This document shows, in pieces, positions 1 through 64,000 of a DNA stretch of 64,000 nt. Every line of letters starts with the position of its first letter. The stretch's first letter is position 1. Source of the stretch: Modestobacter versicolor. Lineage in GTDB: Bacteria > Actinomycetota > Actinomycetes > Mycobacteriales > Geodermatophilaceae. Where the stretch lies: the NCBI RefSeq assembly GCF_014195485.1, contig NZ_JACIBU010000002.1, positions 186,001 to 250,000 of the forward strand, in the 5' to 3' direction. Under the pieces are notes generated by a model. That model ran no database searches, had not been told where the DNA came from, and saw nothing but the letters and a program-made list of their open reading frames with translations. Position numbers and translations under genes: made by a program.

Positions 1-1
1 C

Positions 2-49
2 GAGCCGGCCGACGACGTCGCCCTGCTGGTCCTCCGGGTCGCCGGCTGA
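2..49 (+). CDS. C-terminal end of a gene cut by the window edge, possibly a PP2C/SpoIIE-type phosphatase
   Basis: Only 15 codons and a TGA stop are inside the window, reading EPADDVALLVLRVAG. An ending with DD[IV]ALLVLR is characteristic of PP2C/SpoIIE (RsbU-like) serine phosphatases, where the Asp pair helps bind metal, so this could be the tail of such an enzyme. The fragment is too short to be sure. It converges on ftsY, whose stop lies three bases away. Confidence 0.4.
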   Translation, partial: EPADDVALLVLRVAG

Positions 50-51
50 GC

Positions 52-1254
52 TCAGGCGTTCCCGACGAGCGCCTCGGCGAAGGCCTCGGGCTCGAACGGC
101 GCCAGGTCGTCGGGGCCCTCGCCCAGCCCGATCAGCTTCACCGGGATGCCCAGCTCGCGCTGCACCGCGACCACGATGCCGCCCTTGGCGGTGCCGTCGA
201 GCTTCGTGAGCACGACGCCGGTGACGTCGACCGCCTCGGTGAACACCCGGGCCTGCACGACGCCGTTCTGCCCGGTCGTCGCGTCCAGCACGAGCAGCAC
301 CTCGTCGACCGGGCCGTGCTTCTCCACGACCCGCTTGACCTTGCCCAGCTCGTCCATCAGCCCGGACTTGGTGTGCAGCCGGCCCGCGGTGTCGACGATG
401 ACCGCGTCGACCTCACCCTCGATGCCGGTGCGCACCGCCTCGAACGCCACCGACGCCGGGTCGCCGCCCTCGCGCCCCCGGACGGTGAGCACGCCGACCC
501 GCTCGCCCCAGGTCTCCAGCTGGTCGGCGGCCGCGGCGCGGAAGGTGTCCGCGGCGCCGAGCACGACGCTCTTGCCGTCGCCGACCAGCACCCGGGCGAT
601 CTTGCCGACGGTCGTCGTCTTGCCGGCGCCGTTCACCCCGACCACCAGGACCACGGCCGGGCGCCCGTCGTGCCGGTCGGTGCGCAGCCGGCGGTCCAGG
701 TCCGGGCCGAGCACGGCGGTCAGCTCCCGGACGACGAGGTCGCGCAGCTGGGTGCCGGAGGCGGTGGCCAGCACCAGGCTCTGGGTGCGCAGCCGCTGGA
801 CGATCTGGGTGGTCGCGGCGACGCCGACGTCGGCGGCCAGGAGCGTCTCCTCGACCTCCTCCCAGTCGTCCTCGGTCAGCTTCTCCCGGGCCAGCACGGT
901 GAGCAGGCCGCGGCCCAGCGAGGACTGCGAGCGGGCCAGCCGGGAGCGCAGCCGCACCAGCCGGCCGGCCGAGGGCAGCGGGGTGTCGAAGACCAGCCCC
1001 GGCTCGGGCTCGGCCGGCGGCAGCTCGACCGGGGGCGCGGGGGCCTCCTCCAGCGACGCCGGGTCGACGGCGGTCGCCCCGGTGCGCACCGGCGTCTCGG
1101 TGTCGGCCGCCGGCGGGCGGGGACGGGTCAGCGTCGTGCCGGCCGCGGCGTCGGAGTCCAGCCGCAGGGTGCGCCGGCCGCGGCCGACGAGCAGGCTGAT
1201 CCCGGTGACCAGGGCGACGACGAGGATCGCCAGGGCGATGAGCACGAACTCCAT
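52..1254 (-). CDS. ftsY: Signal recognition particle receptor FtsY
   Basis: A 400-residue SRP-family GTPase that docks SRP-ribosome complexes at the membrane. It has an N-terminal hydrophobic segment (residues 3-23), an acidic Pro/Ala-rich linker (about 40-95), an NG domain with a helical bundle (about 100-190) and the GTPase core. The core shows G1 GVNGAGKTT (206-214), DTFRAAA (236-242), DTAGR (288-292), TKLDG (350-354) and a C-terminal GLGEGPDDLAPF. The ATG at 1254 starts the membrane segment and has GGGAG upstream; the much longer open frame beyond it is antisense to the PhoD gene and is not coding. It is separated from smc by two rightward genes, as in a disrupted smc-ftsY pair. Confidence 0.97.
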   Translation of the reverse strand: MEFVLIALAILVVALVTGISLLVGRGRRTLRLDSDAAAGTTLTRPRPPAADTETPVRTGATAVDPASLEEAPAPPVELPPAEPEPGLVFDTPLPSAGRLVRLRSRLARSQSSLGRGLLTVLAREKLTEDDWEEVEETLLAADVGVAATTQIVQRLRTQSLVLATASGTQLRDLVVRELTAVLGPDLDRRLRTDRHDGRPAVVLVVGVNGAGKTTTVGKIARVLVGDGKSVVLGAADTFRAAAADQLETWGERVGVLTVRGREGGDPASVAFEAVRTGIEGEVDAVIVDTAGRLHTKSGLMDELGKVKRVVEKHGPVDEVLLVLDATTGQNGVVQARVFTEAVDVTGVVLTKLDGTAKGGIVVAVQRELGIPVKLIGLGEGPDDLAPFEPEAFAEALVGNA

Positions 1255-1308
1255 GCCGGTCAGTCTCCCAGCCCGCGCACACGCTCGTCCGGGCGGAGGA
1301 CGACCGGG

Positions 1309-2982
1309 ATGAGGCAGGCTGTCGTCATGCCCGAGACCGCCGGCACCGGCCCCCTCCTGCTGCTCGGCCCGCTGCTGCGGCACGTGGACCCGGTGTCCGC
1401 GACCGTCTGGGTGGAGACCGACCGCACCTGCGAGGTGGAGGTGCTGGGCCGCCGCGCCCGCACCTTCTGCGTCAACGGCCACCACTACGCCCTCGTGGTC
1501 GTCGAGGGCCTCGAGCCGGGCTCCACCACGCCCTACGAGGTGCACCTGGACGGCCGGCAGGTGTGGCCGCAGGCGCACTCGGCGTTCCCGCCCAGCCGGA
1601 TCCGCACCGCCGGCCGGCCGGGTCCCTTCCGGCTGGCGTTCGGGTCGTGCCGGTACGCCACGCCCACCACGGTCGACATCCGCGACGGCATCCCGCCGGA
1701 CGCGCTGGACAGCTACGCCCGGCAGGCCGTCGCCGTCCCCGAGGACCAGTGGCCCGACGCCCTGGTGCTGCTCGGGGACCAGGTCTACGCCGACGAGGTC
1801 ACCCCGGCGACGAGGGACTGGATGGCCAGCCGGCGCGACCTGTCGGAGCCGCCGGGCGCCCAGGCCGCGGACTTCGAGGAGTACACCCGGCTCTACATGG
1901 AGTCCTGGAGCGACCCGCAGGTCCGCTGGCTGCTGTCGAACGTGCCGTCGTCCATGGTCTTCGACGACCACGAGATGATCGACGACTGGAACACCTCCGC
2001 CGCCTGGCGCGACGAGACCACCAGCACCGACTGGTGGCACCGCCGGATCGGCGGCGGGCTGGTCAGCTACTGGGTCTACCAGCACCTGGGCAACCTCTCG
2101 CCCAACGAGCTGGCGCAGAACGAGACCTGGCAGGCGATCCAGCGCAGCGGGTCCGACGACGCCGGCCCGATGCTCGACGAGATGGCCCGGGCCGCCGACC
2201 AGGAGCCGCACACGGTGCGCTGGAGCTTCGTCCGGCACTGGGGCGAGGCGCGGCTGATCATGGTCGACAGCCGGGCCGGCCGGGTGCTGGAGGAGAGCGA
2301 CCGCAAGATCCTGGACGACGCGGAGTTCGAGTGGGTGGAGGCCGCGGTGCAGAACGCGGTCACCGACGGCGTCGACCACCTGCTCATCGGCACCTCGCTG
2401 CCGTGGCTGCTGCCGCACTCGATCCACGACCTCGAGCGGTGGAACGAGACGCTGTCGGTGCGGCACGCCGGCAAGCCGCTGGGCCGGCTGGCGGAGAAGC
2501 TCCGGCAGGCCGCCGACCTGGAGCACTGGGCGGCCTTCGGCCAGTCCTTCGAGCGGCTGGGCCGCACGCTGGTCTCGCTGGGCCGGGGCGAGCTGGGCCG
2601 CCCGCCGGCGACCGCCCTGGTGCTCTCCGGCGACGTCCACCACGCCTACGTCGCCGAGCTGGTCCAGCCGGGCGGGCTGGACACCCGGGTGCACCAGCTG
2701 ACCGTCTCGCCGCTGCACAACTCCGCCCCGCACGCGATCGAGATCGGCTTCAAGGTGGGCTGGAGCCGCTGGGCGCGGGCGCTGACCGGTGGGCTGCGCG
2801 CGCTGGCCAGGGTGGAGCGCAGCCGGCTGGAGTGGCGCAAGCAGGCCGGGCCCTACTTCGGCAACGAGCTGGGCGAGCTGGTGCTGGAGGGCCGCGACGC
2901 GCGGTTCCTGCTCTGGGCGACCAGCCGGGACGACGACGGCACGCCGCGCTTCACCCAGGTGCTGGACACCCGGCTGTCGTGA
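1309..2982 (+). CDS. PhoD-like phosphatase / metallophosphoesterase
   Basis: A 557-residue protein with the PhoD layout. An N-terminal Ig/Fn3-like segment (about 15-100) begins LLGPLLRHVDPVSATVWVET and is followed by a metallophosphatase core. Metal-binding motifs visible are FGSCRYA (about 111), LLGDQVYADE, VFDDHEMIDDWN and near the C-terminus LSGDVHHAY. No signal peptide is seen, so it may be cytoplasmic, unlike classical secreted PhoD. GGAGGA lies 8 bases before the ATG at 1309; an in-frame ATG at 1327 is the alternative start. Its stop overlaps the GTG of the next gene (GTGA), implying co-transcription. The substrate is unknown. Confidence 0.85.
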   Translation: MRQAVVMPETAGTGPLLLLGPLLRHVDPVSATVWVETDRTCEVEVLGRRARTFCVNGHHYALVVVEGLEPGSTTPYEVHLDGRQVWPQAHSAFPPSRIRTAGRPGPFRLAFGSCRYATPTTVDIRDGIPPDALDSYARQAVAVPEDQWPDALVLLGDQVYADEVTPATRDWMASRRDLSEPPGAQAADFEEYTRLYMESWSDPQVRWLLSNVPSSMVFDDHEMIDDWNTSAAWRDETTSTDWWHRRIGGGLVSYWVYQHLGNLSPNELAQNETWQAIQRSGSDDAGPMLDEMARAADQEPHTVRWSFVRHWGEARLIMVDSRAGRVLEESDRKILDDAEFEWVEAAVQNAVTDGVDHLLIGTSLPWLLPHSIHDLERWNETLSVRHAGKPLGRLAEKLRQAADLEHWAAFGQSFERLGRTLVSLGRGELGRPPATALVLSGDVHHAYVAELVQPGGLDTRVHQLTVSPLHNSAPHAIEIGFKVGWSRWARALTGGLRALARVERSRLEWRKQAGPYFGNELGELVLEGRDARFLLWATSRDDDGTPRFTQVLDTRLS

Positions 2983-3788
2983 CCGCGGTGGTACCCGTCC
3001 GGCTGGTCACCTTCAACGTCCACCACGGCGTGGGGGACGACGGCCGGCACGACCTGCCCCGGCTCGCCCGGCTGCTGGCCGACGCCGACCCCGACGTCAT
3101 CTGCCTGCAGGAGGTCGACCGGCACTTCGGCGACCGCAGCGACTTCGTCGACCAGGCGCTGCTGCTGTCCCGGGCGCTGGACCGCGAGTTGGTCTTCGGC
3201 GCCTCGATCGACGAGGCGCCGCCGGCCGGCCGCACCGAGCGCCGGCAGTACGGCAACGCGCTGCTGTCCCGGCTCCCGGTGCTGACCAGCGAGGTGCACC
3301 GGCTGCCCGGGCGCGGTGAGCCCCGCAGCGCGCTGCGCGCGCTGGTCGCCCTCGACGGCACGGCGCTGTGGGTGACCACCACCCACCTGTCCAGCAAGGC
3401 CGCCGCCGACCGGGCGACCCAGGCGGCCGCGGTGGCCGCGCTGCACGCCGACCCGGCCGTGCCGGGGGTGCTGGTCGGCGACCTGAACGCCGACGCGGGT
3501 GCCCCGGAGCTCGGGGTGCTGCGCGAGCGGTTCGGCGACGCGTGGGAGCTCGCGCCGGACCGCACCGACCAGGCCGGCCGCTTCTCGCTCCGCGCCGGTC
3601 AGGGGCTGACCCACCCGGCGCGGCGGCCGCGGGTGCGGATCGACCAGGTGTGGGTCTCCCCCGGCCTGGCGGTCGCCGACGCCCGGGTGCTCGACGGGTC
3701 CGCGACCTCCGACCACCACCCGCTGCTGGTCGACCTGCTGGTCGAGGGGCCCGCTAGGCGTCCTGCAGCTCGCGGAGACGCTGGCTGA
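2979..3788 (+). CDS. Endonuclease/exonuclease/phosphatase family protein
   Basis: A 269-residue EEP-fold hydrolase. Family motifs are VRLVTFNVHHG at the N-terminus, DVICLQEVD with the metal-binding Glu, GDLNAD in the middle and SDHHPLLVDL with the catalytic His near the C-terminus. These enzymes cleave phosphodiester or phosphomonoester bonds; the substrate cannot be told here. The GTG start overlaps the stop of the PhoD-like gene by 4 bases, so the two phosphoesterases probably form an operon. The last 35 bases overlap the 3' end of the convergent smc gene, with no room for a separate terminator. There is no export signal. Confidence 0.85.
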   Translation: MTAVVPVRLVTFNVHHGVGDDGRHDLPRLARLLADADPDVICLQEVDRHFGDRSDFVDQALLLSRALDRELVFGASIDEAPPAGRTERRQYGNALLSRLPVLTSEVHRLPGRGEPRSALRALVALDGTALWVTTTHLSSKAAADRATQAAAVAALHADPAVPGVLVGDLNADAGAPELGVLRERFGDAWELAPDRTDQAGRFSLRAGQGLTHPARRPRVRIDQVWVSPGLAVADARVLDGSATSDHHPLLVDLLVEGPARRPAARGDAG

Positions 3789-6700
3789 TCACGCCGGTGA
3801 TGCCGTCGCCGCGCATGCTCACGCCGTAGAGGGCGTCGGCGATCTCCATCGTCCGCTTCTGGTGGGTGATGACGATCAGCTGCGAGGTGCCCCGGAGCTG
3901 CTCGATCAGGGTGAGCAGCCGGCCCAGGTTCACGTCGTCCAGCGCCGCCTCGACCTCGTCGAGCACGTAGAACGGCGAGGGCCGGGCCCGGAAGATGGCC
4001 ACCAGCAGCGCGACGGCGGTCAGCGACCGCTCGCCACCGGACAGCAGCGACAGCCGCTTGACCTTCTTGCCCGGTGGCCGGGCCTCGACCTCGACGCCCG
4101 TGGTGAGCAGGTCCTCCGGGTCGGTGAGGAAGATCCGCCCCTCCCCGCCCGGGAAGAGGGTGGCGAAGACCTCGGCGAACTCCCGCTGGGTGTCGGCGAA
4201 GGCCTCGGCGAACACCTGGTGGATCCGCGCGTCGACCTCGCGGACGACGGTGAGCAGGTCGCGGCGGGTGTTCTTCAGGTCCTCCAGCTGGGTGGCCAGG
4301 AACGTGTGCCGCTCCTCCAGCGCCGCGAACTCCTCCAGCGCCAGCGGGTTGACCTTCCCCAGCGCGGCGAGGTCGCGCTCGGCCCGGGCGGCCCGCTTCT
4401 CCTGCAGCGCCCGGTCGTAGGGCACCGGCTCCGGCTCGGGCTCCCCGGCGTCGGCCGCCGCGGCCACCTGCGCCTGGGTCGGCGGCACCAGCGCGGCCGG
4501 GCCGTACTCGGCGACCAGCGTGGGCAGGTCGACGCCGTACTCCTCGGCGGCGCGGGCCTCCAGCGCCTCGATCCGCAGCCGCTGCTCGGCCCGGGCGACC
4601 TCGTCGCGGTGCACCTCGTCGGTGAGCCGGTCGAGCTCGGCGGTGTGCTCGCGCACGCGGGCGCGGACGACGAGCAGCTCGGCCTCCCGGCCGGTGCGCG
4701 CCTCGGCCAGGGCGTCGCGCTCGGCGGCGGCGCGCGCCAGCGAGGCGGCGAGCGCGGTCTGCGCCTCCTCGGCGCCGCGGCGGACGGCGGCGGCCACCCG
4801 GGCACCGCGCTCGCGGGCGACCCGGGCAGCGGCGGCCCGCTCGCGGGCTGCGCGCTCCTGCCGGGCCTGCCGGCGCAGCGACTCGGCGCGACCGGTCAGC
4901 GACCGGGCCCGCTCCTCGGCGGTGCGCACCGCCAGCCGCGCCTCGGTCTCGGACTGCCGGGCGGTGGCCGCCTCGGCGCGCAGCCGGTCGCGCTCGTCGG
5001 TGTCCGGCTCCTCCTCCACCGGCGCGGCCTCGGCGGCGGCCAGCCGTTCCTCCAGCTCGACCAGGCCGGCGACCGCGGTGTCGCGGGCCTGCTCGGCGCG
5101 CACCCGGGCGGCGTCCAGCCGCTGCGCCTCGGCCACCGCGGAGCGCGCCGCGGCACCCAGCTCGGCCAGCTCGGCCGCGGCGGCCGAGCGGGCCCGGTCG
5201 CCGGCCTGCCGGGCGGTGAGCGCGGTGTCGACGTCCGCGGAGCGCTGGGTGGCGACCTCGCGGGCCGCGGCCAGCTCGTCGGCGAGCCGGGCGGCGGTGG
5301 CGGTGGCCCGGTCGAGCTCGGCGGCGGCCTCGTCGACCCGGGCGCGCACCTCCAGCCCCGACGGCGCGTTGACCTGCCCGCCCACCGACCAGTCGGCGCC
5401 GAGCAGGTCACCGGCGTCGGTGACCGCGCGCACGCGCGGGTGGGTGCGCACCAGCGCGACCGCGGCCGCGAGGTCGGGGACGACGGCGACGCGTTCGAGC
5501 GCCCGGGCCAGCGCCGGGCCCAGCTCCGCCGGGGCGGTCACCAGGTCCAGGGCCCAGCGGGCCCCGTCGGGCAGCTCCGGCCAGCCCTCGCGGGAGACGG
5601 CGGGCAGGCCGCCGGTGACCAGCAGGCCGGCCCGGCCGCCGTCGGACTCGCCCAGGTGGGCCAGGACGGCGGCGGCCTCGGCGACCCCGGCCACGACCAC
5701 GGCGTCGGCCATGCCCCCGAGGGCGGCGGCCAGCGCGACCTCGGCACCGGCGGCGACGGAGAGCCGGTCGGTGACCGGGCCGAGCACACCGGGGAGACCG
5801 GCGGAGAGCACGGCGGCGGCGCCGTCGGCCGGGGCGAGCCCCATCGCCAGGGCGTCGCGGCGGGCCTGCCAGCCCGCGCGGTCGCGCTCGGCGGCGCGCT
5901 CGGCAGCGGTCAGCTCGGCGACCACCCGGGCGGCGTCGGCGGAGGCGGCCACCGCGGCGGCGTGCGCGGCCGCGAGGTCCTCGTCGCCACCGGCGTCCTC
6001 GGTCAGCTCGGCGCGCCGGGCCTCCAGCCGCTCGGCCGCGGCGTCGGCGCGGTCGGCGGCCTCGGTGGCGGCGGCGACCAGCCGCTCGATCTCCGCCTCA
6101 CCGGCGGCGGCGCGCGACCGGCCGGCGGCGACCTGGCCGGAGAGGCGGGCGAGCTGCTCGCGGCGGTCGGCCAGCGCCCGGGCGGCGGCGACCAGCGCAC
6201 GCTCGGCCTCGGTGAGCGCGGCCTCGACCTCCGCGCGGACGGCGACGGCGGTGGCCAGCCGGCCGCGCTCGGTCTCCAGCGACTCGGCGAGCTCGCGCTC
6301 GGTCGCCTCGACCCGGTTGGCCTCGGCGTCCAGCGCGTCGGGGTCGCGGCCGGACGGACCGGCCGGCGGGGCGGCGGCGAGGTGCCGGTGCCGCTCGGTG
6401 GCCAGCTGACCCACGCTGCGGAACCGCTCGGCCAGGGTGGACAGCCGGAACCAGCTCTCCTGCGCCGCGGCCAGCAGCGGGGCGTCGGCCGCCAGCTGCC
6501 GCTCGAGCGCGGACTCGGTGCGCGACGCCTCGTTCAGCGCTGCCTCGACCACGGCCCGCCGGGCACGGGCGGCCGTCTCGTCGGCGACGTCGGCCTCCAG
6601 CGCGTCGCGCAGCGCGACCAGGTCGTCGGCGAGCAGCCGCAGCCGGGCGTCGCGCAGGTCGGCCTGCACCCCGGCGGCCCGGCGGGCCACCTCGGCCTGC

Positions 6701-7320
6701 TTGCCCAGCGGCTTGAGCTGGCGGCGCAGCTCGGCGGTGAGGTCGCCCAGCCGATCGAGGTTGGCCTGCATCGCGTCGAGCTTGCGGAGGGCCTTCTCCT
6801 TGCGCTTGCGGTGCTTGAGGACGCCGGCGGCCTCCTCGACGAAGGCCCGCCGGTCCTCCGGGCGCCCGGACAGGACGGCGTCGAGCTGGCCCTGCCCGAC
6901 GATGACGTGCATCTCCCGGCCGATCCCGGAGTCGCTCAGCAGCTCCTGGACGTCGAGCAGCCGGACCTTGTCGCCGTTGATCTCGTACTCGCTCTCACCG
7001 GAGCGGTACATCCGGCGGGTGATCGACACCTCGGTGTAGTCGATCGGCAGCGCGCCGTCGGCGTTGTCGATCGTCAGCGTCACCTCGGCCCGGCCGAGGG
7101 CGGGGCGGCCGGCGGTGCCGGCGAAGATGACGTCCTCCATCTTGCCGCCGCGCAGGCTCTTCGCGCCCTGCTCGCCGAGCACCCAGGCGATCGCGTCGAC
7201 GACGTTGGACTTGCCCGAGCCGTTGGGCCCGACGACGGCGGTGATGCCCGGCTCCAGCCGCAGCGTCGTCGGCGACGCGAAGGACTTGAAGCCCTTGAGC
7301 GTCAGGCTGGAGAGGTGCAC
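3754..7320 (-). CDS. smc: Chromosome segregation protein SMC
   Basis: A 1188-residue SMC ATPase, the usual length, which condenses the chromosome and helps segregate origins. Walker A GPNGSGKSN is at 31-39, followed by the WVLGEQGAKSLRGG region. Two long Ala/Glu/Arg-rich coiled-coil arms flank a hinge at roughly 500-660. The ABC signature LSGGERSL is at 1093 and Walker B FYVLDEVEAALDD follows at about 1116. The start is GTG at 7320 with no Shine-Dalgarno but a TAGGGT box 6 nt upstream. ScpA/ScpB genes are not in the window. A 1275-codon open frame on the opposite strand is a composition artefact of the coiled coil. Confidence 0.98.
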   Translation of the reverse strand: MHLSSLTLKGFKSFASPTTLRLEPGITAVVGPNGSGKSNVVDAIAWVLGEQGAKSLRGGKMEDVIFAGTAGRPALGRAEVTLTIDNADGALPIDYTEVSITRRMYRSGESEYEINGDKVRLLDVQELLSDSGIGREMHVIVGQGQLDAVLSGRPEDRRAFVEEAAGVLKHRKRKEKALRKLDAMQANLDRLGDLTAELRRQLKPLGKQAEVARRAAGVQADLRDARLRLLADDLVALRDALEADVADETAARARRAVVEAALNEASRTESALERQLAADAPLLAAAQESWFRLSTLAERFRSVGQLATERHRHLAAAPPAGPSGRDPDALDAEANRVEATERELAESLETERGRLATAVAVRAEVEAALTEAERALVAAARALADRREQLARLSGQVAAGRSRAAAGEAEIERLVAAATEAADRADAAAERLEARRAELTEDAGGDEDLAAAHAAAVAASADAARVVAELTAAERAAERDRAGWQARRDALAMGLAPADGAAAVLSAGLPGVLGPVTDRLSVAAGAEVALAAALGGMADAVVVAGVAEAAAVLAHLGESDGGRAGLLVTGGLPAVSREGWPELPDGARWALDLVTAPAELGPALARALERVAVVPDLAAAVALVRTHPRVRAVTDAGDLLGADWSVGGQVNAPSGLEVRARVDEAAAELDRATATAARLADELAAAREVATQRSADVDTALTARQAGDRARSAAAAELAELGAAARSAVAEAQRLDAARVRAEQARDTAVAGLVELEERLAAAEAAPVEEEPDTDERDRLRAEAATARQSETEARLAVRTAEERARSLTGRAESLRRQARQERAARERAAAARVARERGARVAAAVRRGAEEAQTALAASLARAAAERDALAEARTGREAELLVVRARVREHTAELDRLTDEVHRDEVARAEQRLRIEALEARAAEEYGVDLPTLVAEYGPAALVPPTQAQVAAAADAGEPEPEPVPYDRALQEKRAARAERDLAALGKVNPLALEEFAALEERHTFLATQLEDLKNTRRDLLTVVREVDARIHQVFAEAFADTQREFAEVFATLFPGGEGRIFLTDPEDLLTTGVEVEARPPGKKVKRLSLLSGGERSLTAVALLVAIFRARPSPFYVLDEVEAALDDVNLGRLLTLIEQLRGTSQLIVITHQKRTMEIADALYGVSMRGDGITGVISQRLRELQDA

Positions 7321-7326
7321 GAGCGC

Positions 7327-7332
7327 ACCCTA
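7327..7332 (-). promoter_or_regulatory. Putative -10 element of a leaderless smc promoter
   Basis: TAGGGT on the minus strand matches the actinobacterial TANNNT -10 and ends 6 bases before the smc GTG. This would start transcription at or next to the start codon. No good -35 is seen. Confidence 0.45.
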
Positions 7333-7366
7333 ACCGCGGCCAGGGACGGAAACCGGCTGCTGGAAC

Positions 7367-7420
7367 GGCCCTGCCGCAGGGCCCCGCCGCGCGCGGAGCG
7401 TGTGGTGGGGGGCGGCAGGG
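7367..7420. repeat. Structured intergenic element, copy 1 (terminator-like)
   Basis: A perfect 9-bp long-range stem (ccctgccgc 7369-7377 with gcggcaggg 7412-7420) competes with a local 6-bp hairpin (7367-7372 with 7378-7383). The flank GCTGGAACGGCC is shared with the copy at 63168-63220. It lies between the small coiled-coil gene and smc, both leftward, and probably ends the upstream transcript. Confidence 0.6.
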
Positions 7421-7427
7421 AACTTCG

Positions 7428-7619
7428 TCAGGCCAGGACGGGGTCGGCCGACTCGTGGGCCATGGTGAGCAGCTCCCGGGCGATCGCGGCGTCGCGCTCC
7501 TCGCGGAGGGCGGCGAGCTCCTCCTCGAGGCGGCGTACCTTCGCGCGCAGGGCGGCGTTCTCCTCGGCTGCTCGCAGCTCGTGCGGAGCGACGATCGAAC
7601 CGAACAGGGCCTTGGCCAT
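7428..7619 (-). CDS. Small coiled-coil protein of unknown function
   Basis: A 63-residue protein starting MAKALFGSIVAPHELRAAEE. Residues 14-50 are a Glu/Arg/Ala/Leu heptad-rich helix (RAKVRRLEEELAALREERD) that should form a coiled coil. There is no membrane segment or known domain. AAAGG lies about 9 bases before the ATG, codon use matches the neighbours, and a promoter-like pair sits upstream, so it is probably a real separately transcribed gene. Being next to smc could hint at a chromosome or division role, but that is only positional. It is flanked downstream by a structured intergenic repeat. Confidence 0.75.
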   Translation of the reverse strand: MAKALFGSIVAPHELRAAEENAALRAKVRRLEEELAALREERDAAIARELLTMAHESADPVLA

Positions 7620-7693
7620 GACTCAGCGGCCTTTCACTGCAGGAGTGGGTTCCGCGCACCGCCGGGGAGCGGTCTGCGCGGGCTGGTGACATC

Positions 7694-7722
7694 AGGGTGA
7701 CACCCGCTGCGACATGGGTCAA
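7694..7722 (-). promoter_or_regulatory. Putative promoter of the small coiled-coil gene, with direct repeat
   Basis: On the minus strand TTGACC (7717-7722) and CACCCT (7694-7699) are separated by 17 bp. A GGTGACA direct repeat on the plus strand (7685-7691 and 7696-7702) overlaps the -10 with an 11-bp period. The -35 is good and the -10 weak. Confidence 0.4.
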
Positions 7723-7737
7723 CGGCGCGGCTGCCAG

Positions 7738-7755
7738 TCCCCCGTGTCGGGGGGA
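7738..7755 (-). terminator. Weak hairpin after acyP
   Basis: CCCCCG-TGT-CGGGGG (7739-7744 with 7748-7753) directly follows the acyP stop on the minus strand. There is no U-tract. Confidence 0.35.
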
Positions 7756-7766
7756 TGTCGTCTTCG

Positions 7767-8039
7767 TCACCCGACCGTGAAGCCGGGCACCCCCTGCACC
7801 ACGTCGTCCTGCTGCTGCACCTCGGAGACCGAGCCGGGCGCGTCCGACCCGGACAGCGCGGCCGCCACCGCACGGACGTCGTCGGCCGGCCCCTCCAGGA
7901 CCACCTCGACCCGCCCGTCGGGGAGGTTGGTCGCCGAGCCGGTCAGGCCGCGGGCGGTCGCCGACTGCCGGACGAACCAGCGGTAGCCGACGCCCTGCAC
8001 CTGACCGGCCACCAGCGCGACCACCCGGAGCCCGCTCAT
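7767..8039 (-). CDS. acyP: Acylphosphatase
   Basis: A 90-residue acylphosphatase that hydrolyses carboxyl-phosphate bonds such as acetyl phosphate. The signature [16 protein letters not shown] (residues 12-27) contains the catalytic Arg in GVGYR, and the substrate-binding Asn is in [11 protein letters not shown]. Size and fold match the family. The ATG at 8039 overlaps the mutM stop by 4 bases, so it is translationally coupled at the end of the rnc-mutM run. Confidence 0.93.
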
Positions 8040-8911
8040 GACCGCCGGGCCCTGGGCCGCGGCTGGCACTGGGGGCAGGAGTAGCTGGAGCGGTTCATGA
8101 ACGACTCGCGGCGGATCGGCGTGCCGCAGCGCGGGCACGGCCGGTCCTGCTGGCCGTAGACGGCCAGGTGCCGGGAGAAGTAGCCGCTCTGCCCGTTGAC
8201 GTCGACGTACAGGGAGTCGAAGGAGGTGCCGCCCTGCTCCAGGCTCTCGCCGAGCACGTCGCGGACGCCCTCGAGCAGGTCGGCGACCTGGGCCCGGGTG
8301 AGCTTGTCGGTGGGCCGGGCGCCGTGCAGCCGGGCCCGCCACAGCGACTCGTCGGCGTAGATGTTGCCGACCCCGCCGATCAGCGTCTGGTCGAGCAGCG
8401 CGCGCTTGACCTCGGTGCGCCGGCGGCGCAGCGCGGCGCTGAAGGCCTCCAGGTCGAAGCCGGGGTCCAGCGGGTCCATCGCGATGTGCGCGACCCGCGG
8501 CGGCACGTCGTCCCCGGGGGCGTCCTCGACGGCGAGCCCGCCGAAGGTGCGCTGGTCGACGAAGCGCAGCTCCCGGCCGCCGTCGGTGAACCGGAACCGG
8601 GCGCGCAGGTGCACCTCGTCGGGCTCGTCGGGCTTCTCGACCAGCAGCTGACCGCTCATGCCCAGGTGCGCGACGAGCGCGCGGTCGGCAGGGGCACCGT
8701 CGGCCTCGGCCATCGGCAGCCACAGGTACTTGCCGCGCCGGTGGGCGGCGGTGAGGGTGCGGCCGGTGAGCGCGGCCACGAAGTGCTCGGCGCCCTCCAG
8801 GTGCCGGCGGACCGCCCGGGGGTGGTGCACCTCGACCTCGGCGATCGTGCGGCCGGCGACCCAGCGCTCCAGCCCGCGCCGGACGACCTCGACCTCGGGC
8901 AGCTCGGGCAC
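8036..8911 (-). CDS. mutM: Formamidopyrimidine-DNA glycosylase (MutM/Fpg)
   Basis: A 291-residue base-excision repair enzyme that removes 8-oxoguanine and formamidopyrimidines and nicks the abasic site. The N-terminal catalytic PELPEVE is intact directly after Met1. The helix-two-turn-helix region carries [12 protein letters not shown], and the C-terminal zinc finger shows CPRCGTPI and CPQC with four cysteines. It starts one base after the rnc stop and overlaps acyP. The family also includes Nei, but the PELPEVE start and the spacing of GVGNIY favour MutM. Confidence 0.96.
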
Positions 8912-8912
8912 G

Positions 8913-9734
8913 TCAGCTCCCGGCGGGGGCGCCGTCGGGCGTCACGGTGAGGGCGCGCCAGGCGGCCTCGGCGGCCTCCTGCTCGGCGGCCTTCTTGGTG
9001 CGGCCGGCGCCCTTGCCGCGGACCTCGCCGGCCAGCAGCACGACGGCGGTGAAGGTCTTGGCGTGGTCGGGGCCGTCGTCCTCGACCTGGTAGACCGGGG
9101 CGCCCAGGCCCTGGCCGGCCCCCAGCTCCTGGAGGCTGGTCTTCCAGTCCAGGCCGGCGCCGCGGGTGGCCGACTCCGCCAGCAGCGGGTCGAACAGCCG
9201 GTGCACGATCGCCGACGCGGCGTCCAGGCCCAGGCCCAGGTGGACGGCGCCGATCAGCGCCTCCAGGGCGTCGGCGAGGATCGAGTCCTTCTCCCGGCCA
9301 CCGGTGGTCGTCTCGCCGCGGCCGAGCAGCAGGTGCGGGCCGATGCCGCCCTCGCCGAGGGCCCGGGAGACCCGGGCCAGCGAGTTCATGTTGACCACCG
9401 AGGCGCGCAGCTTCGCCAGCTGCCCCTCGGGGAGGTCGGGGTGGCTGCGGTACAGCTCGTCGGTCACCACCAGCCCGAGCACCGAGTCGCCGAGGAACTC
9501 CAGTCGCTCGTTGGTGGGCAGGCCACCGTGCTCGTAGGCGAAGGAGCGGTGGGTCAGCGCCAGCTCGAGGAGGGCCGCGGGCAGCTCGACGCCGAGGGCG
9601 CCGGCGAGCCAGCGGGCCGACTCCGCGGCGTGCTCCTCACCCGCGGGCAGACGACCACCGGCGTCCTCGGTGGCGGACCCCCGGGACGGGGGCTCCGCGC
9701 CCGGGGACGCCGGTGCGCTGGTCGGCTGCGCCAT
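8913..9734 (-). CDS. rnc: Ribonuclease III
   Basis: A 273-residue double-strand-specific RNase that processes rRNA precursors and structured mRNAs. An acidic, Pro/Ser-rich N-terminal extension of about 40 residues precedes the catalytic domain with the signature [13 protein letters not shown] (metal-binding Glu and Asp) and [10 protein letters not shown] dsRNA-binding domain follows ([10 protein letters not shown], then [19 protein letters not shown]). The ATG at 9734 starts MAQPTSAP; further upstream the frame runs through rpmF antiphase and is not coding. It lies 17 bases after rpmF and 1 base before mutM. Confidence 0.96.
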
Positions 9735-9751
9735 CGTGCTCGTGCGCGAGG

Positions 9752-9931
9752 TCAGACCGCGAGGACCTGACGGCCGTCGTGCTGACCGCAGGTCGGGCAG
9801 GCGATGTGCGGGGGCTTGAGCTCGCCGCAGGCCTTGTTCGGGCAGGGCGCCAGCGTGGGGGCCGTCGCCTTCCACTGCGAACGCCGGGAGCGGGTGTTGC
9901 TGCGCGACATACGCCGCTTCGGGACCGCCAT
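9752..9931 (-). CDS. rpmF: 50S ribosomal protein L32
   Basis: A 59-residue basic ribosomal protein with the L32 start [20 protein letters not shown]. Zn-ribbon cysteines CPNKACGE and CPTCG (four Cys) indicate the zinc-binding form rather than the Cys-free paralogue used under zinc starvation. It begins 2 bases after the DUF177 gene stop, the classical yceD-rpmF pairing. Confidence 0.97.
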
Positions 9932-9933
9932 GA

Positions 9934-10617
9934 TCAGTTCTCCTCGGTGTCGGTGCTCCCGGAGCCCGGCTGGGCCCCGTCGGCGTCGTCGTTCAGGTCG
10001 GCGAAGCGCGCGGCCAGCCCGGCGAACCGGGGGTCGATCACCTCGTGCGAGTGGTCTGCGGGCAGGTCGTCGAGCCGCTCGCCGCAGTCGACGCACAGGC
10101 CCGCGCAGTCGGGCGTGCAGGTCGGCGAGAGCGGCAGGGTGAGGACGACGGTGTCCCGGACCAGCGGCGCGAGGTCGAGCAGCTCACCGTCGATGCGGCG
10201 CACCTCGTCCTCGCCGCTGGTGGCCTCGGTGGTGCTGCCCTCGTAGGCGTAGAGCTCCTGCACGTCGAGGGAGAAGGTGTCCTCGACCGGCTCGAGGCAG
10301 CGCGCGCACTGCCCGGTCACCGGGACGTCGATCGTGCCGGAGACCAGCACGCCCTCCATCACCGACTCCAGCCGCAGGTGCAGGTCGACCGGGGCACCCT
10401 CGGGCACGCCGATCATCTCGACGCCCCAACCGGGCAGGGCGGCCAGGGTCTTCTCCCACTCGCGCATCGAGCCGGCGCGGCGGCCGAGCTCGCGGAGGTC
10501 GACCTTCCACGCCTTGGCGGCGGCCTTCTCGGCAGCCGTGGTCGCGACGGGGTCGCCGACGGGGCGCCGGGCGTCGGTGGACGCGGCGCCGGAGAGGGGC
10601 TGGGAGGCAGCAGGCAT
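9934..10617 (-). CDS. YceD/DUF177 family protein
   Basis: A 227-residue member of the DUF177 family, almost always encoded immediately before rpmF and linked to 23S rRNA or L32 homeostasis. The conserved CARCLEP motif lies mid-protein, with Cys pairs [14 protein letters not shown] near the C-terminus that could bind zinc. The first 45 residues are Ala/Thr-rich and disordered. I prefer the ATG at 10617 because the 15 codons from the alternative ATG at 10662 show weaker GC3 bias; neither has a strong ribosome-binding site. Confidence 0.88.
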
Positions 10618-10743
10618 GTCAGTACTCGTCGTCTCGGTGGTGGGTTCGCCGGCGCGGGGCACCGCGCACGGGAGGGCGCACGGGACGGCAGCAGCCGGAC
10701 AGAGGTCGAGCTTACCCGATCCCCCGGCGAGGGCGTCCTGCCG

Positions 10744-11433
10744 TCAGGGGGTGCGCAGGTTCGTGCGCGCCTTCTCGACCGAACGCACCATGTGCGCCAG
10801 CGTGTTCCCGAAGTCGGCGAGCCGGGTGTCGACGTAGTCGTCGACCTCCGCGCGCATCCGGGCGACCTCGGCCGCGGTCTGCGCGCCGAGCTCGTCGGCC
10901 CGGTCGACGGCGGTGCGGTAGACCTCGGTCTCGGTGAGCAGCCGCTCGTGCTCGGCCTCGCCGGCAGCGACCAGCTCGGCCTGCGCCCGCTGCCCGTCGG
11001 CGATCAGCTGCTCCCGGACCTGGCGCGCCTCGGCGAGCAGCCGGTCGGCCTCCGCCTCCGCCTCGGCCAGCAGCTCGTCGGCCTCGGCCTGCGCCTGGGT
11101 GAGGATCTCGTCGCGCTGGCGGCGGGCGGTGCCGATGAGCTCCTCGCGCTGGCGGCGCGCGGCCGCAACGACCTGCTCGGTCTCGCTGCGGGTGCGCCCG
11201 GTGAGCCGCTCGGCCTCGGCCTGCGCCTGCTGCAGGATCTCGGTGCGCTGCTCGACGATGACGCCGGCCTGCTGCACCTCGTCGGGCAGCGACTCGCGCA
11301 GGTCGTCGAGCAGGTCGAGCAGGTGGTCGCGCGGCACCATGCAGGAGCTGGACATCGGCACGCTGCGGGCGTTCTCGATCACCGTGGTCAGCTCGTCCAC
11401 GGTCTCGTAGAGCCGGTAGACCACCTCGGTCAC
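10744..11433 (-). CDS. DivIVA-family cell division protein, SepIVA-like
   Basis: A 229-residue coiled-coil protein. The N-terminus (MTEVVYRLYETVDELTTVIE) is followed by a DivIVA-like segment (VPRDHLLDLLDDLRESLP) and then a long Ala/Glu/Gln/Arg heptad region to about 195. In mycobacteria the gene beside coaD encodes SepIVA, a DivIVA paralogue of septation and polar growth, and this matches in position, size and composition. It overlaps the coaD stop by 4 bases. A generic DivIVA-domain protein is the alternative. Confidence 0.8.
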   Translation of the reverse strand: MTEVVYRLYETVDELTTVIENARSVPMSSSCMVPRDHLLDLLDDLRESLPDEVQQAGVIVEQRTEILQQAQAEAERLTGRTRSETEQVVAAARRQREELIGTARRQRDEILTQAQAEADELLAEAEAEADRLLAEARQVREQLIADGQRAQAELVAAGEAEHERLLTETEVYRTAVDRADELGAQTAAEVARMRAEVDDYVDTRLADFGNTLAHMVRSVEKARTNLRTP

Positions 11434-11927
11434 GGTCGCTCCCCCTTGGACTGGGCCGCGGCCTGGGCCACCAGCCGGTCGTTGACCGCCTTGGGGACGA
11501 GCGAGGAGACGTCGCCGCCGAACTTCGCGATCTGCTTCACCAGGCTCGAGGAGAGGTGCCCGACCTGCGGGGCGGTGGGCATGAAGAGCGTCTCGACGCC
11601 GGCCAGCTCGCGGTTCATCTGGGCCATCTGCAGCTCGTACTCGAAGTCACCGACGGCGCGCAGGCCCTTGACGATCACCGGGATGCCGCGGTCGCGGCAG
11701 TAGTGGACCAGCAGGCCCTCGAAGCTGTCGACGGTGACGTTGGGCAGGTCGACGACCGCCTCGCGCAGCAGCGCCATGCGCTCCTCGACGTCGAACAGCC
11801 CCGCCTTGCCGGGGTTGACCAGCACCGCGACGACCAGCTCGTCGTACAGGCCGGCGGCGCGCGAGATGACGTCGACATGGCCGTTGGTGACCGGGTCGAA
11901 CGAACCGGGACAGACCGCTCGCCTCAC
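11430..11927 (-). CDS. coaD: Phosphopantetheine adenylyltransferase
   Basis: A 165-residue nucleotidyltransferase that makes dephospho-CoA from 4'-phosphopantetheine and ATP, the fourth step of CoA synthesis. The TNGH motif (14-17) after CPGSFDPV and the HLSSSLVKQIA segment (the ISSSxVR-equivalent) are both visible, and its length is typical. It overlaps rsmD by 4 bases at its start and the SepIVA-like gene by 4 bases at its end, so it is part of a tightly coupled run. Confidence 0.97.
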   Translation of the reverse strand: MRRAVCPGSFDPVTNGHVDVISRAAGLYDELVVAVLVNPGKAGLFDVEERMALLREAVVDLPNVTVDSFEGLLVHYCRDRGIPVIVKGLRAVGDFEYELQMAQMNRELAGVETLFMPTAPQVGHLSSSLVKQIAKFGGDVSSLVPKAVNDRLVAQAAAQSKGERP

Positions 11928-12478
11928 GACAAGCGACCGTACCGGAGCACCGCCTCCCCGTAGCGCCGATCACGCAGCCCGACCAGCGGTGTCGGCCACT
12001 CCCACGGCTGCTCGCGGCTGGACCGCTCCACCACCACGACCGCCTCCGGGGCCAGCCAGCCCCCGTCCAGCAGCGACCGCAGCACGCCGAGCACCTCGGC
12101 CGCCTCGACGGCGTAGGGCGGGTCGGCGAGGACCAGGTCGAAGGACGACGCCGCCCGGCCGGCGACCACGGCGGGCACGCTGCCCTGCACGACCTGCGCG
12201 CCGGGCAGCCCCACGGCCGCGATGTTGCTCCGCAGCACGGGCAGCACGCCGCCGCCGTTCTCCACGAACACCGCCTCGGCCGCGCCGCGGCTCAGCGCCT
12301 CCAGCCCGAGCGCCCCCGAGCCGGCGTAGAGGTCGAGCACCCGCGCGCCGTCGAGGTCGAGCAGCGAGCCGAGGGAGTTGAACAGCGCCTCGCGAGCCCG
12401 GTCGCCGGTGGGCCGCACGCCGGTGCGCGGCACCGCGAGCCGCCGCCCCCCGGCCACGCCGGAGATCAATCTGGTCAT
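11924..12478 (-). CDS. rsmD: 16S rRNA (guanine966-N2)-methyltransferase RsmD
   Basis: A 184-residue class I SAM methyltransferase that modifies G966 of 16S rRNA. It shows RPTGDRAREALFNSL, the SAM loop VLDLYAGSGALGLEALSRGA and catalytic DPPYAV, the RsmD hallmarks. GAGGA lies about 7 bases before the ATG. It follows recG after an 80-bp gap with a hairpin element, and overlaps coaD, the usual rsmD-coaD pair. Confidence 0.95.
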   Translation of the reverse strand: MTRLISGVAGGRRLAVPRTGVRPTGDRAREALFNSLGSLLDLDGARVLDLYAGSGALGLEALSRGAAEAVFVENGGGVLPVLRSNIAAVGLPGAQVVQGSVPAVVAGRAASSFDLVLADPPYAVEAAEVLGVLRSLLDGGWLAPEAVVVVERSSREQPWEWPTPLVGLRDRRYGEAVLRYGRLS

Positions 12479-12501
12479 CCGGAGGTCCTCTGCGCTGCCG
12501 G

Positions 12502-12550
12502 CCCCGTCCAGAGGCTCGCCCCGAGCCTGCGAGGGGGGAGGAGGACGGGG
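12502..12550. repeat. Structured intergenic element, copy 2 (terminator-like)
   Basis: An 8-bp outer stem (ccccgtcc 12502-12509 with ggacgggg 12543-12550) encloses a 7-bp hairpin (aggctcg 12512-12518 with cgagcct 12522-12528). Read leftward it begins AAGGACCCCGTCC and contains CCCCCCTCGCAGG, close to the copy at 63168-63220. It separates recG from rsmD. Confidence 0.55.
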
Positions 12551-12557
12551 TCCTTCT

Positions 12558-14759
12558 TCATGCCTTCTCCAGGTACTCGGCGCGCTCGTCCAGGCTCATC
12601 GCGGCGACGGCGGCGGCCAGCTCGGGGTGGTCGGCCAGCCCGCGGCCGTGCTCGACCAGGGCGGTGGCCTCGACCCGCGCCTCGGCGATGAGCGCCTCGT
12701 CGTCCAGCAGCGACAGCAGTCGCACGCCGGACCGGCGGCCGGACTGGGCCGCCCCGAGCACGTCGCCCTCGCGGCGGGTCTCCAGGTCCAGCCGGGCCAG
12801 CTGGAAGCCGTCGGTGGTCGAGGCGACCGCGGCCAGCCGCTGCCCGGTGGGCGAGGTGCTGGGCGCCTCGGTGACCAGCAGGCAGAGGCCGGCGTGCCTG
12901 CCGCGGGCGACCCGCCCGCGCAGCTGGTGGAGCTGGCTGACGCCGAAGCGGTCGGCGTCCATCACGACCATGACGGTGGCGTTCGGGACGTCGACGCCGA
13001 CCTCGACGACCGTGGTGGCGACCAGCACGTCGACCTCGGCGGCGGCGAAGGCCCGCATCCGGGCCTCCTTCTCCTCGGGGGGCATCCGGCCGTGCAGCAC
13101 CTCGACCCGCAGCGCCGAGAGCGGACCCGCCCGCAGCGCCTCGGCCACGTCGAGCACGGCCAGCGGTGGGCGGCGGTCGCTGGTGCCCGTCTCCTCCGGC
13201 GGGGCGCCGTCCTCGCCGTCGGGTCCGTCGTCGTCCTTGCCGCCGCTGCCCTCCTCGTCGCCGATCCGCGGGCAGACGACGTAGGCCTGCCGCCCGGCGG
13301 CGACCTCCTCGCGCACCCGCTCCCAGGCGCGGTCGAGCCAGGACGGCTTGTCCCGGACGGGGACGACGGAGCTGGAGACCCCGCCCCGGCCGGCCGGCAG
13401 CTGGCGCAGCGTGGAGGTCTCCAGGTCGCCGTAGACGGTCATCGCGACGGTGCGCGGGATCGGCGTCGCGGTCATCACCAGCACGTGCGGCGGCCGGGTG
13501 CCCTTGGCGCGGAGGGCGTCGCGCTGCTCGACGCCGAAGCGGTGCTGCTCGTCGACGACGACCAGGCCGAGGTCGGCGAACTCCACGCCCTCCTGCAGCA
13601 GGGCGTGGGTGCCCACCACGATGCCGGCGCTGCCGTCGGCGACCGCGGCGCGGGCCTCCCGGCGGACGGCGGCCTTCTGCGACCCGGTGAGCAGCACCAC
13701 CCGGGTGCCCGAGGCGTCGCCGTCGAGCTCTCCGGCGCGACCCAGCGGGCCGAGGATCGCGCCCAGGCTGCGGGCGTGCTGCGCGGCGAGCACCTCGGTC
13801 GGCGCCAGCAGCGCGGCCTGCCCGCCGGCGTCGACGACCTGCGCCATCGCCCGCAGCGCGACCACCGTCTTGCCCGACCCGACCTCGCCCTGCAGCAGTC
13901 GGTTCATCGGCTGCTCGCGGGCCAGCTCGGCGGCCAGCTCCTCGCCCACCTCGCGCTGTCCCTCGGTGAGGGAGAACGGCAGCGCGGCGTCGACGGCGTC
14001 CAGCAGGCCGCCGCCGCGCCGGGGACGGGCGATGCCGGGCTCCAGCGCCGCGGCCCGGCGCCGGGCGGCCAGCGTCGCCTGGAGCACCAGCGCCTCGTCC
14101 CACTTGAGCCGCTCGTCGGCCTCGTCGACCTGCTCCTGGGACTCCGGCCGGTGCTTCTGCCGCAGCGCGGTGGCCAGCGGGACCAGCCCGTGCCGGTGGC
14201 GGACCGCCTCCGGGATCGGGTCGTCGAGCGCCTCCTCGAGCGAGCGCGGGTCGTCCAGCAGCATCTTCACCGACTTCTGGATCACCCAGCTGGAGACGTC
14301 CTTGCTGGCCGGGTAGATCGGCACCAGGGCGCGCGCCCAGTCGCCGTCGTCGTCGCCGCTCATCAGGTGGCAGTCGGGGTGGCTGAACTGCTTGCGCCCC
14401 TGCCAGTCGCCGACGGTGCCGGCGAACAGCCCCCAGGCGCCGACCTCCAGCCGCGCGTGCCGGGCGTTGAAGAAGACCAGCTGCATGCTGCCGGCGCCGT
14501 CGCCCACGGTGACCTCGGTGAGCATCCCGCGGCGCTGGCGCATCGGGCGGGTGCTCACCTTTGTCACCTGGGCGAGCACGGTGACCCGGTCACCGACCTG
14601 CAGGTCGTCGAGCCGGGCCATCTCGCCGCGGCGGGCGTAGCGCCGGGGGTAGTGCCGCAGCAGGTCACGCACCGTGCGCAGCTGCAGCTGGTCGGCCATG
14701 ACCTTCGACGTCTTCGGGCCCAGCACCTTGGCCAGGTCGGTGTCCATCGAGATGCCCAC
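12558..14759 (-). CDS. recG: ATP-dependent DNA helicase RecG
   Basis: A 733-residue helicase that remodels stalled forks and Holliday junctions. The N-terminal wedge/OB domain (about 50-170) carries the GDRVTVLAQVTKV strand. The helicase motor has Walker A LLQGEVGSGKTVVA, DEQHRFG (DExH box), TATPIPRT and the C-terminal QLHQLRGRVARG motif. An acidic Gly-rich insert (about 495-530) lies between motor lobes. The GTG at 14759, with GGAG 6 bases upstream, is preferred over the ATG at 14747. It starts right after the DAK2 protein stop, a conserved pairing. Confidence 0.96.
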   Translation of the reverse strand: MGISMDTDLAKVLGPKTSKVMADQLQLRTVRDLLRHYPRRYARRGEMARLDDLQVGDRVTVLAQVTKVSTRPMRQRRGMLTEVTVGDGAGSMQLVFFNARHARLEVGAWGLFAGTVGDWQGRKQFSHPDCHLMSGDDDGDWARALVPIYPASKDVSSWVIQKSVKMLLDDPRSLEEALDDPIPEAVRHRHGLVPLATALRQKHRPESQEQVDEADERLKWDEALVLQATLAARRRAAALEPGIARPRRGGGLLDAVDAALPFSLTEGQREVGEELAAELAREQPMNRLLQGEVGSGKTVVALRAMAQVVDAGGQAALLAPTEVLAAQHARSLGAILGPLGRAGELDGDASGTRVVLLTGSQKAAVRREARAAVADGSAGIVVGTHALLQEGVEFADLGLVVVDEQHRFGVEQRDALRAKGTRPPHVLVMTATPIPRTVAMTVYGDLETSTLRQLPAGRGGVSSSVVPVRDKPSWLDRAWERVREEVAAGRQAYVVCPRIGDEEGSGGKDDDGPDGEDGAPPEETGTSDRRPPLAVLDVAEALRAGPLSALRVEVLHGRMPPEEKEARMRAFAAAEVDVLVATTVVEVGVDVPNATVMVVMDADRFGVSQLHQLRGRVARGRHAGLCLLVTEAPSTSPTGQRLAAVASTTDGFQLARLDLETRREGDVLGAAQSGRRSGVRLLSLLDDEALIAEARVEATALVEHGRGLADHPELAAAVAAMSLDERAEYLEKA

Positions 14760-14762
14760 GGG

Positions 14763-16391
14763 TCACTCCACCCCGACCAGCAGCGGCACCGCCCCGGCGC
14801 CGCCCTCGTAGCGGACCACCTCCACCGTGGGGTGCACCGCCGCCAGGTGCGCGCAGACGGTGTCGCCGAGGGCCCGGTCCTCCCCCACCACCAGCGTGGC
14901 CATCTCCCCGCCGGCCGACAGCAGCCGGTCGAGCAGGTCGCGGCCGACCGTCGCCAGGTCGGCCCCGATCACCACGACGTCGCCCTCCGCGCTGCCCAGC
15001 ACGTCGCCGGGGTGGCACCGCCCGGCCGAGGTGAGCGCCTCCTGCTCGGCGACGGTGACCTCGGCCCAGCGGGTGGCCGCGGCGGCCTCGGCGAGGGCGA
15101 CGACGTCGTCGCCGAAGCGGCGGGCCGGGTCGGTGACGGCGAGCGCGGCCAGCCCCTGCACGGCCGACCGGGTCGGGACGACCACGACGTCGCGGCCCTC
15201 CTCGCGAGCCCGGTCGGCGGCGCGGGCGGCGAGCGCGGTGACGTCGGGGTGGTTGGGCAGCACGACGACCTGCTCGGCGCCGGTGCCCAGCACCGCGGCC
15301 AGCAGGGCGTCCTCGTCGACGTCGTCGACCGGGGCGGTGAGCACGGTGACGCCCTCCCCGGCGAACAGGTCGGCCAGCCCGGCGGAGCAGGCCAGCGCGA
15401 CGACGGCCCGCACCCCGGGGGCGGCGGCGGGGCCGCGCACCGGGGCCAGCGGGGTGACCGAGATGCGGTGCGGGCGGCCCGCCTCGATGCCGGCCTCGAT
15501 CGCCGCGCCGACGTCGGAGACGTGCACGTGCACGTTCCACTCCCGCCCGCCGGGGGTGTCGACGCCGACGACCACCAGGCAGTCGCCGAGCTCGGCGAGC
15601 CGGGTCTGCAACCGGGCGACCGCCGGTTCGTCGGAGTCGGCGAGGAGGAACTGCACCTCGCTGCCGGGGCCCGGCGGAGGGGGGCCGGGGACGTGCGCCG
15701 GGGTGCCGCGGGGCCGGGCCGGGCGGCCGCCCAGCGGCGGGCGCACCGGCTCGACGCCGGTGACGGTGGCGACCAGGGCGTCGAGCACCAGGCACCAGCC
15801 GGCCCCGCCGGCGTCGACCACGCCGGCGTCGCGCAGCGCGGCGAGCTGGCCGGTGGTGGCCTGCAGCGCGGTGAGCGCGCCCTCGGCCGCGGCCTGGACG
15901 ACGTCGGCCAGCGTGCTGCGCCCGGCGGCGACGGCGGCCGCGGCGGCCTCGGCCCCCGAGCGGGCCACCGTGAGGAAGGTGCCCTCCTCGGGGTCGGCGA
16001 CCGCGGCGTAGGCGGTGCGGGCCGCGCCGGTCAGCGCCGCGGACAGCACCTCGCCGTCGACCTCGGGCGCGTCGGCGAGGGAGTCGGCGAGACCACGCAG
16101 CAGCTGGGCCAGGATCGCGCCGGAGTTGCCGCGGGCGCCCAGCACGGCCCCGCGGGCCAGCACCGCCCACGGCGACTCGGGGCGACGGCCGCCGTCCTCG
16201 CGGGCGGCCTGCAGCGCGGCCTGCAGGGCGGCGTGCCCCGCCTCGGCGGTGAGCAGGAGGTTCGTACCCGTGTCGCCGTCGGGGACCGGGAAGACGTTGA
16301 GCTCGTCGAGCCGGCCCCGGGACGCGGTCAGCCGGTCGACGACGGCGGAGCTCCACCGGTCGACCGCGGCATCGTCCAGCGCCCTCAGCAC
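14763..16391 (-). CDS. DAK2 domain protein (FakA/YloV-like kinase)
   Basis: A 542-residue protein. The N-terminal DAK2/DhaL-like domain has the ATP/Mg site FPVPDGDTGTNLLLT and LLGARGNSGAILAQLLRG-type motifs. The C-terminal region resembles the FakA/EDD fold with VVVLPNHPDVTALA and VVVIGADLATV. Homologues include FakA, the ATP-binding subunit of fatty acid kinase, which works with FakB; no FakB (DegV) gene is in the window, so the function is inferred. The GTG at 16391 is chosen because a TAGCCT box lies 7 bases upstream and the domain starts there; GTG 16421 is the alternative. It abuts recG. Confidence 0.85.
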   Translation of the reverse strand: MLRALDDAAVDRWSSAVVDRLTASRGRLDELNVFPVPDGDTGTNLLLTAEAGHAALQAALQAAREDGGRRPESPWAVLARGAVLGARGNSGAILAQLLRGLADSLADAPEVDGEVLSAALTGAARTAYAAVADPEEGTFLTVARSGAEAAAAAVAAGRSTLADVVQAAAEGALTALQATTGQLAALRDAGVVDAGGAGWCLVLDALVATVTGVEPVRPPLGGRPARPRGTPAHVPGPPPPGPGSEVQFLLADSDEPAVARLQTRLAELGDCLVVVGVDTPGGREWNVHVHVSDVGAAIEAGIEAGRPHRISVTPLAPVRGPAAAPGVRAVVALACSAGLADLFAGEGVTVLTAPVDDVDEDALLAAVLGTGAEQVVVLPNHPDVTALAARAADRAREEGRDVVVVPTRSAVQGLAALAVTDPARRFGDDVVALAEAAAATRWAEVTVAEQEALTSAGRCHPGDVLGSAEGDVVVIGADLATVGRDLLDRLLSAGGEMATLVVGEDRALGDTVCAHLAAVHPTVEVVRYEGGAGAVPLLVGVE

Positions 16392-16398
16392 GCCCGGG

Positions 16399-16404
16399 AG
16401 GCTA
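16399..16404 (-). promoter_or_regulatory. Putative -10 of a leaderless DAK2-recG promoter
   Basis: TAGCCT on the minus strand ends 7 bases before the GTG at 16391 and fits TANNNT. No Shine-Dalgarno is present. Confidence 0.45.
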
Positions 16405-16467
16405 CCTGGGCGCGCCGACACGACCGGTCCGCTGCGCAGCGCCCGGGCGCCCCGGCGCGGGGGCGGT

Positions 16468-16497
16468 CTGACAGGGCTGCCGATCACCGGTTACAGT
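16468..16497 (+). promoter_or_regulatory. Putative rpmB promoter
   Basis: CTGACA (16468-16473), an 18-bp spacer and TACAGT (16492-16497) form a good housekeeping promoter. Transcription would start near 16504, giving a 5' leader of about 100 nt before rpmB. Confidence 0.6.
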
Positions 16498-16528
16498 GGT
16501 CGTCAGCGTGTGCGTGGCCGGGCCATGC

Positions 16529-16545
16529 CCTGGGGTTCTCCCAGG
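16529..16545 (+). promoter_or_regulatory. Hairpin in the rpmB 5' leader
   Basis: CCTGGG (16529-16534) and CCCAGG (16540-16545) form a 6-bp stem with a 5-nt loop within the predicted rpmB leader. It could be a control element; its role is unknown. Confidence 0.35.
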
Positions 16546-16603
16546 CGTCCGGGGGCACCGCGACCTGACTTCAGCTGGACCAATTCTCTGGGAGTGATCG
16601 ACC

Positions 16604-16795
16604 GTGGCTGCCGTGTGCGACGTGTGTGGCAAGGGCCCCGGTTTCGGCATGTCGGTGTCCCACTCGCACCGCCGTACGCCGCGCCGTTGGAACCCGAACA
16701 TCCAGGCCGTGAAGGCCATCGTCGGTGCCGGCACCCGCCGCCGCATCAACGCCTGCACCTCGTGCATCCGCGCGGGCAAGGTCGTCCGGGGCTGA
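16604..16795 (+). CDS. rpmB: 50S ribosomal protein L28
   Basis: A 63-residue L28 with [25 protein letters not shown] at the start and the second Cys pair [11 protein letters not shown] at the end. The four cysteines mark the zinc-binding form. The GTG has GGGAG 9 bases upstream. It is a single-gene transcript with its own promoter and a perfect hairpin after the stop, divergent from the DAK2-recG run, an arrangement common in actinobacteria. Confidence 0.97.
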
Positions 16796-16817
16796 CGCCC
16801 CAGCGCTGACGTTCGAC

Positions 16818-16849
16818 GGACCCCGGAGGCCCCACGGCCTCCGGGGTCC
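16818..16849. terminator. Bidirectional terminator after rpmB
   Basis: A perfect 14-bp stem (GGACCCCGGAGGCC / GGCCTCCGGGGTCC) has a CCAC loop and is followed by TTCG. It lies between the convergent rpmB and cytidylate-kinase-like genes. Confidence 0.9.
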
Positions 16850-16858
16850 TTCGCGTGC

Positions 16859-17485
16859 TCAGCCGCCGATGCCGCGGGCGCGGGCGGCGGTCACCACCAG
16901 CTCCACCACGGTGTCGTGCGGCAGCTCGGTGCTGTCCACCACCAGGTGGTAGTGCCGGGCCTCGGCGGGGTCGCACCGGTAGAAGTGCCGCACGTAGGCC
17001 TCCCGGGCCCGGTCGGCGGCGTCCCGCCGTCGCCGGACCTCGTCCTCGCTCCCGCCCGAGTGCGCCACCGCGGCGGCCAGCCGCCGGTCCGGGTGGCCGT
17101 CCAGGCGCACGTGCAGCACGTCGGGCCGGTCGCGCAGCACCATCGCCGCCGCCCGGCCGAGCACCACCCCGCCCGGACCGGCCGCGATCTCCCCCAGCAC
17201 CCGCTCGGTCTGTACCCGGTAGGCCCGCTCGTCGGGCAGCGCCGACGTGGGCAGCACCCCGCCGACCGGGTCGGGCATCGTGCCCAGCGAGCTCACCAGC
17301 CGCCACAGGCCGCGGGTGACCGTCTCGTCGTTGGCCTCGGCCTCGGCGACCGGCACCCCCAGCCGCCCGGCGACCTGGGCCGGGATGACCCGGTCGTGGA
17401 AGGGCAGCCCGAGCCGCTCGGCCACCGCCGGGGCGATCTCCGCCCCGCCGGCCCCGAAGGGCGCTGACACCGTCACGACGCCCAT
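16859..17485 (-). CDS. Cytidylate kinase-like family protein
   Basis: A 208-residue P-loop-like kinase of the cytidylate-kinase-like family. MGVVTVSAPFGAGGAEIAPAVAERL is an atypical nucleotide-binding start with GAGG instead of GSGKG. It is followed by PFHDRVIPAQVA, VVLGRAAAMVLRDRPDVLHVRL and an Arg-rich lid EVRRRRDAADRAREAYVRHFY. The real substrate is unknown and it should not be equated with Cmk. It overlaps the GNAT gene by 13 bases and so is probably co-transcribed with thiL and GNAT. Confidence 0.8.
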   Translation of the reverse strand: MGVVTVSAPFGAGGAEIAPAVAERLGLPFHDRVIPAQVAGRLGVPVAEAEANDETVTRGLWRLVSSLGTMPDPVGGVLPTSALPDERAYRVQTERVLGEIAAGPGGVVLGRAAAMVLRDRPDVLHVRLDGHPDRRLAAAVAHSGGSEDEVRRRRDAADRAREAYVRHFYRCDPAEARHYHLVVDSTELPHDTVVELVVTAARARGIGG

Positions 17486-18027
17486 GCGTCCTCCTCGTCC
17501 CCCGCTGCCCGCGCGCTGTCCAGGTCCACGCCGTCCAGGTCTGCGCCGTCCAGGTCCTTGCCCAGGAAGACCGCACCGGGTGCGTCGGCGTAGACCCCGT
17601 ACCCGGCCACGGGTGTGTACCCCGCCCGGGCGTAGAGCGCCAGCGCCTCGGGCTGGCGGTCCCCGGAGTTGAGCAGCAGGTGCCGGTGCCCGGCCGCGAC
17701 GGCGGTGCGCTCGAGCTCGGCCAGCAGCAGGGCCGCGATGCCCCGCCGCCGGAAGGCCGGCTCGACGTACATCCGCTTCAGCTCCGCGACCCCGTCGCCC
17801 TGCGCCCGCCACCCGCCGCAGCCGGCGGGCACCCCGTCGACCTCGGCGACCAGGAACAGCCCGAGCGGTGCGGAGAACTCGGCCGGGTCGACCACCGCTG
17901 CGTCCCGGCCGCCGTAGCGGACGACGTACTCCTGCTGGACCCGCTCGACCAGCTCCTGGGCCACCGGGTCGGCGTAGCCCACGGCGCGGAGCACGACCGG
18001 GGAGGGCTCAGCCGCCGAAGTGGACAT
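17473..18027 (-). CDS. GNAT family N-acetyltransferase
   Basis: A 184-residue GNAT enzyme. The acetyl-CoA site is seen as ELKRMYVEPAFRRRGIAALLLAELE (motif A with RRRGIA), followed by LNSGDRQPEALALYARAGYTPV (motif B). The substrate is unknown. The tail adds three pentapeptide-like units DLDGA-DLDGV-DLDSA before an acidic end. GGAGG lies about 9 bases before the ATG at 18027, which is inside the last codons of thiL (20-bp overlap), so translation is coupled. Confidence 0.87.
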   Translation of the reverse strand: MSTSAAEPSPVVLRAVGYADPVAQELVERVQQEYVVRYGGRDAAVVDPAEFSAPLGLFLVAEVDGVPAGCGGWRAQGDGVAELKRMYVEPAFRRRGIAALLLAELERTAVAAGHRHLLLNSGDRQPEALALYARAGYTPVAGYGVYADAPGAVFLGKDLDGADLDGVDLDSARAAGDEEDAWAS

Positions 18028-19045
18028 GCCCGGTGCCCTCCCCCAGCTCCGCCGCCACCGCCGCTGCCGGCACGCCGTCCACCCGCACTCCCGGTCCCCC
18101 CTCGTCGCTGTCGTGCACGCTGCCGATCGTGGTCCACCCGGCCGGCAGCTGCGCACCGGGTGGGAAGGTGGCGACCAGCGCGTGGTCCTCGCCACCGGTG
18201 AGCACCCAGCCCAGCGGGTCGCCGCCCAGCGCTGCGGCCACCTGGGGCAGCGGGCCGACCACGAACGCCGCCCGCAGCACCTCCCCGTCCAGCTCGATCC
18301 GCACGCCGCTGTCCTCGGCGAGGTGGCCGGCGTCGGCGAGCAGCCCGTCGCTGGTGTCGCACATCGAGGTCGCCCCGGCGTCGGCGGCGGCCGGTCCGGC
18401 GGCGTACGGCGGCCGGGGCCGGCGGTGGGCGGAGACGGCCGCGGCGGGGGCGGTGAAGCCGCGCCGGAGCACGGCCAGCCCGCACGCCGACCAGCCCAGC
18501 CGCCCGGCGACGGCGACGACGTCGCCCGGCCGGGCACCGGAGCGGGTCACCGGCGCCCGGCCGCCCAGGTCGCCCAGCGCGGTCACCGACAGGACGACGG
18601 AGGCCGAGTCGGGTGCGCTGGCCGAGGTGTCCCCGCCGACGACCGCGGCGCCGAACGGCGCGCACTCCTCGGCCATGCCGGTGGCGACCCCCTCCAGCCA
18701 CGCCGCCGGGGTGCTCGAGGGGCAGGCCAGCCCGACCAGCAGCGCGGTCGGCACGGCGCCCATCGCGGCGATGTCGGCCAGGTTGGCGGCGGCCGCCTTG
18801 TGCCCGACGTCCTCCGCCGAGGACCAGTCGCGGCGGAAGTGGCGCCCCTCGACCAGCACGTCGGTGCAGGCGACCACCCGGCCGTCGGGGGTGCGCAGCA
18901 CCGCCGCGTCGTCGCCCGGGCCGACCTCGGCCAGCGCCGCGGTCCCGGAGCGGGCGACCACCCGCGCGATGAGCCCGAACTCGCCGACCACGCCCACGCT
19001 GTCGGCGGGGTCGGGTCCGGGCACCAGCGGCCGGGGCCGCGTCAC
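18008..19045 (-). CDS. thiL: Thiamine-monophosphate kinase
   Basis: A 345-residue ThiL that phosphorylates TMP to the coenzyme thiamine pyrophosphate. Family features are GEFGLIARV at the N-terminus, VGPGDDAAVL, the metal-binding TDVLVEGRHF, AAANLADIAAMGA, VVGGDTSAS, DTSDGLLADAG and LTGGEDHALVATF. The GTG at 19045 is chosen from the family start; the upstream open frame runs into the divergent Lrp gene. It heads a thiL-GNAT-cytidylate-kinase-like unit. No TPP riboswitch (THI box) is visible upstream. Confidence 0.95.
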   Translation of the reverse strand: MTRPRPLVPGPDPADSVGVVGEFGLIARVVARSGTAALAEVGPGDDAAVLRTPDGRVVACTDVLVEGRHFRRDWSSAEDVGHKAAAANLADIAAMGAVPTALLVGLACPSSTPAAWLEGVATGMAEECAPFGAAVVGGDTSASAPDSASVVLSVTALGDLGGRAPVTRSGARPGDVVAVAGRLGWSACGLAVLRRGFTAPAAAVSAHRRPRPPYAAGPAAADAGATSMCDTSDGLLADAGHLAEDSGVRIELDGEVLRAAFVVGPLPQVAAALGGDPLGWVLTGGEDHALVATFPPGAQLPAGWTTIGSVHDSDEGGPGVRVDGVPAAAVAAELGEGTGHVHFGG

Positions 19046-19167
19046 GCGGCCCGCCGTCCGGATCGGTAACGTTGCCGGTCGGCGCGCTGAACCGCGGGCC
19101 ACCCGCACTCCCTGCCGTCGCCGAGGCGGCAGGTGCCGCACGTGCACTGCCCGAGGAAGGTCAACCC

Positions 19168-19401
19168 GTGGTCCACGCCTACATCCTGATCCAGACCGAA
19201 GTCGGCAAGGCAGCCGCGGTCGCCGCGAGCATCGGCGAGATCGCCGGGGTGACCAAGGCCGAGGACGTCACCGGGCCCTACGACGTCATCGTCCGGGCCG
19301 AGGCCAACACCGTCGACGAGCTCGGCCGGCTGGTCGTGGCCCGGGTGCAGTCGGTCGACGGCATCACCCGGACGCTGACCTGCCCCGTCGTCAACCTCTG
19401 A
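19168..19401 (+). CDS. Stand-alone Lrp/AsnC effector (RAM) domain protein
   Basis: A 77-residue protein equal to the ligand-binding RAM domain of Lrp/AsnC regulators, without the helix-turn-helix. Motifs are VHAYILIQTEVGKAAAV, GVTKAEDVTGPYDVIVRAEA and the C-terminal VVNL. Such small proteins form oligomers and may bind amino acids or modulate full-length Lrp proteins. GGAAGG lies 7 bases before the GTG at 19168. It is divergent from thiL and followed by the DUF3515 gene, a conserved actinobacterial pairing. Confidence 0.88.
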   Translation: MVHAYILIQTEVGKAAAVAASIGEIAGVTKAEDVTGPYDVIVRAEANTVDELGRLVVARVQSVDGITRTLTCPVVNL

Positions 19402-19468
19402 GCCGCTGAGCACGACCGGCTCCCCCGACCCGCTGCGCCGGGCGGCGCTGATCAGCCTCGCCGTCCTG

Positions 19469-20005
19469 GTGCCGCTGGTCGCCGCGCTGCTGGTGCTGGT
19501 GAACGTGGTCGGCGACGACCCCGAGCCCGCGGCCGACTCCCCGGTGGCCGACGTCTCCGGGGAGACCCCCGCCCCGCGCGGCGACCTGCCCCCGGTGGAC
19601 GTCGACACCCCCGACGTCACCCCGGAGGCCGACCTGGCCTGCCCCGCGCTGATGGGCCAGCTGCCGCTGGAGCTGGCCGGCGAGACCTCGCGGATGGTGC
19701 GGTCGGACACCCTGTTCGCCTACGCGTGGGGCGACCCGGCGGTGGTGCTGGTCTGCGGGGTCGCCCCGCCGGCCGGCTTCGTCCTGGGCAGCAGCCCGAT
19801 CGAGATCAACGGCGTCCAGTGGTTCGTCGACACCGCCGACCCGGAGACGGTCGTCTGGACGACGGTCGACCGGCTGGTGCCGGTGCAGATGAGCGTGCCG
19901 GCGAGCACCGACAGCGCGCTGGTCACCGCGGCGAGCACGATCATCGCCACCGCGATCCCCTACACCGAGCCGGCGCCGGGTCCGCTGCCCGCACCCACGA
20001 ACTGA
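19469..20005 (+). CDS. DUF3515 family membrane-anchored protein
   Basis: A 178-residue protein by the first GTG, with an N-terminal hydrophobic segment (MPLVAALLVLVNVV), a Pro/Asp-rich linker and the DUF3515 domain with two cysteines (ACPALMGQLPL and VLVCGVAPP). It is probably anchored and extracytoplasmic. The same frame is open upstream and encodes more of the membrane helix (RRAALISLAVL). A CTG at 19406 would give MSTTGSPDPLRRAALISLAV, so the true start may be this CTG just after the Lrp-domain gene. Function unknown. Confidence 0.8.
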   Translation: MPLVAALLVLVNVVGDDPEPAADSPVADVSGETPAPRGDLPPVDVDTPDVTPEADLACPALMGQLPLELAGETSRMVRSDTLFAYAWGDPAVVLVCGVAPPAGFVLGSSPIEINGVQWFVDTADPETVVWTTVDRLVPVQMSVPASTDSALVTAASTIIATAIPYTEPAPGPLPAPTN

Positions 20006-20009
20006 GCCC

Positions 20010-20660
20010 TCAGCCCGAGGGCAGCAGGCCCAGCTGCCGCACCGTGACGGCGGTGACCTCGGCCCGGGCGTCGGTGGGGTCGGTCGAGACGGCGGCCACC
20101 GCGACGGTGAACTCGCCCGCCGCGCACCAGGCGAAGGCCGCCGGCCCGGCGAACCCGTGCTCGGGCGCCGGCTCGTCGCGGGCCATCAGCACGCACCCGT
20201 CGGGCAGGTCGCCGGGCTCGCGGTCCAGCTCGCCGCCGTAGTACTCGGTGTCGTTGCGGGCGAGGTCCTCGGCGTAGGTGGCCGCGCCGGTCGCGTCGCC
20301 GAACTGGTCGAGGAAGACGCTGGTGAGCGCGTCCCCGGACTTCCAGAACCGCTCCCAGCCGCGCAGGTAGCCGTAGTCGGTGAGCACCGCGCGCTGCTCG
20401 GCGGCGTCGGTGCCGTAGCGGGCGACGTCGTCGATCGTCTTCTCCCCCGCCGGCGGGTCCAGCTCGTCGTCGGGCACCCGCGGCAGCCCGGAGGGCACCT
20501 CGTCGACCAGCAGCGCCTCGAGGCCGTCGGCCGAGGTGGGGACCGCCGGCGAGGACGCCGCGGGCGGGCCGTCCGGGTCCTCGCCGGACGCGCAGCCGGT
20601 GCAGAACGGGCTCAGCAGCACCAGCCCCGCCGCCGCGAGGGGCCCCAGCCGGTCGGTCAC
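20010..20660 (-). CDS. Putative lipoprotein of unknown function
   Basis: A 216-residue protein. The N-terminus has a hydrophobic signal ([15 protein letters not shown]) then CTGCASGED, a plausible though atypical lipobox ending at Cys, with Cys at -3. After a Pro/Ser/Ala-rich linker comes a soluble domain with [33 protein letters not shown] and [17 protein letters not shown]. No family is recognised. The GTG start overlaps the ddl stop by 4 bases, so it is co-expressed with the cell-wall ligase, suggesting an envelope location but not a function. Confidence 0.78.
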
Positions 20661-21790
20661 CCGCCGTCCAGCACGGCACCGTCCAGGGCGCTGGCGACCA
20701 GCCGGTCGACCAACTCGGGGTAGCTGACGCCGGTCGCCGCCCACATCCGCGGGAACATCGAGATCGGCGTGAACCCGGGCATCGTGTTGACCTCGTTGAC
20801 CACCCAGCGGTCGGCACCGGTGCCCGGGTCGGTGGAGAGGAAGAAGTCGACCCGGGCCAGGCCGCGGCAGTCCATGGCGAGGAACGCCCGGCGGGAGATC
20901 TGCTGCACCGCGGCGGTCTGCTCGGCGGTCAGCCCGGCGGGGACGTCGAACTCCACGGCGTCCTCGAGGTACTTGGCGTCGAAGTCGTACCACTCGGTGC
21001 CCGGGCGCAGCCGGATCTCGGCCGGGAGGCTGGCGTCGGGCAGCCCGCCGCCGGGCCGGGCGAGGACCCCGCACTCGACCTCCCGGCCGGGGACGGCGGC
21101 CTCGACGACGACCTTGCGGTCGACCGCCGCCGCCGTCGCGACGGCCTCGGGGAACTGCGCCCAGTCGGTGACCCGGGTGATCCCGATGCTCGACCCGGCC
21201 CGGGAGGGCTTGACGAACACCGGCAGCCCGAGCCGCTCGCGAGCGTCCTCGTCGAGCACGGTGGGGTCGGGGCAGACCGCCCCGCTGGCGTCCCGCAGGA
21301 CCACGTGGTCGCCCTGGGCGATGCCGGCGGCGGACAGCAGCTTCTTGGTGAACTCCTTGTCCATCGACGCGGCGCTGGCGAACACCCCGGAGCCGACGTA
21401 GGGCAGCCCGGACATCTCCAGCAGGCCCTGGATGGTGCCGTCCTCGCCGTAGGCGCCGTGCAGCACCGGGAAGACGACGTCGACCTCGGTGAGCTGCCCG
21501 ACCGCCTGCCCGGCGTCGAGCACCGCGAGCCCCCGGCCCGCCGGGTCGCCCACCAGGGTGACCGGGGTGCCGTCGGTGACCTCGGGCAGCGTGCCGCCCT
21601 CGATGGCCAGCGCGGCGCCGTCGTGCAGCACCCAGCGGCCGTCCCGGGTGATGCCGACCGGCACCACCTCGTAGCGGTCCGGGTCGAGCGCGGCGAGCAC
21701 GCTCCCGGCCGAGACGCAGGAGATCGCGTGCTCCGCGCTCCGTCCGCCGAAGACGACAGCGACCCTGGTCCTGCGCGTGCTCCCGCTCAT
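20657..21790 (-). CDS. ddl: D-alanine--D-alanine ligase
   Basis: A 377-residue ATP-grasp ligase that makes the D-Ala-D-Ala end of peptidoglycan precursors. It shows [68 protein letters not shown] and the C-terminal [16 protein letters not shown]. The Tyr in HGAYGEDG and the VGSGV region suggest a D-Ala rather than D-lactate ligase. The start is the ATG at 21790 with a TAGGGT box 8 bases upstream. Downstream it is fused by a GTGA overlap to the lipoprotein gene. Confidence 0.97.
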
Positions 21791-21798
21791 CGCGGCTG

Positions 21799-21804
21799 AC
21801 CCTA
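21799..21804 (-). promoter_or_regulatory. Putative -10 of a leaderless ddl promoter
   Basis: TAGGGT ends 8 bases before the ddl ATG and overlaps the stop of the upstream PLP-enzyme gene. This would allow ddl to be transcribed independently of it. Confidence 0.4.
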
Positions 21805-22962
21805 GCCGAGCGTCCCGAGGGCCTGGGTGAGGTCCGCGATCAGGTCGGCGGTGTCCTCGATCCCGCAGGAGAAGCGGACGAACCCCGCGGGGACCGCGTC
21901 GCCGCCCCACTGGGCCCGCCGGTCGACGGTGGTGTGGATGCCGCCGAAGCTGGTGGCGGCCACGACGAACCGGCTGGCGCGCACCAGCCGGCGGGCCGCG
22001 TCCTCGTCGGCGAGCTCGGCGGAGACCACGCCGTTGGGTCGCAGCATCTGCCGCTGCGCCAGCGCGTAGGAGGGGTCCTGCGGCCGCCACGGCCAGCGCA
22101 CGCCGGAGACGGCGGGGTGCGCGGCGAACAGCTCGGTGAGCGCGGCGGCGTTGGCGGCCTGCCGGGCCAGCCGCAGGTCCAGGGTGCCCATCGACCGGTG
22201 CGCCAGCCACGCCTCGAAGGCGCCGGGGGTGTTGCCGGTGGTCTTCCGCCAGGCCGCGATCCGGGTGTGCAGCTCGCGGCCGCGGTCGGTGCGGGCGGTG
22301 CTGACGTGCCCGAGCAGGACGTCGCTGTGCCCGGTGAGCGCCTTGGTGTCCGACCCCGTGGTGATGTCGGCGCCGAGCGCCAGCGGCCGCTGCCCGATCG
22401 GGGAGGCGGTGGTGTTGTCGACGGCGAGCACGGCCCCGGCGGCCTGGGTGGCCCGGGCGACGGCGGCGATGTCGCAGACGTCGAGCTGCGGGTTGCTCGG
22501 GGTCTCCAGCAGCACCATCCGCGCGCCCTCGAGGTCACCGCGGGCGGCGACGTCCTCGATCTCCAGCGTGGGCACCAGCTCGACGCGCACGTCGAGGCGC
22601 TCCAGCTCGTCGCGGGCCAGCACCCGGGTGGCGTAGTAGCCGTCGGAGGGCAGCACCACGCGGTCGCCGGGGCGCACCAGGGCCAGCACCGCCGAGCTGA
22701 TCGCGGCCATGCCGGTGGCGAAGGACAGGCAGTCGCCGCCGTCCAGCTCGCCCACGGCCCGCTCGAAGACCCGCAGCGTCGGGTTGTCCGGCCGGGCGTA
22801 GCCGTCGGCGCCCTGCCAGCCGGGGGCCTCGTCGCCCAGGTGGTACGGCGCGGCGAAGACCGGCGAGGGCCGCAGCGGCGTGCCCGGGACGACCGGCTCG
22901 TCGCCGCCGTGCACCAGCCGGGTGCCGTCGCCGAGCCCGGTGGGCAGGTCAGGGGTGCTCAC
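21802..22962 (-). CDS. Cystathionine gamma-lyase-type PLP enzyme
   Basis: A 386-residue Cys/Met-metabolism PLP enzyme (fold type I). The features are [31 protein letters not shown], the Asp-bearing AVDNTTASP and the lysine loop [12 protein letters not shown], with Lys as Schiff base. The C-terminus has [13 protein letters not shown] and [10 protein letters not shown]. Homologues include cystathionine gamma-lyase, gamma-synthase and beta-lyase; sequence alone cannot fix the reaction. Actinobacterial neighbours are often annotated as gamma-lyase. GAGAGGA precedes the GTG start. Confidence 0.87.
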
Positions 22963-22992
22963 GGGCAGTCCTCTCCGAGGTGCGGCGGCCGC

Positions 22993-23988
22993 CTACTCCG
23001 GCTTCGCCTCGCGGGACATCATCTCGCGTACCATCTGCTCGGCCGACTCGCCCTCGTGGCAGACCCGGACGACGGCCTCGGTGATCGGCACGTCGACGCC
23101 GTGCGCGCGGGCCAGGTCCAGCACCGACCGGCAGGTCTTCACGCCCTCGGCGGTCTGCTTGGTGATCTCCAGCACCTCGGCCACGGACATGCCCTGGCCG
23201 AGGTGCTCGCCGAAGGTGCGGTTGCGCGACAGCGGCGAGGAGCAGGTGGCGACCAGGTCACCCAGCCCGGCCAGGCCGGCGAAGGTGGTCACGTCGGCGC
23301 CCAGCGCCATGCCCAGCCGCGCGGTCTCGGCCAGGCCGCGGGTGATCAGCGAGGCGCGGGTGTTGTCGCCGAAGCCCAGCCCCGCCGCGACGCCGCAGGC
23401 CAGCGCGATGACGTTCTTGACGGCCCCGCCCAGCTCGCAGCCGACCAGGTCGGCGTTGGTGTACGGCCGGAAGTAGCGGGTGTGGCAGGCGGCCTGCAGC
23501 GCCTCGGCCCGGTCGGTGTCCGAGCAGGCGATGACGGTGGCCGAGGGCTGCTCCTCGGCGATCTCCCGGGCCAGGTTGGGCCCGGACAGCGCGGCGACCC
23601 GGTCGGCGCCGGCGCCGGTGACCTCGCAGATCACCTCGCTCATCCGCTTGGTGGTGCCCAGCTCGACGCCCTTCATCAGCGACAGCAGCGAGGCGTCGCC
23701 GGGCAGCAGCGGCGCCCAGCCGGCGAGGTTCTCCCGCAGCGTCTGGCTGGGGACGGCGAGCACGACCACGTCGGCGCCGTCCAGGGCCTCGGCCGGGTCG
23801 CCGGTCGCCCGCACCGCGTCGGGCAGCCGGACACCGGGCAGGTAGTCGGCGTTCTGCCGGGTCGCGGAGATCGCGGCGACCAGCTCGGGCCGGCGGGCGT
23901 GCAGGGTGACGTCGCACCCGGCGTCGGCGAGCACCTTGGCGAAGGTGGTGCCCCAGGAGCCCGCGCCGAGCACCGCAGCGCGCGTCAC
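22993..23988 (-). CDS. gpsA: Glycerol-3-phosphate dehydrogenase [NAD(P)+]
   Basis: A 331-residue enzyme that reduces dihydroxyacetone phosphate to sn-glycerol-3-phosphate for phospholipid synthesis. The Rossmann motif [11 protein letters not shown] is at the N-terminus. [54 protein letters not shown] (catalytic Lys) and [11 protein letters not shown] with [11 protein letters not shown] follow. The GTG at 23988 has a strong GAGGAGG 5 bases upstream. It follows plsC at a distance of 73 bases, so glycerol-phosphate supply and acylation are genetically linked. Confidence 0.97.
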
Positions 23989-24061
23989 GCCGCCTCCTCG
24001 CCGGAGCTCGTCGGCCTCGTGCCGCGGCGTGCTGTGCTCATCCGTGCCCTCGCGAGCTCGG

Positions 24062-24883
24062 TCACGCCGCCTCCCCCGGGAGGTCGCCGGCGGTGCGCCG
24101 GACCGGCCGGGCGGCGAACTCGGCGGGCGGCTGCTCGCCGCGCAGCTCACCCAGCTGGTCGCGCACCCGGACCATCAGCAGGTCGGTGACCTCGCGCAGC
24201 AGCTCGCCGGGCAGCGGCTGGCCGGGCTGCACCCGGGCCCGCTGCGCGGAGAGGTCGACCGGCTCGCCGACCAGGTAGTCCGCGGGGGTGCGCAGCCGCA
24301 GGTGCAGCCGCTTGGAGTGGTAGTCGTGCACCCGCTGCGGGCCCCACTGGGCGACGGGCAGCACGACGGCGTCGGTGGTGAGGGCCAGCCGGGCGACCCC
24401 GGAGCGCGGCTGCATCGGCCACCAGTCGGGGTCGCGGGTCACCGAGCCCTCGGGGTAGATGACCACGACGTCGCCGCCGTCCAGCGCCGCCTTGGCCGCG
24501 TGCACCGAGGAGCTGGCCGCACTCGTGCCGCGGGAGACCGGGATCTGGCCGGCGCCGCGCAGGATCGTGCCGGCCAGCCCGGTGAACACCGACTCCTTGG
24601 CCAGGAAGTGCGGCGTCCGGCCGGCGTCCCAGACCAGCCGGGCGCACGCCAGCGGGTCGAGGATCGAGACGTGGTTGGCGACCAGCAGCACCCCGCCGGT
24701 GGCCGGGATCCGCTCGGCGTGCCGGTACCGCAGCCGGAACAGCAGCGAGGCGACGGGGTAGACGACCAGCACGCAGAGCCACAGCGCCAGGGGCACCGGA
24801 CGCCGCGTCACCCGGCGCGGCGGGCGCGGGGCGGGCACCACCCCGGCACCGGGCGGCCCGCTGGGCGGCAGCTCCTGCGACAC
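24062..24883 (-). CDS. Lysophospholipid acyltransferase (PlsC family)
   Basis: A 273-residue acyltransferase with a membrane segment ([18 protein letters not shown], about 31-48). The HX4D-type catalytic motif is NHVSILD, and glycerol-phosphate binding is by YPEGSVTRD (EGS). It would acylate lysophosphatidate or a related acceptor at the inner membrane. GGAAGAGG lies 7 bases before the GTG start. The pairing with gpsA fits phosphatidate synthesis. Whether it is the main PlsC or a paralogue is not known, so no symbol is given. Confidence 0.9.
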
Positions 24884-24977
24884 CTGGCACCTCTTCCGTC
24901 TCGCGGGCCCGGCCGGCGCCCGGATGCAGGACGGCGCAGGGTGGCCCGGCTCATGATCGTGCCCCCCACCTCCTCCG

Positions 24978-24993
24978 GGGGCGCAAGCGCCCC
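24978..24993 (-). terminator. Hairpin after the amidohydrolase gene
   Basis: GGGGCG (24978-24983) and CGCCCC (24988-24993) form a stem with a CAAG loop just downstream of the leftward amidohydrolase stop and upstream of plsC. The wider 24884-25012 gap shows nothing else clear. Confidence 0.45.
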
Positions 24994-25012
24994 TCGCCGG
25001 CCGGGGTGTCGG

Positions 25013-26533
25013 TCAGCCCAGCGCGGCCGCCCGGTGGGTCCACCGGCCGGCGACGAGCGTGCCCAGCACCTCGGTGGCGCGCAGCCCGTCGGCACCGTCG
25101 CGGGCCAGCACGACGGCGGGCGGCTCGGCCAGCACGACGAGGTCGGCCGGGTCGCCGACCCGCACCGAGCGCCGGCCGCCGCTCGCCGCGGCCAGCGCGA
25201 CCTCGAGGTCCAGGTGCTGCTCGGGGTGCCAGGGCGAGCGGTCGTCCAGCGAGCGGTGGACGGCGCTGGCGATGCCGTCCCACGGGTCCAGCGCCGCGAC
25301 CGGGGCGTCGGAACCCAGCACCACCTGCGCGCCGGCGTCGACCAGGGCGCGGTACGGGAAGGCCCGCCCGGTGACGCCGGCCCAGTGCTGGTCGGCGATG
25401 TCCCGGTCGTCGAGCGCGTGCCGCGGCTGGACGCTGGCCACCACCCCCAGCTCGGCGAACCGGGCCAGGTCCTCCTCGTGCACCTGCTGGGCGTGCTCGA
25501 CCCGGCCGGTGCAGCCGGTGGCGGCGAAGGCGTCGAGCGCGATCGCCGTCGCCCGGTCGCCGATCGCGTGCACCGCGAGGTCCAGCCCGGCCGCCGCGCC
25601 GCGGCGGAGCAGCCGCTCGAGCTCGGGCAGCGGCGTGCGCAGCACCCCGTGGTCGCCGTCGCCCGGGTACGGCGCGCTGCACCAGGCGGTGCGGGTGCCC
25701 AGCGAGCCGTCGACGAAGAGCTTCAGCGGCCCCATCCGCAGCCGCTCGGCGGCGACCGGGTCGGCCACCCCGGGCAGCGGGTCGCCGCTGCGCAGCCCCG
25801 CGGCGACGGTCACCTCCAGCCGGTCGGCCCACACCGCGGTGCGCACCCGCAGCGCCGGCCCGCCCGGGCGAAGCGCCGCGCGGCGGGCCCAGGCGGCCAC
25901 CAGGTCGCCGTACTCGAAGTCGACGACGGCGGTGACGCCGCGGGCCGCGGCGGCGTCGGTGGCCGCGAGCACCCAGCCGTCGAGGACCCCCTGCTCGACG
26001 GCAGCGGCCCGGGCCATGAGCTCCATCGCCTCCTGCTCGACGACCACCCCGGCCGGGTCGCTGAGCCCGAACCGCCGCACCGCCGCGCTGCTGCACCAGG
26101 CCGTGTGCAGGTCGGCGCTGACCAGCACGACCACCACGCCGGGGAGCAGGTCGTCGAGGAGCGCGGCGTCCGGCGGGGTGGCCCACAGCGCGTCCCGGAA
26201 CCCGTGGCCGACCACCACCGCGCCGGGCTGCGCCCCGCCCGCCCGGACGGCCGCGGCGACGAGCGCGGCGGCCTCGGCGGCCGACCCGGCGCCCGAGACG
26301 TCGATCCGGCGCCGGGCGGCGGCCCACTGCTCCAGGTGGACGTGGGCGTCGGTGAGCCCGGGCAGCAGCACGGCGCCGGCCAGGTCGACGACCTCCAGCG
26401 GTCGCGGCAGCGCCGGGAGGCCGGGGGCACCGGCGGAGAGGTCGTCGGCGACGGCGTGCACCCGCCCGTCGACCAGCAGGACGTCGCGCACCGTGCGGCC
26501 CAGCCGGGCACGCCGCAGCAGCAGCGCGCTCAC
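25013..26533 (-). CDS. Amidohydrolase family protein (YtcJ-like)
   Basis: A 506-residue metal-dependent amidohydrolase. The N-terminal beta-sandwich (DVLLVDGRVHAVADD) leads to the metal motif LPGLTDAHVHLEQW. Later come LFVDGSLGTRTAW, AVHAIGDRATAIALDAF, VEHAQQV and LGSDAPVAALDPWDGI with the metal Asp. Composition and length match the YtcJ-like subgroup, whose substrates are mostly unknown. The GTG at 26533 overlaps the stop of the serine hydrolase by 4 bases, so the two are translated as a pair and may act on one substrate. Confidence 0.88.
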   Translation of the reverse strand: MSALLLRRARLGRTVRDVLLVDGRVHAVADDLSAGAPGLPALPRPLEVVDLAGAVLLPGLTDAHVHLEQWAAARRRIDVSGAGSAAEAAALVAAAVRAGGAQPGAVVVGHGFRDALWATPPDAALLDDLLPGVVVVLVSADLHTAWCSSAAVRRFGLSDPAGVVVEQEAMELMARAAAVEQGVLDGWVLAATDAAAARGVTAVVDFEYGDLVAAWARRAALRPGGPALRVRTAVWADRLEVTVAAGLRSGDPLPGVADPVAAERLRMGPLKLFVDGSLGTRTAWCSAPYPGDGDHGVLRTPLPELERLLRRGAAAGLDLAVHAIGDRATAIALDAFAATGCTGRVEHAQQVHEEDLARFAELGVVASVQPRHALDDRDIADQHWAGVTGRAFPYRALVDAGAQVVLGSDAPVAALDPWDGIASAVHRSLDDRSPWHPEQHLDLEVALAAASGGRRSVRVGDPADLVVLAEPPAVVLARDGADGLRATEVLGTLVAGRWTHRAAALG

Positions 26534-27939
26534 CGGGCGACCTGCGCGGCGCGGCCGGCGCGGAAGACCTCCAGCGGCCAGGCGGAGATGCCGCCGATCC
26601 GCACCCGGGCCACGGTGCCGTCGTCGGCCCACTCGTAGTCCACGGTCTCCCCCGGGCTGCCGAACCCCGGGACGGTCTCCAGCCGCAGGGTGTCCGGGTC
26701 GACCACGGTCAGCTCGGCGTGGTCCTCGGTGGGCTCGGCCGCCGCGGGGTGCAGCAGGACCAGCCGGCCGCCGAGCAGGGCCACGTCGGTCACGCCCCAG
26801 AGGTTGGCGAACCGGCCGGTGTACCGCTGCAGCTCCGCGGCGGGCGGGCGGTCCGCGTCCTCCGGCGCGGCCAGCGCCAGGTCGAGCAGGGCCACGAGCC
26901 CGCGGGCCAGCACGTCGGCCGGCCCGTCGACGGCGTTGGTGAGCACGCTGACCACGAGCCGGCCCTCTGGGTCGATCCAGGTGCGGGTGATGTGCCCCGG
27001 GTAGCCGCCGCTGTGCCCGACCAGCCGCCGCTCGCCGACGGTCCGCAGGTCCATCCCGAGCCCGTAGTACCGCGGGTCGCCGCCGTGCGCCCGGATCTCC
27101 GACTCCGGCCGGCGCATCAGCCGCTTGCTCGCCTCGGTCAGGAGCGTGGTGTCGCCGGTGAAGTGGGCGGCGCCGAAGGTGGTGAGGTCGCGGGCGGTGG
27201 AGAAGAAGCCGGTGGCCGCGGCCATCGCCCGGGTGTCGACGTGCGGGACGGTCAGCCGGGTGTCCTCGCCGTCCAGCAGGCCGGTGTGCCCGGCCGCGTG
27301 CTCGACGGCCCGGGCCGGGTCCCAGTCCGGGCCGGTGTCGGCCAGGCCGAGCCGGTCGACGACCGCGGCCTGCACGTGCGCGCCGTAGCCGGTGCCGGTG
27401 ACCGCCTCGATCGCCAGCCCGAGCAGCGAGTAGCCGATGTTGGAGTACTTGAAGTGCTCGTTGCGCTCCAGCACCACGCCCTCGTCGACGGCGATGCCGG
27501 TCAGCCGCTGCTCGTCCGGGAAGGGCTGCAGCAGCTGCCAGTGGTCGTTGTCCCGGCCGTCCCGGACCACCCCGCCCTGGTGGCCCAGCAGCTCGCGGAC
27601 GGTGACGTCGGCCAGCCCGGTGCCGGCCATCGCCGGCACGAGCGCGGCGATCGGGTCGTCCAGCCGCAGCCGGCCGGCCTCCACCAGCTGCAGGACGGCG
27701 GTGGCGGTGAAGGTCTTGGAGTGCGACGCGATCCGGAACAGGTGACCGGTGGTCAGCGGCGCACCGGTGCTCACGTCGGCGGCGCCGAGCGCGGTGTCCA
27801 GCACCACCCGGTCACCGACCCGCACCGCGGCCTGCACCCCGGGCACCCGCGACCGCCGGCGCTGGTGCTCCAGCCACGACTCCAGGTAGGGGGCCAGGTC
27901 GGCGGCCACCTCGGCCGTGCGTTCGGGGGTGGTGCTCAT
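26530..27939 (-). CDS. Serine hydrolase (beta-lactamase/AmpC class C family)
   Basis: A 469-residue protein of the penicillin-binding/class C beta-lactamase fold. The nucleophile motif is SHSKT (SxxK), the second motif is YSNIGYSLLG (YxN) and the third is VGHSGGYPG (HxG). A C-terminal lipocalin-like domain (about 370-469) follows, with WPLEVFR near the end. No signal peptide is evident, so it is probably a cytoplasmic esterase or peptidase rather than a resistance enzyme. GAGGAGC lies 9 bases before the ATG at 27939. It is coupled to the amidohydrolase. Confidence 0.88.
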   Translation of the reverse strand: MSTTPERTAEVAADLAPYLESWLEHQRRRSRVPGVQAAVRVGDRVVLDTALGAADVSTGAPLTTGHLFRIASHSKTFTATAVLQLVEAGRLRLDDPIAALVPAMAGTGLADVTVRELLGHQGGVVRDGRDNDHWQLLQPFPDEQRLTGIAVDEGVVLERNEHFKYSNIGYSLLGLAIEAVTGTGYGAHVQAAVVDRLGLADTGPDWDPARAVEHAAGHTGLLDGEDTRLTVPHVDTRAMAAATGFFSTARDLTTFGAAHFTGDTTLLTEASKRLMRRPESEIRAHGGDPRYYGLGMDLRTVGERRLVGHSGGYPGHITRTWIDPEGRLVVSVLTNAVDGPADVLARGLVALLDLALAAPEDADRPPAAELQRYTGRFANLWGVTDVALLGGRLVLLHPAAAEPTEDHAELTVVDPDTLRLETVPGFGSPGETVDYEWADDGTVARVRIGGISAWPLEVFRAGRAAQVAR

Positions 27940-27980
27940 CGCCGGGTGCTCCTCGGGGCGGGGACGGTGCGGGGAGCAGA

Positions 27981-28013
27981 CCACCACACCGGGCCGGCGA
28001 CGTCGTGTGGTGG
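27981..28013. promoter_or_regulatory. Inverted repeat between serine hydrolase and fbiD/cofC
   Basis: CCACCACAC (27981-27989) and GTGTGGTGG (28005-28013) are perfect 9-bp arms with a 15-bp spacer, centred between divergent genes. It could be an operator shared by both promoters. It also includes an alternative GTG of the rightward gene, which argues for the start at 28023. Confidence 0.5.
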
Positions 28014-28022
28014 GCTGACCGG

Positions 28023-28673
28023 GTGCAGCGGTGGTCGGTCGTCGTCCCGGCGAAGCGGCTGGTCGCGGCCAAGACCCGGCTGACCCCGCTGACCGCCGCG
28101 CTGGGCGGGGCACCGCCGGCCGGCCACGGAGACCTGGTGCTGGCGCTGCTGGGCGACACCGTCGCCGCGGCGCTGCGCAGTCCGGCCGTGGGGCTGGTGC
28201 TGGTGGTCACCGACGAGCCGCGGGCCGCCGCCGTGGTCACCGCGCTGGGCGCGGAGACGGTCGGCGACGAGCCCGACAGCGGGCTGAACGCAGCCCTCGC
28301 GCACGGCGCCGAGCAGGCGCGGCTGCGGGCCGCGGGCCCGGTCGCCGCCCTCTCCTCCGATCTCCCGGCGCTGCGCCCCGAGGAGCTCACCGAGGCGCTC
28401 ACCGCCGCCGCGGCGCTGCCCCGCGCGTTCGTCGCCGACGCCGCCGGCACCGGGACGACGCTGCTCGCCGTCCGCGACGGCGAGCTGGAGCCGCGCTTCG
28501 GCGCCGGGTCGGCCGCCGCGCACGCCGCCGGCGGGGCGGTGCCGCTCGACGGTGGCTGGCCCGGGCTGCGCCAGGACGTCGACACGCCCGCTGACCTGCA
28601 CGCCGCCTGCTGGATCGGCGTGGGCGACCGAACCTCCGGATTCCTGGAGGCCACCTCCTGGACACCTCCGTGA
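28023..28673 (+). CDS. fbiD: Phosphoenolpyruvate/2-phospho-L-lactate guanylyltransferase (F420 biosynthesis)
   Basis: A 216-residue nucleotidyltransferase of the CofC/FbiD family, which activates PEP (mycobacteria) or 2-phospho-L-lactate (archaea) with GTP in coenzyme F420 synthesis. The GTP site is [15 protein letters not shown], and [15 protein letters not shown] and [14 protein letters not shown] are family motifs. It lies before ppk1 exactly as Rv2983 does. GTG 28023 is preferred; GTG 28005 is within the inverted repeat. The stop overlaps the first possible GTG of ppk1. No other F420 genes are in the window. Confidence 0.9.
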
Positions 28674-28687
28674 GGCAGGATCGACCC

Positions 28688-30748
28688 GTGCCCGCCGCCT
28701 CTTCCCCGCTGCCCGCCGACCGGTTCCTCAACCGGGAGCTCTCCTGGCTGGACTTCAACACCCGCGTGCTGGAGCTGGCCGAGGACGACGCCCTCCCGCT
28801 GCTGGAGCGGGTCAAGTTCCTCTCCATCTTCGCCAGCAACCTCGACGAGTTCTTCATGGTGCGGATCGCCGGCCTCAAGCGCCGGCAGAGCACCGGCCTG
28901 ACCGTCCGCTCCCCCGACGGCCTGACCATCCGCGAGCAGCTGGCCCGGGTGACCGAGCGCACCCAGGACCTGGTCCACCGGCACGCCAGCGTGTTCGAGA
29001 AGGACGTCGTCCCGCGCCTGGAGGAGCAGGGCATCCGGATCGTGCACTGGGACGACCTCGGCGACGCCGACGCGATGCGGCTGCGCGAGTACTTCCGCGA
29101 CCAGGTGTTCCCGGTGCTCACCCCGCTGGCCGTCGACCCGGCCCACCCGTTCCCCTACATCAGCGGGCTGTCGCTCAACCTCGCCGTCTCGGTGCGCGAC
29201 CCGGAGACCGGTGCGCCGCGCTTCGCCCGGCTCAAGGTGCCCAACAACGTGCCGCGGTTCATCCCGGTCGGCCCGGTCACCGAGCAGGCGGTGTTCCTCC
29301 CCCTCGAGGACCTCATCGCCGCGCACCTGTCCTCGCTGTTCCCCGGCCTCGACGTGATCGACCACCACCTGTTCCGGGTCACCCGCAACGCCGACCTGGA
29401 GGTGGAGGAGGACCGCGACGAGGACCTGCTGCAGGCCCTCGAGCGGGAGCTGGCCCGCCGCCGGTTCGGCCCGGCGGTGCGGCTCGAGGTCACCGAGACG
29501 ATGGACCCGCAGATCCTCGACGTCCTGGTGCACGAGCTGGAGATCAGCCCGGCCGACGTCGTCTCGGTGCCCGGCCTGCTCGACCTGGGCTCGCTGATGG
29601 CGCTCTACGACCTGGACCGCCCCGAGCTCAAGGACGAGCCCTTCGTGCCGGCCACCCACCCGCGGCTGAGCGAGGGCGAGACGCCCAAGAGCGTCTTCGC
29701 CACGCTGCGCGAGGGCGACGTGCTGGTGCACCACCCCTACGACTCCTTCGCCACCAGCGTGCAGCGCTTCATCGAGCAGGCCGCGGCCGACCCGAACGTG
29801 CTGGCGATCAAGCAGACGCTGTACCGCACCTCCGGCGACTCCCCGATCGTCTCGGCGCTGATCGAGGCCGCCCAGGCCGGCAAGCAGGTGGTCGTCCTGG
29901 TGGAGATCAAGGCCCGCTTCGACGAGGAGGCCAACATCAGCTGGGCCCGCTCGCTGGAGCGCGCCGGCTGCCACGTCGTCTACGGCCTGGTCGGGCTGAA
30001 GACGCACTGCAAGACCGCGCTGGTGGTGCGGATGGAGAACGGCGTGATCCGCCGCTACTGCCACATCGGCACCGGCAACTACAACCCCAAGACCGCCCGG
30101 ATCTACGAGGACGTCGGCATCCTCACCGCCGACCCGCGGGTCGGCGCCGACCTCACCGACCTGTTCAACACCCTCACCGGCTACTCGCGGCAGACCACCT
30201 ACCGCTCGCTGATGGTGGCCCCGCACGGCATCCGCACCGGGCTGGTGGAGAAGATCCGGCGGGAGGCGCGGCACGCCGCCGAGGGCAAGCCGTCCGGCAT
30301 CCTGATCAAGGTCAACTCGCTGGTCGACGAGCAGATCATCGACGCGCTCTACGAGGCCTCCCGGGCCGGCGTCCCGGTCGAGCTGCTGATCCGCGGCATC
30401 TGCACGCTGCGCCCCGGCGTGCCCGGGCTCAGCGAGACCATCCACGCCCGCTCGATCGTCGGCCGCTTCCTCGAGCACTCCCGGGTGATGAACTTCGCCA
30501 ACGCCGGCTCCCCCGAGTGGTGGCTGGGCAGCTCCGACCTGATGCACCGCAACCTGGACCGCCGGGTCGAGGTGCTGCTGCGGGTCAACGACCCGGCCGC
30601 GCAGCGGCAGCTGCAGCGGGTGTTCGACGCCGCGATGGCCCCCGACGTGCGCAGCTGGCAGCTGGCCGGCGACGGCACCTGGACCCGCACCGGCGAGCGC
30701 AACTCGCAGGCCGAGCTGCTCGCCATGCGCGGTGAGAACGCTGGCTGA
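28688..30748 (+). CDS. ppk1: Polyphosphate kinase 1
   Basis: A 686-residue PPK1 that polymerises ATP gamma-phosphate into polyphosphate. The N domain has [18 protein letters not shown] and [16 protein letters not shown]. The C-terminal domains hold [41 protein letters not shown] (candidate catalytic His) and [23 protein letters not shown] (second His). GTG 28688 has AGGA 8 bases upstream and is preferred over GTG 28670, which would overlap fbiD. The end overlaps mutT1 by 17 bases, giving an fbiD-ppk1-mutT1 operon. Confidence 0.97.
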
Positions 30749-31700
30749 GGAGCCGGCGCTCATCCCGGCCGCCGGCGGCGTCCTCTGGCGCACCGGCCCC
30801 GGCGGCGTGCTGGAGACGGCCGTCGTGCACCGGCCGAAGTACGACGACTGGTCGCTGCCCAAGGGCAAGCTCGACGCCGGCGAGCACCCGCTGGTCGCCG
30901 CCGTCCGCGAGGTCCGCGAGGAGACCGGGCTGCAGGTGGCCGTGGGCCGGCGCAGCGTGCAGACCCGCTACGCCCACCGCAGTGGCCCCAAGCGGGTCGA
31001 CTACTGGGTGATGCAGGCCGTCGGCGGCGACTTCGTGCCCAACGACGAGGTCGACGTGCTCCGCTGGCTGCCGGTGCCCGCGGCGACGGCGCTGGTCAGC
31101 CACGACCACGACCGCGCGGTGCTGGCCGACCTGGCCCGCACCGACGTCCCGCTGATGCCGCGGGTGCTGCTGGTGCGGCACGCCTCGGCCGGGCAGCGGG
31201 GCAGCTTCGACGGCCCGGACGAGCAGCGGCCGCTGGACCGGCGGGGCCGCGCGCAGTCCGCCGTCCTCACCGAGGTGCTGCCGGCCTTCGCCCCGGCGCG
31301 GCTGCTCAGCGCGCCCCCGGTGCGCTGCCTGGAGACCCTCGCCCCGCTGGCCGACGCGCTCGGCCTGCCGGTCGGCGAGGTTCCCGAGCTCGGCGAGGCC
31401 GGCTTCGACGCCGACCCCCAGGCGGGCCTGGCCACCGTCCAGCGGCTGCTGGCCGGTGACGCCGGCCCCGGCCTCACGGTCGTCTGCAGCCAGGGCGGGG
31501 CGATCCCGTCGGTGCTGCTGGCCCTCGGGGTGCGCTGGCACGGCACCGCCGGGGCGCTGTGGCCGCCGGCGGCGAAGGGCAGCGTCTGGGCGGTCGGCGG
31601 CAGCGCCGGCGCGCTGTCGGCCGACTACTACCGCGACTTCTCCGCCGACCCGGCGGCGCCGGCCGGTTCCCCGGCCCGCACCGCCGCCGGCCGCCGCTAG
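30732..31700 (+). CDS. mutT1: NUDIX hydrolase-histidine phosphatase fusion, MutT1-like
   Basis: A 322-residue two-domain protein. The N-terminal NUDIX domain has a complete Nudix box (residues 45-67, [22 protein letters not shown]). The C-terminal histidine-phosphatase domain begins [12 protein letters not shown] (Arg149-His150). In mycobacteria this fusion, MutT1, converts 8-oxo-dGTP to the monophosphate and also hydrolyses diadenosine polyphosphates. GTG 30732 lies inside the ppk1 end; no clear ribosome-binding site is seen. The stop overlaps that of leuD by four bases (CTAG). Confidence 0.92.
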
Positions 31701-32308
31701 CTCGGCTGGGGCAGCGCGGGCAGCGCCCTGGGCTTCCAGGCCGGGCGCTGGGCCTCGAAGGCGGTGATGTCGTCGAGGTGCCGCTCGGTGAGCCCGACGT
31801 CGTCCAGGCCCTCGAGCAGCCGCCACCGGGTGTAGGGGTCGATCTGGAACGGGACGCTCGTCGTGCCGTAGGTGACCTGCTCGGCCTGCAGGTCGACGGT
31901 CACCGGCAGCGCCGGGTCGGCCTCTACGGCCGCCCACAGCGCCTCGACGTCGGCCTCGGGCAGGACGACGGTGAGCAGGCCGGCCTTGGTCGAGTTGTTG
32001 CGGAAGATGTCGGCGAACCGGGGGCTGATGACCACCCGGAAGCCGCCGTCCAGCAGCGCCCAGTTGGCGTGCTCGCGCGAGGAGCCGGTGCCGAAGTCCG
32101 GGCCGGCGACCAGGATCGAGGCGCCGGCGTACTGCGGCTGGTTGAGCACGAAGTCGGGCTCGTTCGTCCGCCAGGCCACGAACAGCCCGTCCTCGAAGCC
32201 GGTGCGGGTGATCCGCTTGAGGTACTCGGCCGGGATGATCTGGTCGGTGTCGACGTTGCTGCGCCGCAGCGGGGCGGCGGTGCCGGTGTGCGTGGTGAAG
32301 GCGTCCAT
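31697..32308 (-). CDS. leuD: 3-isopropylmalate dehydratase small subunit
   Basis: A 203-residue swivelling-domain subunit of isopropylmalate isomerase (leucine pathway). It shows [39 protein letters not shown] and [25 protein letters not shown] lies 10 bases before the ATG at 32308. It begins 5 bases after leuC. The TAG stop overlaps the mutT1 stop on the other strand; hupB, which separates these genes in M. tuberculosis, is absent. Confidence 0.97.
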
Positions 32309-32313
32309 CGTCG

Positions 32314-33738
<1,425 letters not shown>

Positions 33739-33769
33739 GGGATCTCCTCGTTGCTCCGCACGCTCTGTA

Positions 33770-33788
33770 CATCTCATACAGTGAGATG
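33770..33788. promoter_or_regulatory. Dyad operator between leuC and the IclR regulator
   Basis: CATCTCA (33770-33776) and TGAGATG (33782-33788) form a perfect 7-bp inverted repeat with a 5-nt spacer. TACAGT (33777-33782) inside it fits a -10 for the rightward gene. This is the probable binding site of the adjacent IclR protein. Confidence 0.7.
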
Positions 33789-33801
33789 AGAGTATTGCTA
33801 C

Positions 33802-34503
33802 GTGGGACAGCCTAACCCTGTTGCGGTTCTGGACAAAGCGGTGGCGATCCTCCGCGCGGTGGCCGACGAACCGGCCAGCCTCGCCGAGCTGGTCGTGCGC
33901 ACCGAACTGCCCCGCGCCACCGCGCACCGGCTGGCCACGGCGCTGGAGGCGCACCGCCTGCTGCGCCGCACGTCGGCCGGCACCTGGGCCCCCGGGCCGG
34001 CGCTGGCCGAGCTGGGCCGCGGTGGCGCCGACCTGTCCGAGCTGGCCGGCCGGCACCTCACCGCGCTGCGCGACGCCACCGGGGAGAGCGCGCAGTTCTA
34101 CGTGCGCGACGGCGGCAGCCGGGTCTGCATCGCCGCCGCCGAGCGCTCCTCCGGGCTGCGCGACACCGTCCCGGTGGGCGCCCGGCTGCCGCTGACCGCC
34201 GGGTCGGCGGCGCACGCGCTGCTGGCCTTCGCGCCCGCCGAGGAGGTGACGCAGCTGCTGCCGTCGGCCAGCTTCACCGCCCGCACGCTGCTCGACGTCC
34301 GCCGCCGGGGCTGGGCGCACAGCGTCGCCGAGCGCGAGGCCGGGGTCGCGTCGCTGTCCGCCCCGGTGCGCGACGGCGCCGGCGGGGTGCTCGGCGCGGT
34401 CTCCATCTCCGGCCCGGTCGAGCGGCTGGGCCGCCGGCCCAGCCCCGAGGTGGTCAGCGCGGTGCTCGAGGCCGCGGTCGCCATCTCCCGCGCCGCCCGT
34501 TGA
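33802..34503 (+). CDS. ndgR: IclR-family transcriptional regulator (NdgR/LeuR-like)
   Basis: A 233-residue IclR regulator. The winged HTH (about 5-65) is followed by an effector domain with [34 protein letters not shown]. In Streptomyces and mycobacteria the IclR protein divergent from leuCD (NdgR/LeuR/Rv2989) controls leucine synthesis; this gene occupies the same place. The GTG start is 13 nt after the dyad's right arm, and no strong ribosome-binding site is seen. The effector is unknown. Confidence 0.88.
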
Positions 34504-34545
34504 CGACGGCGGCCCCGCACCCGGGAGGGTGCGGGGCCGCCGTCG
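34504..34545. terminator. Bidirectional terminator between ndgR and the symporter unit
   Basis: A perfect 19-bp stem (CGACGGCGGCCCCGCACCC) with a GGGA loop separates two convergent units. Confidence 0.92.
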
Positions 34546-34558
34546 GGCAGGTCCTCGG

Positions 34559-34897
34559 TCAGTGCGGGGTGGCGTCCGAGCCGTCGCTCGTGCCCTCGCC
34601 CTTCTCCTTCTCCAGGGCCACCGGGTCGACGACGACCGGGCGCAGCTTGAGCCAGATCGCGAAGAACAGGGCCACGGCGATCATCACGATCCCCGACCAC
34701 AGGTTCGCGTTCCAGTCGCCGGTCTTGGCCTTGTCCTCGGCGCTGTTGGCGAACAGCCCCATCAGGGTCAGCACGATCCCGTACAGGCCGATCAGCCCCG
34801 CGATCACGGTGCGGACGTCGTAGGCGCCCGCGGTGTGCTTCCGGGCCTCCGCCGGCGCCTGCCCCGCGTCGTCGTGGGCATTCGATGCAGTGCTCAT
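34559..34897 (-). CDS. Small two-helix membrane protein, partner of the symporter
   Basis: A 112-residue protein with a polar N-terminus, two predicted membrane helices ([20 protein letters not shown] at about 31-50 and [20 protein letters not shown] at about 66-85) and an acidic tail. Both helices are strongly hydrophobic. No family is recognised. It is directly downstream of the sodium:solute symporter in the same orientation, about 29 bases away, so it may be an accessory subunit. This is inference from position. Confidence 0.78.
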
Positions 34898-34926
34898 GTC
34901 CAGCTCCTCTCAGCAGCCGGCGGACG

Positions 34927-36624
34927 TCAGCGGAAGATGACGTTGAGGACGATGACCATGACCAGCGAGATGCCGGCCAGCTTGGTGGGCGACTGGTACC
35001 AGGGCAGCCGGTGCGCCTCGGGGTCGGTGCGCTGCTCCTTGGGCGTCTCCGAGTAGACCAGCCCGGCGAGCTCGTGCACCGGCTTGGGCGCGGTCACCTT
35101 GCTGACCACCACGCTCACCAGGATGTCGACGACGAACGCGGCACCGGCGGCGACGAAGCTCGCACCCTGGCCGCTGAGCCCGATGACCCCGAGGGACGCC
35201 GAGCCGAAGGAGTCCTCGCTCAGGAAGGCGACGGCGACGGCGGCCAGGGTGCCGGACACCAGGCCGGTCCAGCCGGCCGTCGGGGTCATCTTCTTCCAGA
35301 ACATGCCCAGGATGAACGTGGCGAACAGCGGGGCGTTGAAGAAGCCGAACAGCGTCTGCAGGTAGTCCATCAGGTTGCTGTAGCCCGAGGCGATGATCGC
35401 GGTGAAGATGGCGAGCACCGTCGCGCCGACCGTGGCCAGCCGGCCCACCAGGAGGTAGTAGCCGTCGGGCCGGTCCTTCTTCACGTACTGCTGCCACAGG
35501 TCGTAGCTGAAGACGGTGTTGAAGGCGGAGATGTTCGCCGCCATGCCGGCCATGAACGCGGCCAGCAGCCCGGCGATGGCCACCCCGAGCAGCCCGTTCG
35601 GCAGCACCTCCTCCATCAGCATCAGGATGGAGTTGTTGTAGTCGACCTCGCCCCCGGTGGCCTTGGCCTCGCTGATCTCCGGGATGAGGACCGCGGCGAT
35701 CATGCCCGGGACGATGACGATGAACGGGATGAACATCTTCGGGAACGACCCGATGATCGGGGTGCTCCGCGCCGCGGACATCGACTTGGTCGCCATCGCG
35801 CGCTGGACCTCGACGAAGTTCGTCGTCCAGTAGCCGAAGGAGAGCACGAACCCGAGGCCGAAGACGATGCCGATGACCGACAGCACCGGGTTGTCGATCG
35901 CGGACAGGCCCGTACCGGGCCACGACCGCAGCTGCTCGTCGCCTCCGGTCGACTCGCGCACCCGGTCGACCAGGCCGCCGACGCCGCCGACGCGGTGCAG
36001 ACCGATCAGCGTGAGCGGCAGCAGGGCGGCGACGATGACGAAGAACTGCAGGACCTCGTTGTAGATGGCCGCCGACAGGCCGCCCAGCGTGATGTAGCTG
36101 AGCACGATCGCCGCGGCCACGAGCAGCCCCAGCCACAGCGGCCAGCCCAGCAGCGCGTTCACGACCGTGGCCAGCAGGTAGAGGTTGATGCCGGCGATCA
36201 GCAGCTGGGCCAGCGCGAAGCTCAGCGCGTTCACCAGGTGGGCCCCGGTGCCGAAGCGGCGGCGCATGAACTCCGGCACGCTGCGCACCTTGGAGCCGTA
36301 GTAGAAGGGCATCATCACGATGCCCAGGAACAGCATCGCCGGGACGGCGCCGATCCAGAAGTAGTGGAACGTGGCCATGCCGAACTGGGCGCCGTTGGCC
36401 GACATGCCGATGATCTCGACCGCACCGAGGTTGGCCGAGATGAAGGCGAGGCCGGTGACCCAGGCCGGCAGCGAGCGGCCGGACAGGAAGAAGTCGAGGC
36501 TGTCGCTGACCCGGCGGCGGGCCGCCAGGCCGATCAGCAGGACGACGGCGAAGTAGGCGATGACGAGCCCGTAGTCGACGGCGTTGGCGTCGAGGCGCAG
36601 GGTGTCGTCCGCGGCGAGGACCAC
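34927..36624 (-). CDS. Sodium:solute symporter (SSS family)
   Basis: A 565-residue membrane protein with about 13-14 helices. SSS features are a helix 1 after DYGLVIAYFAVVLLIGLAARR, DFFLSGRSLPAWVTGLAFISANLGAVE, GMSANGAQFG, and later MEEVLPNGLLGVAIAGLLAAFMAGMAANISAFNTVFSYDLWQQYVKKD, the classical SGLT-type core. SGRSLP and GLSAAIYNEVLQF are typical of SGLT-like sugar or inositol carriers; the substrate is not determined. GGAGGG is 7 bases before the GTG start. The small two-helix partner follows. Confidence 0.9.
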   Translation of the reverse strand: MVLAADDTLRLDANAVDYGLVIAYFAVVLLIGLAARRRVSDSLDFFLSGRSLPAWVTGLAFISANLGAVEIIGMSANGAQFGMATFHYFWIGAVPAMLFLGIVMMPFYYGSKVRSVPEFMRRRFGTGAHLVNALSFALAQLLIAGINLYLLATVVNALLGWPLWLGLLVAAAIVLSYITLGGLSAAIYNEVLQFFVIVAALLPLTLIGLHRVGGVGGLVDRVRESTGGDEQLRSWPGTGLSAIDNPVLSVIGIVFGLGFVLSFGYWTTNFVEVQRAMATKSMSAARSTPIIGSFPKMFIPFIVIVPGMIAAVLIPEISEAKATGGEVDYNNSILMLMEEVLPNGLLGVAIAGLLAAFMAGMAANISAFNTVFSYDLWQQYVKKDRPDGYYLLVGRLATVGATVLAIFTAIIASGYSNLMDYLQTLFGFFNAPLFATFILGMFWKKMTPTAGWTGLVSGTLAAVAVAFLSEDSFGSASLGVIGLSGQGASFVAAGAAFVVDILVSVVVSKVTAPKPVHELAGLVYSETPKEQRTDPEAHRLPWYQSPTKLAGISLVMVIVLNVIFR

Positions 36625-36809
36625 CGGGTTTCCCTCCAGGTTCCAGAGATCGGGCCACCTGTCGGTTCCGAGCGGGTGGCCCCTGCCTGCAGTCAGGGCG
36701 GGGCACGGTGGTGCGGCGCGATGATCAGCTACGGGAAGCTAACACCGCGCTGGCCGGGCCACATTTCGGTGGTCACCGCAACGGGTGACGTGCGGTGACC
36801 GAGAACACG

Positions 36810-36840
36810 AGAGCCCCCGACCCGGTGGGTCGGGGGCTCT
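36810..36840 (-). terminator. Terminator of the first tRNA-Glu unit
   Basis: A 14-bp stem AGAGCCCCCGACCC / GGGTCGGGGGCTCT has a 3-nt loop and sits 8 bases below the tRNA-Glu 3' end. It is the near-identical twin of the hairpin at 36998-37029. Confidence 0.85.
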
Positions 36841-36848
36841 GCCACGGG

Positions 36849-36921
36849 TAGCCCCGAAGGGATTCGAACCCTCGCTACCGCCGTGAGAGGGCGGCGTCCT
36901 GGGCCGCTAGACGACGGGGCC
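36849..36921 (-). tRNA. tRNA-Glu (CTC)
   Basis: A 73-nt tRNA. The acceptor is GGCCCCG paired with CGGGGCT plus discriminator A. The D arm, anticodon stem CCGCC/GGCGG with loop CTCTCAC (anticodon CTC), and T arm GAGGG-TTCGAAT-CCCTT are clear. CCA is not encoded. It is one of two identical copies. Confidence 0.97.
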
Positions 36922-36997
36922 GTGCACCTGCGCCACGATTCTGGCACGAGCCGGCGGACGCCGTGCGGAGGGGTCGGCGGCGGGCCCGGAGACGACG

Positions 36998-37029
36998 AGA
37001 GCCCCCGACCCGGGTGGGTCGGGGGCTCT
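36998..37029 (-). terminator. Terminator of the second tRNA-Glu unit
   Basis: A 14-bp stem AGAGCCCCCGACCC / GGGTCGGGGGCTCT with a GGGT loop, 8 bases below the 3' end of the second tRNA-Glu. Confidence 0.85.
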
Positions 37030-37037
37030 GCCAGGTG

Positions 37038-37110
37038 TAGCCCCGAAGGGATTCGAACCCTCGCTACCGCCGTGAGAGGGCGGCGTCCTGGGCCGCTAGA
37101 CGACGGGGCC
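37038..37110 (-). tRNA. tRNA-Glu (CTC), second copy
   Basis: Identical in sequence to the copy at 36849-36921, with the same hairpin downstream; the DNA between the two units is not conserved. A local duplication is the simplest explanation. Confidence 0.97.
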
Positions 37111-37165
37111 AGGTACTGCTGGTGGTGCGGTCGTGCGGTGGTGCTGAGGAGGTGGTGCTTCCTCG

Positions 37166-37237
37166 CTGGGGTACCAGGACTCGAACCTAGACTAACGGAA
37201 CCAGAAACCGTCGGGCTGCCAATTACCCCATACCCCA
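37166..37237 (-). tRNA. tRNA-Gln (CTG)
   Basis: A 72-nt tRNA with acceptor TGGGGTA paired with TACCCCA and discriminator G. The anticodon loop TTCTGGT (anticodon CTG) has a T-T mismatch at the closing pair. The T arm is CTAGG-TTCGAGT-CCTGG. In actinobacteria Gln-tRNA is normally made via Glu-tRNA(Gln), so this lies beside its charging enzyme, GltX. Confidence 0.95.
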
Positions 37238-37271
37238 AGGGTCTTCCAGCACCTTGCGGCGCCGGGAGAGA

Positions 37272-37277
37272 ACTCTA
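37272..37277 (-). promoter_or_regulatory. Possible -10 of the tRNA cluster promoter
   Basis: TAGAGT on the minus strand lies 34 bases before the tRNA-Gln 5' end. The -35 at the right distance is poor. Confidence 0.35.
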
Positions 37278-37323
37278 CCCGATGCTCTGCGAGGGGTCGC
37301 GCGGGGGTCCGTCCCCCCGCGCG

Positions 37324-38628
37324 TCACCCCCAGGGACCGCGCGGCGGAGGGGCCCAGCCGGGCGGTCCGCCGGGCGCCGGGGGCAGGCCCCCGGGGGAGC
37401 CAGGTGGAGCCCCGAACGGCTGCTGGGTCCCGAACGGCGGCGCCCCGAACGGCGGCGTCGTCCCGGGGTACGCGGGTGCGAGCCGCCCGCGCAGGTCCAG
37501 CGCCGGGCTGAGCAGCTCCGGCCGCACCGCGGCCCGGGCCCGGTGCACCCAGACGACGAAGGCGACCATGCCGAGCATGCCCAGCAGGCTGGTGCCCCAG
37601 CCCACGGCCCCGACCGGCTCGGCGGCGGCTGCCCGGTCACCGAGCGAGCCGGCGAGCAGGAAGATCACCACGTTGTTCACCGCGTGCAGCGCGATCGAGG
37701 CCTCCAGCCCGCCGGTCAGCCAGGCCACCGCCGACAGCGCCAGGCCGATCACGAAGCGGTAGAGGAAGGTCTGGAAGTCGCCCGGCCCGTGCGCCAGCGA
37801 GAACAGCGTGGCGGTGACGAGCGCCGCGACCAGCGCCCCCGCGCGCGGGCGGCCGATCCAGCCGGCGATGCTCTGGGTGAGGTAGCCGCGGAAGACGTAC
37901 TCCTCGGCCGCGGACTGCAGCGGCGTGGTGGTGAGCACCACCAGCAGCATCCAGGGGAACGAGGACGCCGGTCCGGTGACGTCGGCGCCGGTGGCGGCCA
38001 CCGCGATCAGCAGGCCCAGCGCGACCGCCACGCCCAGCGTCGCCAGCGCCCGCCAGGTCCAGGGCAGGAACAGCCGCCAGCGCAACCGGCCGAACACCGA
38101 GGACGACCAGCCGATCCGCAGCCCGTGCGGCACCGCCCAGCACAGCCACACCACCGGGATGGCCACGATCAGCGAGATGTTGCTGATCAGCAGGAAGGCG
38201 ACGTCGGTGAGGTCGACCTGGGCGAGGTCGGGCACCACCCCGGTGACCAGGAAGCCCAGCCCGAGCACCAGCGTGCTGACCCCGTAGACGACGCCGAAGA
38301 GCACCACGCCGAGCACCGGGCGCCACCAGGCCCAGTCCCGGGTCCGCATCAGCAGCTCGAAGGGCTGGGGGGTGTCGTGCGGGGGCGCGCCGGGCGGGGT
38401 GACCGGGCGGGGCGGCCGGCCCGGCGGCGGCCCCGGGTACGGCCGGCCGGGCACCGGCCCGTGGAGCTGGCCGGGGCCCGGCCCGTGGGGCTGCCCGTAC
38501 TGCGGCGGAGCAGCGACACCGAACGGCACCCGGGGCGGCGAGCCGTAGCGGCCGGTCGGCGGTGGGCCGCCGTACGGCTGCTCGGGTGGGACGCCGTACG
38601 GGGCACCGCCCCAGCCCCCGGCGGTCAT
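37324..38628 (-). CDS. CPBP family intramembrane metalloprotease
   Basis: A 434-residue membrane protein. Residues 1-90 are a Pro/Gly/Tyr-rich disordered region, followed by about 8 helices. Conserved CPBP motifs are [12 protein letters not shown] (EExxxR), [10 protein letters not shown] and SIALHAVNN (HxxxN), all needed for the glutamate/histidine metalloprotease site. Substrates are unknown; relatives process prenylated or signalling proteins. A second Pro/Gly-rich tail ends the protein. It overlaps the gltX stop by 4 bases and heads towards the tRNA cluster. Confidence 0.9.
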
Positions 38629-40112
38629 CCCGTCGCTGCCCCGCGGGCCGCGGCGAGCCGGCGGAGCGTGCGCTCGCGGCCGAGCAGCTCCATCGACTCG
38701 TACAGCGGCGGGGAGACCGTGCGGCCGCTGACCGCGACCCGCACCGGCCCGAACGCCTGGCGCGGCTTGCGCCCGAGCCCCTCCACGAGGGCCTCCTTGA
38801 GCGCGGTCTCGATCGCCGGTGTCGACCACTCCGGCAGCGCCTGCAGGGCCGACGTCGCCGCGTCCAGCACCTCGCCGGCCCCGGCGCCCAGCTGCTTGTC
38901 CGCGGCCGCCGGCTCGATCTCGACGTCCTCGGTGAACAGGAAGCCGAGCAGCCCGACGGCGTCGGACAGCACGATCATCCGCTCCTGCGCCAGCGGGGCG
39001 ATCGCCTCGAGCGTGGCCGCCTGCTCGGCGGTCGGCGGGTCGGTCACCAGCCCGGCCGCGGCCAGGTACGGCACGACCCGGGTGGTGAAGTCCTCGACCG
39101 GCAGCGCCCGCAGGTGGGTGGCGTTGATCGCCTCGGCCTTCTTCAGGTCGAAGCGGGCCGGGTTGGCGCTGACGCTGTCGACGTCGAAGGCGGCGGCCAT
39201 CTCCTCGGGTGAGAAGACGTCCCGGTCCTCGGCGATCGACCAGCCCAGCAGCGCGAGGTAGTTGACCAGCCCCTCCGGCAGGAAGCCGCGGTCCCGGTAG
39301 ACGTCGAAGTTCGACTGCGGGTCGCGCTTGGACAGCTTCTTGTTGCCCTCCCCCATCACCAGGGGCAGGTGGCCGAACCGCGGTGTGCCGGCGGCCACCC
39401 CGATGTCGGTCAGCGCCGCGTACAGCGCCAGCTGCCGGGGGGTGGAGGGCAGCAGGTCCTCGCCGCGCAGCACGTCGGTGATGCCCATCAGGGCGTCGTC
39501 GACGGGGTTCACCAGGGTGTACAGCGGCGTCCCGTTGCCGCGGACGAGCACGAAGTCCGGCACCGCCCCGGCGGCGAACCGGACCTCCCCGCGCACGTGG
39601 TCGACCCAGGTCAGGTCGGAGTCGGGCATCCGGAGCCGGACCACCGGCTCCCGGCCCTCGGCCAGGAACGCGGCCCGCTGCGCGTCGGTCGTGGTCCGGT
39701 CGGCGTTGTCGTAGCCGAGCTTGGGGTCCTGGCCGGCGGCCAGCCGGCGGGCGGTGACCTCCTCCGGCGTGGAGAACGACTCGTAGGCGTGCCCGGAGCC
39801 CAGCAGCCGCGCCACGACGTCGCGGTAGACCTCGCTGCGCTCGGACTGCCGGTACGGGCCGTGCGGGCCGCCGACCTCCGGTCCCTCGTCCCAGTTCAGG
39901 CCCAGCCAGCGCAGGCAGTCGAGCAGGTGCCGCTCGGACTCCAGGGTGTTGCGGGCCGGGTCGGTGTCCTCGATCCGGACGACGAACTGGCCGCCGGTGT
40001 GCCGGGCGTAGGCCCAGTTGTAGAGCGCCGCCCGCATGACGCCGACGTGCACGGTGCCGGTCGGCGACGGGCAGAAGCGGGTGCGGACGGTGCCCGGCTC
40101 CGGAGCGCTCAT
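38625..40112 (-). CDS. gltX: Glutamate--tRNA ligase (probably non-discriminating)
   Basis: A 495-residue class Ib synthetase. The HIGH-like motif is [21 protein letters not shown], and the KMSKS-like motif is [11 protein letters not shown]. The Rossmann domain has [14 protein letters not shown], and the C-terminal anticodon-binding part is all-helical. Actinobacteria lack GlnRS, so GltX also charges tRNA-Gln, whose gene lies nearby with two tRNA-Glu genes. The ATG at 40112 overlaps the FAH gene stop by 4 bases. Confidence 0.96.
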
Positions 40113-40921
40113 CGGGCGGCGCCCGCGGTGGAGGTCGGGTCGGCGCCGGCCACGGAGCTGGTCAGCGTGCCGAGGCCCTCGATCGTGCACTCGACGCGCT
40201 GGCCGGGGGCGATCGGGCCCACGCCGGAGGGGGTGCCGGTGAGCACCACGTCGCCGGGCAGCAGGGTCATCACCTGCGAGATGTGGGAGATCAGGGTGGG
40301 CAGGCCGAACAGCAGCTGGCTGGTCCGGCCGGACTGGCGGAGCTCGCCGTCCACGCTGCAGGTGATCTCCAGGTCGGCCGGGTCCTTGCCCAGCCCGGCC
40401 AGGTCGGTCTCGATCCACGGGCCCAGCGGGCAGAAGGAGTCGAAGCCCTTGGCGCGGGTCCACTGCCCGTCGCTGCGCTGCATGTCCCGCTCGGTGACGT
40501 CGTTGCCGATGGTGTAGCCGAAGACGCTGGCCAGCGCCTGCTCCGGGCTGACCTGCCGGGCGCCGCGCGCGCCGATGACCACGGCCAGCTCGACCTCGTG
40601 GTGCACGTTGGTGCTGCCGGCCGGGATGCGGATGGCGTCGCCCGGGCCGATCACCGAGGTGGAGGGCTTGAGGAAGATCAGCGGCTCCTTCGGCGCCTCC
40701 CCGGTGTTCATCTCCTGCACGTGGTCGGCGTAGTTCTTGCCGACGCAGACCACCTTGCTGGGGAGGATCGGCGAGAGCAGCCGGACGTCGGCGGCGGCGA
40801 ACCGCTGGCCGGTGAAGGAGATCTGACCGAAGGGGTGGCCGTCGATCTGGGCGACCTGGCCGTCCCCGTCGAGGACCCCGAAGGACATGCCGGCTGGGTG
40901 GGCGAAGCGGACGATGCGCAC
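40109..40921 (-). CDS. Fumarylacetoacetate hydrolase family protein
   Basis: A 270-residue FAH-fold enzyme. The C-terminal domain shows [15 protein letters not shown], the metal triad [12 protein letters not shown] (Glu residues), [24 protein letters not shown] and [13 protein letters not shown]. Members cleave C-C bonds in aromatic breakdown or tautomerise oxaloacetate. The substrate is not evident. It precedes gltX with a 4-base overlap, as in M. tuberculosis (Rv2993c-gltX). The GTG start has TAGCCT 6 bases upstream. Confidence 0.9.
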
Positions 40922-40927
40922 GTCGCC

Positions 40928-40933
40928 AGGCTA
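40928..40933 (-). promoter_or_regulatory. Putative -10 of a leaderless FAH-gltX promoter
   Basis: TAGCCT on the minus strand ends 6 bases before the GTG at 40921. No ribosome-binding site is present. Confidence 0.4.
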
Positions 40934-40988
40934 GACGGGCCGGACCGGTGCACGGGTCGGACGGGGTGTCGGGGCTGCGCGGGGTCGC

Positions 40989-40994
40989 TACCGT
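40989..40994 (+). promoter_or_regulatory. Putative -10 of a leaderless VOC-gene promoter
   Basis: TACCGT ends exactly 8 bases before the ATG at 41003. No Shine-Dalgarno is present. Confidence 0.45.
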
Positions 40995-41002
40995 CGCAGC
41001 CC

Positions 41003-41401
41003 ATGGCCAGCCGGATCACCGAACTCGTCCTGGACTGCCGCGACGCCGTCGCGCTCGCCGCCTGGTGGGCGGAGGTGCTCGGCTACGAGGTGCTGGGCAC
41101 CGAGGACGACGGCGCGGTGGAGATCGGTCCGCCCGGGCAGGAGCCGAAGGGCGTCGTCCCCACGATCGTCTTCGCGCCGGTCGCCGAGCCCACCCCCGGC
41201 AAGCTGCGGCTGCACCTGGACCTCAACGCCACCGACCGGTCGCAGGCTCAGGAGCTGGAGCGGCTGCTCGGCCTGGGCGCCACCCCGGTCGACGTGGGGC
41301 AGGGCCCGCTCAGCGGCACGATGACCTGGCACGTGCTCGCCGACCCGGAGGGCAACGAGTTCTGCCTGCTGGCCAGCACCGTGGCGCCGCTGCCGGGCTG
41401 A
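41003..41401 (+). CDS. VOC family protein (glyoxalase-like)
   Basis: A 132-residue protein with two beta-alpha-beta-beta-beta units of the vicinal-oxygen-chelate fold. It shows [41 protein letters not shown] and the C-terminal [15 protein letters not shown], matching glyoxalase/bleomycin-resistance-like proteins. Metal ligands seem to be present (His and Glu). The substrate is unknown. It is a single gene divergent from the FAH gene and convergent to cimA, with an apparently leaderless promoter. Confidence 0.87.
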
Positions 41402-41411
41402 CCCCGGCGGG

Positions 41412-42992
41412 TCAGCGGTGCCGCACCGCGTAGGTCATCGCGTCGACCAGCGCGTGCCAGGAGGCCTCGACGATGTTGTCGTGCACCCCGACCGTGGTCC
41501 ACTCCCCCGCTCCGTCGGTGCTGTCGACGAGCACCCGGGTGGTGGCGCTGGTGCCGCCCTTCCAGCCCAGGATGCGCACCTTGTAGTCGGCCAGCGAGAC
41601 GCCGGCCAGCTGCGGGTACCGGCCGACGAGCGCCTGGCGCAGGGCGTTGTCCAGCGCGTTGACCGGGCCGTTGCCCTCGCCGGTGCTGATGATCCGCTCG
41701 CCGTCGACGTGCACCTTGACGGTGGCCTCGCTGACCACGACGCCGTTGCCCCAGTGCTCCACCGAGGTGCGGTAGCTCTCCAGCTCGAACAGCGGCTGGG
41801 GGGCGCCGGGCAGCTCGGCGCGCAGCAGCAGCTCGAACGAGGCGTCGGCCGCCTCGAACGACCAGCCGTCGGCCTCGAGCACCTTCACCTGGTCGACCAC
41901 CCGGCCGATGGCGTCGGCCTGGCCGGCCAGGTCCACCCCCAGCTCCCGGCCCTTGAGCTCGATCGAGGCGCGGCCGGCCATCTCGGTGACCAGGATGCGC
42001 ATGTCGTTGCCGACGACCTCCGGGTCGAGGTGGTTGTACAGCTGCGGGCGCACCTTGATGGCGCTGGCGTGCAGCCCGGCCTTGTGCGCGAAGGCCGACG
42101 CCCCGACGAAGGGCTGGTGGTCGTCGGGGGCGATGTTGGCCAGCTCGGCGATGGCGTGGCTGACCCGCTTGAGCTCGGGGAGGCACTCCGCGGGCACCAC
42201 CGGCAGCCCCATCTTGGTGACCAGGTTGCCGATCAGCGCGAAGGTGTCGGCGTTGCCGGCCCGCTCGCCGTAGCCGTTGGCGGTGCCCTGCACGTGGGTC
42301 ACGCCCGCCTCCACCGCGGCGAGGGTGTTGGCGACCGCGCAGCCGGTGTCGTCCTGGCAGTGGATGCCCAGCTTCCCGGTGGTCCGCGCCCGGACGTCGG
42401 CGACCACCCGGCCCACGCCCATCGGCAGCATCCCGCCGTTGGTGTCGCACAGCACGCCCACCTCGGCGCCGGCGGCGAACGCGGTCTGCAGCACCTGGAC
42501 GCCGTAGTCGGGGTCGGCGGCGTGGCCGTCGAAGAAGTGCTCGCAGTCGAGGAAGACCCGCCGTCCGTGACCGACCAGGTACGCGACCGTGTCGGCGACC
42601 ATCGCCAGGTTCTCCTCCAGCGTGGTGCGCAGCGCCTCGCGCACGTGCCGGACGTCGGACTTCGCGACCAGGCACACCACCGGGGTCTGCGCGTCCAGCA
42701 GCGCCTGCACCTGCGGGTCCTCGGCCACCGCCACCCCCGCCTTGCGGGTCGCGCCGAACGCCACCAGCTGGGCGTGCCGCAGCTGCAGCTCGGTGCGGGC
42801 CCGGGCGAAGAACTCGGTGTCCTTGGGCAGCGCACCGGGCCAGCCGCCCTCGATGAAGCCGACCCCGATCTCGTCGAGCAGCCGCGCGACGGCCAGCTTG
42901 TCGGCGACGGAGTAGCTCACACCCTCGCGCTGGGCGCCGTCGCGCAGCGTGGTGTCGAAGACGTGGAAGTCGGCGGTGGTCTCGGTGGCCAC
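41412..42992 (-). CDS. cimA: (R)-citramalate synthase
   Basis: A 526-residue DRE-TIM metallolyase with an N-terminal barrel (HVFDTTLRDGAQREGVSYS), the metal motif HCQDDTGCAVANT and a C-terminal LeuA-type regulatory domain. It fits citramalate synthase of the LeuA/CimA family, which converts pyruvate and acetyl-CoA to citramalate for isoleucine. The leader peptide upstream with three Ile codons supports that role over homocitrate or isopropylmalate synthase. GTG 42992 has GGGAGGA 5 bases upstream; the next GTG upstream (43028) would overlap the terminator. Confidence 0.93.
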   Translation of the reverse strand: MATETTADFHVFDTTLRDGAQREGVSYSVADKLAVARLLDEIGVGFIEGGWPGALPKDTEFFARARTELQLRHAQLVAFGATRKAGVAVAEDPQVQALLDAQTPVVCLVAKSDVRHVREALRTTLEENLAMVADTVAYLVGHGRRVFLDCEHFFDGHAADPDYGVQVLQTAFAAGAEVGVLCDTNGGMLPMGVGRVVADVRARTTGKLGIHCQDDTGCAVANTLAAVEAGVTHVQGTANGYGERAGNADTFALIGNLVTKMGLPVVPAECLPELKRVSHAIAELANIAPDDHQPFVGASAFAHKAGLHASAIKVRPQLYNHLDPEVVGNDMRILVTEMAGRASIELKGRELGVDLAGQADAIGRVVDQVKVLEADGWSFEAADASFELLLRAELPGAPQPLFELESYRTSVEHWGNGVVVSEATVKVHVDGERIISTGEGNGPVNALDNALRQALVGRYPQLAGVSLADYKVRILGWKGGTSATTRVLVDSTDGAGEWTTVGVHDNIVEASWHALVDAMTYAVRHR

Positions 42993-43033
42993 GGGTCCTC
43001 CCGGGGAGTCGATTCTGGGCCCGGACACGAAAA

Positions 43034-43056
43034 AACCTCCCGGGGTACGGGAGGTT
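43034..43056 (-). terminator. cimA attenuator: hairpin-U6 terminator
   Basis: In transcript direction AACCTCCCG and CGGGAGGTT (43048-43056 with 43034-43042) form a 9-bp stem with a 5-nt loop followed by U6 (43030-43035). It lies between the leader peptide and cimA. Confidence 0.9.
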
Positions 43057-43084
43057 GCGCGCAGTCGGGGAGGTGGCTGCGCGC
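43057..43084 (-). promoter_or_regulatory. cimA leader hairpin upstream of the terminator
   Basis: GCGCGCAG (43057-43064) and CTGCGCGC (43077-43084) pair perfectly. The loop contains CCACCTCCCC, which is similar to the left arm of the terminator and could compete for its right arm (CGGGAGGTT). It overlaps the leader stop codon. Confidence 0.7.
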
Positions 43085-43116
43085 TAGCTGATGATGATCG
43101 TGCGGGTGGCGTCCAT
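43084..43116 (-). CDS. Leader peptide of cimA (isoleucine attenuation)
   Basis: A 10-residue open frame MDATRTIIIS followed by TAG, ending 28 nt before the terminator stem. Three consecutive Ile codons (ATC ATC ATC) are what an isoleucine-sensing attenuator needs. It is too short for standard gene callers. Ribosome stalling here when Ile-tRNA is scarce is the predicted signal that allows cimA transcription. Confidence 0.85.
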   Translation of the reverse strand: MDATRTIIIS

Positions 43117-43231
43117 CACCGCTAGTCAAGCACAGCGCAGCCGCCGCGCGGGAGACCACCGCCGCGGGAAACCAGGTGACCGGGCTGCTCCCGGCGGTGC
43201 ACCATCCGGGCCGACCGAGAGAGGAGGCCCG

Positions 43232-43633
43232 GTGACCACCAGCTGGGAGGTCGTCCACCGCACGGACGACGGCGAGCGCGTCGGGTACCTCGCGCCCGCG
43301 GCGGACGGCGTCGACCTCGTCGTCCCGATGACGCTGGCCGGCACCCCGGCCGGCGGGCCGCTGCCGGCGGACGAGGCGACCGCGCTGCTCACCGCCACCG
43401 GGCTGGCGCTGCTGGCCCGGCGCTGGTGGTGCCGGCTGCCCAGCCCGCTCCCCCGCGGCGTGACCGACGCCCGGCAGCCGGACGACGGGTGGTCGTGGCA
43501 GCCCACCCTGCTGGTCGAGGTCTCCCCGCACGAGCTGCGGGTGCGCCCCGAGTGGCCGGCCCCCGAGGAGACCGGCGCCCTGGCGGTGCTCCCCGTCCCG
43601 GCCGGCCGCCTGCTGCGCAGCGCGCCCCCGTGA
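43232..43633 (+). CDS. Conserved hypothetical protein
   Basis: A 133-residue protein, VTTSWEVVHRTDDGERVGYLAPAADG at the start, with WWCRLPSPLPRGVTDARQPDDGWSWQP and VEVSPHELRVRPEWPAPEETG further on. It is Pro/Trp-rich with no membrane segment and no family I recognise. GAGGAGG precedes the GTG. It is divergent from the cimA leader and has a hairpin terminator, so it is a monocistron. Codon bias is like the neighbours. Confidence 0.75.
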   Translation: MTTSWEVVHRTDDGERVGYLAPAADGVDLVVPMTLAGTPAGGPLPADEATALLTATGLALLARRWWCRLPSPLPRGVTDARQPDDGWSWQPTLLVEVSPHELRVRPEWPAPEETGALAVLPVPAGRLLRSAPP

Positions 43634-43642
43634 GCTCGCGGT

Positions 43643-43665
43643 CGGCCCGTCCTGCGGACGGGCCG
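43643..43665. terminator. Terminator between the hypothetical gene and leuB
   Basis: CGGCCCGTCC and GGACGGGCCG form a perfect 10-bp stem with a 3-nt TGC loop between convergent genes. Confidence 0.85.
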
Positions 43666-43669
43666 GCCG

Positions 43670-44692
<1,023 letters not shown>

Positions 44693-44700
44693 GAGGCCAG

Positions 44701-44706
44701 AGGTTA
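44701..44706 (-). promoter_or_regulatory. Putative -10 of a leaderless leuB promoter
   Basis: TAACCT on the minus strand ends 8 bases before the ATG at 44692. No Shine-Dalgarno is seen. Confidence 0.45.
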
Positions 44707-44741
44707 GTGGGCGGGGGGTGCCCGGCCTGCACCCGCACACG

Positions 44742-44782
44742 CCGGACGCCCTCCGCGGGTGCTGCTCGCGGAGGGCGTCCGG
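44742..44782 (-). terminator. Terminator of the subtilase gene
   Basis: CCGGACGCCCTCCGCG and CGCGGAGGGCGTCCGG form a 16-bp stem with a 9-nt loop, downstream of the leftward subtilase and before leuB. Confidence 0.85.
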
Positions 44783-44790
44783 GTGGTGCG

Positions 44791-44805
44791 GCCCCCTCAG
44801 GGGGC
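44791..44805 (-). terminator. Second hairpin after the subtilase
   Basis: GCCCCC-TCA-GGGGGC follows the subtilase stop before the larger hairpin; together they form a tandem terminator. Confidence 0.5.
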
Positions 44806-44825
44806 GGTGCGGTGGTGCGTCCCGG

Positions 44826-47800
44826 TCAGCCGGCCGGGGTGGTGCCCGGTGCGGTGGTGCCCGGTGCCGCGGTGGCCGACGGCGTCCCGGGCGGGCTGCT
44901 CGCCGGGGCGCTGGGGGCCTCGGCCGGAGCCGGCGTCCCCGTCGGTGCGGCGCTGGTCGCCGGCGGCTCGCCCACACCTGCCGCCGGCTGGTCGCCGACC
45001 GGTGACGGCGGGGCGGACGTGCCGCTCGGCGTCCCGGTCGGCGTGCCGGCCGGCGTGCTGGTCGCGGCGGCCGACGGGACCGGCGCACCGGCGACCGGCA
45101 CCGACTGCGCCCGCCCGGTGGCGCTGTCGTTCTGGTGCAGGACCACCAGCGCGCCCTTCTCCCCGCCGACCGCGGTGTCCGCGGCGTAGGCCGCCGGGTC
45201 CTGGGTGACGGTGATGGTGGTGCCGCCGTCCGCCGGGACCAGGAGGGCCGGCTCGCCCGCCAGGTCGAAGCTCAGGCCCGGCGCCGCCGGGTCGAAGCTC
45301 ATCCGCTGCGCCGCGAGCTCCGGGGAGCCCGCGACCGTGGTCGTGCCGACGTCGTCGACCGTGCCGTACGCGCTGACCGCCTGGACGCCGAAGCCGATCC
45401 GGCCGGTCACCAGCGGCATCACCGACAGCGGCGCGGCCAGCACCTGGACGTCGGAGTAGAACGCGTTGGTGTCGACCGTCCCGTCGGCCACGTTCAGGAA
45501 CCCGACGTAGGGGTCACCGGCCGGCAGGAGGGTGAACTCCCGGTCGGTGACGACGACCAGCGGCGCGTCGAAGTCCGCCACCCGGGTGGTGGTCACCTGG
45601 TAGTCCCAGGCGCCGTCACCGGTGGCGTCGATGAACACCCCGTAGTTGACGGCGGTCTCCGGGGAGGTGGACCGGCCGTGGGCCGACACCCCGAAGTACA
45701 GACCGCCCGCACCGTCGGAGGCGACCCCGACGCGGGCCAGGTCGACCGAGCGCTCCAGCTCCGACTTGTAGCAGGTCGGGGCCGGCGTGGAGGTGCACCG
45801 CGGCAGCTGCGGGCTGGTGCCCAGCTGCTCGAACGCCGACACCAGCGAGGTGTAGGACGTCGGCTCGAACGCCGGGCCGTTGGCGATGCCCTCGCCGGCG
45901 AGGGTGATCGCCGAGCCGTCCGCGGCGGCCGACGCGGTCAGCGTGGAGGCCGGCTTGGGGTTGGCGTGCACCGGCACCCGCAGGGTCGGCGCCTTGGACA
46001 GCACCGGGCGGAGCACGACCCGGCCGCTGGCCTCGCCGAGGAACTGCCGGCCCTCGTTCTCACCGTCGACGACCACCGTCGGGTCCGGCGTCTTGCGGAG
46101 CTGGTCCTGGGTGGCGGTCAGGGTGACCGTCACGTTCCGGCTCTGGCCGGGCAGCAGGACCAGCAGCGGCTGGCTGACCGTGTACCGCACGCCCGGCTGG
46201 CTGACCACCGCGTCGTAGCGGACCGTGTAGACCGCGATCCGCCGGCTGGTGTTCTGGACCTTGATGGTCTTGGTCTCGCGGACCTTCTCCGCGGCGACCT
46301 CGACCACGCCGAAGGACGCCGAGACGCCCCCCGACCCCGGCTCGGCGTAGGCGAGCACCTGGTTGCGCAGCGCCGCCTCGGCGTCGATGCGCCCGGCGCC
46401 GACCCGGTTGGGGCCGTAGACCTCGCCGGTCTGGCCCTGCTCGGTGTGCACGTCGTGGCCGGCGGTGTTCATCAGGTCGGCCTTGACCTGCTCGGTCGAC
46501 CACTCCGGGTGCGCCGCGCGGATGAGCGCGGTGACGCCGGCGGTGGTCGGCGCCGCCATCGACGTCCCGGACTCGCTGACCCCCCGGCTGCCGGTGCCGA
46601 CGGCCGCGGAGTACAGCGTGACCCCGGGAGCGGCGACGTCGGGCTTGACGCCGTTCTCCTGGCGGACGCCCCGGGAGCTGAACGAGGCGATCAGGTCGAC
46701 CTGCTCGGGCGCCTCGAACACCGCGGCGTCCTTGAGGCTGGGCCCGAAGGTGACCGTGACGGTCTGACCGCCGGCGACGGCGCCCCGCAGGGCCGCCCCG
46801 TCGGTCGCGGTGACCAGGATGCCGGGGATCTGCGCGACGCCGGTGATCCCGGTCTCGAGCAGGTCGTCGTCCGCGATGATCATGAAACCGACCGCGCCGG
46901 CGTTGACCGCGTTGGTGCCCTTGGCGACCGACCCGCAGGCGAAGCCGTCGGCCTCGATCAGCAGGATGCGACCGGTGGCGTAGCCGGCCGGCAGCGGGGC
47001 GCACGCGTCCTCGTTGCCCGCCGGGGTGTTCACCAGCGCGCCGGTGACGTCGGGCTTGACGCTGCCGTCCGCGGCCCGGTCGCTGTAGGCGACCGACCGG
47101 AGCCCCGGGCGGGTGCCGTCGACCAGGCCGGCCGGGGAGGTGACCTGCCAGCCGTCGAAGACGCCGAAGCCGTCGTTGGTGGCCGCGACCCCGATGGCCC
47201 GCGGCGCGTTGCCCGGCGACCCGCCGATGTCGTAGCTGTCACCGGCGTTGCCGGCCGAGGCGACGGCGAGGACGCCCATCTTCATGGCCCGGTCCAGGGC
47301 GAGGGCGTCGGCGTCGTCGGCCAGGCCGTAGTCCGAGCCGAGGGACAGGTTGATGACGTCGAGGTGGTCCTTGGGGCTGCCGTCGCCGTTGGGGTCCAGC
47401 GCCCACTCGATCGCCTGCACGGTGACGTCGGTGGAGCCCTCGCAGCCGAACACCTTCAGCGCGTACAGCTCGGCCTCCGGGGCCATGCCCGGGCCGATCG
47501 ACAGCGACCGCGGGTCCAGCCCCCGGTCGTAGCCGCCGGTGTAGGTGCTGCCGTCGGCGTTGACGCCGTAGCCGGCTGCGGTGCCCGCCACGTGGGTGCC
47601 GTGGCCGTTGCAGTCCAGCGGGTTGTCGTCCGGCCGGGCGACCGGGTCGTAGGCCGGGCTGGCCGGGTCGGCGTTGTAGGCGTCGCCGACGAAGTCCCGC
47701 CCGCCGAGCACCTTGGCGCTGGGGTAGACGCCCGCGGGGGCAGGTGCCGCCTCGGCGGCCTGCAGGGCGTCGAACTCGGCGACGCTCCCGCTGCCACCGA

Positions 47801-48476
47801 AGTCGGCGTGGGTGTAGTCGATGCCGGTGTCGATGATCCCGATCGAGACGCCCCGGCCGGTGTTGCCGAGGTCCTCCCAGGCCTGCACCGCCTCCACGAC
47901 CGTGGCCGCGCCCGCGTTGCTGACCTCCTTGGGGCTGATCGGGTGGACGGCGGTGACGCCGGCCAGCTGGGTGAGCTGCTCGTAGTCGGCGGCGTCGGCG
48001 CGCACGGCGACACCGGGGAGCACGGTGCTGGTCTCGTAGAGGACCGCGGCCTCCGGCACGGCGGCCGGCAGCTGGTCGATCACCTGACCGGCCGCGGCCT
48101 CCACCTCGCCCTTGGCGGCGCTGGCCGCCGCGTCGGCAGCGGCCTCACCGGCCGGCAGCGCGTCCGCGTAGGCCTCCGAGCTGGCCTGCGGGGCCACCTC
48201 GATGAAGAACGACGTCGGGCCGCTCTCCGGCAGCCCGGCCGGTCGCTGCCCCTCGGAGCGGTCGGCGAGCTGGGTCTGCACCTGCTCCAGCTGCTCGCCG
48301 GTGAGCTCGGCCTGCGCCTGCCCGGTGGCCTGCCCGTCCAGCGGGCCGCCGGGGGCGGCACCGGCGACGCCGGCACCTGCCGCCGCGATCAGGGCCGTCG
48401 CTGCTGCGACGACCCCCGTCCGGACGGCGAGCCCTCGTCGCCCCGTCCGGGTCGTCCTCGATGTGGTCGGTCCCAC
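44826..48476 (-). CDS. Secreted S8 family serine protease (subtilase) with PA domain and low-complexity tail
   Basis: A 1216-residue secreted subtilisin-like protease. A twin-Arg-like start and a hydrophobic signal (about 15-40, ending AGAAPGG) precede a prodomain (about 85-185). Catalytic residues are D216 (IGIIDTGID), H292 (GHGTHVAG), N410 (ASAGN, oxyanion) and S639 (ESGTSMAAP), with a PA-type insert around 500-580. Fn3-like modules follow. The last 80 residues are Pro/Ala/Thr/Ser-rich, without LPxTG. GTG 48476 has AGGGG upstream and starts the signal; the frame upstream is non-coding. Substrate unknown. Confidence 0.9.
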
Positions 48477-48553
48477 GTGCACCCCTGTCAGCGATTTCGT
48501 GCGGGAGGCTCGCCCGGCCGCGGGGTGCCCCCACACCCACCGCCACGCCCGGT

Positions 48554-48585
48554 TTGGCAACGGAGCGTGTCCACTCGGTTGCCAA
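48554..48585. promoter_or_regulatory. Inverted repeat upstream of the subtilase
   Basis: TTGGCAAC (48554-48561) and GTTGCCAA (48578-48585) are perfect arms with a 16-bp spacer (24 bp centre to centre). This spaced palindrome is about 80 bp upstream of the subtilase GTG and could be an operator or activator site. Confidence 0.55.
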
Positions 48586-48823
48586 TTGCGAGTCACGGTG
48601 AACGGTCGTCGTTGCTGCGACCAACGGCCAATAGGCCGTTCGGAGCAGTGCCGAGCGCCGTTCGGCGCAGTTGGCCCCGCTGTGCGGTCGCTGTGCCCCC
48701 GGTGCTGCGTCCAGCCCCGCCGACGCGCGCAGCCCGCGGCAGGTGGCCCAGTCCCGGTGGCGCGGATGCCACGGTGCTGCGCTGTTCAACCACCCGGGCG
48801 GCCGTCCAGCCCGTGGACGCGAC
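48586..48823. other. Intergenic region between subtilase and serA
   Basis: No gene is seen in the 48477-48894 gap. It is lower in G+C than coding DNA and has a second dyad, AACGGCC-AATA-GGCCGTT at 48623-48640. The serA terminator occupies 48824-48856. Confidence 0.6.
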
Positions 48824-48856
48824 GAGGCCGCGCCGTCCAGGGGACGGCGCGGCCTC
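48824..48856 (-). terminator. serA terminator
   Basis: GAGGCCGCGCCGTCC and GGACGGCGCGGCCTC form a 15-bp perfect stem with a 3-nt loop, 38 bases after the serA stop. Confidence 0.88.
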
Positions 48857-48894
48857 GGGCCGGTGCGGTGGGTGCGGCGGGTGCGGTGGACCCG

Positions 48895-50496
48895 TCAGCT
48901 CGGCCGGAGGTCGGCGGCCTGGGCCTGGCCCGCGCCGATCCGGCCGGCGATGTCGGCCAGCAGCTCGCCGCTGACCGGGTTGTCGACGGTGACCGCCATG
49001 AGCGCGTCGCCGCCCTGGTTGGTCCGGCTGACCTGCGCACCGGCGATGTTGATGCCCGCCTCCCCCAGCGCCGCACCGACGGTGCCGACGATGCCCGGCC
49101 GGTCGGCGTAGACGAAGAAGAGCAGGTAGCCGTCGGCGGTGAGGTCGACGTCGAAGCCGGCGACCTCGGTGAGCTTGGGCACCTGGTTCTTGCCGTAGAG
49201 GGTGCCGGAGACGGTGACCGTGGTGCCGTCGGACATCGCCCCGCGCACGGTGATCAGGTTCCGGTAGTCGGGGCTCTCGGTGTTGCTGGACAGCGTGACG
49301 TCCAGCCCGCGCTGGTCGGCGAGCAGCGGGGCGTTGACGTAGGTGACCGCCTCCTCCACGACGTCGGTGAAGACCCCGCGCAGCACGGCCAGCTGGACCA
49401 CCGAGACGTCGAACTCGGCGATCTTGCCCTGCACCTCGACGTGCACGGACTGGGCCAGGCCGCCGGCGAGCGCGGTGAAGACCCGGCCGAGCTTCTCCGC
49501 CAGCGGCAGGCCCGGGCGCACGTCCTCGGCGACGACCCCGCCGGCCTGCACGTTGACCGCGTCGGGGACGAACTCGCCCTGCAGCGCCAGCCGGACGCTG
49601 CGCGCCACCGCGGTGCCGGCCTTGTCCTGCGCCTCGGTCGTGGAGGCGCCCAGGTGCGGGGTGACGACGACGTTGGGCAGACCGAACAGCGGGCTGTCGG
49701 TGCAGGGCTCCTTGGCGTAGACGTCGATGCCGGCCGCGCCGACCTGGCCGGACTGCAGCGCCTCGGCCAGCGCGGCCTCGTCGACCAGCCCACCGCGGGC
49801 GGCGTTGACGATGATCACGCCGCGCTTGGTCGCCGCGAGCTGCTCGGCGCCGATCAGCCCGAGGGTCTCCGGGGTCTTGGGCAGGTGGATGGTGATGAAG
49901 TCGGCCTCGCGCAGCAGCTCGTCGAGCGAGACGAGCCGGACGCCCAGCTGGGCCGCCCGGCCCGGCTGGATGTAGGGGTCGTAGGCGATCAGCGTGACGC
50001 CGAAGGCGGCCAGCCGCTGGGCCACCAGCACCCCGATCCGGCCCAGGCCGACCACGCCGACGGTCTTCTCGGTGACCTCGACGCCGGTGAACTTCGACCG
50101 CGCCCACTTCCCCTCGCGCAGCGAGGCGTCGGCGGCGGGGATGTGCCGGGCCGCGGCCAGCAGCAGCGCGACGGCGTGCTCGGCGGCGCTGACGATGTTG
50201 GAGGTGGGTGCGTTGACCACCAGGACGCCGCGCTCGGTGGCGGCCGGCACGTCGACGTTGTCCAGCCCGATGCCGGCCCGCGCCACGACCTTGAGCAGCG
50301 GCGCCGCGGCGAGCGCCTCGGCGTCGATCTGGGTGGCCGAGCGGATCAGCACGGCCGAGGCCTCGGCCAGCGCCGGCAGCAGCGCCGCCCGGTCGGCGCC
50401 GTCGACGTGCCGGATCTCGACGTCGCCGCCGAGCACCTCCAGGACGCTGGGTGCCAGCTCTTCGGCGATCAGGACGACGGGCGTGGTCGTGGTCAC
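48895..50496 (-). CDS. serA: D-3-phosphoglycerate dehydrogenase
   Basis: A 533-residue SerA that makes 3-phosphohydroxypyruvate, the first committed step of serine synthesis. Two halves of the substrate domain surround the NAD domain with VVGLGRIG (149-155) and ARGGLVDE. The catalytic Arg and Glu lie in this region and the His in VVTPHLGAST. A long form with an intervening domain and a C-terminal ACT domain (GYLLFFVYADRPGIVGTVG) suggests serine feedback. The GTG at 50496 has TACGCT 8 bases upstream. Confidence 0.97.
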   Translation of the reverse strand: MTTTTPVVLIAEELAPSVLEVLGGDVEIRHVDGADRAALLPALAEASAVLIRSATQIDAEALAAAPLLKVVARAGIGLDNVDVPAATERGVLVVNAPTSNIVSAAEHAVALLLAAARHIPAADASLREGKWARSKFTGVEVTEKTVGVVGLGRIGVLVAQRLAAFGVTLIAYDPYIQPGRAAQLGVRLVSLDELLREADFITIHLPKTPETLGLIGAEQLAATKRGVIIVNAARGGLVDEAALAEALQSGQVGAAGIDVYAKEPCTDSPLFGLPNVVVTPHLGASTTEAQDKAGTAVARSVRLALQGEFVPDAVNVQAGGVVAEDVRPGLPLAEKLGRVFTALAGGLAQSVHVEVQGKIAEFDVSVVQLAVLRGVFTDVVEEAVTYVNAPLLADQRGLDVTLSSNTESPDYRNLITVRGAMSDGTTVTVSGTLYGKNQVPKLTEVAGFDVDLTADGYLLFFVYADRPGIVGTVGAALGEAGINIAGAQVSRTNQGGDALMAVTVDNPVSGELLADIAGRIGAGQAQAADLRPS

Positions 50497-50504
50497 GGGA
50501 GCAC

Positions 50505-50510
50505 AGCGTA
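50505..50510 (-). promoter_or_regulatory. Putative -10 of a leaderless serA promoter
   Basis: TACGCT on the minus strand ends 8 bases before the GTG at 50496, with no ribosome-binding site. Confidence 0.5.
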
Positions 50511-50655
50511 GGGACGCCGCCGCTCCGGTGGACCGCCGGTGCCCACCGGTCCCACTGGGTGGACTCCGCCGAGGTGGGGGCCTGCTTGCCCGCCCCCACC
50601 CGCACCGCCATCCTGAGGCCGAGCGCCGGTGCCACCGGCCCGTGCGGAGGAGATC

Positions 50656-51588
50656 ATGAGCAACGACCGGGACGACGCCCAGGGCCGTCAGGAGACGACC
50701 CCCTTCGGCCAGCAGGCGAGCGGGCAGCCGGACCGGTGGCAGGCCCCGCCGGAGGGCAGCAGCTCCGGGACGGGGGCCACCGCCGCGGGGTCCTCCCCCG
50801 CCGTCCCGCCGGGTCAGGAGCCCTCCGGCGGGGAGGACGACCGGTACGGGCAGACCCGGTACGGGCAGCCGGCCCAGTACGGCCAGCAGCCGTACGGGCA
50901 GCAGCAGTACGGCCAGGAGCAGTACGGGCAGCCGCCGTACGGGCAGCAGCCGTACGACACCGCCCAGTACGGCCAGTACGGGCAGCAGCCCTACGGCCAG
51001 GCGCCCTACGGCCAGGAGCAGTACGGCCAGCCCGCGTACGGCCAGTCGCCCTACGGCGGCTCCCCCTACGGCGACGTGCAGCCCGCCCGGCCCGGCACGG
51101 TCATCACTGCGGCCGTCCTCGGGCTGGTCCACGCCGCCATGGGCCTGCTGGTGACCGTGGCCTTCCTGGCCGGTGGCGCGGTCATCGACGACCTCGTCGA
51201 CGCCCTGGAGAACAGCGACCCGAGCTTCGACACCGGCGCCACCGAGTCCGGCATCAGCGACGTCCGCGCCGTGCTGGTGGTCCTCGCCCTGCTCGCGCTG
51301 GCCTGGACCGTGCTGATGGTCTGGGGCAGCGTGCTCGCGCTGCGCGGCCGCAGCCGGGTGCTGCTGCTCGTCGGCTCCTCGATCGCGGTGGCGGTGAGCG
51401 GGCTGTTCTTCCTCTTCGGGCTGATCGGCGCCGTCTCCGAGCCCGGCCAGTCCGGGCAGGCCGGCGGCATCGTGTTCCTGCTGGTGCTCTTCCTGGCCGC
51501 GCTGGCGATGCTCGTGCTGCTCTGCCTGCGCTCGTCGGCCCAGTACTTCGCCGCCCACCGGCAGCGGCGGGCCCTCACCGGCCGCTGA
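50656..51588 (+). CDS. YGQ-repeat membrane protein
   Basis: A 310-residue protein. Residues 1-63 are polar and disordered, 64-140 contain 13 YGQ units in variants such as [10 protein letters not shown] and YGQEQ (plus YGG and YGD), and four membrane segments follow (about 149-172, 206-235, 245-270 and 280-305). The sequence is low complexity and tyrosine/glutamine-rich, like prion-like regions that phase separate. No enzyme family is recognised. GGAGGAG lies just before the ATG at 50656. The gene is convergent to ilvC. Confidence 0.85.
50845..51075 (+). repeat. Tandem 9-15 bp tyrosine/glycine/glutamine codon repeats
   Basis: Units built from TACGGGCAG and TACGGCCAG are repeated within the YGQ gene. 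They encode the YGQ tract; repeat number could vary by slippage. Confidence 0.8.
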
Positions 51589-51592
51589 ACGG

Positions 51593-51628
51593 GAACGGCC
51601 CCCGCAGCGAGCGCTGCGGGGGCCGTTC
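51593..51628. terminator. Bidirectional terminator between the YGQ gene and ilvC
   Basis: GAACGGCCCCCGCAGCG and CGCTGCGGGGGCCGTTC form a 17-bp stem with a two-base centre between convergent genes. It shares GAACGGCCCC with the intergenic repeat family. Confidence 0.9.
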
Positions 51629-51642
51629 GCCGGAGTCCGCTG

Positions 51643-52713
<1,071 letters not shown>

Positions 52714-52740
52714 GCGGGGTGGGGGTGGAACGGTCTCGGG

Positions 52741-53271
52741 TTACGCGGAGCGCTGGTCGACCGGGCGCAAGGTACCGGCGCCGCTCATCGACCGGGGTCC
52801 GCGGCCCAGCGCGACGGTGCCGGACTGGGCCATCTCCTTGATGCCCAGCGGGGCGAGGACGGCCAGCAGCGCCTGCAGCTTGTCCGGGGTACCGGTCGCC
52901 TCGAGGGTCACGGTGTCGACGTTGACGTCGATCACCCGGGCGCGGAACAGCTCGGCGGTCTGCAGCACCTGCTGCCGGTCGGCCAGCGGGGCGCGGACCT
53001 TGACCAGCAGCAGCTCGCGCTGCACCGCGGCGCCGCCGTCCAGCTCGACGATCTTGATGACCTCGATCAGCTTGTTCAGCTGCTTGGTGATCTGCTCCAG
53101 CGGCGCGGACTCCGCGTCGGCGACGATCGTCATCCGGGACAGGTCGGGGTTCTCCGTCGGGCCGACGGCGAGGGACTCGATGTTGAACCCGCGCCGGCTG
53201 AACAGCGCCGAGACCCGGGCCAGCACACCGGACTTGTTCTCGACCAGGACCGAGAGCGTGTGGCGAGTCAT
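52741..53271 (-). CDS. ilvN: Acetolactate synthase small subunit
   Basis: A 176-residue regulatory subunit. An N-terminal ACT domain (HTLSVLVENKSGVLARVSALFSRRGFNIESLAVG) and a C-terminal ACT-like domain (SRMTIVADAESAPLEQITKQLNKLIEV then VIDVNVDTVTLE) bind valine to control IlvB. It begins 4 bases after the ilvB stop, so it is co-transcribed; ilvC follows. Confidence 0.97.
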   Translation of the reverse strand: MTRHTLSVLVENKSGVLARVSALFSRRGFNIESLAVGPTENPDLSRMTIVADAESAPLEQITKQLNKLIEVIKIVELDGGAAVQRELLLVKVRAPLADRQQVLQTAELFRARVIDVNVDTVTLEATGTPDKLQALLAVLAPLGIKEMAQSGTVALGRGPRSMSGAGTLRPVDQRSA

Positions 53272-53275
53272 TGTC

Positions 53276-55219
53276 CTACACCTGTCCCTCTCCGAAGACC
53301 GGGCGGACGTCGCGCGCGGCCAGGATCTCGTCGTTGCTGGCACCGGCGGCCACCATCGGCCACACCTGGGCGTCGGAGCCGACGATGAAGTCGATGACCA
53401 CCGGGGCGTCGTTGATGGCCATCGCCTTCTCGATCACCGCGTCCACGTCGTCCTTGCTCTCGCAGCGCAGGCCGACGCAGCCGAGCGCCTCGGCCAGGGC
53501 GACGAAGTCGGGGATCCGGACCTGCTTGGCCGCCCCCGCGCCACCGCCGTGGGTGTTGAGGTGGGTGTTGGAGTAGCGGCCCTCGTAGAAGAGGGTCTGC
53601 CACTGCCGGACCATGCCCAGGTTGCCGTTGTTGATGACCGCGACCTTGATCGGGATGCCCTCGATCGCGCAGGTGGCGAGCTCCTGGTTGGTCATCTGGA
53701 AGCAGCCGTCGCCGTCGATCGCCCACACCGTGGTGCCCGGCATGCCGTACTTGGCGCCCATCGCCGCGGGGACGGCGTAGCCCATCGTGCCCAGCCCGCC
53801 GCTGTTCAGCCAGGTGCCCGGCTTCTCGTAGCGGATGAACTGGGCGGCCCACATCTGGTGCTGCCCGACCCCGGAGGCGTAGATCGCGTCCGGCCCGGCG
53901 ATCTCGCCGAGCCGCTCGATGACGTACTGCGGCGACAGGGCGCCGTCCTCGGGCCAGTCGTAGCCCAGCGGGTAACGGGCGCGCCAGTCCTCGAGCTGCT
54001 CCCACCAGGCCGCGAGGTCGGGGGTGCGCCCGGCCTCGTGCTCGGCGCGCAGCGCGGTGACCAGCTCGGCGATCGTCGCCTTGGCGTCGCCCACGATCGG
54101 GACGTCGGCCCGGCGGTTCTTGCCGATCTCGGCGGGGTCGATGTCGGCGTGGACCACCGCGGCGTTCGGCGCGAAGCTGGACAGCTCGCCGGTGACCCGG
54201 TCGTCGAAGCGGGCGCCCAGGGCGACCAGCAGGTCGGCCTTCTGCAGCGCGGTGACCGCGGTGACGTTGCCGTGCATGCCTGGCATGCCCAGGTTCAGCG
54301 GGTGGCTGTCCGGGAAGGCGCCGCGGGCCATCAGCGTGGTGACGACGGGCGCGCCGGTGAGCTCCGCCAGCTCGGCGAGCTCCTCGCTGGCACCGGCCTT
54401 GAGCACGCCGCCGCCGACGTAGAGCACCGGCTGGCGGGCACCGGCGATCAGCGCCGCGGCCTCGCGCACCTGCTTGCCGTGCGGGCGGGTGGTCGGCTTG
54501 TAGCCGGGCAGGTCGAGCCGTGGCGGCCAGGAGAAGTCGGTGGTCGCCTGCAGCACGTCCTTGGGAACGTCGACGAGCACCGGTCCGGGCCGGCCGGTGC
54601 TGGCCAGGTGGAACGCCTCGGCGATGCGCTGCGGGATCTCGTCGGCCGAGGTGACCAGGAAGCTGTGCTTGGTGACCGGCATCGTGATGCCGCGGATGTC
54701 GGCCTCCTGGAAGGCGTCGGTCCCGATGTAGCCGGTGGAGACCTGGCCGGTGATCGCGACGACCGGGACGGAGTCCATGTACGCGTCGGCCAGCGGGGTG
54801 ACCAGGTTGGTCGCCCCGGGGCCCGAGGTCGCCATGCAGACGCCGACCCGACCGGTGGCCTGGGCGTAGCCGGTGGCGGCGTGCCCGGCGCCCTGCTCGT
54901 GGCGCACCAGCACGTGCCGGATGCCGGAGTCGAACAGAGGGTCGTAGAGCGGCAGGATCGCGCCGCCGGGGATGCCGAAGGCGACCTCCACCCCGACCGC
55001 CTCGAGCGAGCGGACCAGGCTCTGCGCGCCGGTGATGCCGGCGGCCGGCTCCGCGGCCGCCTCGGCCATCGACCGGGCGGTGGTCTCGACGCCGAGGGTC
55101 GCCGCGGCGGCGGCCTCGGTCGGGCTGACCGGGGTGGCCGGTGCCGGACCGGCTCCCGGCGCGGCGGTGGGGCCGGGAGCCGCTGCGGTGCGGCCGGCGC
55201 TGCTGGTGGTGGTGCTCAT
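53276..55219 (-). CDS. ilvB: Acetolactate synthase large subunit
   Basis: A 647-residue TPP-dependent enzyme. It has an Ala/Pro-rich extension (about 1-60), then the three TPP-enzyme domains: [15 protein letters not shown] with [13 protein letters not shown] (catalytic Glu), a central FAD-binding domain and [24 protein letters not shown] with [12 protein letters not shown] (Mg/TPP). The ATG at 55219 has GGGAG 8 bases upstream. An attenuator with a leader peptide precedes it. Confidence 0.98.
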
Positions 55220-55312
55220 CTCGACGATCTCCCTGGGCGCGGGGTGGGGTGCTGCGGCGGACGCCTGCCGCTGGTCCGGTGGGTCGGCCGGACGGTGCCC
55301 GGCCAACAAAAA

Positions 55313-55340
55313 ACCCCTCGTGCCCATGGCACGGAGGGGT
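55313..55340 (-). terminator. ilvB attenuator: hairpin-U terminator
   Basis: ACCCCTCCGTGCC and GGCACGAGGGGT (in transcript order) form a 12-bp stem with one bulge and a 3-nt loop, followed by U6 (55308-55313). It lies between the leader peptide and ilvB. Confidence 0.88.
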
Positions 55341-55369
55341 GGCGCGTCGGTCGGGGGGACCGGCGCGCT
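55341..55369 (-). promoter_or_regulatory. ilvB leader hairpin upstream of the terminator
   Basis: GCGCGCCGGTCC and GACCGACGCGCC pair imperfectly immediately after the leader stop codon. It probably acts as the alternative structure in attenuation. Confidence 0.5.
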
Positions 55370-55403
55370 AGCGGATCGCTACGAGCAGACGAGTGCGGGG
55401 CAC
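55368..55403 (-). CDS. Leader peptide of ilvBNC (branched-chain attenuation)
   Basis: An 11-residue leader [11 protein letters not shown] followed by TAG. It carries Leu-Leu-Val and Ile codons (CTG CTC GTA, ATC), matching the three end products of the operon. GTG 55403 lies 6 bases after the -10, so it is likely leaderless; GTG 55409 is an in-frame alternative. The layout resembles known actinobacterial ilvB leaders. Confidence 0.85.
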
Positions 55404-55409
55404 GGTCAC

Positions 55410-55438
55410 ACTGTGCGCCCCCGCGCGTCCGCCGTCAA
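55410..55438 (-). promoter_or_regulatory. Promoter of the ilvBNC leader
   Basis: On the minus strand TTGACG (55433-55438), a 17-bp spacer and CACAGT (55410-55415) give a good sigma-70-type promoter. Transcription should start at or just before the leader GTG. Confidence 0.7.
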
Positions 55439-55466
55439 CCGACCCGTTCCACACAGTGGGACGGGG

Positions 55467-58235
55467 TCACTCACCCACTGGGACGGCGACCTCGACCGGG
55501 GCGAGCGGGCCGTCCAGCAGCCCGGCGTCGAACGCGTCGATGACCGCGGCCAGCTGCGCCGGTGCCGTCGGCCGCCCGAGCAGGAAGCCCTGCAGGTACC
55601 GGCAGCCCAGCTCCTGCAGCCGGGCGAGCTGGCCCGGGGTCTCGACGCCCTCGGCGACGACGTCGATGGACAGCCGGCGGCCCAGCTCGATGACGCTGTG
55701 CACCAGGGCGGCGCTGCGCTCGTCGTCCTCGATGCCGGCCAGGAACTCCCGGTCCATCTTGAGCACGTCGACCGGCAGCCGGGCGAGGTAGGCGAAGGTC
55801 GAGTAGCCGCGGCCGAAGTCGTCCAGGGAGATGACGCAGCCCATGTCGTGCAGCGTCTGCAGGTCGCCGTCGGCGCGGTCGGGCTCGCCGATGAACAGCG
55901 ACTCGGTGACCTCGAGCATCAGCCGCCCGGCGGGCACCCCGGACCGGGCCAGCGCGGCCGCGACGTCGGGCACCAGGCTCCCGGACTGCAGGTGCCGGAC
56001 GCTGATGTTCACCCCGAGCTGCAGGTCGCGGTCCTCGGCGAGCAGGCCGGCCAGCTCGGCGGTGGCCTGCTCGAGCACCCAGCGCTGCAGCGGCACGATG
56101 AGGCCGTCGTCCTCGGCCAGCGGCACGAACTCGTCCGGCGAGACCTCGCCGAGCACCGGGTGGTCCCAGCGGACGAGCGCCTCCAGGCCGAGCACCCGGC
56201 GCTCCACCGTCCCGACGACGGGCTGGTAGACCAGCCGCAGCTGGCCGCGGGACAGCGCGTCGGGCAGGTCCCGGGCGAGCCGGGTGCGGCGCACGGTCGC
56301 GCTGTCGGCGGTCTCGCCGTGCCGGCGGACGCAGTTCTTGCCGGCCGCCTTCGCCGCGCGGAGCGCCAGGTCGGCGTTGCGCACGGCCACCGGCACCTCG
56401 TCGGCCGGGTGCAGCTCGGTGACGCCGATGCTGCAGGAGACGTCGAAGACCAGGTCCGGGTCGGCCCCGGGGGTGGGCACCGAGCGGTGCACCCCGGCCA
56501 GCTCGACGAGGATCCGCTCGGCCAGCGCGGTGGACTCGTCGAGCCCGGCGCGCACGACGACGGCGAACTCGTCGCCGCCCAGCCGTCCGACCAGGTCCCG
56601 GTCGCGCACGGTGGCGCGCAGCCGGTCGGCCACCTCGACGAGCAGCAGGTCGCCGGCCTCGTGCCCGGCGATGTCGTTGACCGCCTTGAACCCGTCGAGG
56701 TCCAGCAGCAGCAGGCAGGACTGCTCGCCCTCGCCGGCGCGGCTGCGGGCGTTGCCCAGCGCCGCCATCAGCCGGGCCCGGTTGGGCAGCCCGGTCAGGT
56801 AGTCGGTGTAGGCCATCCGCTCGAGCTCGAGCTCGGTCTCCCGGCGGTCGTCGACGTCGCGCAGGTGCAGCACCAGCCCGGCGCTGCCGGCGGTCACGTC
56901 GGCGCCGCGGACCGGGCCGAGGAGCGCACCGGAGGCCACCACCCGCACGGTCTCGTAGCGCGGCCAGCGGCCGTCCCGGGAGCGGAGCCGGAAGGTCCGC
57001 CCGCGCCCCTGGTCGGGGTCGGCGCCGGCCGCGAGGGCCGCCGCCAGCTCGGTGCTGTCGTCCTGGTGCACGAACTCGGTGAGCCGGCGGCCCTCCAGCT
57101 CGCGCGCCGTCCAGCCGTGCGAGTGGCTGCCGGCGCCGGAGTCCCAGGTGATCCGCCCGTGCTGGTCGAGCACGATGGTGATGTCGGCGGCGCTGTGCAC
57201 CAGCGTGCGGAAGTAGGCCTCGGTGCGCAGCACCTGGCGGGTCAGCCGGGCGCCGTCCGCGGCCCAGACCAGGCTGCGGACGAACGTCAGCACCAGCAGC
57301 AGCGAGGCGGCGACCGCCTCGAACGGCTCGATCGGCCGCCCGGCGATCCGACCGCCCAGCAGCAGCAGGACGACGCCGAAGGCCGCGCAGTAGCTGATGA
57401 CGACGCCCAGCAGCGGCACGGCGGCGACCTCGTCGTCCGGGTCGGTCGACTGCCCCGGGTCGGCGGCGATCGCCAGCGTGCCGAAGGCCAGCATCGCCAT
57501 CCAGGCGGTGCCGGTGACGACGTCCGCGGCGGCGGAGGGGCTGACCGCGGCGATGGCGCCGCTGACGGTCACCACCCCCACGGAGGCGAAGCAGGCCAGC
57601 AGCCAGCCGGCGGCGATGCGGCGGGCCTCGCCCACGCCGGCGAAGGTGACCAGGCCGACCGTGCAGAGCACCGCCCCGAGGGCGGGGTAGCCCAGCGCCA
57701 TCAGGTCGTCGACGGAGCCGACGGCCCGGCCGAGGACCGCGTCGAGCAGCACGTCGAGCAGCACACCCAGCGCCACCAGGGCGACCAGGGCGTCCAGCAC
57801 CACCCGCGCGCTGATGCCGGTGGCGGCGGAGCGCACCAGCCGGGCGCAGCCCAGCAGCGCGAAGGGGATGGCGGCCAGCAGCGGCAGGTCCTGCCACCCG
57901 GCGGAGGTGGCGTTCACCCCGACCCCGCGGAGGGCGGCGATGGCCTCGCCCAGCGCCAGCAGCAGGGCGAGCACGGCGAAGGCCCGCCACGGCGCGGCGG
58001 ACACCCGGTCCAGGCGCCGCTCGTGCCGGACGACGAGCACGCAGATCGCCAGCGACGCGGCCGCGAGGACCGCGGGGGCCAGGTGCGCGGAGGCCTCCGG
58101 CCACACCGCCTCGGCGGCGGCCAGACCGACGGCGACCGCGGCCAGCAGGGACAGCACCGTGGCGCGCGGCCAGGCGATGACCGGGACGAGCGGGGTGGCC
58201 CCGGGCACCGGCCGGGAGATCGAGGTGGCGGTCAC
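55467..58235 (-). CDS. Membrane PAS-GGDEF-EAL protein (c-di-GMP metabolism)
   Basis: A 922-residue protein. About 8-10 membrane helices lie between residues 25 and 320, followed by a PAS-like domain (about 335-465). Then comes a GGDEF domain with intact GGDEF (553-557) and I-site RDRD (544-547), and an EAL domain with LGLEALVRW (685-687), DDFGRGYSTF and AEGVET. It may be a bifunctional cyclase/phosphodiesterase of cyclic di-GMP. GTG 58235 overlaps the upstream gene by 4 bases, so both are co-translated. Confidence 0.92.
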   Translation of the reverse strand: MTATSISRPVPGATPLVPVIAWPRATVLSLLAAVAVGLAAAEAVWPEASAHLAPAVLAAASLAICVLVVRHERRLDRVSAAPWRAFAVLALLLALGEAIAALRGVGVNATSAGWQDLPLLAAIPFALLGCARLVRSAATGISARVVLDALVALVALGVLLDVLLDAVLGRAVGSVDDLMALGYPALGAVLCTVGLVTFAGVGEARRIAAGWLLACFASVGVVTVSGAIAAVSPSAAADVVTGTAWMAMLAFGTLAIAADPGQSTDPDDEVAAVPLLGVVISYCAAFGVVLLLLGGRIAGRPIEPFEAVAASLLLVLTFVRSLVWAADGARLTRQVLRTEAYFRTLVHSAADITIVLDQHGRITWDSGAGSHSHGWTARELEGRRLTEFVHQDDSTELAAALAAGADPDQGRGRTFRLRSRDGRWPRYETVRVVASGALLGPVRGADVTAGSAGLVLHLRDVDDRRETELELERMAYTDYLTGLPNRARLMAALGNARSRAGEGEQSCLLLLDLDGFKAVNDIAGHEAGDLLLVEVADRLRATVRDRDLVGRLGGDEFAVVVRAGLDESTALAERILVELAGVHRSVPTPGADPDLVFDVSCSIGVTELHPADEVPVAVRNADLALRAAKAAGKNCVRRHGETADSATVRRTRLARDLPDALSRGQLRLVYQPVVGTVERRVLGLEALVRWDHPVLGEVSPDEFVPLAEDDGLIVPLQRWVLEQATAELAGLLAEDRDLQLGVNISVRHLQSGSLVPDVAAALARSGVPAGRLMLEVTESLFIGEPDRADGDLQTLHDMGCVISLDDFGRGYSTFAYLARLPVDVLKMDREFLAGIEDDERSAALVHSVIELGRRLSIDVVAEGVETPGQLARLQELGCRYLQGFLLGRPTAPAQLAAVIDAFDAGLLDGPLAPVEVAVPVGE

Positions 58236-60913
58236 GAGGCCTCGACCCGGCCGACGAGCCCGGGCCAGAGCCGGCCGTCGTGCGCGTCCAGCAGCTGCGT
58301 CAGCCCGACCAGGCCGACCGGCCGGGACAGCAGGAAGCCCTGCGCGAACCCGCAGCCCAGAGCGGAGAGCACGCCCAGCTGGCTGGCGGTCTCCACGCCC
58401 TCCGCGACGACGTCGATGTGCAGGACGGTGCCCAGCGCGACGACGGCCTCGCACACCGCGCGGGTGTACGGGTCGCGGTCGACGCGGGACAGCAGCGCCC
58501 GGTCCAGCTTGATGATGTCGACCGGCAGCCGGCCCAGCCCGGGCAGCGACGAGCTGCCCCGGCCGAAGTCGTCCAGGGCCAGGTGCACGCCCATCAACCG
58601 CAGCGCGGTGACGTCGTCGGCGACGTGCTCGCCCATCAGCGCCGACTCGGTGATCTCCACGACCAGCCGCTCCGGGGACAGCCCGCTCGCCCGCAGCGCC
58701 GAGGTGACGTCGCCGACGAGGGTGCCGGCCGCCAGGTGCTGGGCGGAGACGTTGACCCCGAGCTTGAGCTCGACGCCGTGCCCGGGCAGCGCGACAGCGG
58801 CGGCGGTGGCCGTGTGCAGCACCCAGCGCTGCAGCTCGACGACCAGCCCGGCGCGCTCGGCGACGGGCAGGAACTCGTCCGGGGGCACGTCGCCGTAGAG
58901 CGGGTGCTGCCAGCGCAGCAGCGCCTCGACGCCGGTGACCCGGTGGTCGGCCAGCGAGACGATCGGCTGCCAGACCAGGGCCAGCTCGCCGCGCTCGCGG
59001 GCGCCGACCAGGTCCCGGCGCAGCTGCTCGCGGCGGTCCCGGGCAGCGGTCAGCTCGGCGCGGTAGCGGCGCACCGAGCCCGCGCCGGCGCTCTTGGCGT
59101 CGAGCAGGGCGAGCTCGGCGCGGTCGACCGCCGCGCGGTCGGTGAGGCCGGCGACCAGCGGGGCCAGCCCGACCGCGGCGGTGAGGTCGACGATGCCGGC
59201 CTCGGTGGTGATCGGCGCCTCGATGACCGACAGGCAGCGCGCGGCCACCCGGTCCGGCTCGTCGCCGGTGCCGTGGGCCAGCACGCTGAACAGCTCCGCG
59301 CCGATCCGGGCCACCTGGTCCTCGGCGCGCACGGTGGCGCGCAGCCGGCGGGCCACCTCGACCAGGGCGACGTCCACGACCGCCCGGCCGGCGTGCTCGC
59401 CGGCCTCGCGGAGACCCTGGACCTCGATCAGCAGCAGGGCGACGTCCTCGGCCGCGTCTCCGGCCGGGGCCGCCAGCTCGCCGAGCAGCCCGTCCAGCAC
59501 CACCCGCTGTGCGGCCCGGTTGGGCAGCCCGGTCAGGGGGTCGGTGAAGGCCAGCGAGCTGAGCTCGTGCTCGCGGTCCAGCCGGGCGGTGACGTCGCGG
59601 CAGTGCAGCACCAGGGCCCGCACGTCGGCGTCGCCGCGCAGGTCGCTGACGCCGGCCTCGAGCACCCGCCAGCCGCCGGAGACGGCCCGCAGCCGGAACT
59701 CGCGCAGGCCGATCGGGGCGGCACCGGCCGACCCGGCGACCCCGCCGGCCAGCCACACCCGGACCGCCTCGGCGTCCTCGGGGTGCACCGCCTCGACGAG
59801 CGGGCGGCCGGTCAGCGGCGGCGCGTCGACCGGGGGCTGCAGGCTCGGTGCGGCCCAGGTGACGCGCAGCTCGCTGTCCAGGATGAGCACGGCGTCGCTG
59901 CTGGAGCGCACCAGGGAGCGGAAGTAGGCCTCGCTGCGGCGGAGCCGCCCGGCGACCCGCGACTCGTCGCGGGCGGCGACGGCGCGCTGGGCGGCGGTGA
60001 GGGCCAGGCAGCAGAGCAGGGCGACCCCGGCCGCCCGGGACGGGTCGGCGCCGGCGAGCGGCGCACCGAGGTAGACCCCGGCCGCCACGACCATGACGAC
60101 GTGCGGCAGGAGCTGGCCGGCCAGGCTGAGCCGGGCGGTGGTGCGGGTCGGCGGGGCGACGACGTGGGCGCCCGGGTCACGCAGCGCGGCCAGGCAGAGC
60201 AGCAGCAGGGCGCCCAGCTGGGCGCCGGTGACCCCGCTGACCAGCAGCGGCAGGTCCAGGTCCTCCCCCGCGACGGCGAACCCGTGCGCGGCGGCCCAGG
60301 TGCCGGCGGCCAGCAGCAGCAGCGCGCCGCTGGCCCGGCGGGCCCCGGCGGACAGCGTGATGAGCACCAGGACGGCGGACAGGATCGCGGCGGTGAGCAC
60401 GCAGGCGAGCTCGAGGACCTGGCGGTCCGGGGCGGTGAGCGGCTGGCCGCCCAGCGCGGGACCGACGACGAGCACCTGCGCGAGCACCATCGAGGCGCTG
60501 AAGAACAGCGCGGTCTCGGTGAGCAGCCGGGCACCGCCGGAGCGGAGCTGCTCGCGGGTGAGGAGGGTCAGCACCGCGATCAGGGCGAGGCCGACGGCGG
60601 GCAGCGGGGCCAGCTGGCCGACCGGGTCGAAGAGGCCGGCCCGCGGGGCGCCGCTCACGACCGCGACGGCCACGCTGCTGGCCACGCCGAGGACCACGGC
60701 GACGGCTAGCAGCCGCCAGCCGCGCAGGCTGCGCCAGCCGTGCACGCCGGGTGACACCCGGGCACCGCTGCGCCAGAGCACCACGACGGTGACCAGCGCG
60801 GCAGCCATCAGCACCAGGTCGGCAGCCATCGGGGCAGCACCGCCCGCGGCCCCGGTCAGCACCGGGACGGCGAGCAGCCACCCTGCGGATGCCCGCCTGC
60901 GCTTCTGCTGCAC
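58232..60913 (-). CDS. Membrane PAS-degenerate GGDEF-EAL protein
   Basis: An 893-residue protein with the same layout as its downstream partner. Helices span about 11-310 and a PAS-like region about 325-450. The GGDEF site reads GAELF (538-542) and lacks the catalytic Asp/Glu pattern, so cyclase activity is unlikely. The EAL domain keeps GVEALLRW (EAL at 663-665), DDFGRGSSSL and AEGVET and may be an active phosphodiesterase. GTG 60913 is the furthest start; a ribosome-binding site is not clear. The pair could form one c-di-GMP-sensing module. Confidence 0.88.
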   Translation of the reverse strand: MQQKRRRASAGWLLAVPVLTGAAGGAAPMAADLVLMAAALVTVVVLWRSGARVSPGVHGWRSLRGWRLLAVAVVLGVASSVAVAVVSGAPRAGLFDPVGQLAPLPAVGLALIAVLTLLTREQLRSGGARLLTETALFFSASMVLAQVLVVGPALGGQPLTAPDRQVLELACVLTAAILSAVLVLITLSAGARRASGALLLLAAGTWAAAHGFAVAGEDLDLPLLVSGVTGAQLGALLLLCLAALRDPGAHVVAPPTRTTARLSLAGQLLPHVVMVVAAGVYLGAPLAGADPSRAAGVALLCCLALTAAQRAVAARDESRVAGRLRRSEAYFRSLVRSSSDAVLILDSELRVTWAAPSLQPPVDAPPLTGRPLVEAVHPEDAEAVRVWLAGGVAGSAGAAPIGLREFRLRAVSGGWRVLEAGVSDLRGDADVRALVLHCRDVTARLDREHELSSLAFTDPLTGLPNRAAQRVVLDGLLGELAAPAGDAAEDVALLLIEVQGLREAGEHAGRAVVDVALVEVARRLRATVRAEDQVARIGAELFSVLAHGTGDEPDRVAARCLSVIEAPITTEAGIVDLTAAVGLAPLVAGLTDRAAVDRAELALLDAKSAGAGSVRRYRAELTAARDRREQLRRDLVGARERGELALVWQPIVSLADHRVTGVEALLRWQHPLYGDVPPDEFLPVAERAGLVVELQRWVLHTATAAAVALPGHGVELKLGVNVSAQHLAAGTLVGDVTSALRASGLSPERLVVEITESALMGEHVADDVTALRLMGVHLALDDFGRGSSSLPGLGRLPVDIIKLDRALLSRVDRDPYTRAVCEAVVALGTVLHIDVVAEGVETASQLGVLSALGCGFAQGFLLSRPVGLVGLTQLLDAHDGRLWPGLVGRVEAS

Positions 60914-60967
60914 CTCAGGAAGGTCGGCGTCCTGCGGCCCGCACTCCAGTGCGGCGGGGAGCGCCTC

Positions 60968-60994
60968 ACCCGTCCGGGCGATGCCCGGACGGGT
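60968..60994. terminator. Terminator after ilvD
   Basis: ACCCGTCCGGGC and GCCCGGACGGGT form a 12-bp stem with a GAT loop, just beyond the ilvD stop. Confidence 0.88.
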
Positions 60995-61000
60995 GCGACG

Positions 61001-62710
61001 TCAGCTGGTGATGGCGCCCCGGGCCGCCGAGCCGACCAGCTTCGCGTACTTCCCGAGCACGCCCCGGGTGTAGCGGGGGGCCGGCGGCGCCCAGCCCTCT
61101 CGGCGGCGGGCCAGCTCCTCGTCGTCCACCAGCAGCTCGAGCGTGCGGGCGGCGAGGTCCAGCCGGATCGCGTCGCCGTCGCGGACGAAGGCGATCGGCC
61201 CGCCGTCGGTGGCCTCGGGGGCGATGTGCCCGACGCAGAGCCCGGTGGTGCCACCGGAGAACCGGCCGTCGGTGAGCAGCAGGACGTCCTTGCCGAGGCC
61301 GGCGCCCTTGATCGCACCGGTGACGGCGAGCATCTCGCGCATGCCCGGGCCGCCCTTGGGGCCCTCGTAGCGGATGACCACGACGTCGTTGGCCTGCAGC
61401 GTGCCCTCGGTGACGGCGTCCATCGCGCCCTGCTCGCCGTCGAACACCCGGGCGGTGCCCTCGAAGACGTCGGCGTCGAAGCCGGCGGACTTGACCACCG
61501 CGCCCTCCGGGGCCAGCGAGCCGCGCAGGATCGTCAGGCCACCGGTCTTGTGGATCGGGTCGCTCATCGCGTGGATGATCGCGCCGTCGGGGTCCGGCGG
61601 GGTGATCTCGGCCAGGTTCTCGGCCAGCGTGCGGCCGGTGACGGTGAGGACGTCGCCGTGCAGCAGCCCGGCGTCCAGCAGCGCCCGCATGACCACCGGG
61701 ACGCCGCCGATCCGGTCGACGTCGGTCATCACGTAGCGGCCGAAGGGCTTCACGTCGGCGAGGTGCGGGGTGCGGTCGCCGATCCGGTTGAAGTCGTCGA
61801 GGTCGAGGTCGACGTCGGCCTCGTGGGCGATCGCCATCAGGTGCAGGACGGCGTTGGTCGAGCCGCCGAGCGCCATGGCCACGGTGATGGCGTTCTCGAA
61901 CGCCTCCTTGGTCATGATCTGGCGCGCGGTGATGCCCTTGCGGAGCAGCTCGACCACGGCCTCGCCGGAGGCGATCGCGATGGCGTCGCGGCGGGCGTCG
62001 GGCGCCGGCGGGGCGGCGCTGCCCGGCAGCGCCATGCCCAGCGCCTCGGCCACGCTGGCCATGGTGTTGGCGGTGTACATGCCGCCGCAGGAGCCCATGC
62101 CCGGGCAGGCGGCCTTCTCGATGGCGGTCAGCTCGTCGCGGGTGATCTTCCCGGCGGCGCAGGCGCCGACGCCCTCGAAGACGTCGATCAGCGTCAGGTC
62201 CCGGTCGCCGAGCTTCCCGGGGAGGGTGGAGCCGGAGTAGACGAAGACGCTGGCCAGGTCGAGCCGGGCGGCGGCCATCAGCATGCCGGGCAGCGACTTG
62301 TCGCAGCCGGCCAGCAGCACCGAGCCGTCGAGCCGCTCGGCGAACATGACGGTCTCGACCGAGTCGGCGATGACCTCGCGGGAGACCAGCGAGGCGCGCA
62401 TCCCCTCGTGGCCCATCGAGATGCCGTCGGAGACCGAGATGGTGCCGAACTCCAGCGGGTAGCCGCCGGCGGCGTGCACGCCCTCCTTGGCCCGCTTGGC
62501 CAGCCGGTCCAGCGAGAGGTTGCAGGGGGTGATCTCGTTCCAGGACGACGCCACCCCGATCTGCGGCTTCACCCAGTCGTCGTCGCCCATGCCCACGGCG
62601 CGCAGCATCGCCCGGGCGGGCGCCTTGGCGTCGCCGTCGGTCACCTCGCGGCTGCGGGGCTTGACGTCGACGGTGCTGTCAGCGGTGGGGCGGTCCTCGA
62701 CGGTCGTCAC
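61001..62710 (-). CDS. ilvD: Dihydroxyacid dehydratase
   Basis: A 569-residue Fe-S dehydratase of valine, leucine and isoleucine synthesis. It shows [17 protein letters not shown]-type N-terminal motifs, [11 protein letters not shown] (Cys), [15 protein letters not shown] (Cys), the [12 protein letters not shown] region and the C-terminal [23 protein letters not shown]. Cys positions fit the [2Fe-2S] family member typical of actinobacteria. The GTG at 62710 has TACCAT 8 bases upstream and no ribosome-binding site. It is separated from ilvBNC by the GGDEF-EAL genes. Confidence 0.97.
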
Positions 62711-62718
62711 GACCGGCG

Positions 62719-62724
62719 ATGGTA
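62719..62724 (-). promoter_or_regulatory. Putative -10 of a leaderless ilvD promoter
   Basis: TACCAT on the minus strand ends 8 bases before the GTG at 62710. No Shine-Dalgarno is seen. Confidence 0.5.
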
Positions 62725-62778
62725 GGCCGGTGCCGGCCGGCGGTGACGCGCCTGGTCGTCGCCGTCCCACGGTCTGGG

Positions 62779-63153
62779 ATGATCCGCGTCGTGGCGGTCG
62801 CTCGGTTGCGGATGAGCAGGACAGCGCTGCTCCCCGTCGTCTTCCTGTGCTTCTGCGTGCTGCCGCTGGCCGCCGCGTCGCCGTGGCTGCTCCTGCTGCT
62901 GGCCGTGCCCGCCGCGCTGGCCGCGTGGGTGCTGCGGGTCGGCGTCGACGTGGCCGAGGGCGGGATGACCGTGCGGTCCCTGGTCGGGGCGCGCACCGTG
63001 CCGTGGGCCGAGCTGGCTGGCATCCGGGTCGGCGGGCGCGGCGACCTGTGGCTGGTGACGACCGGCGACACCCAGGTGCGGCTGCCGGTGCTGCGGGCCC
63101 GCGACCTGCCCCGGCTCTCCACGCTCTCCGGCGGCCGGATCCCCGCCCCCTAG
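62779..63153 (+). CDS. PH domain-like membrane protein
   Basis: A 124-residue protein by the ATG at 62779. Two hydrophobic segments (about 14-30 and 31-50, [19 protein letters not shown] and [16 protein letters not shown]) precede a beta-rich domain with [24 protein letters not shown], like bacterial PH-domain proteins (low-molecular-weight antigen 6 type). ATG 62812 and GTG 62791 are alternative starts; none has a clear ribosome-binding site. Divergent from ilvD. Function unknown. Confidence 0.75.
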
Positions 63154-63167
63154 CGACGTGCTGGAAC

Positions 63168-63220
63168 GGCCCCCTCGCAGGGGCCCGCCGCGAGCGTGCG
63201 AGCGGTGGGGGGCGAGGGGG
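63168..63220. repeat. Structured intergenic element, copy 3 (terminator-like)
   Basis: CCCCCTCGC (63170-63178) and GCGAGGGGG (63212-63220) form a 9-bp stem; a 6-bp local hairpin (63168-63173 with 63180-63185) competes. The flank TGCTGGAACGGCC is as in copy 1. It lies between convergent genes. Confidence 0.65.
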
Positions 63221-63225
63221 TCCTC

Positions 63226-64000
63226 CTAGTACATGGCCACCACGTTCTGCAGCGGCTCGCCGGCCAGGACGCGCTCGAGCTGCTCCGTGACCGCCGCGGC
63301 CGCCCGGGCGTTGGTGTCGGGCACCGCCCCGGCCACGTGCGGCGTCAGCAGCAGGCCCGGCGCCGACCACAGCGGGTGGCCCTCGGGCAGCGGCTCGGGC
63401 TCGGTGACGTCCACGGCAGCCCGCAGCCGGCCCGACCGGAGCTCGGCCAGCAGCGCGTCGCTGTCGACGACCACCCCGCGGGCGGCGTTGACCAGCAGCG
63501 CGTCGTCCTTCATGGCGGCCAGGAACGCGGCGTCGACCATGCCGGTGGTCTGCGGGGTGACGGGCACCAGGAGCACGACCACGTCGGCGTGCGGCAGCAG
63601 CTCGGGCAGCTCCTCGAACGCGTGCACGCCGTCCCGCGCGGTGCGGGCCACCCAGGTGAGGTCGACGTCGAAGCCGGCCAGCATGTGGCCGACGGTGCGG
63701 CCGATGTCGCCGGCGCCGACCATCAGCACCCGGGCGCCGACGACCGAGTGCTCGGTGCCCGGCGTCCAGCGGCCGGCGTCCTGCTCGCGGGTGAAGTGCG
63801 GGATGCCGCGCTGCGCGGCCAGCAGGGCGGTGACCGTCCACTCGGCGGTCGCCGGCGTGTGGGCCCCGCGGGCGTTGCACAGCGTGACCCGCTCGGGCAG
63901 CCGGCCGACGAACTTCTCCGCCCCGGCGCTGAGCAGCTGGACCAGCCGCAGCTCCGGCAGCGCGTCGAGCACCTCGGGCGCCACGTCGTCGCCGCCCCGC
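63226..64000 (-). CDS. 2-hydroxyacid dehydrogenase (NAD-dependent), N-terminus beyond window
   Basis: At least 252 residues of a D-isomer-specific 2-hydroxyacid dehydrogenase. Rossmann [27 protein letters not shown]-like [12 protein letters not shown], and the catalytic His in LLTPHVAGA are present. The start GTG at 63984 in the frame is unlikely to be real, since the N-terminal substrate domain is incomplete; the gene runs out of the window. Substrate unknown; not SerA, as the C-terminus is short. Confidence 0.85.

Follow-up and report, generated by a model that had tools for sequence, protein, structure and literature searches.

An isoleucine-codon leader with a putative transcription attenuator ahead of the citramalate synthase gene cimA in Modestobacter versicolor and its relatives

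Leader attenuators already described

In the trp, leu, his and ilv attenuators of E. coli, ribosome stalling on cognate codons of a leader decides whether transcription terminates. For Actinobacteria, a 2005 survey covers Trp, Cys and Leu/ilvB leaders as well as ileS T-boxes, and its main text makes no mention of cimA or citramalate synthase (PMC1262725). A study of S. lividans gives leader peptides for leuS, leuA, trpE, trpS, alaS, ilvBHC, metNIQ and thrS (eight cases), but neither cimA nor citramalate is named in its main text (PMC8079986). The leuS and ilvB leaders of Streptomyces and other Actinobacteria combine a leader peptide having Leu or mixed codons with a terminator, and those of leuS are described as classical attenuators (PMC1262725; PMC8079986). 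In the LEU element of leuA, a run of leucine codons lies within a pseudoknot over the Shine-Dalgarno box (PMC1262725). The ilvB-II (ilvBNC) leader of Corynebacterium consists of a uORF rich in branched-chain codons that overlaps a first hairpin (P1), followed by a terminator (P2) with a U-tract (PMC10272879). The ilvB1NC leader of M. tuberculosis has four mixed branched-chain codons (LVVI), was tested with reporters and is described as forming either a terminator or an antiterminator, each precluding the other; changing LVVI to AAAA in the leader abolished induction (PMC13236596). On the other hand, earlier work on the ilvB leader of S. coelicolor, as cited second-hand in PMC1262725, found codon changes to be without effect.

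We analysed a stretch of 64,000 nucleotides from Modestobacter versicolor (the window), for which an initial annotation had proposed ribosome-mediated control of cimA by isoleucine supply. Citramalate synthase is the entry to the threonine-independent isoleucine route. We found no report of a leader attenuator at cimA in the open-access literature; this agrees with the remark in the initial annotation that such leaders are known for ilv, leu and trp genes and that one at cimA is less familiar. The type of switch was already known before related genes, and its occurrence at cimA appears to be new to the open-access literature. At gathering score, the Rfam scan of the whole window returned only tRNA, and no family matched in ten loci (seven cimA and three ilvB). 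A relaxed search of the region yielded the sub-threshold sRNA families ar14 (17.7 bits, gathering score 58.8) and CrfA (13.8 bits, gathering score 38). Rfam includes a T-box model, and no T-box was matched in the window by either the gathering or the relaxed scan.

The cimA leader region and its conservation

All parts of the cimA element lie on the minus strand (Table 1). The leader ORF has three consecutive ATC codons, at -14, -11 and -8 nt from P1, and the G of its TAG stop codon is the first base of P1. This run of isoleucine codons, reported in the initial annotation without a strand, is present, as is the perfect 8-bp hairpin after it (43084-43077 paired with 43064-43057); its loop had been given as 10 nt and actually has 12 nt. 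The terminator is also present, but the 9-bp stem and U6 claimed for it do not go together, as two bases had been counted twice: the stem is either 7 bp followed by U6 or, with two A-U pairs included, 9 bp followed by U4. The two bases of the gap are able to pair with the U-tract, and the terminator scan placed the terminator at 43056-43034. The downstream gene product scored 621.9 bits with TIGR00977 (citramalate synthase; cut-off 450) when scanned from 43028, an upstream in-frame GTG that is a possible but less likely start, while LeuA models gave at most 251.2 bits on the same protein, all under their own cut-offs. The proposed CimA assignment is thereby supported.

Table 1. Coordinates of features in the window and of the leuS leader elsewhere in the genome
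Feature	Position	Strand	Basis or remark
-10-like hexamer TTGACT, 7 nt upstream of the leader ATG	43129-43124	minus	YNNACT pattern, chosen post hoc
Leader ORF, MDATRTIIIS and stop, ATGGACGCCACCCGCACGATCATCATCAGCTAG	43116-43084	minus	ATG at 43116; probably leaderless
Hairpin P1, arms GCGCGCAG / CTGCGCGC, loop CCACCTCCCCGA, 12 nt	43084-43057	minus	folding, covariance model, covariation
Gap AA, 2 nt, from P1 to terminator core	43056-43055	minus	sequence re-read
Intrinsic terminator P2, CCTCCCG TACCC CGGGAGG TTTTTT	43054-43030	minus	terminator scan, alignment, covariation
Shine-Dalgarno-like region of cimA, CGGGAGGACCC	43003-42993	minus	by eye
cimA, citramalate synthase, GTG start at 42992, stop codon included	42992-41412	minus	TIGR00977
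ORF between leuB and cimA	43234-43633	plus	translation 43234-43630, 132 aa
ilvB leader with P1 and abutting terminator, GTG start	55403-55306 (model match 55368-55306)	minus	44.5 bits
ilvB, ilvN and ilvC, after the ilvB leader	55327-51643	minus	
leuS leader (L303), MTGGLLLLPPC and stop, GTG start, P1/P2 layout	C1:1506913-1506852 (own genome)	minus	25.8 bits
Three clustered tRNA genes	36849-37237	minus	Rfam scan
1256-aa ORF	44826-48596	minus	by eye: subtilisin-type secreted protease look, proline/alanine/threonine-rich tail

The element stands out from chance by its folding on the minus strand (z = -2.74; 3 of 200 shuffles fold equally well or better), by the one terminator-like site found in the region against 0.0 expected from shuffles and by its conservation in relatives, the last being the decisive evidence. 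A role of P2 as the terminator of leuB is unlikely, because leuB ends more than 600 nt upstream, a plus-strand ORF intervenes and P1 and P2 go with cimA in relatives. The 132-aa translation of the ORF between leuB and cimA had no NCBIfam match at E ≤ 0.001.

We then investigated the upstream regions of cimA in relatives, which the initial annotation had suggested aligning for Ile-rich leaders and stem pairing. The outcome was strongly positive, with both the isoleucine run and the hairpins conserved. A strict parser found an isoleucine leader with a terminator in 127 of 272 upstream regions. A covariance model, which begins at P1 and contains none of the leader codons, fully matched P1 and P2 in 188 of the 272 loci, although these are not independent samples, since the locus sets overlap, some organisms are present twice and 41 of the loci had trained the model. 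By set, full matches number 124 of 143 (first sets), 32 of 40 (class sample) and 31 of 39 (order sample). In the window's class as a whole, 187 of 222 cimA loci are matched, against one of 50 outside the class in the same phylum (0/30 and 1/20). The P1/P2 element on cimA is not universal within the class, as 35 of the 222 loci gave no full match, at least two of which (L050 and L065) end short upstream. When another sample of the class was searched, 164 of its 196 genomes gave one or more model matches (E ≤ 0.1) ahead of one gene or another. Five loci with mis-called hairpins (L022, L131, L143, L244 and L259) were dropped from the folding, loop-pairing and stall tests. These five, together with L013, L036, L045, L252 and all cores longer than 75 nt, were also dropped before model building, so that long-loop (Streptomyces-type) members are absent from the training set. 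L100 is absent from the second alignment, and L256 (2 bases) was never counted.

Outside the class, cimA leaders ending in FIIIP and SIIIIA before the stop, with a hairpin and a terminator, were seen in L259 and L271, respectively; the model matched the latter weakly (27.9 bits) and the former not at all. Their likeness to the in-class leaders could reflect either shared origin or convergence. L107 has two copies of the cimA leader (908-1009 and 1307-1408), 399 nt apart around a run of N, within a repeat that is identical over at least 299 nt; the duplicate is probably a scaffolding artefact.

Both stems covary. Among 42 diverse sequences, 11 of the 18 pairs show two-sided changes (five of nine pairs in P1, six of nine in P2), and none of 500 shuffles attained the observed covariation values. 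Paired cells amount to 94.7%, a share biased in favour of the structure because it was taken from the same alignment, compared with 42-53% after sliding the partner by one to three columns. The gap between P1 and the terminator core is 0-3 nt in 100 of 107 sequences, with a mode of 1; in the remaining seven, the helix caller made the two stems overlap.

The isoleucine codons keep fixed distances from P1. Among 176 non-redundant hits, Ile occurs at -14, -11 and -8 in 102, 136 and 108 cases, whereas the other fifteen offsets from -20 to -3 have 0-16 each. Without the training loci, which had been chosen by the Ile-run parser, the counts are 83, 106 and 85 of 135 hits (0-9 at the fifteen others), and at least two of the three offsets are filled in 115 of the 135, a subset that still holds close relatives of training members. 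Fewer than two Ile are present at the three offsets in 21 of the 176 hits; 20 of these retain one, mostly beside Val, Leu, Cys or Met, and in L100 an Ile pair is located further upstream. The leader stop varies in position by clade, lying either before P1 (mostly at -2) or beyond its left arm (mostly at +10 or +16), but the Ile codons keep their offsets. Codon choice is also unusual: of 346 leader Ile codons in the 176 hits, 145 (42%) are ATT, against 32 of 2174 (1.5%) in the cimA coding sequence, as counted on the best tblastn piece in loci up to L146 only, an enrichment of about 28-fold that is strongest at -11 (88 ATT, 48 ATC). The window leader uses ATC only. These leaders therefore contain a run of codons for the end product within a short ORF, as leader-peptide attenuators do.

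In many relatives, the start codon of the leader is probably also the point at which transcription begins. This is suggested by a -10-like YNNACT hexamer lying 6-8 nt before an in-frame leader start codon in 90 of the 176 hits, against one out-of-frame case and one in-frame case interrupted by a stop; the pattern had been picked after inspecting relatives, and 86 hits lack the hexamer. For the same reason, a transcription start downstream of the leader, which would speak against the proposal, is unlikely. The window leader, too, is probably translated as a leaderless mRNA, although its hexamer is a poor -10 and a sigma-70 scan at this leader found no promoter.

Kinship with the ilvB and leuS leaders

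When run on the window's own genome, the cimA model matched the cimA element itself (53.1 bits; a training member), the ilvB leader of the window and a site at leuS (E 2.0e-5), the next match having an E of 0.03. The identity of leuS is indicated by TIGR00396, which gave 435.5 bits (E 3.7e-130) for a truncated sequence of 486 residues against a cut-off of 548.4. The model was also tried on the ilvB leaders of 17 genomes and matched all but one (L292). Four of the matched leaders (L284, L290, L296 and L298), like the missed one, belong to family f8, which we have taken for the mycobacterial family, and ilvB leaders of this family have L/V/I codons at -17 to -8 from P1. In the 16 genomes, the commonest ilvB codons are Leu at -17 (11), Val (8) or Leu (7) at -14, Val at -11 (12) and Ile (8) or Leu (7) at -8. 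A single model thus recognises P1 with an abutting P2 before cimA, ilvB and leuS. Because it does so, we place the cimA element in the ilvB attenuator family: as judged from its sequence, it is an isoleucine-tuned, structurally related member of a known actinobacterial attenuator family and should work alike. It shares a run of branched-chain codons with the M. tuberculosis ilvB1NC leader, which differs in its mixed codons, and the order of uORF, P1 and P2 with ilvB-II, which precedes ilvB, has I/L/V codons and is described for Corynebacterium (PMC13236596; PMC10272879).

The match between codons and pathway (Ile at cimA, L/V/I at ilvB, Leu at leuS) also bears on whether the isoleucine codons matter at all. 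P2 could be an ordinary terminator beside an incidental isoleucine ORF, or P1 could be bound by a protein or small molecule; the primary sequence of P1 is conserved (GCGCGC), as expected of a binding site, and the link from leader to isoleucine at cimA is one of sequence. Such accounts leave unexplained why sensor codons follow the pathway, why Ile enrichment is limited to one frame and three offsets and why ATT is so enriched over the coding sequence, and we regard them as very improbable.

Possible working of the cimA switch

The conserved isoleucine run, its offsets and the stem pairing argue for the ribosome-mediated control put forward in the initial annotation, and we consider it highly probable that the element is an isoleucine-responsive transcription attenuator of cimA. 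Transcription would begin on or beside the start codon of the leader ORF, which would be translated from a leaderless mRNA. With ample Ile-tRNA, the ribosome would reach the stop codon and cover the left arm of P1; with P1 blocked, the terminator P2 would halt transcription before cimA. With scarce Ile-tRNA, the ribosome would stall at -14, -11 or -8 with its leading edge near the foot of P1, P1 would form and RNA polymerase would continue into cimA. An intrinsic terminator between leader ORF and gene is evident from sequence and covariation, and in the folding model the state of the RNA is gated by the position of the ribosome. With a modelled footprint of -18 to +12 around the A-site, the mean probability of P1 in 107 sequences is 0.01 with the ribosome at the stop, 0.98 at the first Ile and 0.65 at the last Ile. 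In the window it is 0.16 at the last Ile, so that P1 would be only partly formed there.

The least certain step is how P1 would oppose P2 without pairing with its 5' arm. Equilibrium folding of the whole leader predicts P2 wherever the ribosome stands. The equilibrium probability of the terminator was dropped as a test, since it is also near 1.0 in the four E. coli attenuators, the lowest values being 0.95 and 0.77 for trp stalls and 0.96 for one ilv stall. In its place we took, for RNA whose terminator 3' arm is yet to be transcribed, the degree to which the 5' arm is paired. In a classical 2:3 antiterminator, stalling lets another segment pair with this arm, and the overall logic of a classical attenuator is that of the cimA element; the M. 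tuberculosis ilvB1 leader is also described with such exclusive structures (PMC13236596). In the E. coli controls, pairing of the arm rises from stop to stall in every case (leu 0.04 to 0.85, trp 0.02 to 0.63, his 0.08 to 0.71 and ilv 0.33 to 0.81) when the RNA ends at the arm, and likewise (0.14 to 0.85, 0.04 to 0.63, 0.45 to 0.81 and 0.33 to 0.82, respectively) with 5 nt more, which is closer to the cimA setting; a fifth control, thr (L277), was left out because the terminator scan gave none. Among the cimA elements, by contrast, a rise of more than 0.3 from stop to Ile stall was found in only two of 107, so the stall-induced pairing common to the four E. coli attenuators is not a feature of the cimA family, and a classical antiterminator appears quite improbable. 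The opposite difference, with pairing at the stop exceeding that at the least-paired Ile stall by more than 0.3, occurs in 30 of 107. The arm is over half paired at some Ile stall in 25 of 107, and in the same number at the stop.

Another possibility is a pairing between the loop of P1 and the terminator's 3' shoulder, as has been proposed for ilvB-II of Corynebacterium (PMC10272879). With P1 intact this would amount to an H-type pseudoknot, and it is the same idea as the initial annotation's suggestion that the loop mimics a terminator arm and permits a competing pairing. For the window the suggestion fares well, the duplex of loop and P2 having -13.7 kcal/mol and a shuffle p of 0.03. The shuffle test covered 36 of 40 cluster representatives, four with loops shorter than 5 nt being left out. 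Five of the 36 have p ≤ 0.05, including L086 (loop GGACCCC against GGGGTC), and six have p ≤ 0.1, compared with two of 36 when the arm was reversed as a control. In 107 sequences, native loops have a small pairing advantage over swapped ones (-9.11 versus -8.15; mean z of -0.60 relative to shuffles), and the clade with the P2 3' arm CGGGAGG favours its own loops (-10.55 versus -6.21). However, the mean p over the 36 representatives is 0.45, about 3.6 of them would be expected at p ≤ 0.1, and two clades favour foreign loops over their own. From these comparisons with other loops and shuffles, the loop mimic was rejected as a general mechanism, in which respect the cimA family differs from ilvB-II, and kept for some clades. 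Loop pairing is an attractive prediction for the window's genus, but as the way in which P1 opposes P2 we hold it to be unlikely.

After these mechanisms had been tested, the spacing of 0-3 nt between P1 and P2 is the remaining constant, and for this reason we tentatively favour a blocking of the terminator by abutment, while allowing that it may well turn out otherwise. A rigid P1 helix, 0-3 nt from the base of P2, would stop P2 from closing in the exit channel of the polymerase. More speculatively, and with rather less confidence than we place in abutment at cimA, a modular actinomycete chassis might exist, composed of a leaderless uORF, P1 and P2 0-3 nt apart, placed on at least cimA, ilvB and leuS with the codons at -17 to -8 swapped, and blocking by adjacency without an antiterminator. 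If adjacency rather than base-pair competition were at work, an untranslated leader would be ON, not superattenuated. The fixed distance from codons to hairpin also holds in a type of ilvB leader whose codons have been mutated experimentally, and so the manner in which actinobacterial attenuators antiterminate can be tested directly. In some relatives, a leader segment GGUCUGC was seen by eye to pair with GCAGACC, and a GAGG/CCUC extension of P1 is found in some clades only.

In most of the sampled members of this class, to which Streptomyces belongs, the element would subject citramalate synthase to an additional control specific to isoleucine. Since the leader appears to sense isoleucine and not leucine, it also provides an independent argument for calling these LeuA-like enzymes CimA. 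The genome also has an ilvA homologue (TIGR01127, 419.2 bits; cut-off 378.75), so that the level of cimA expression may decide how isoleucine synthesis is divided between two routes.
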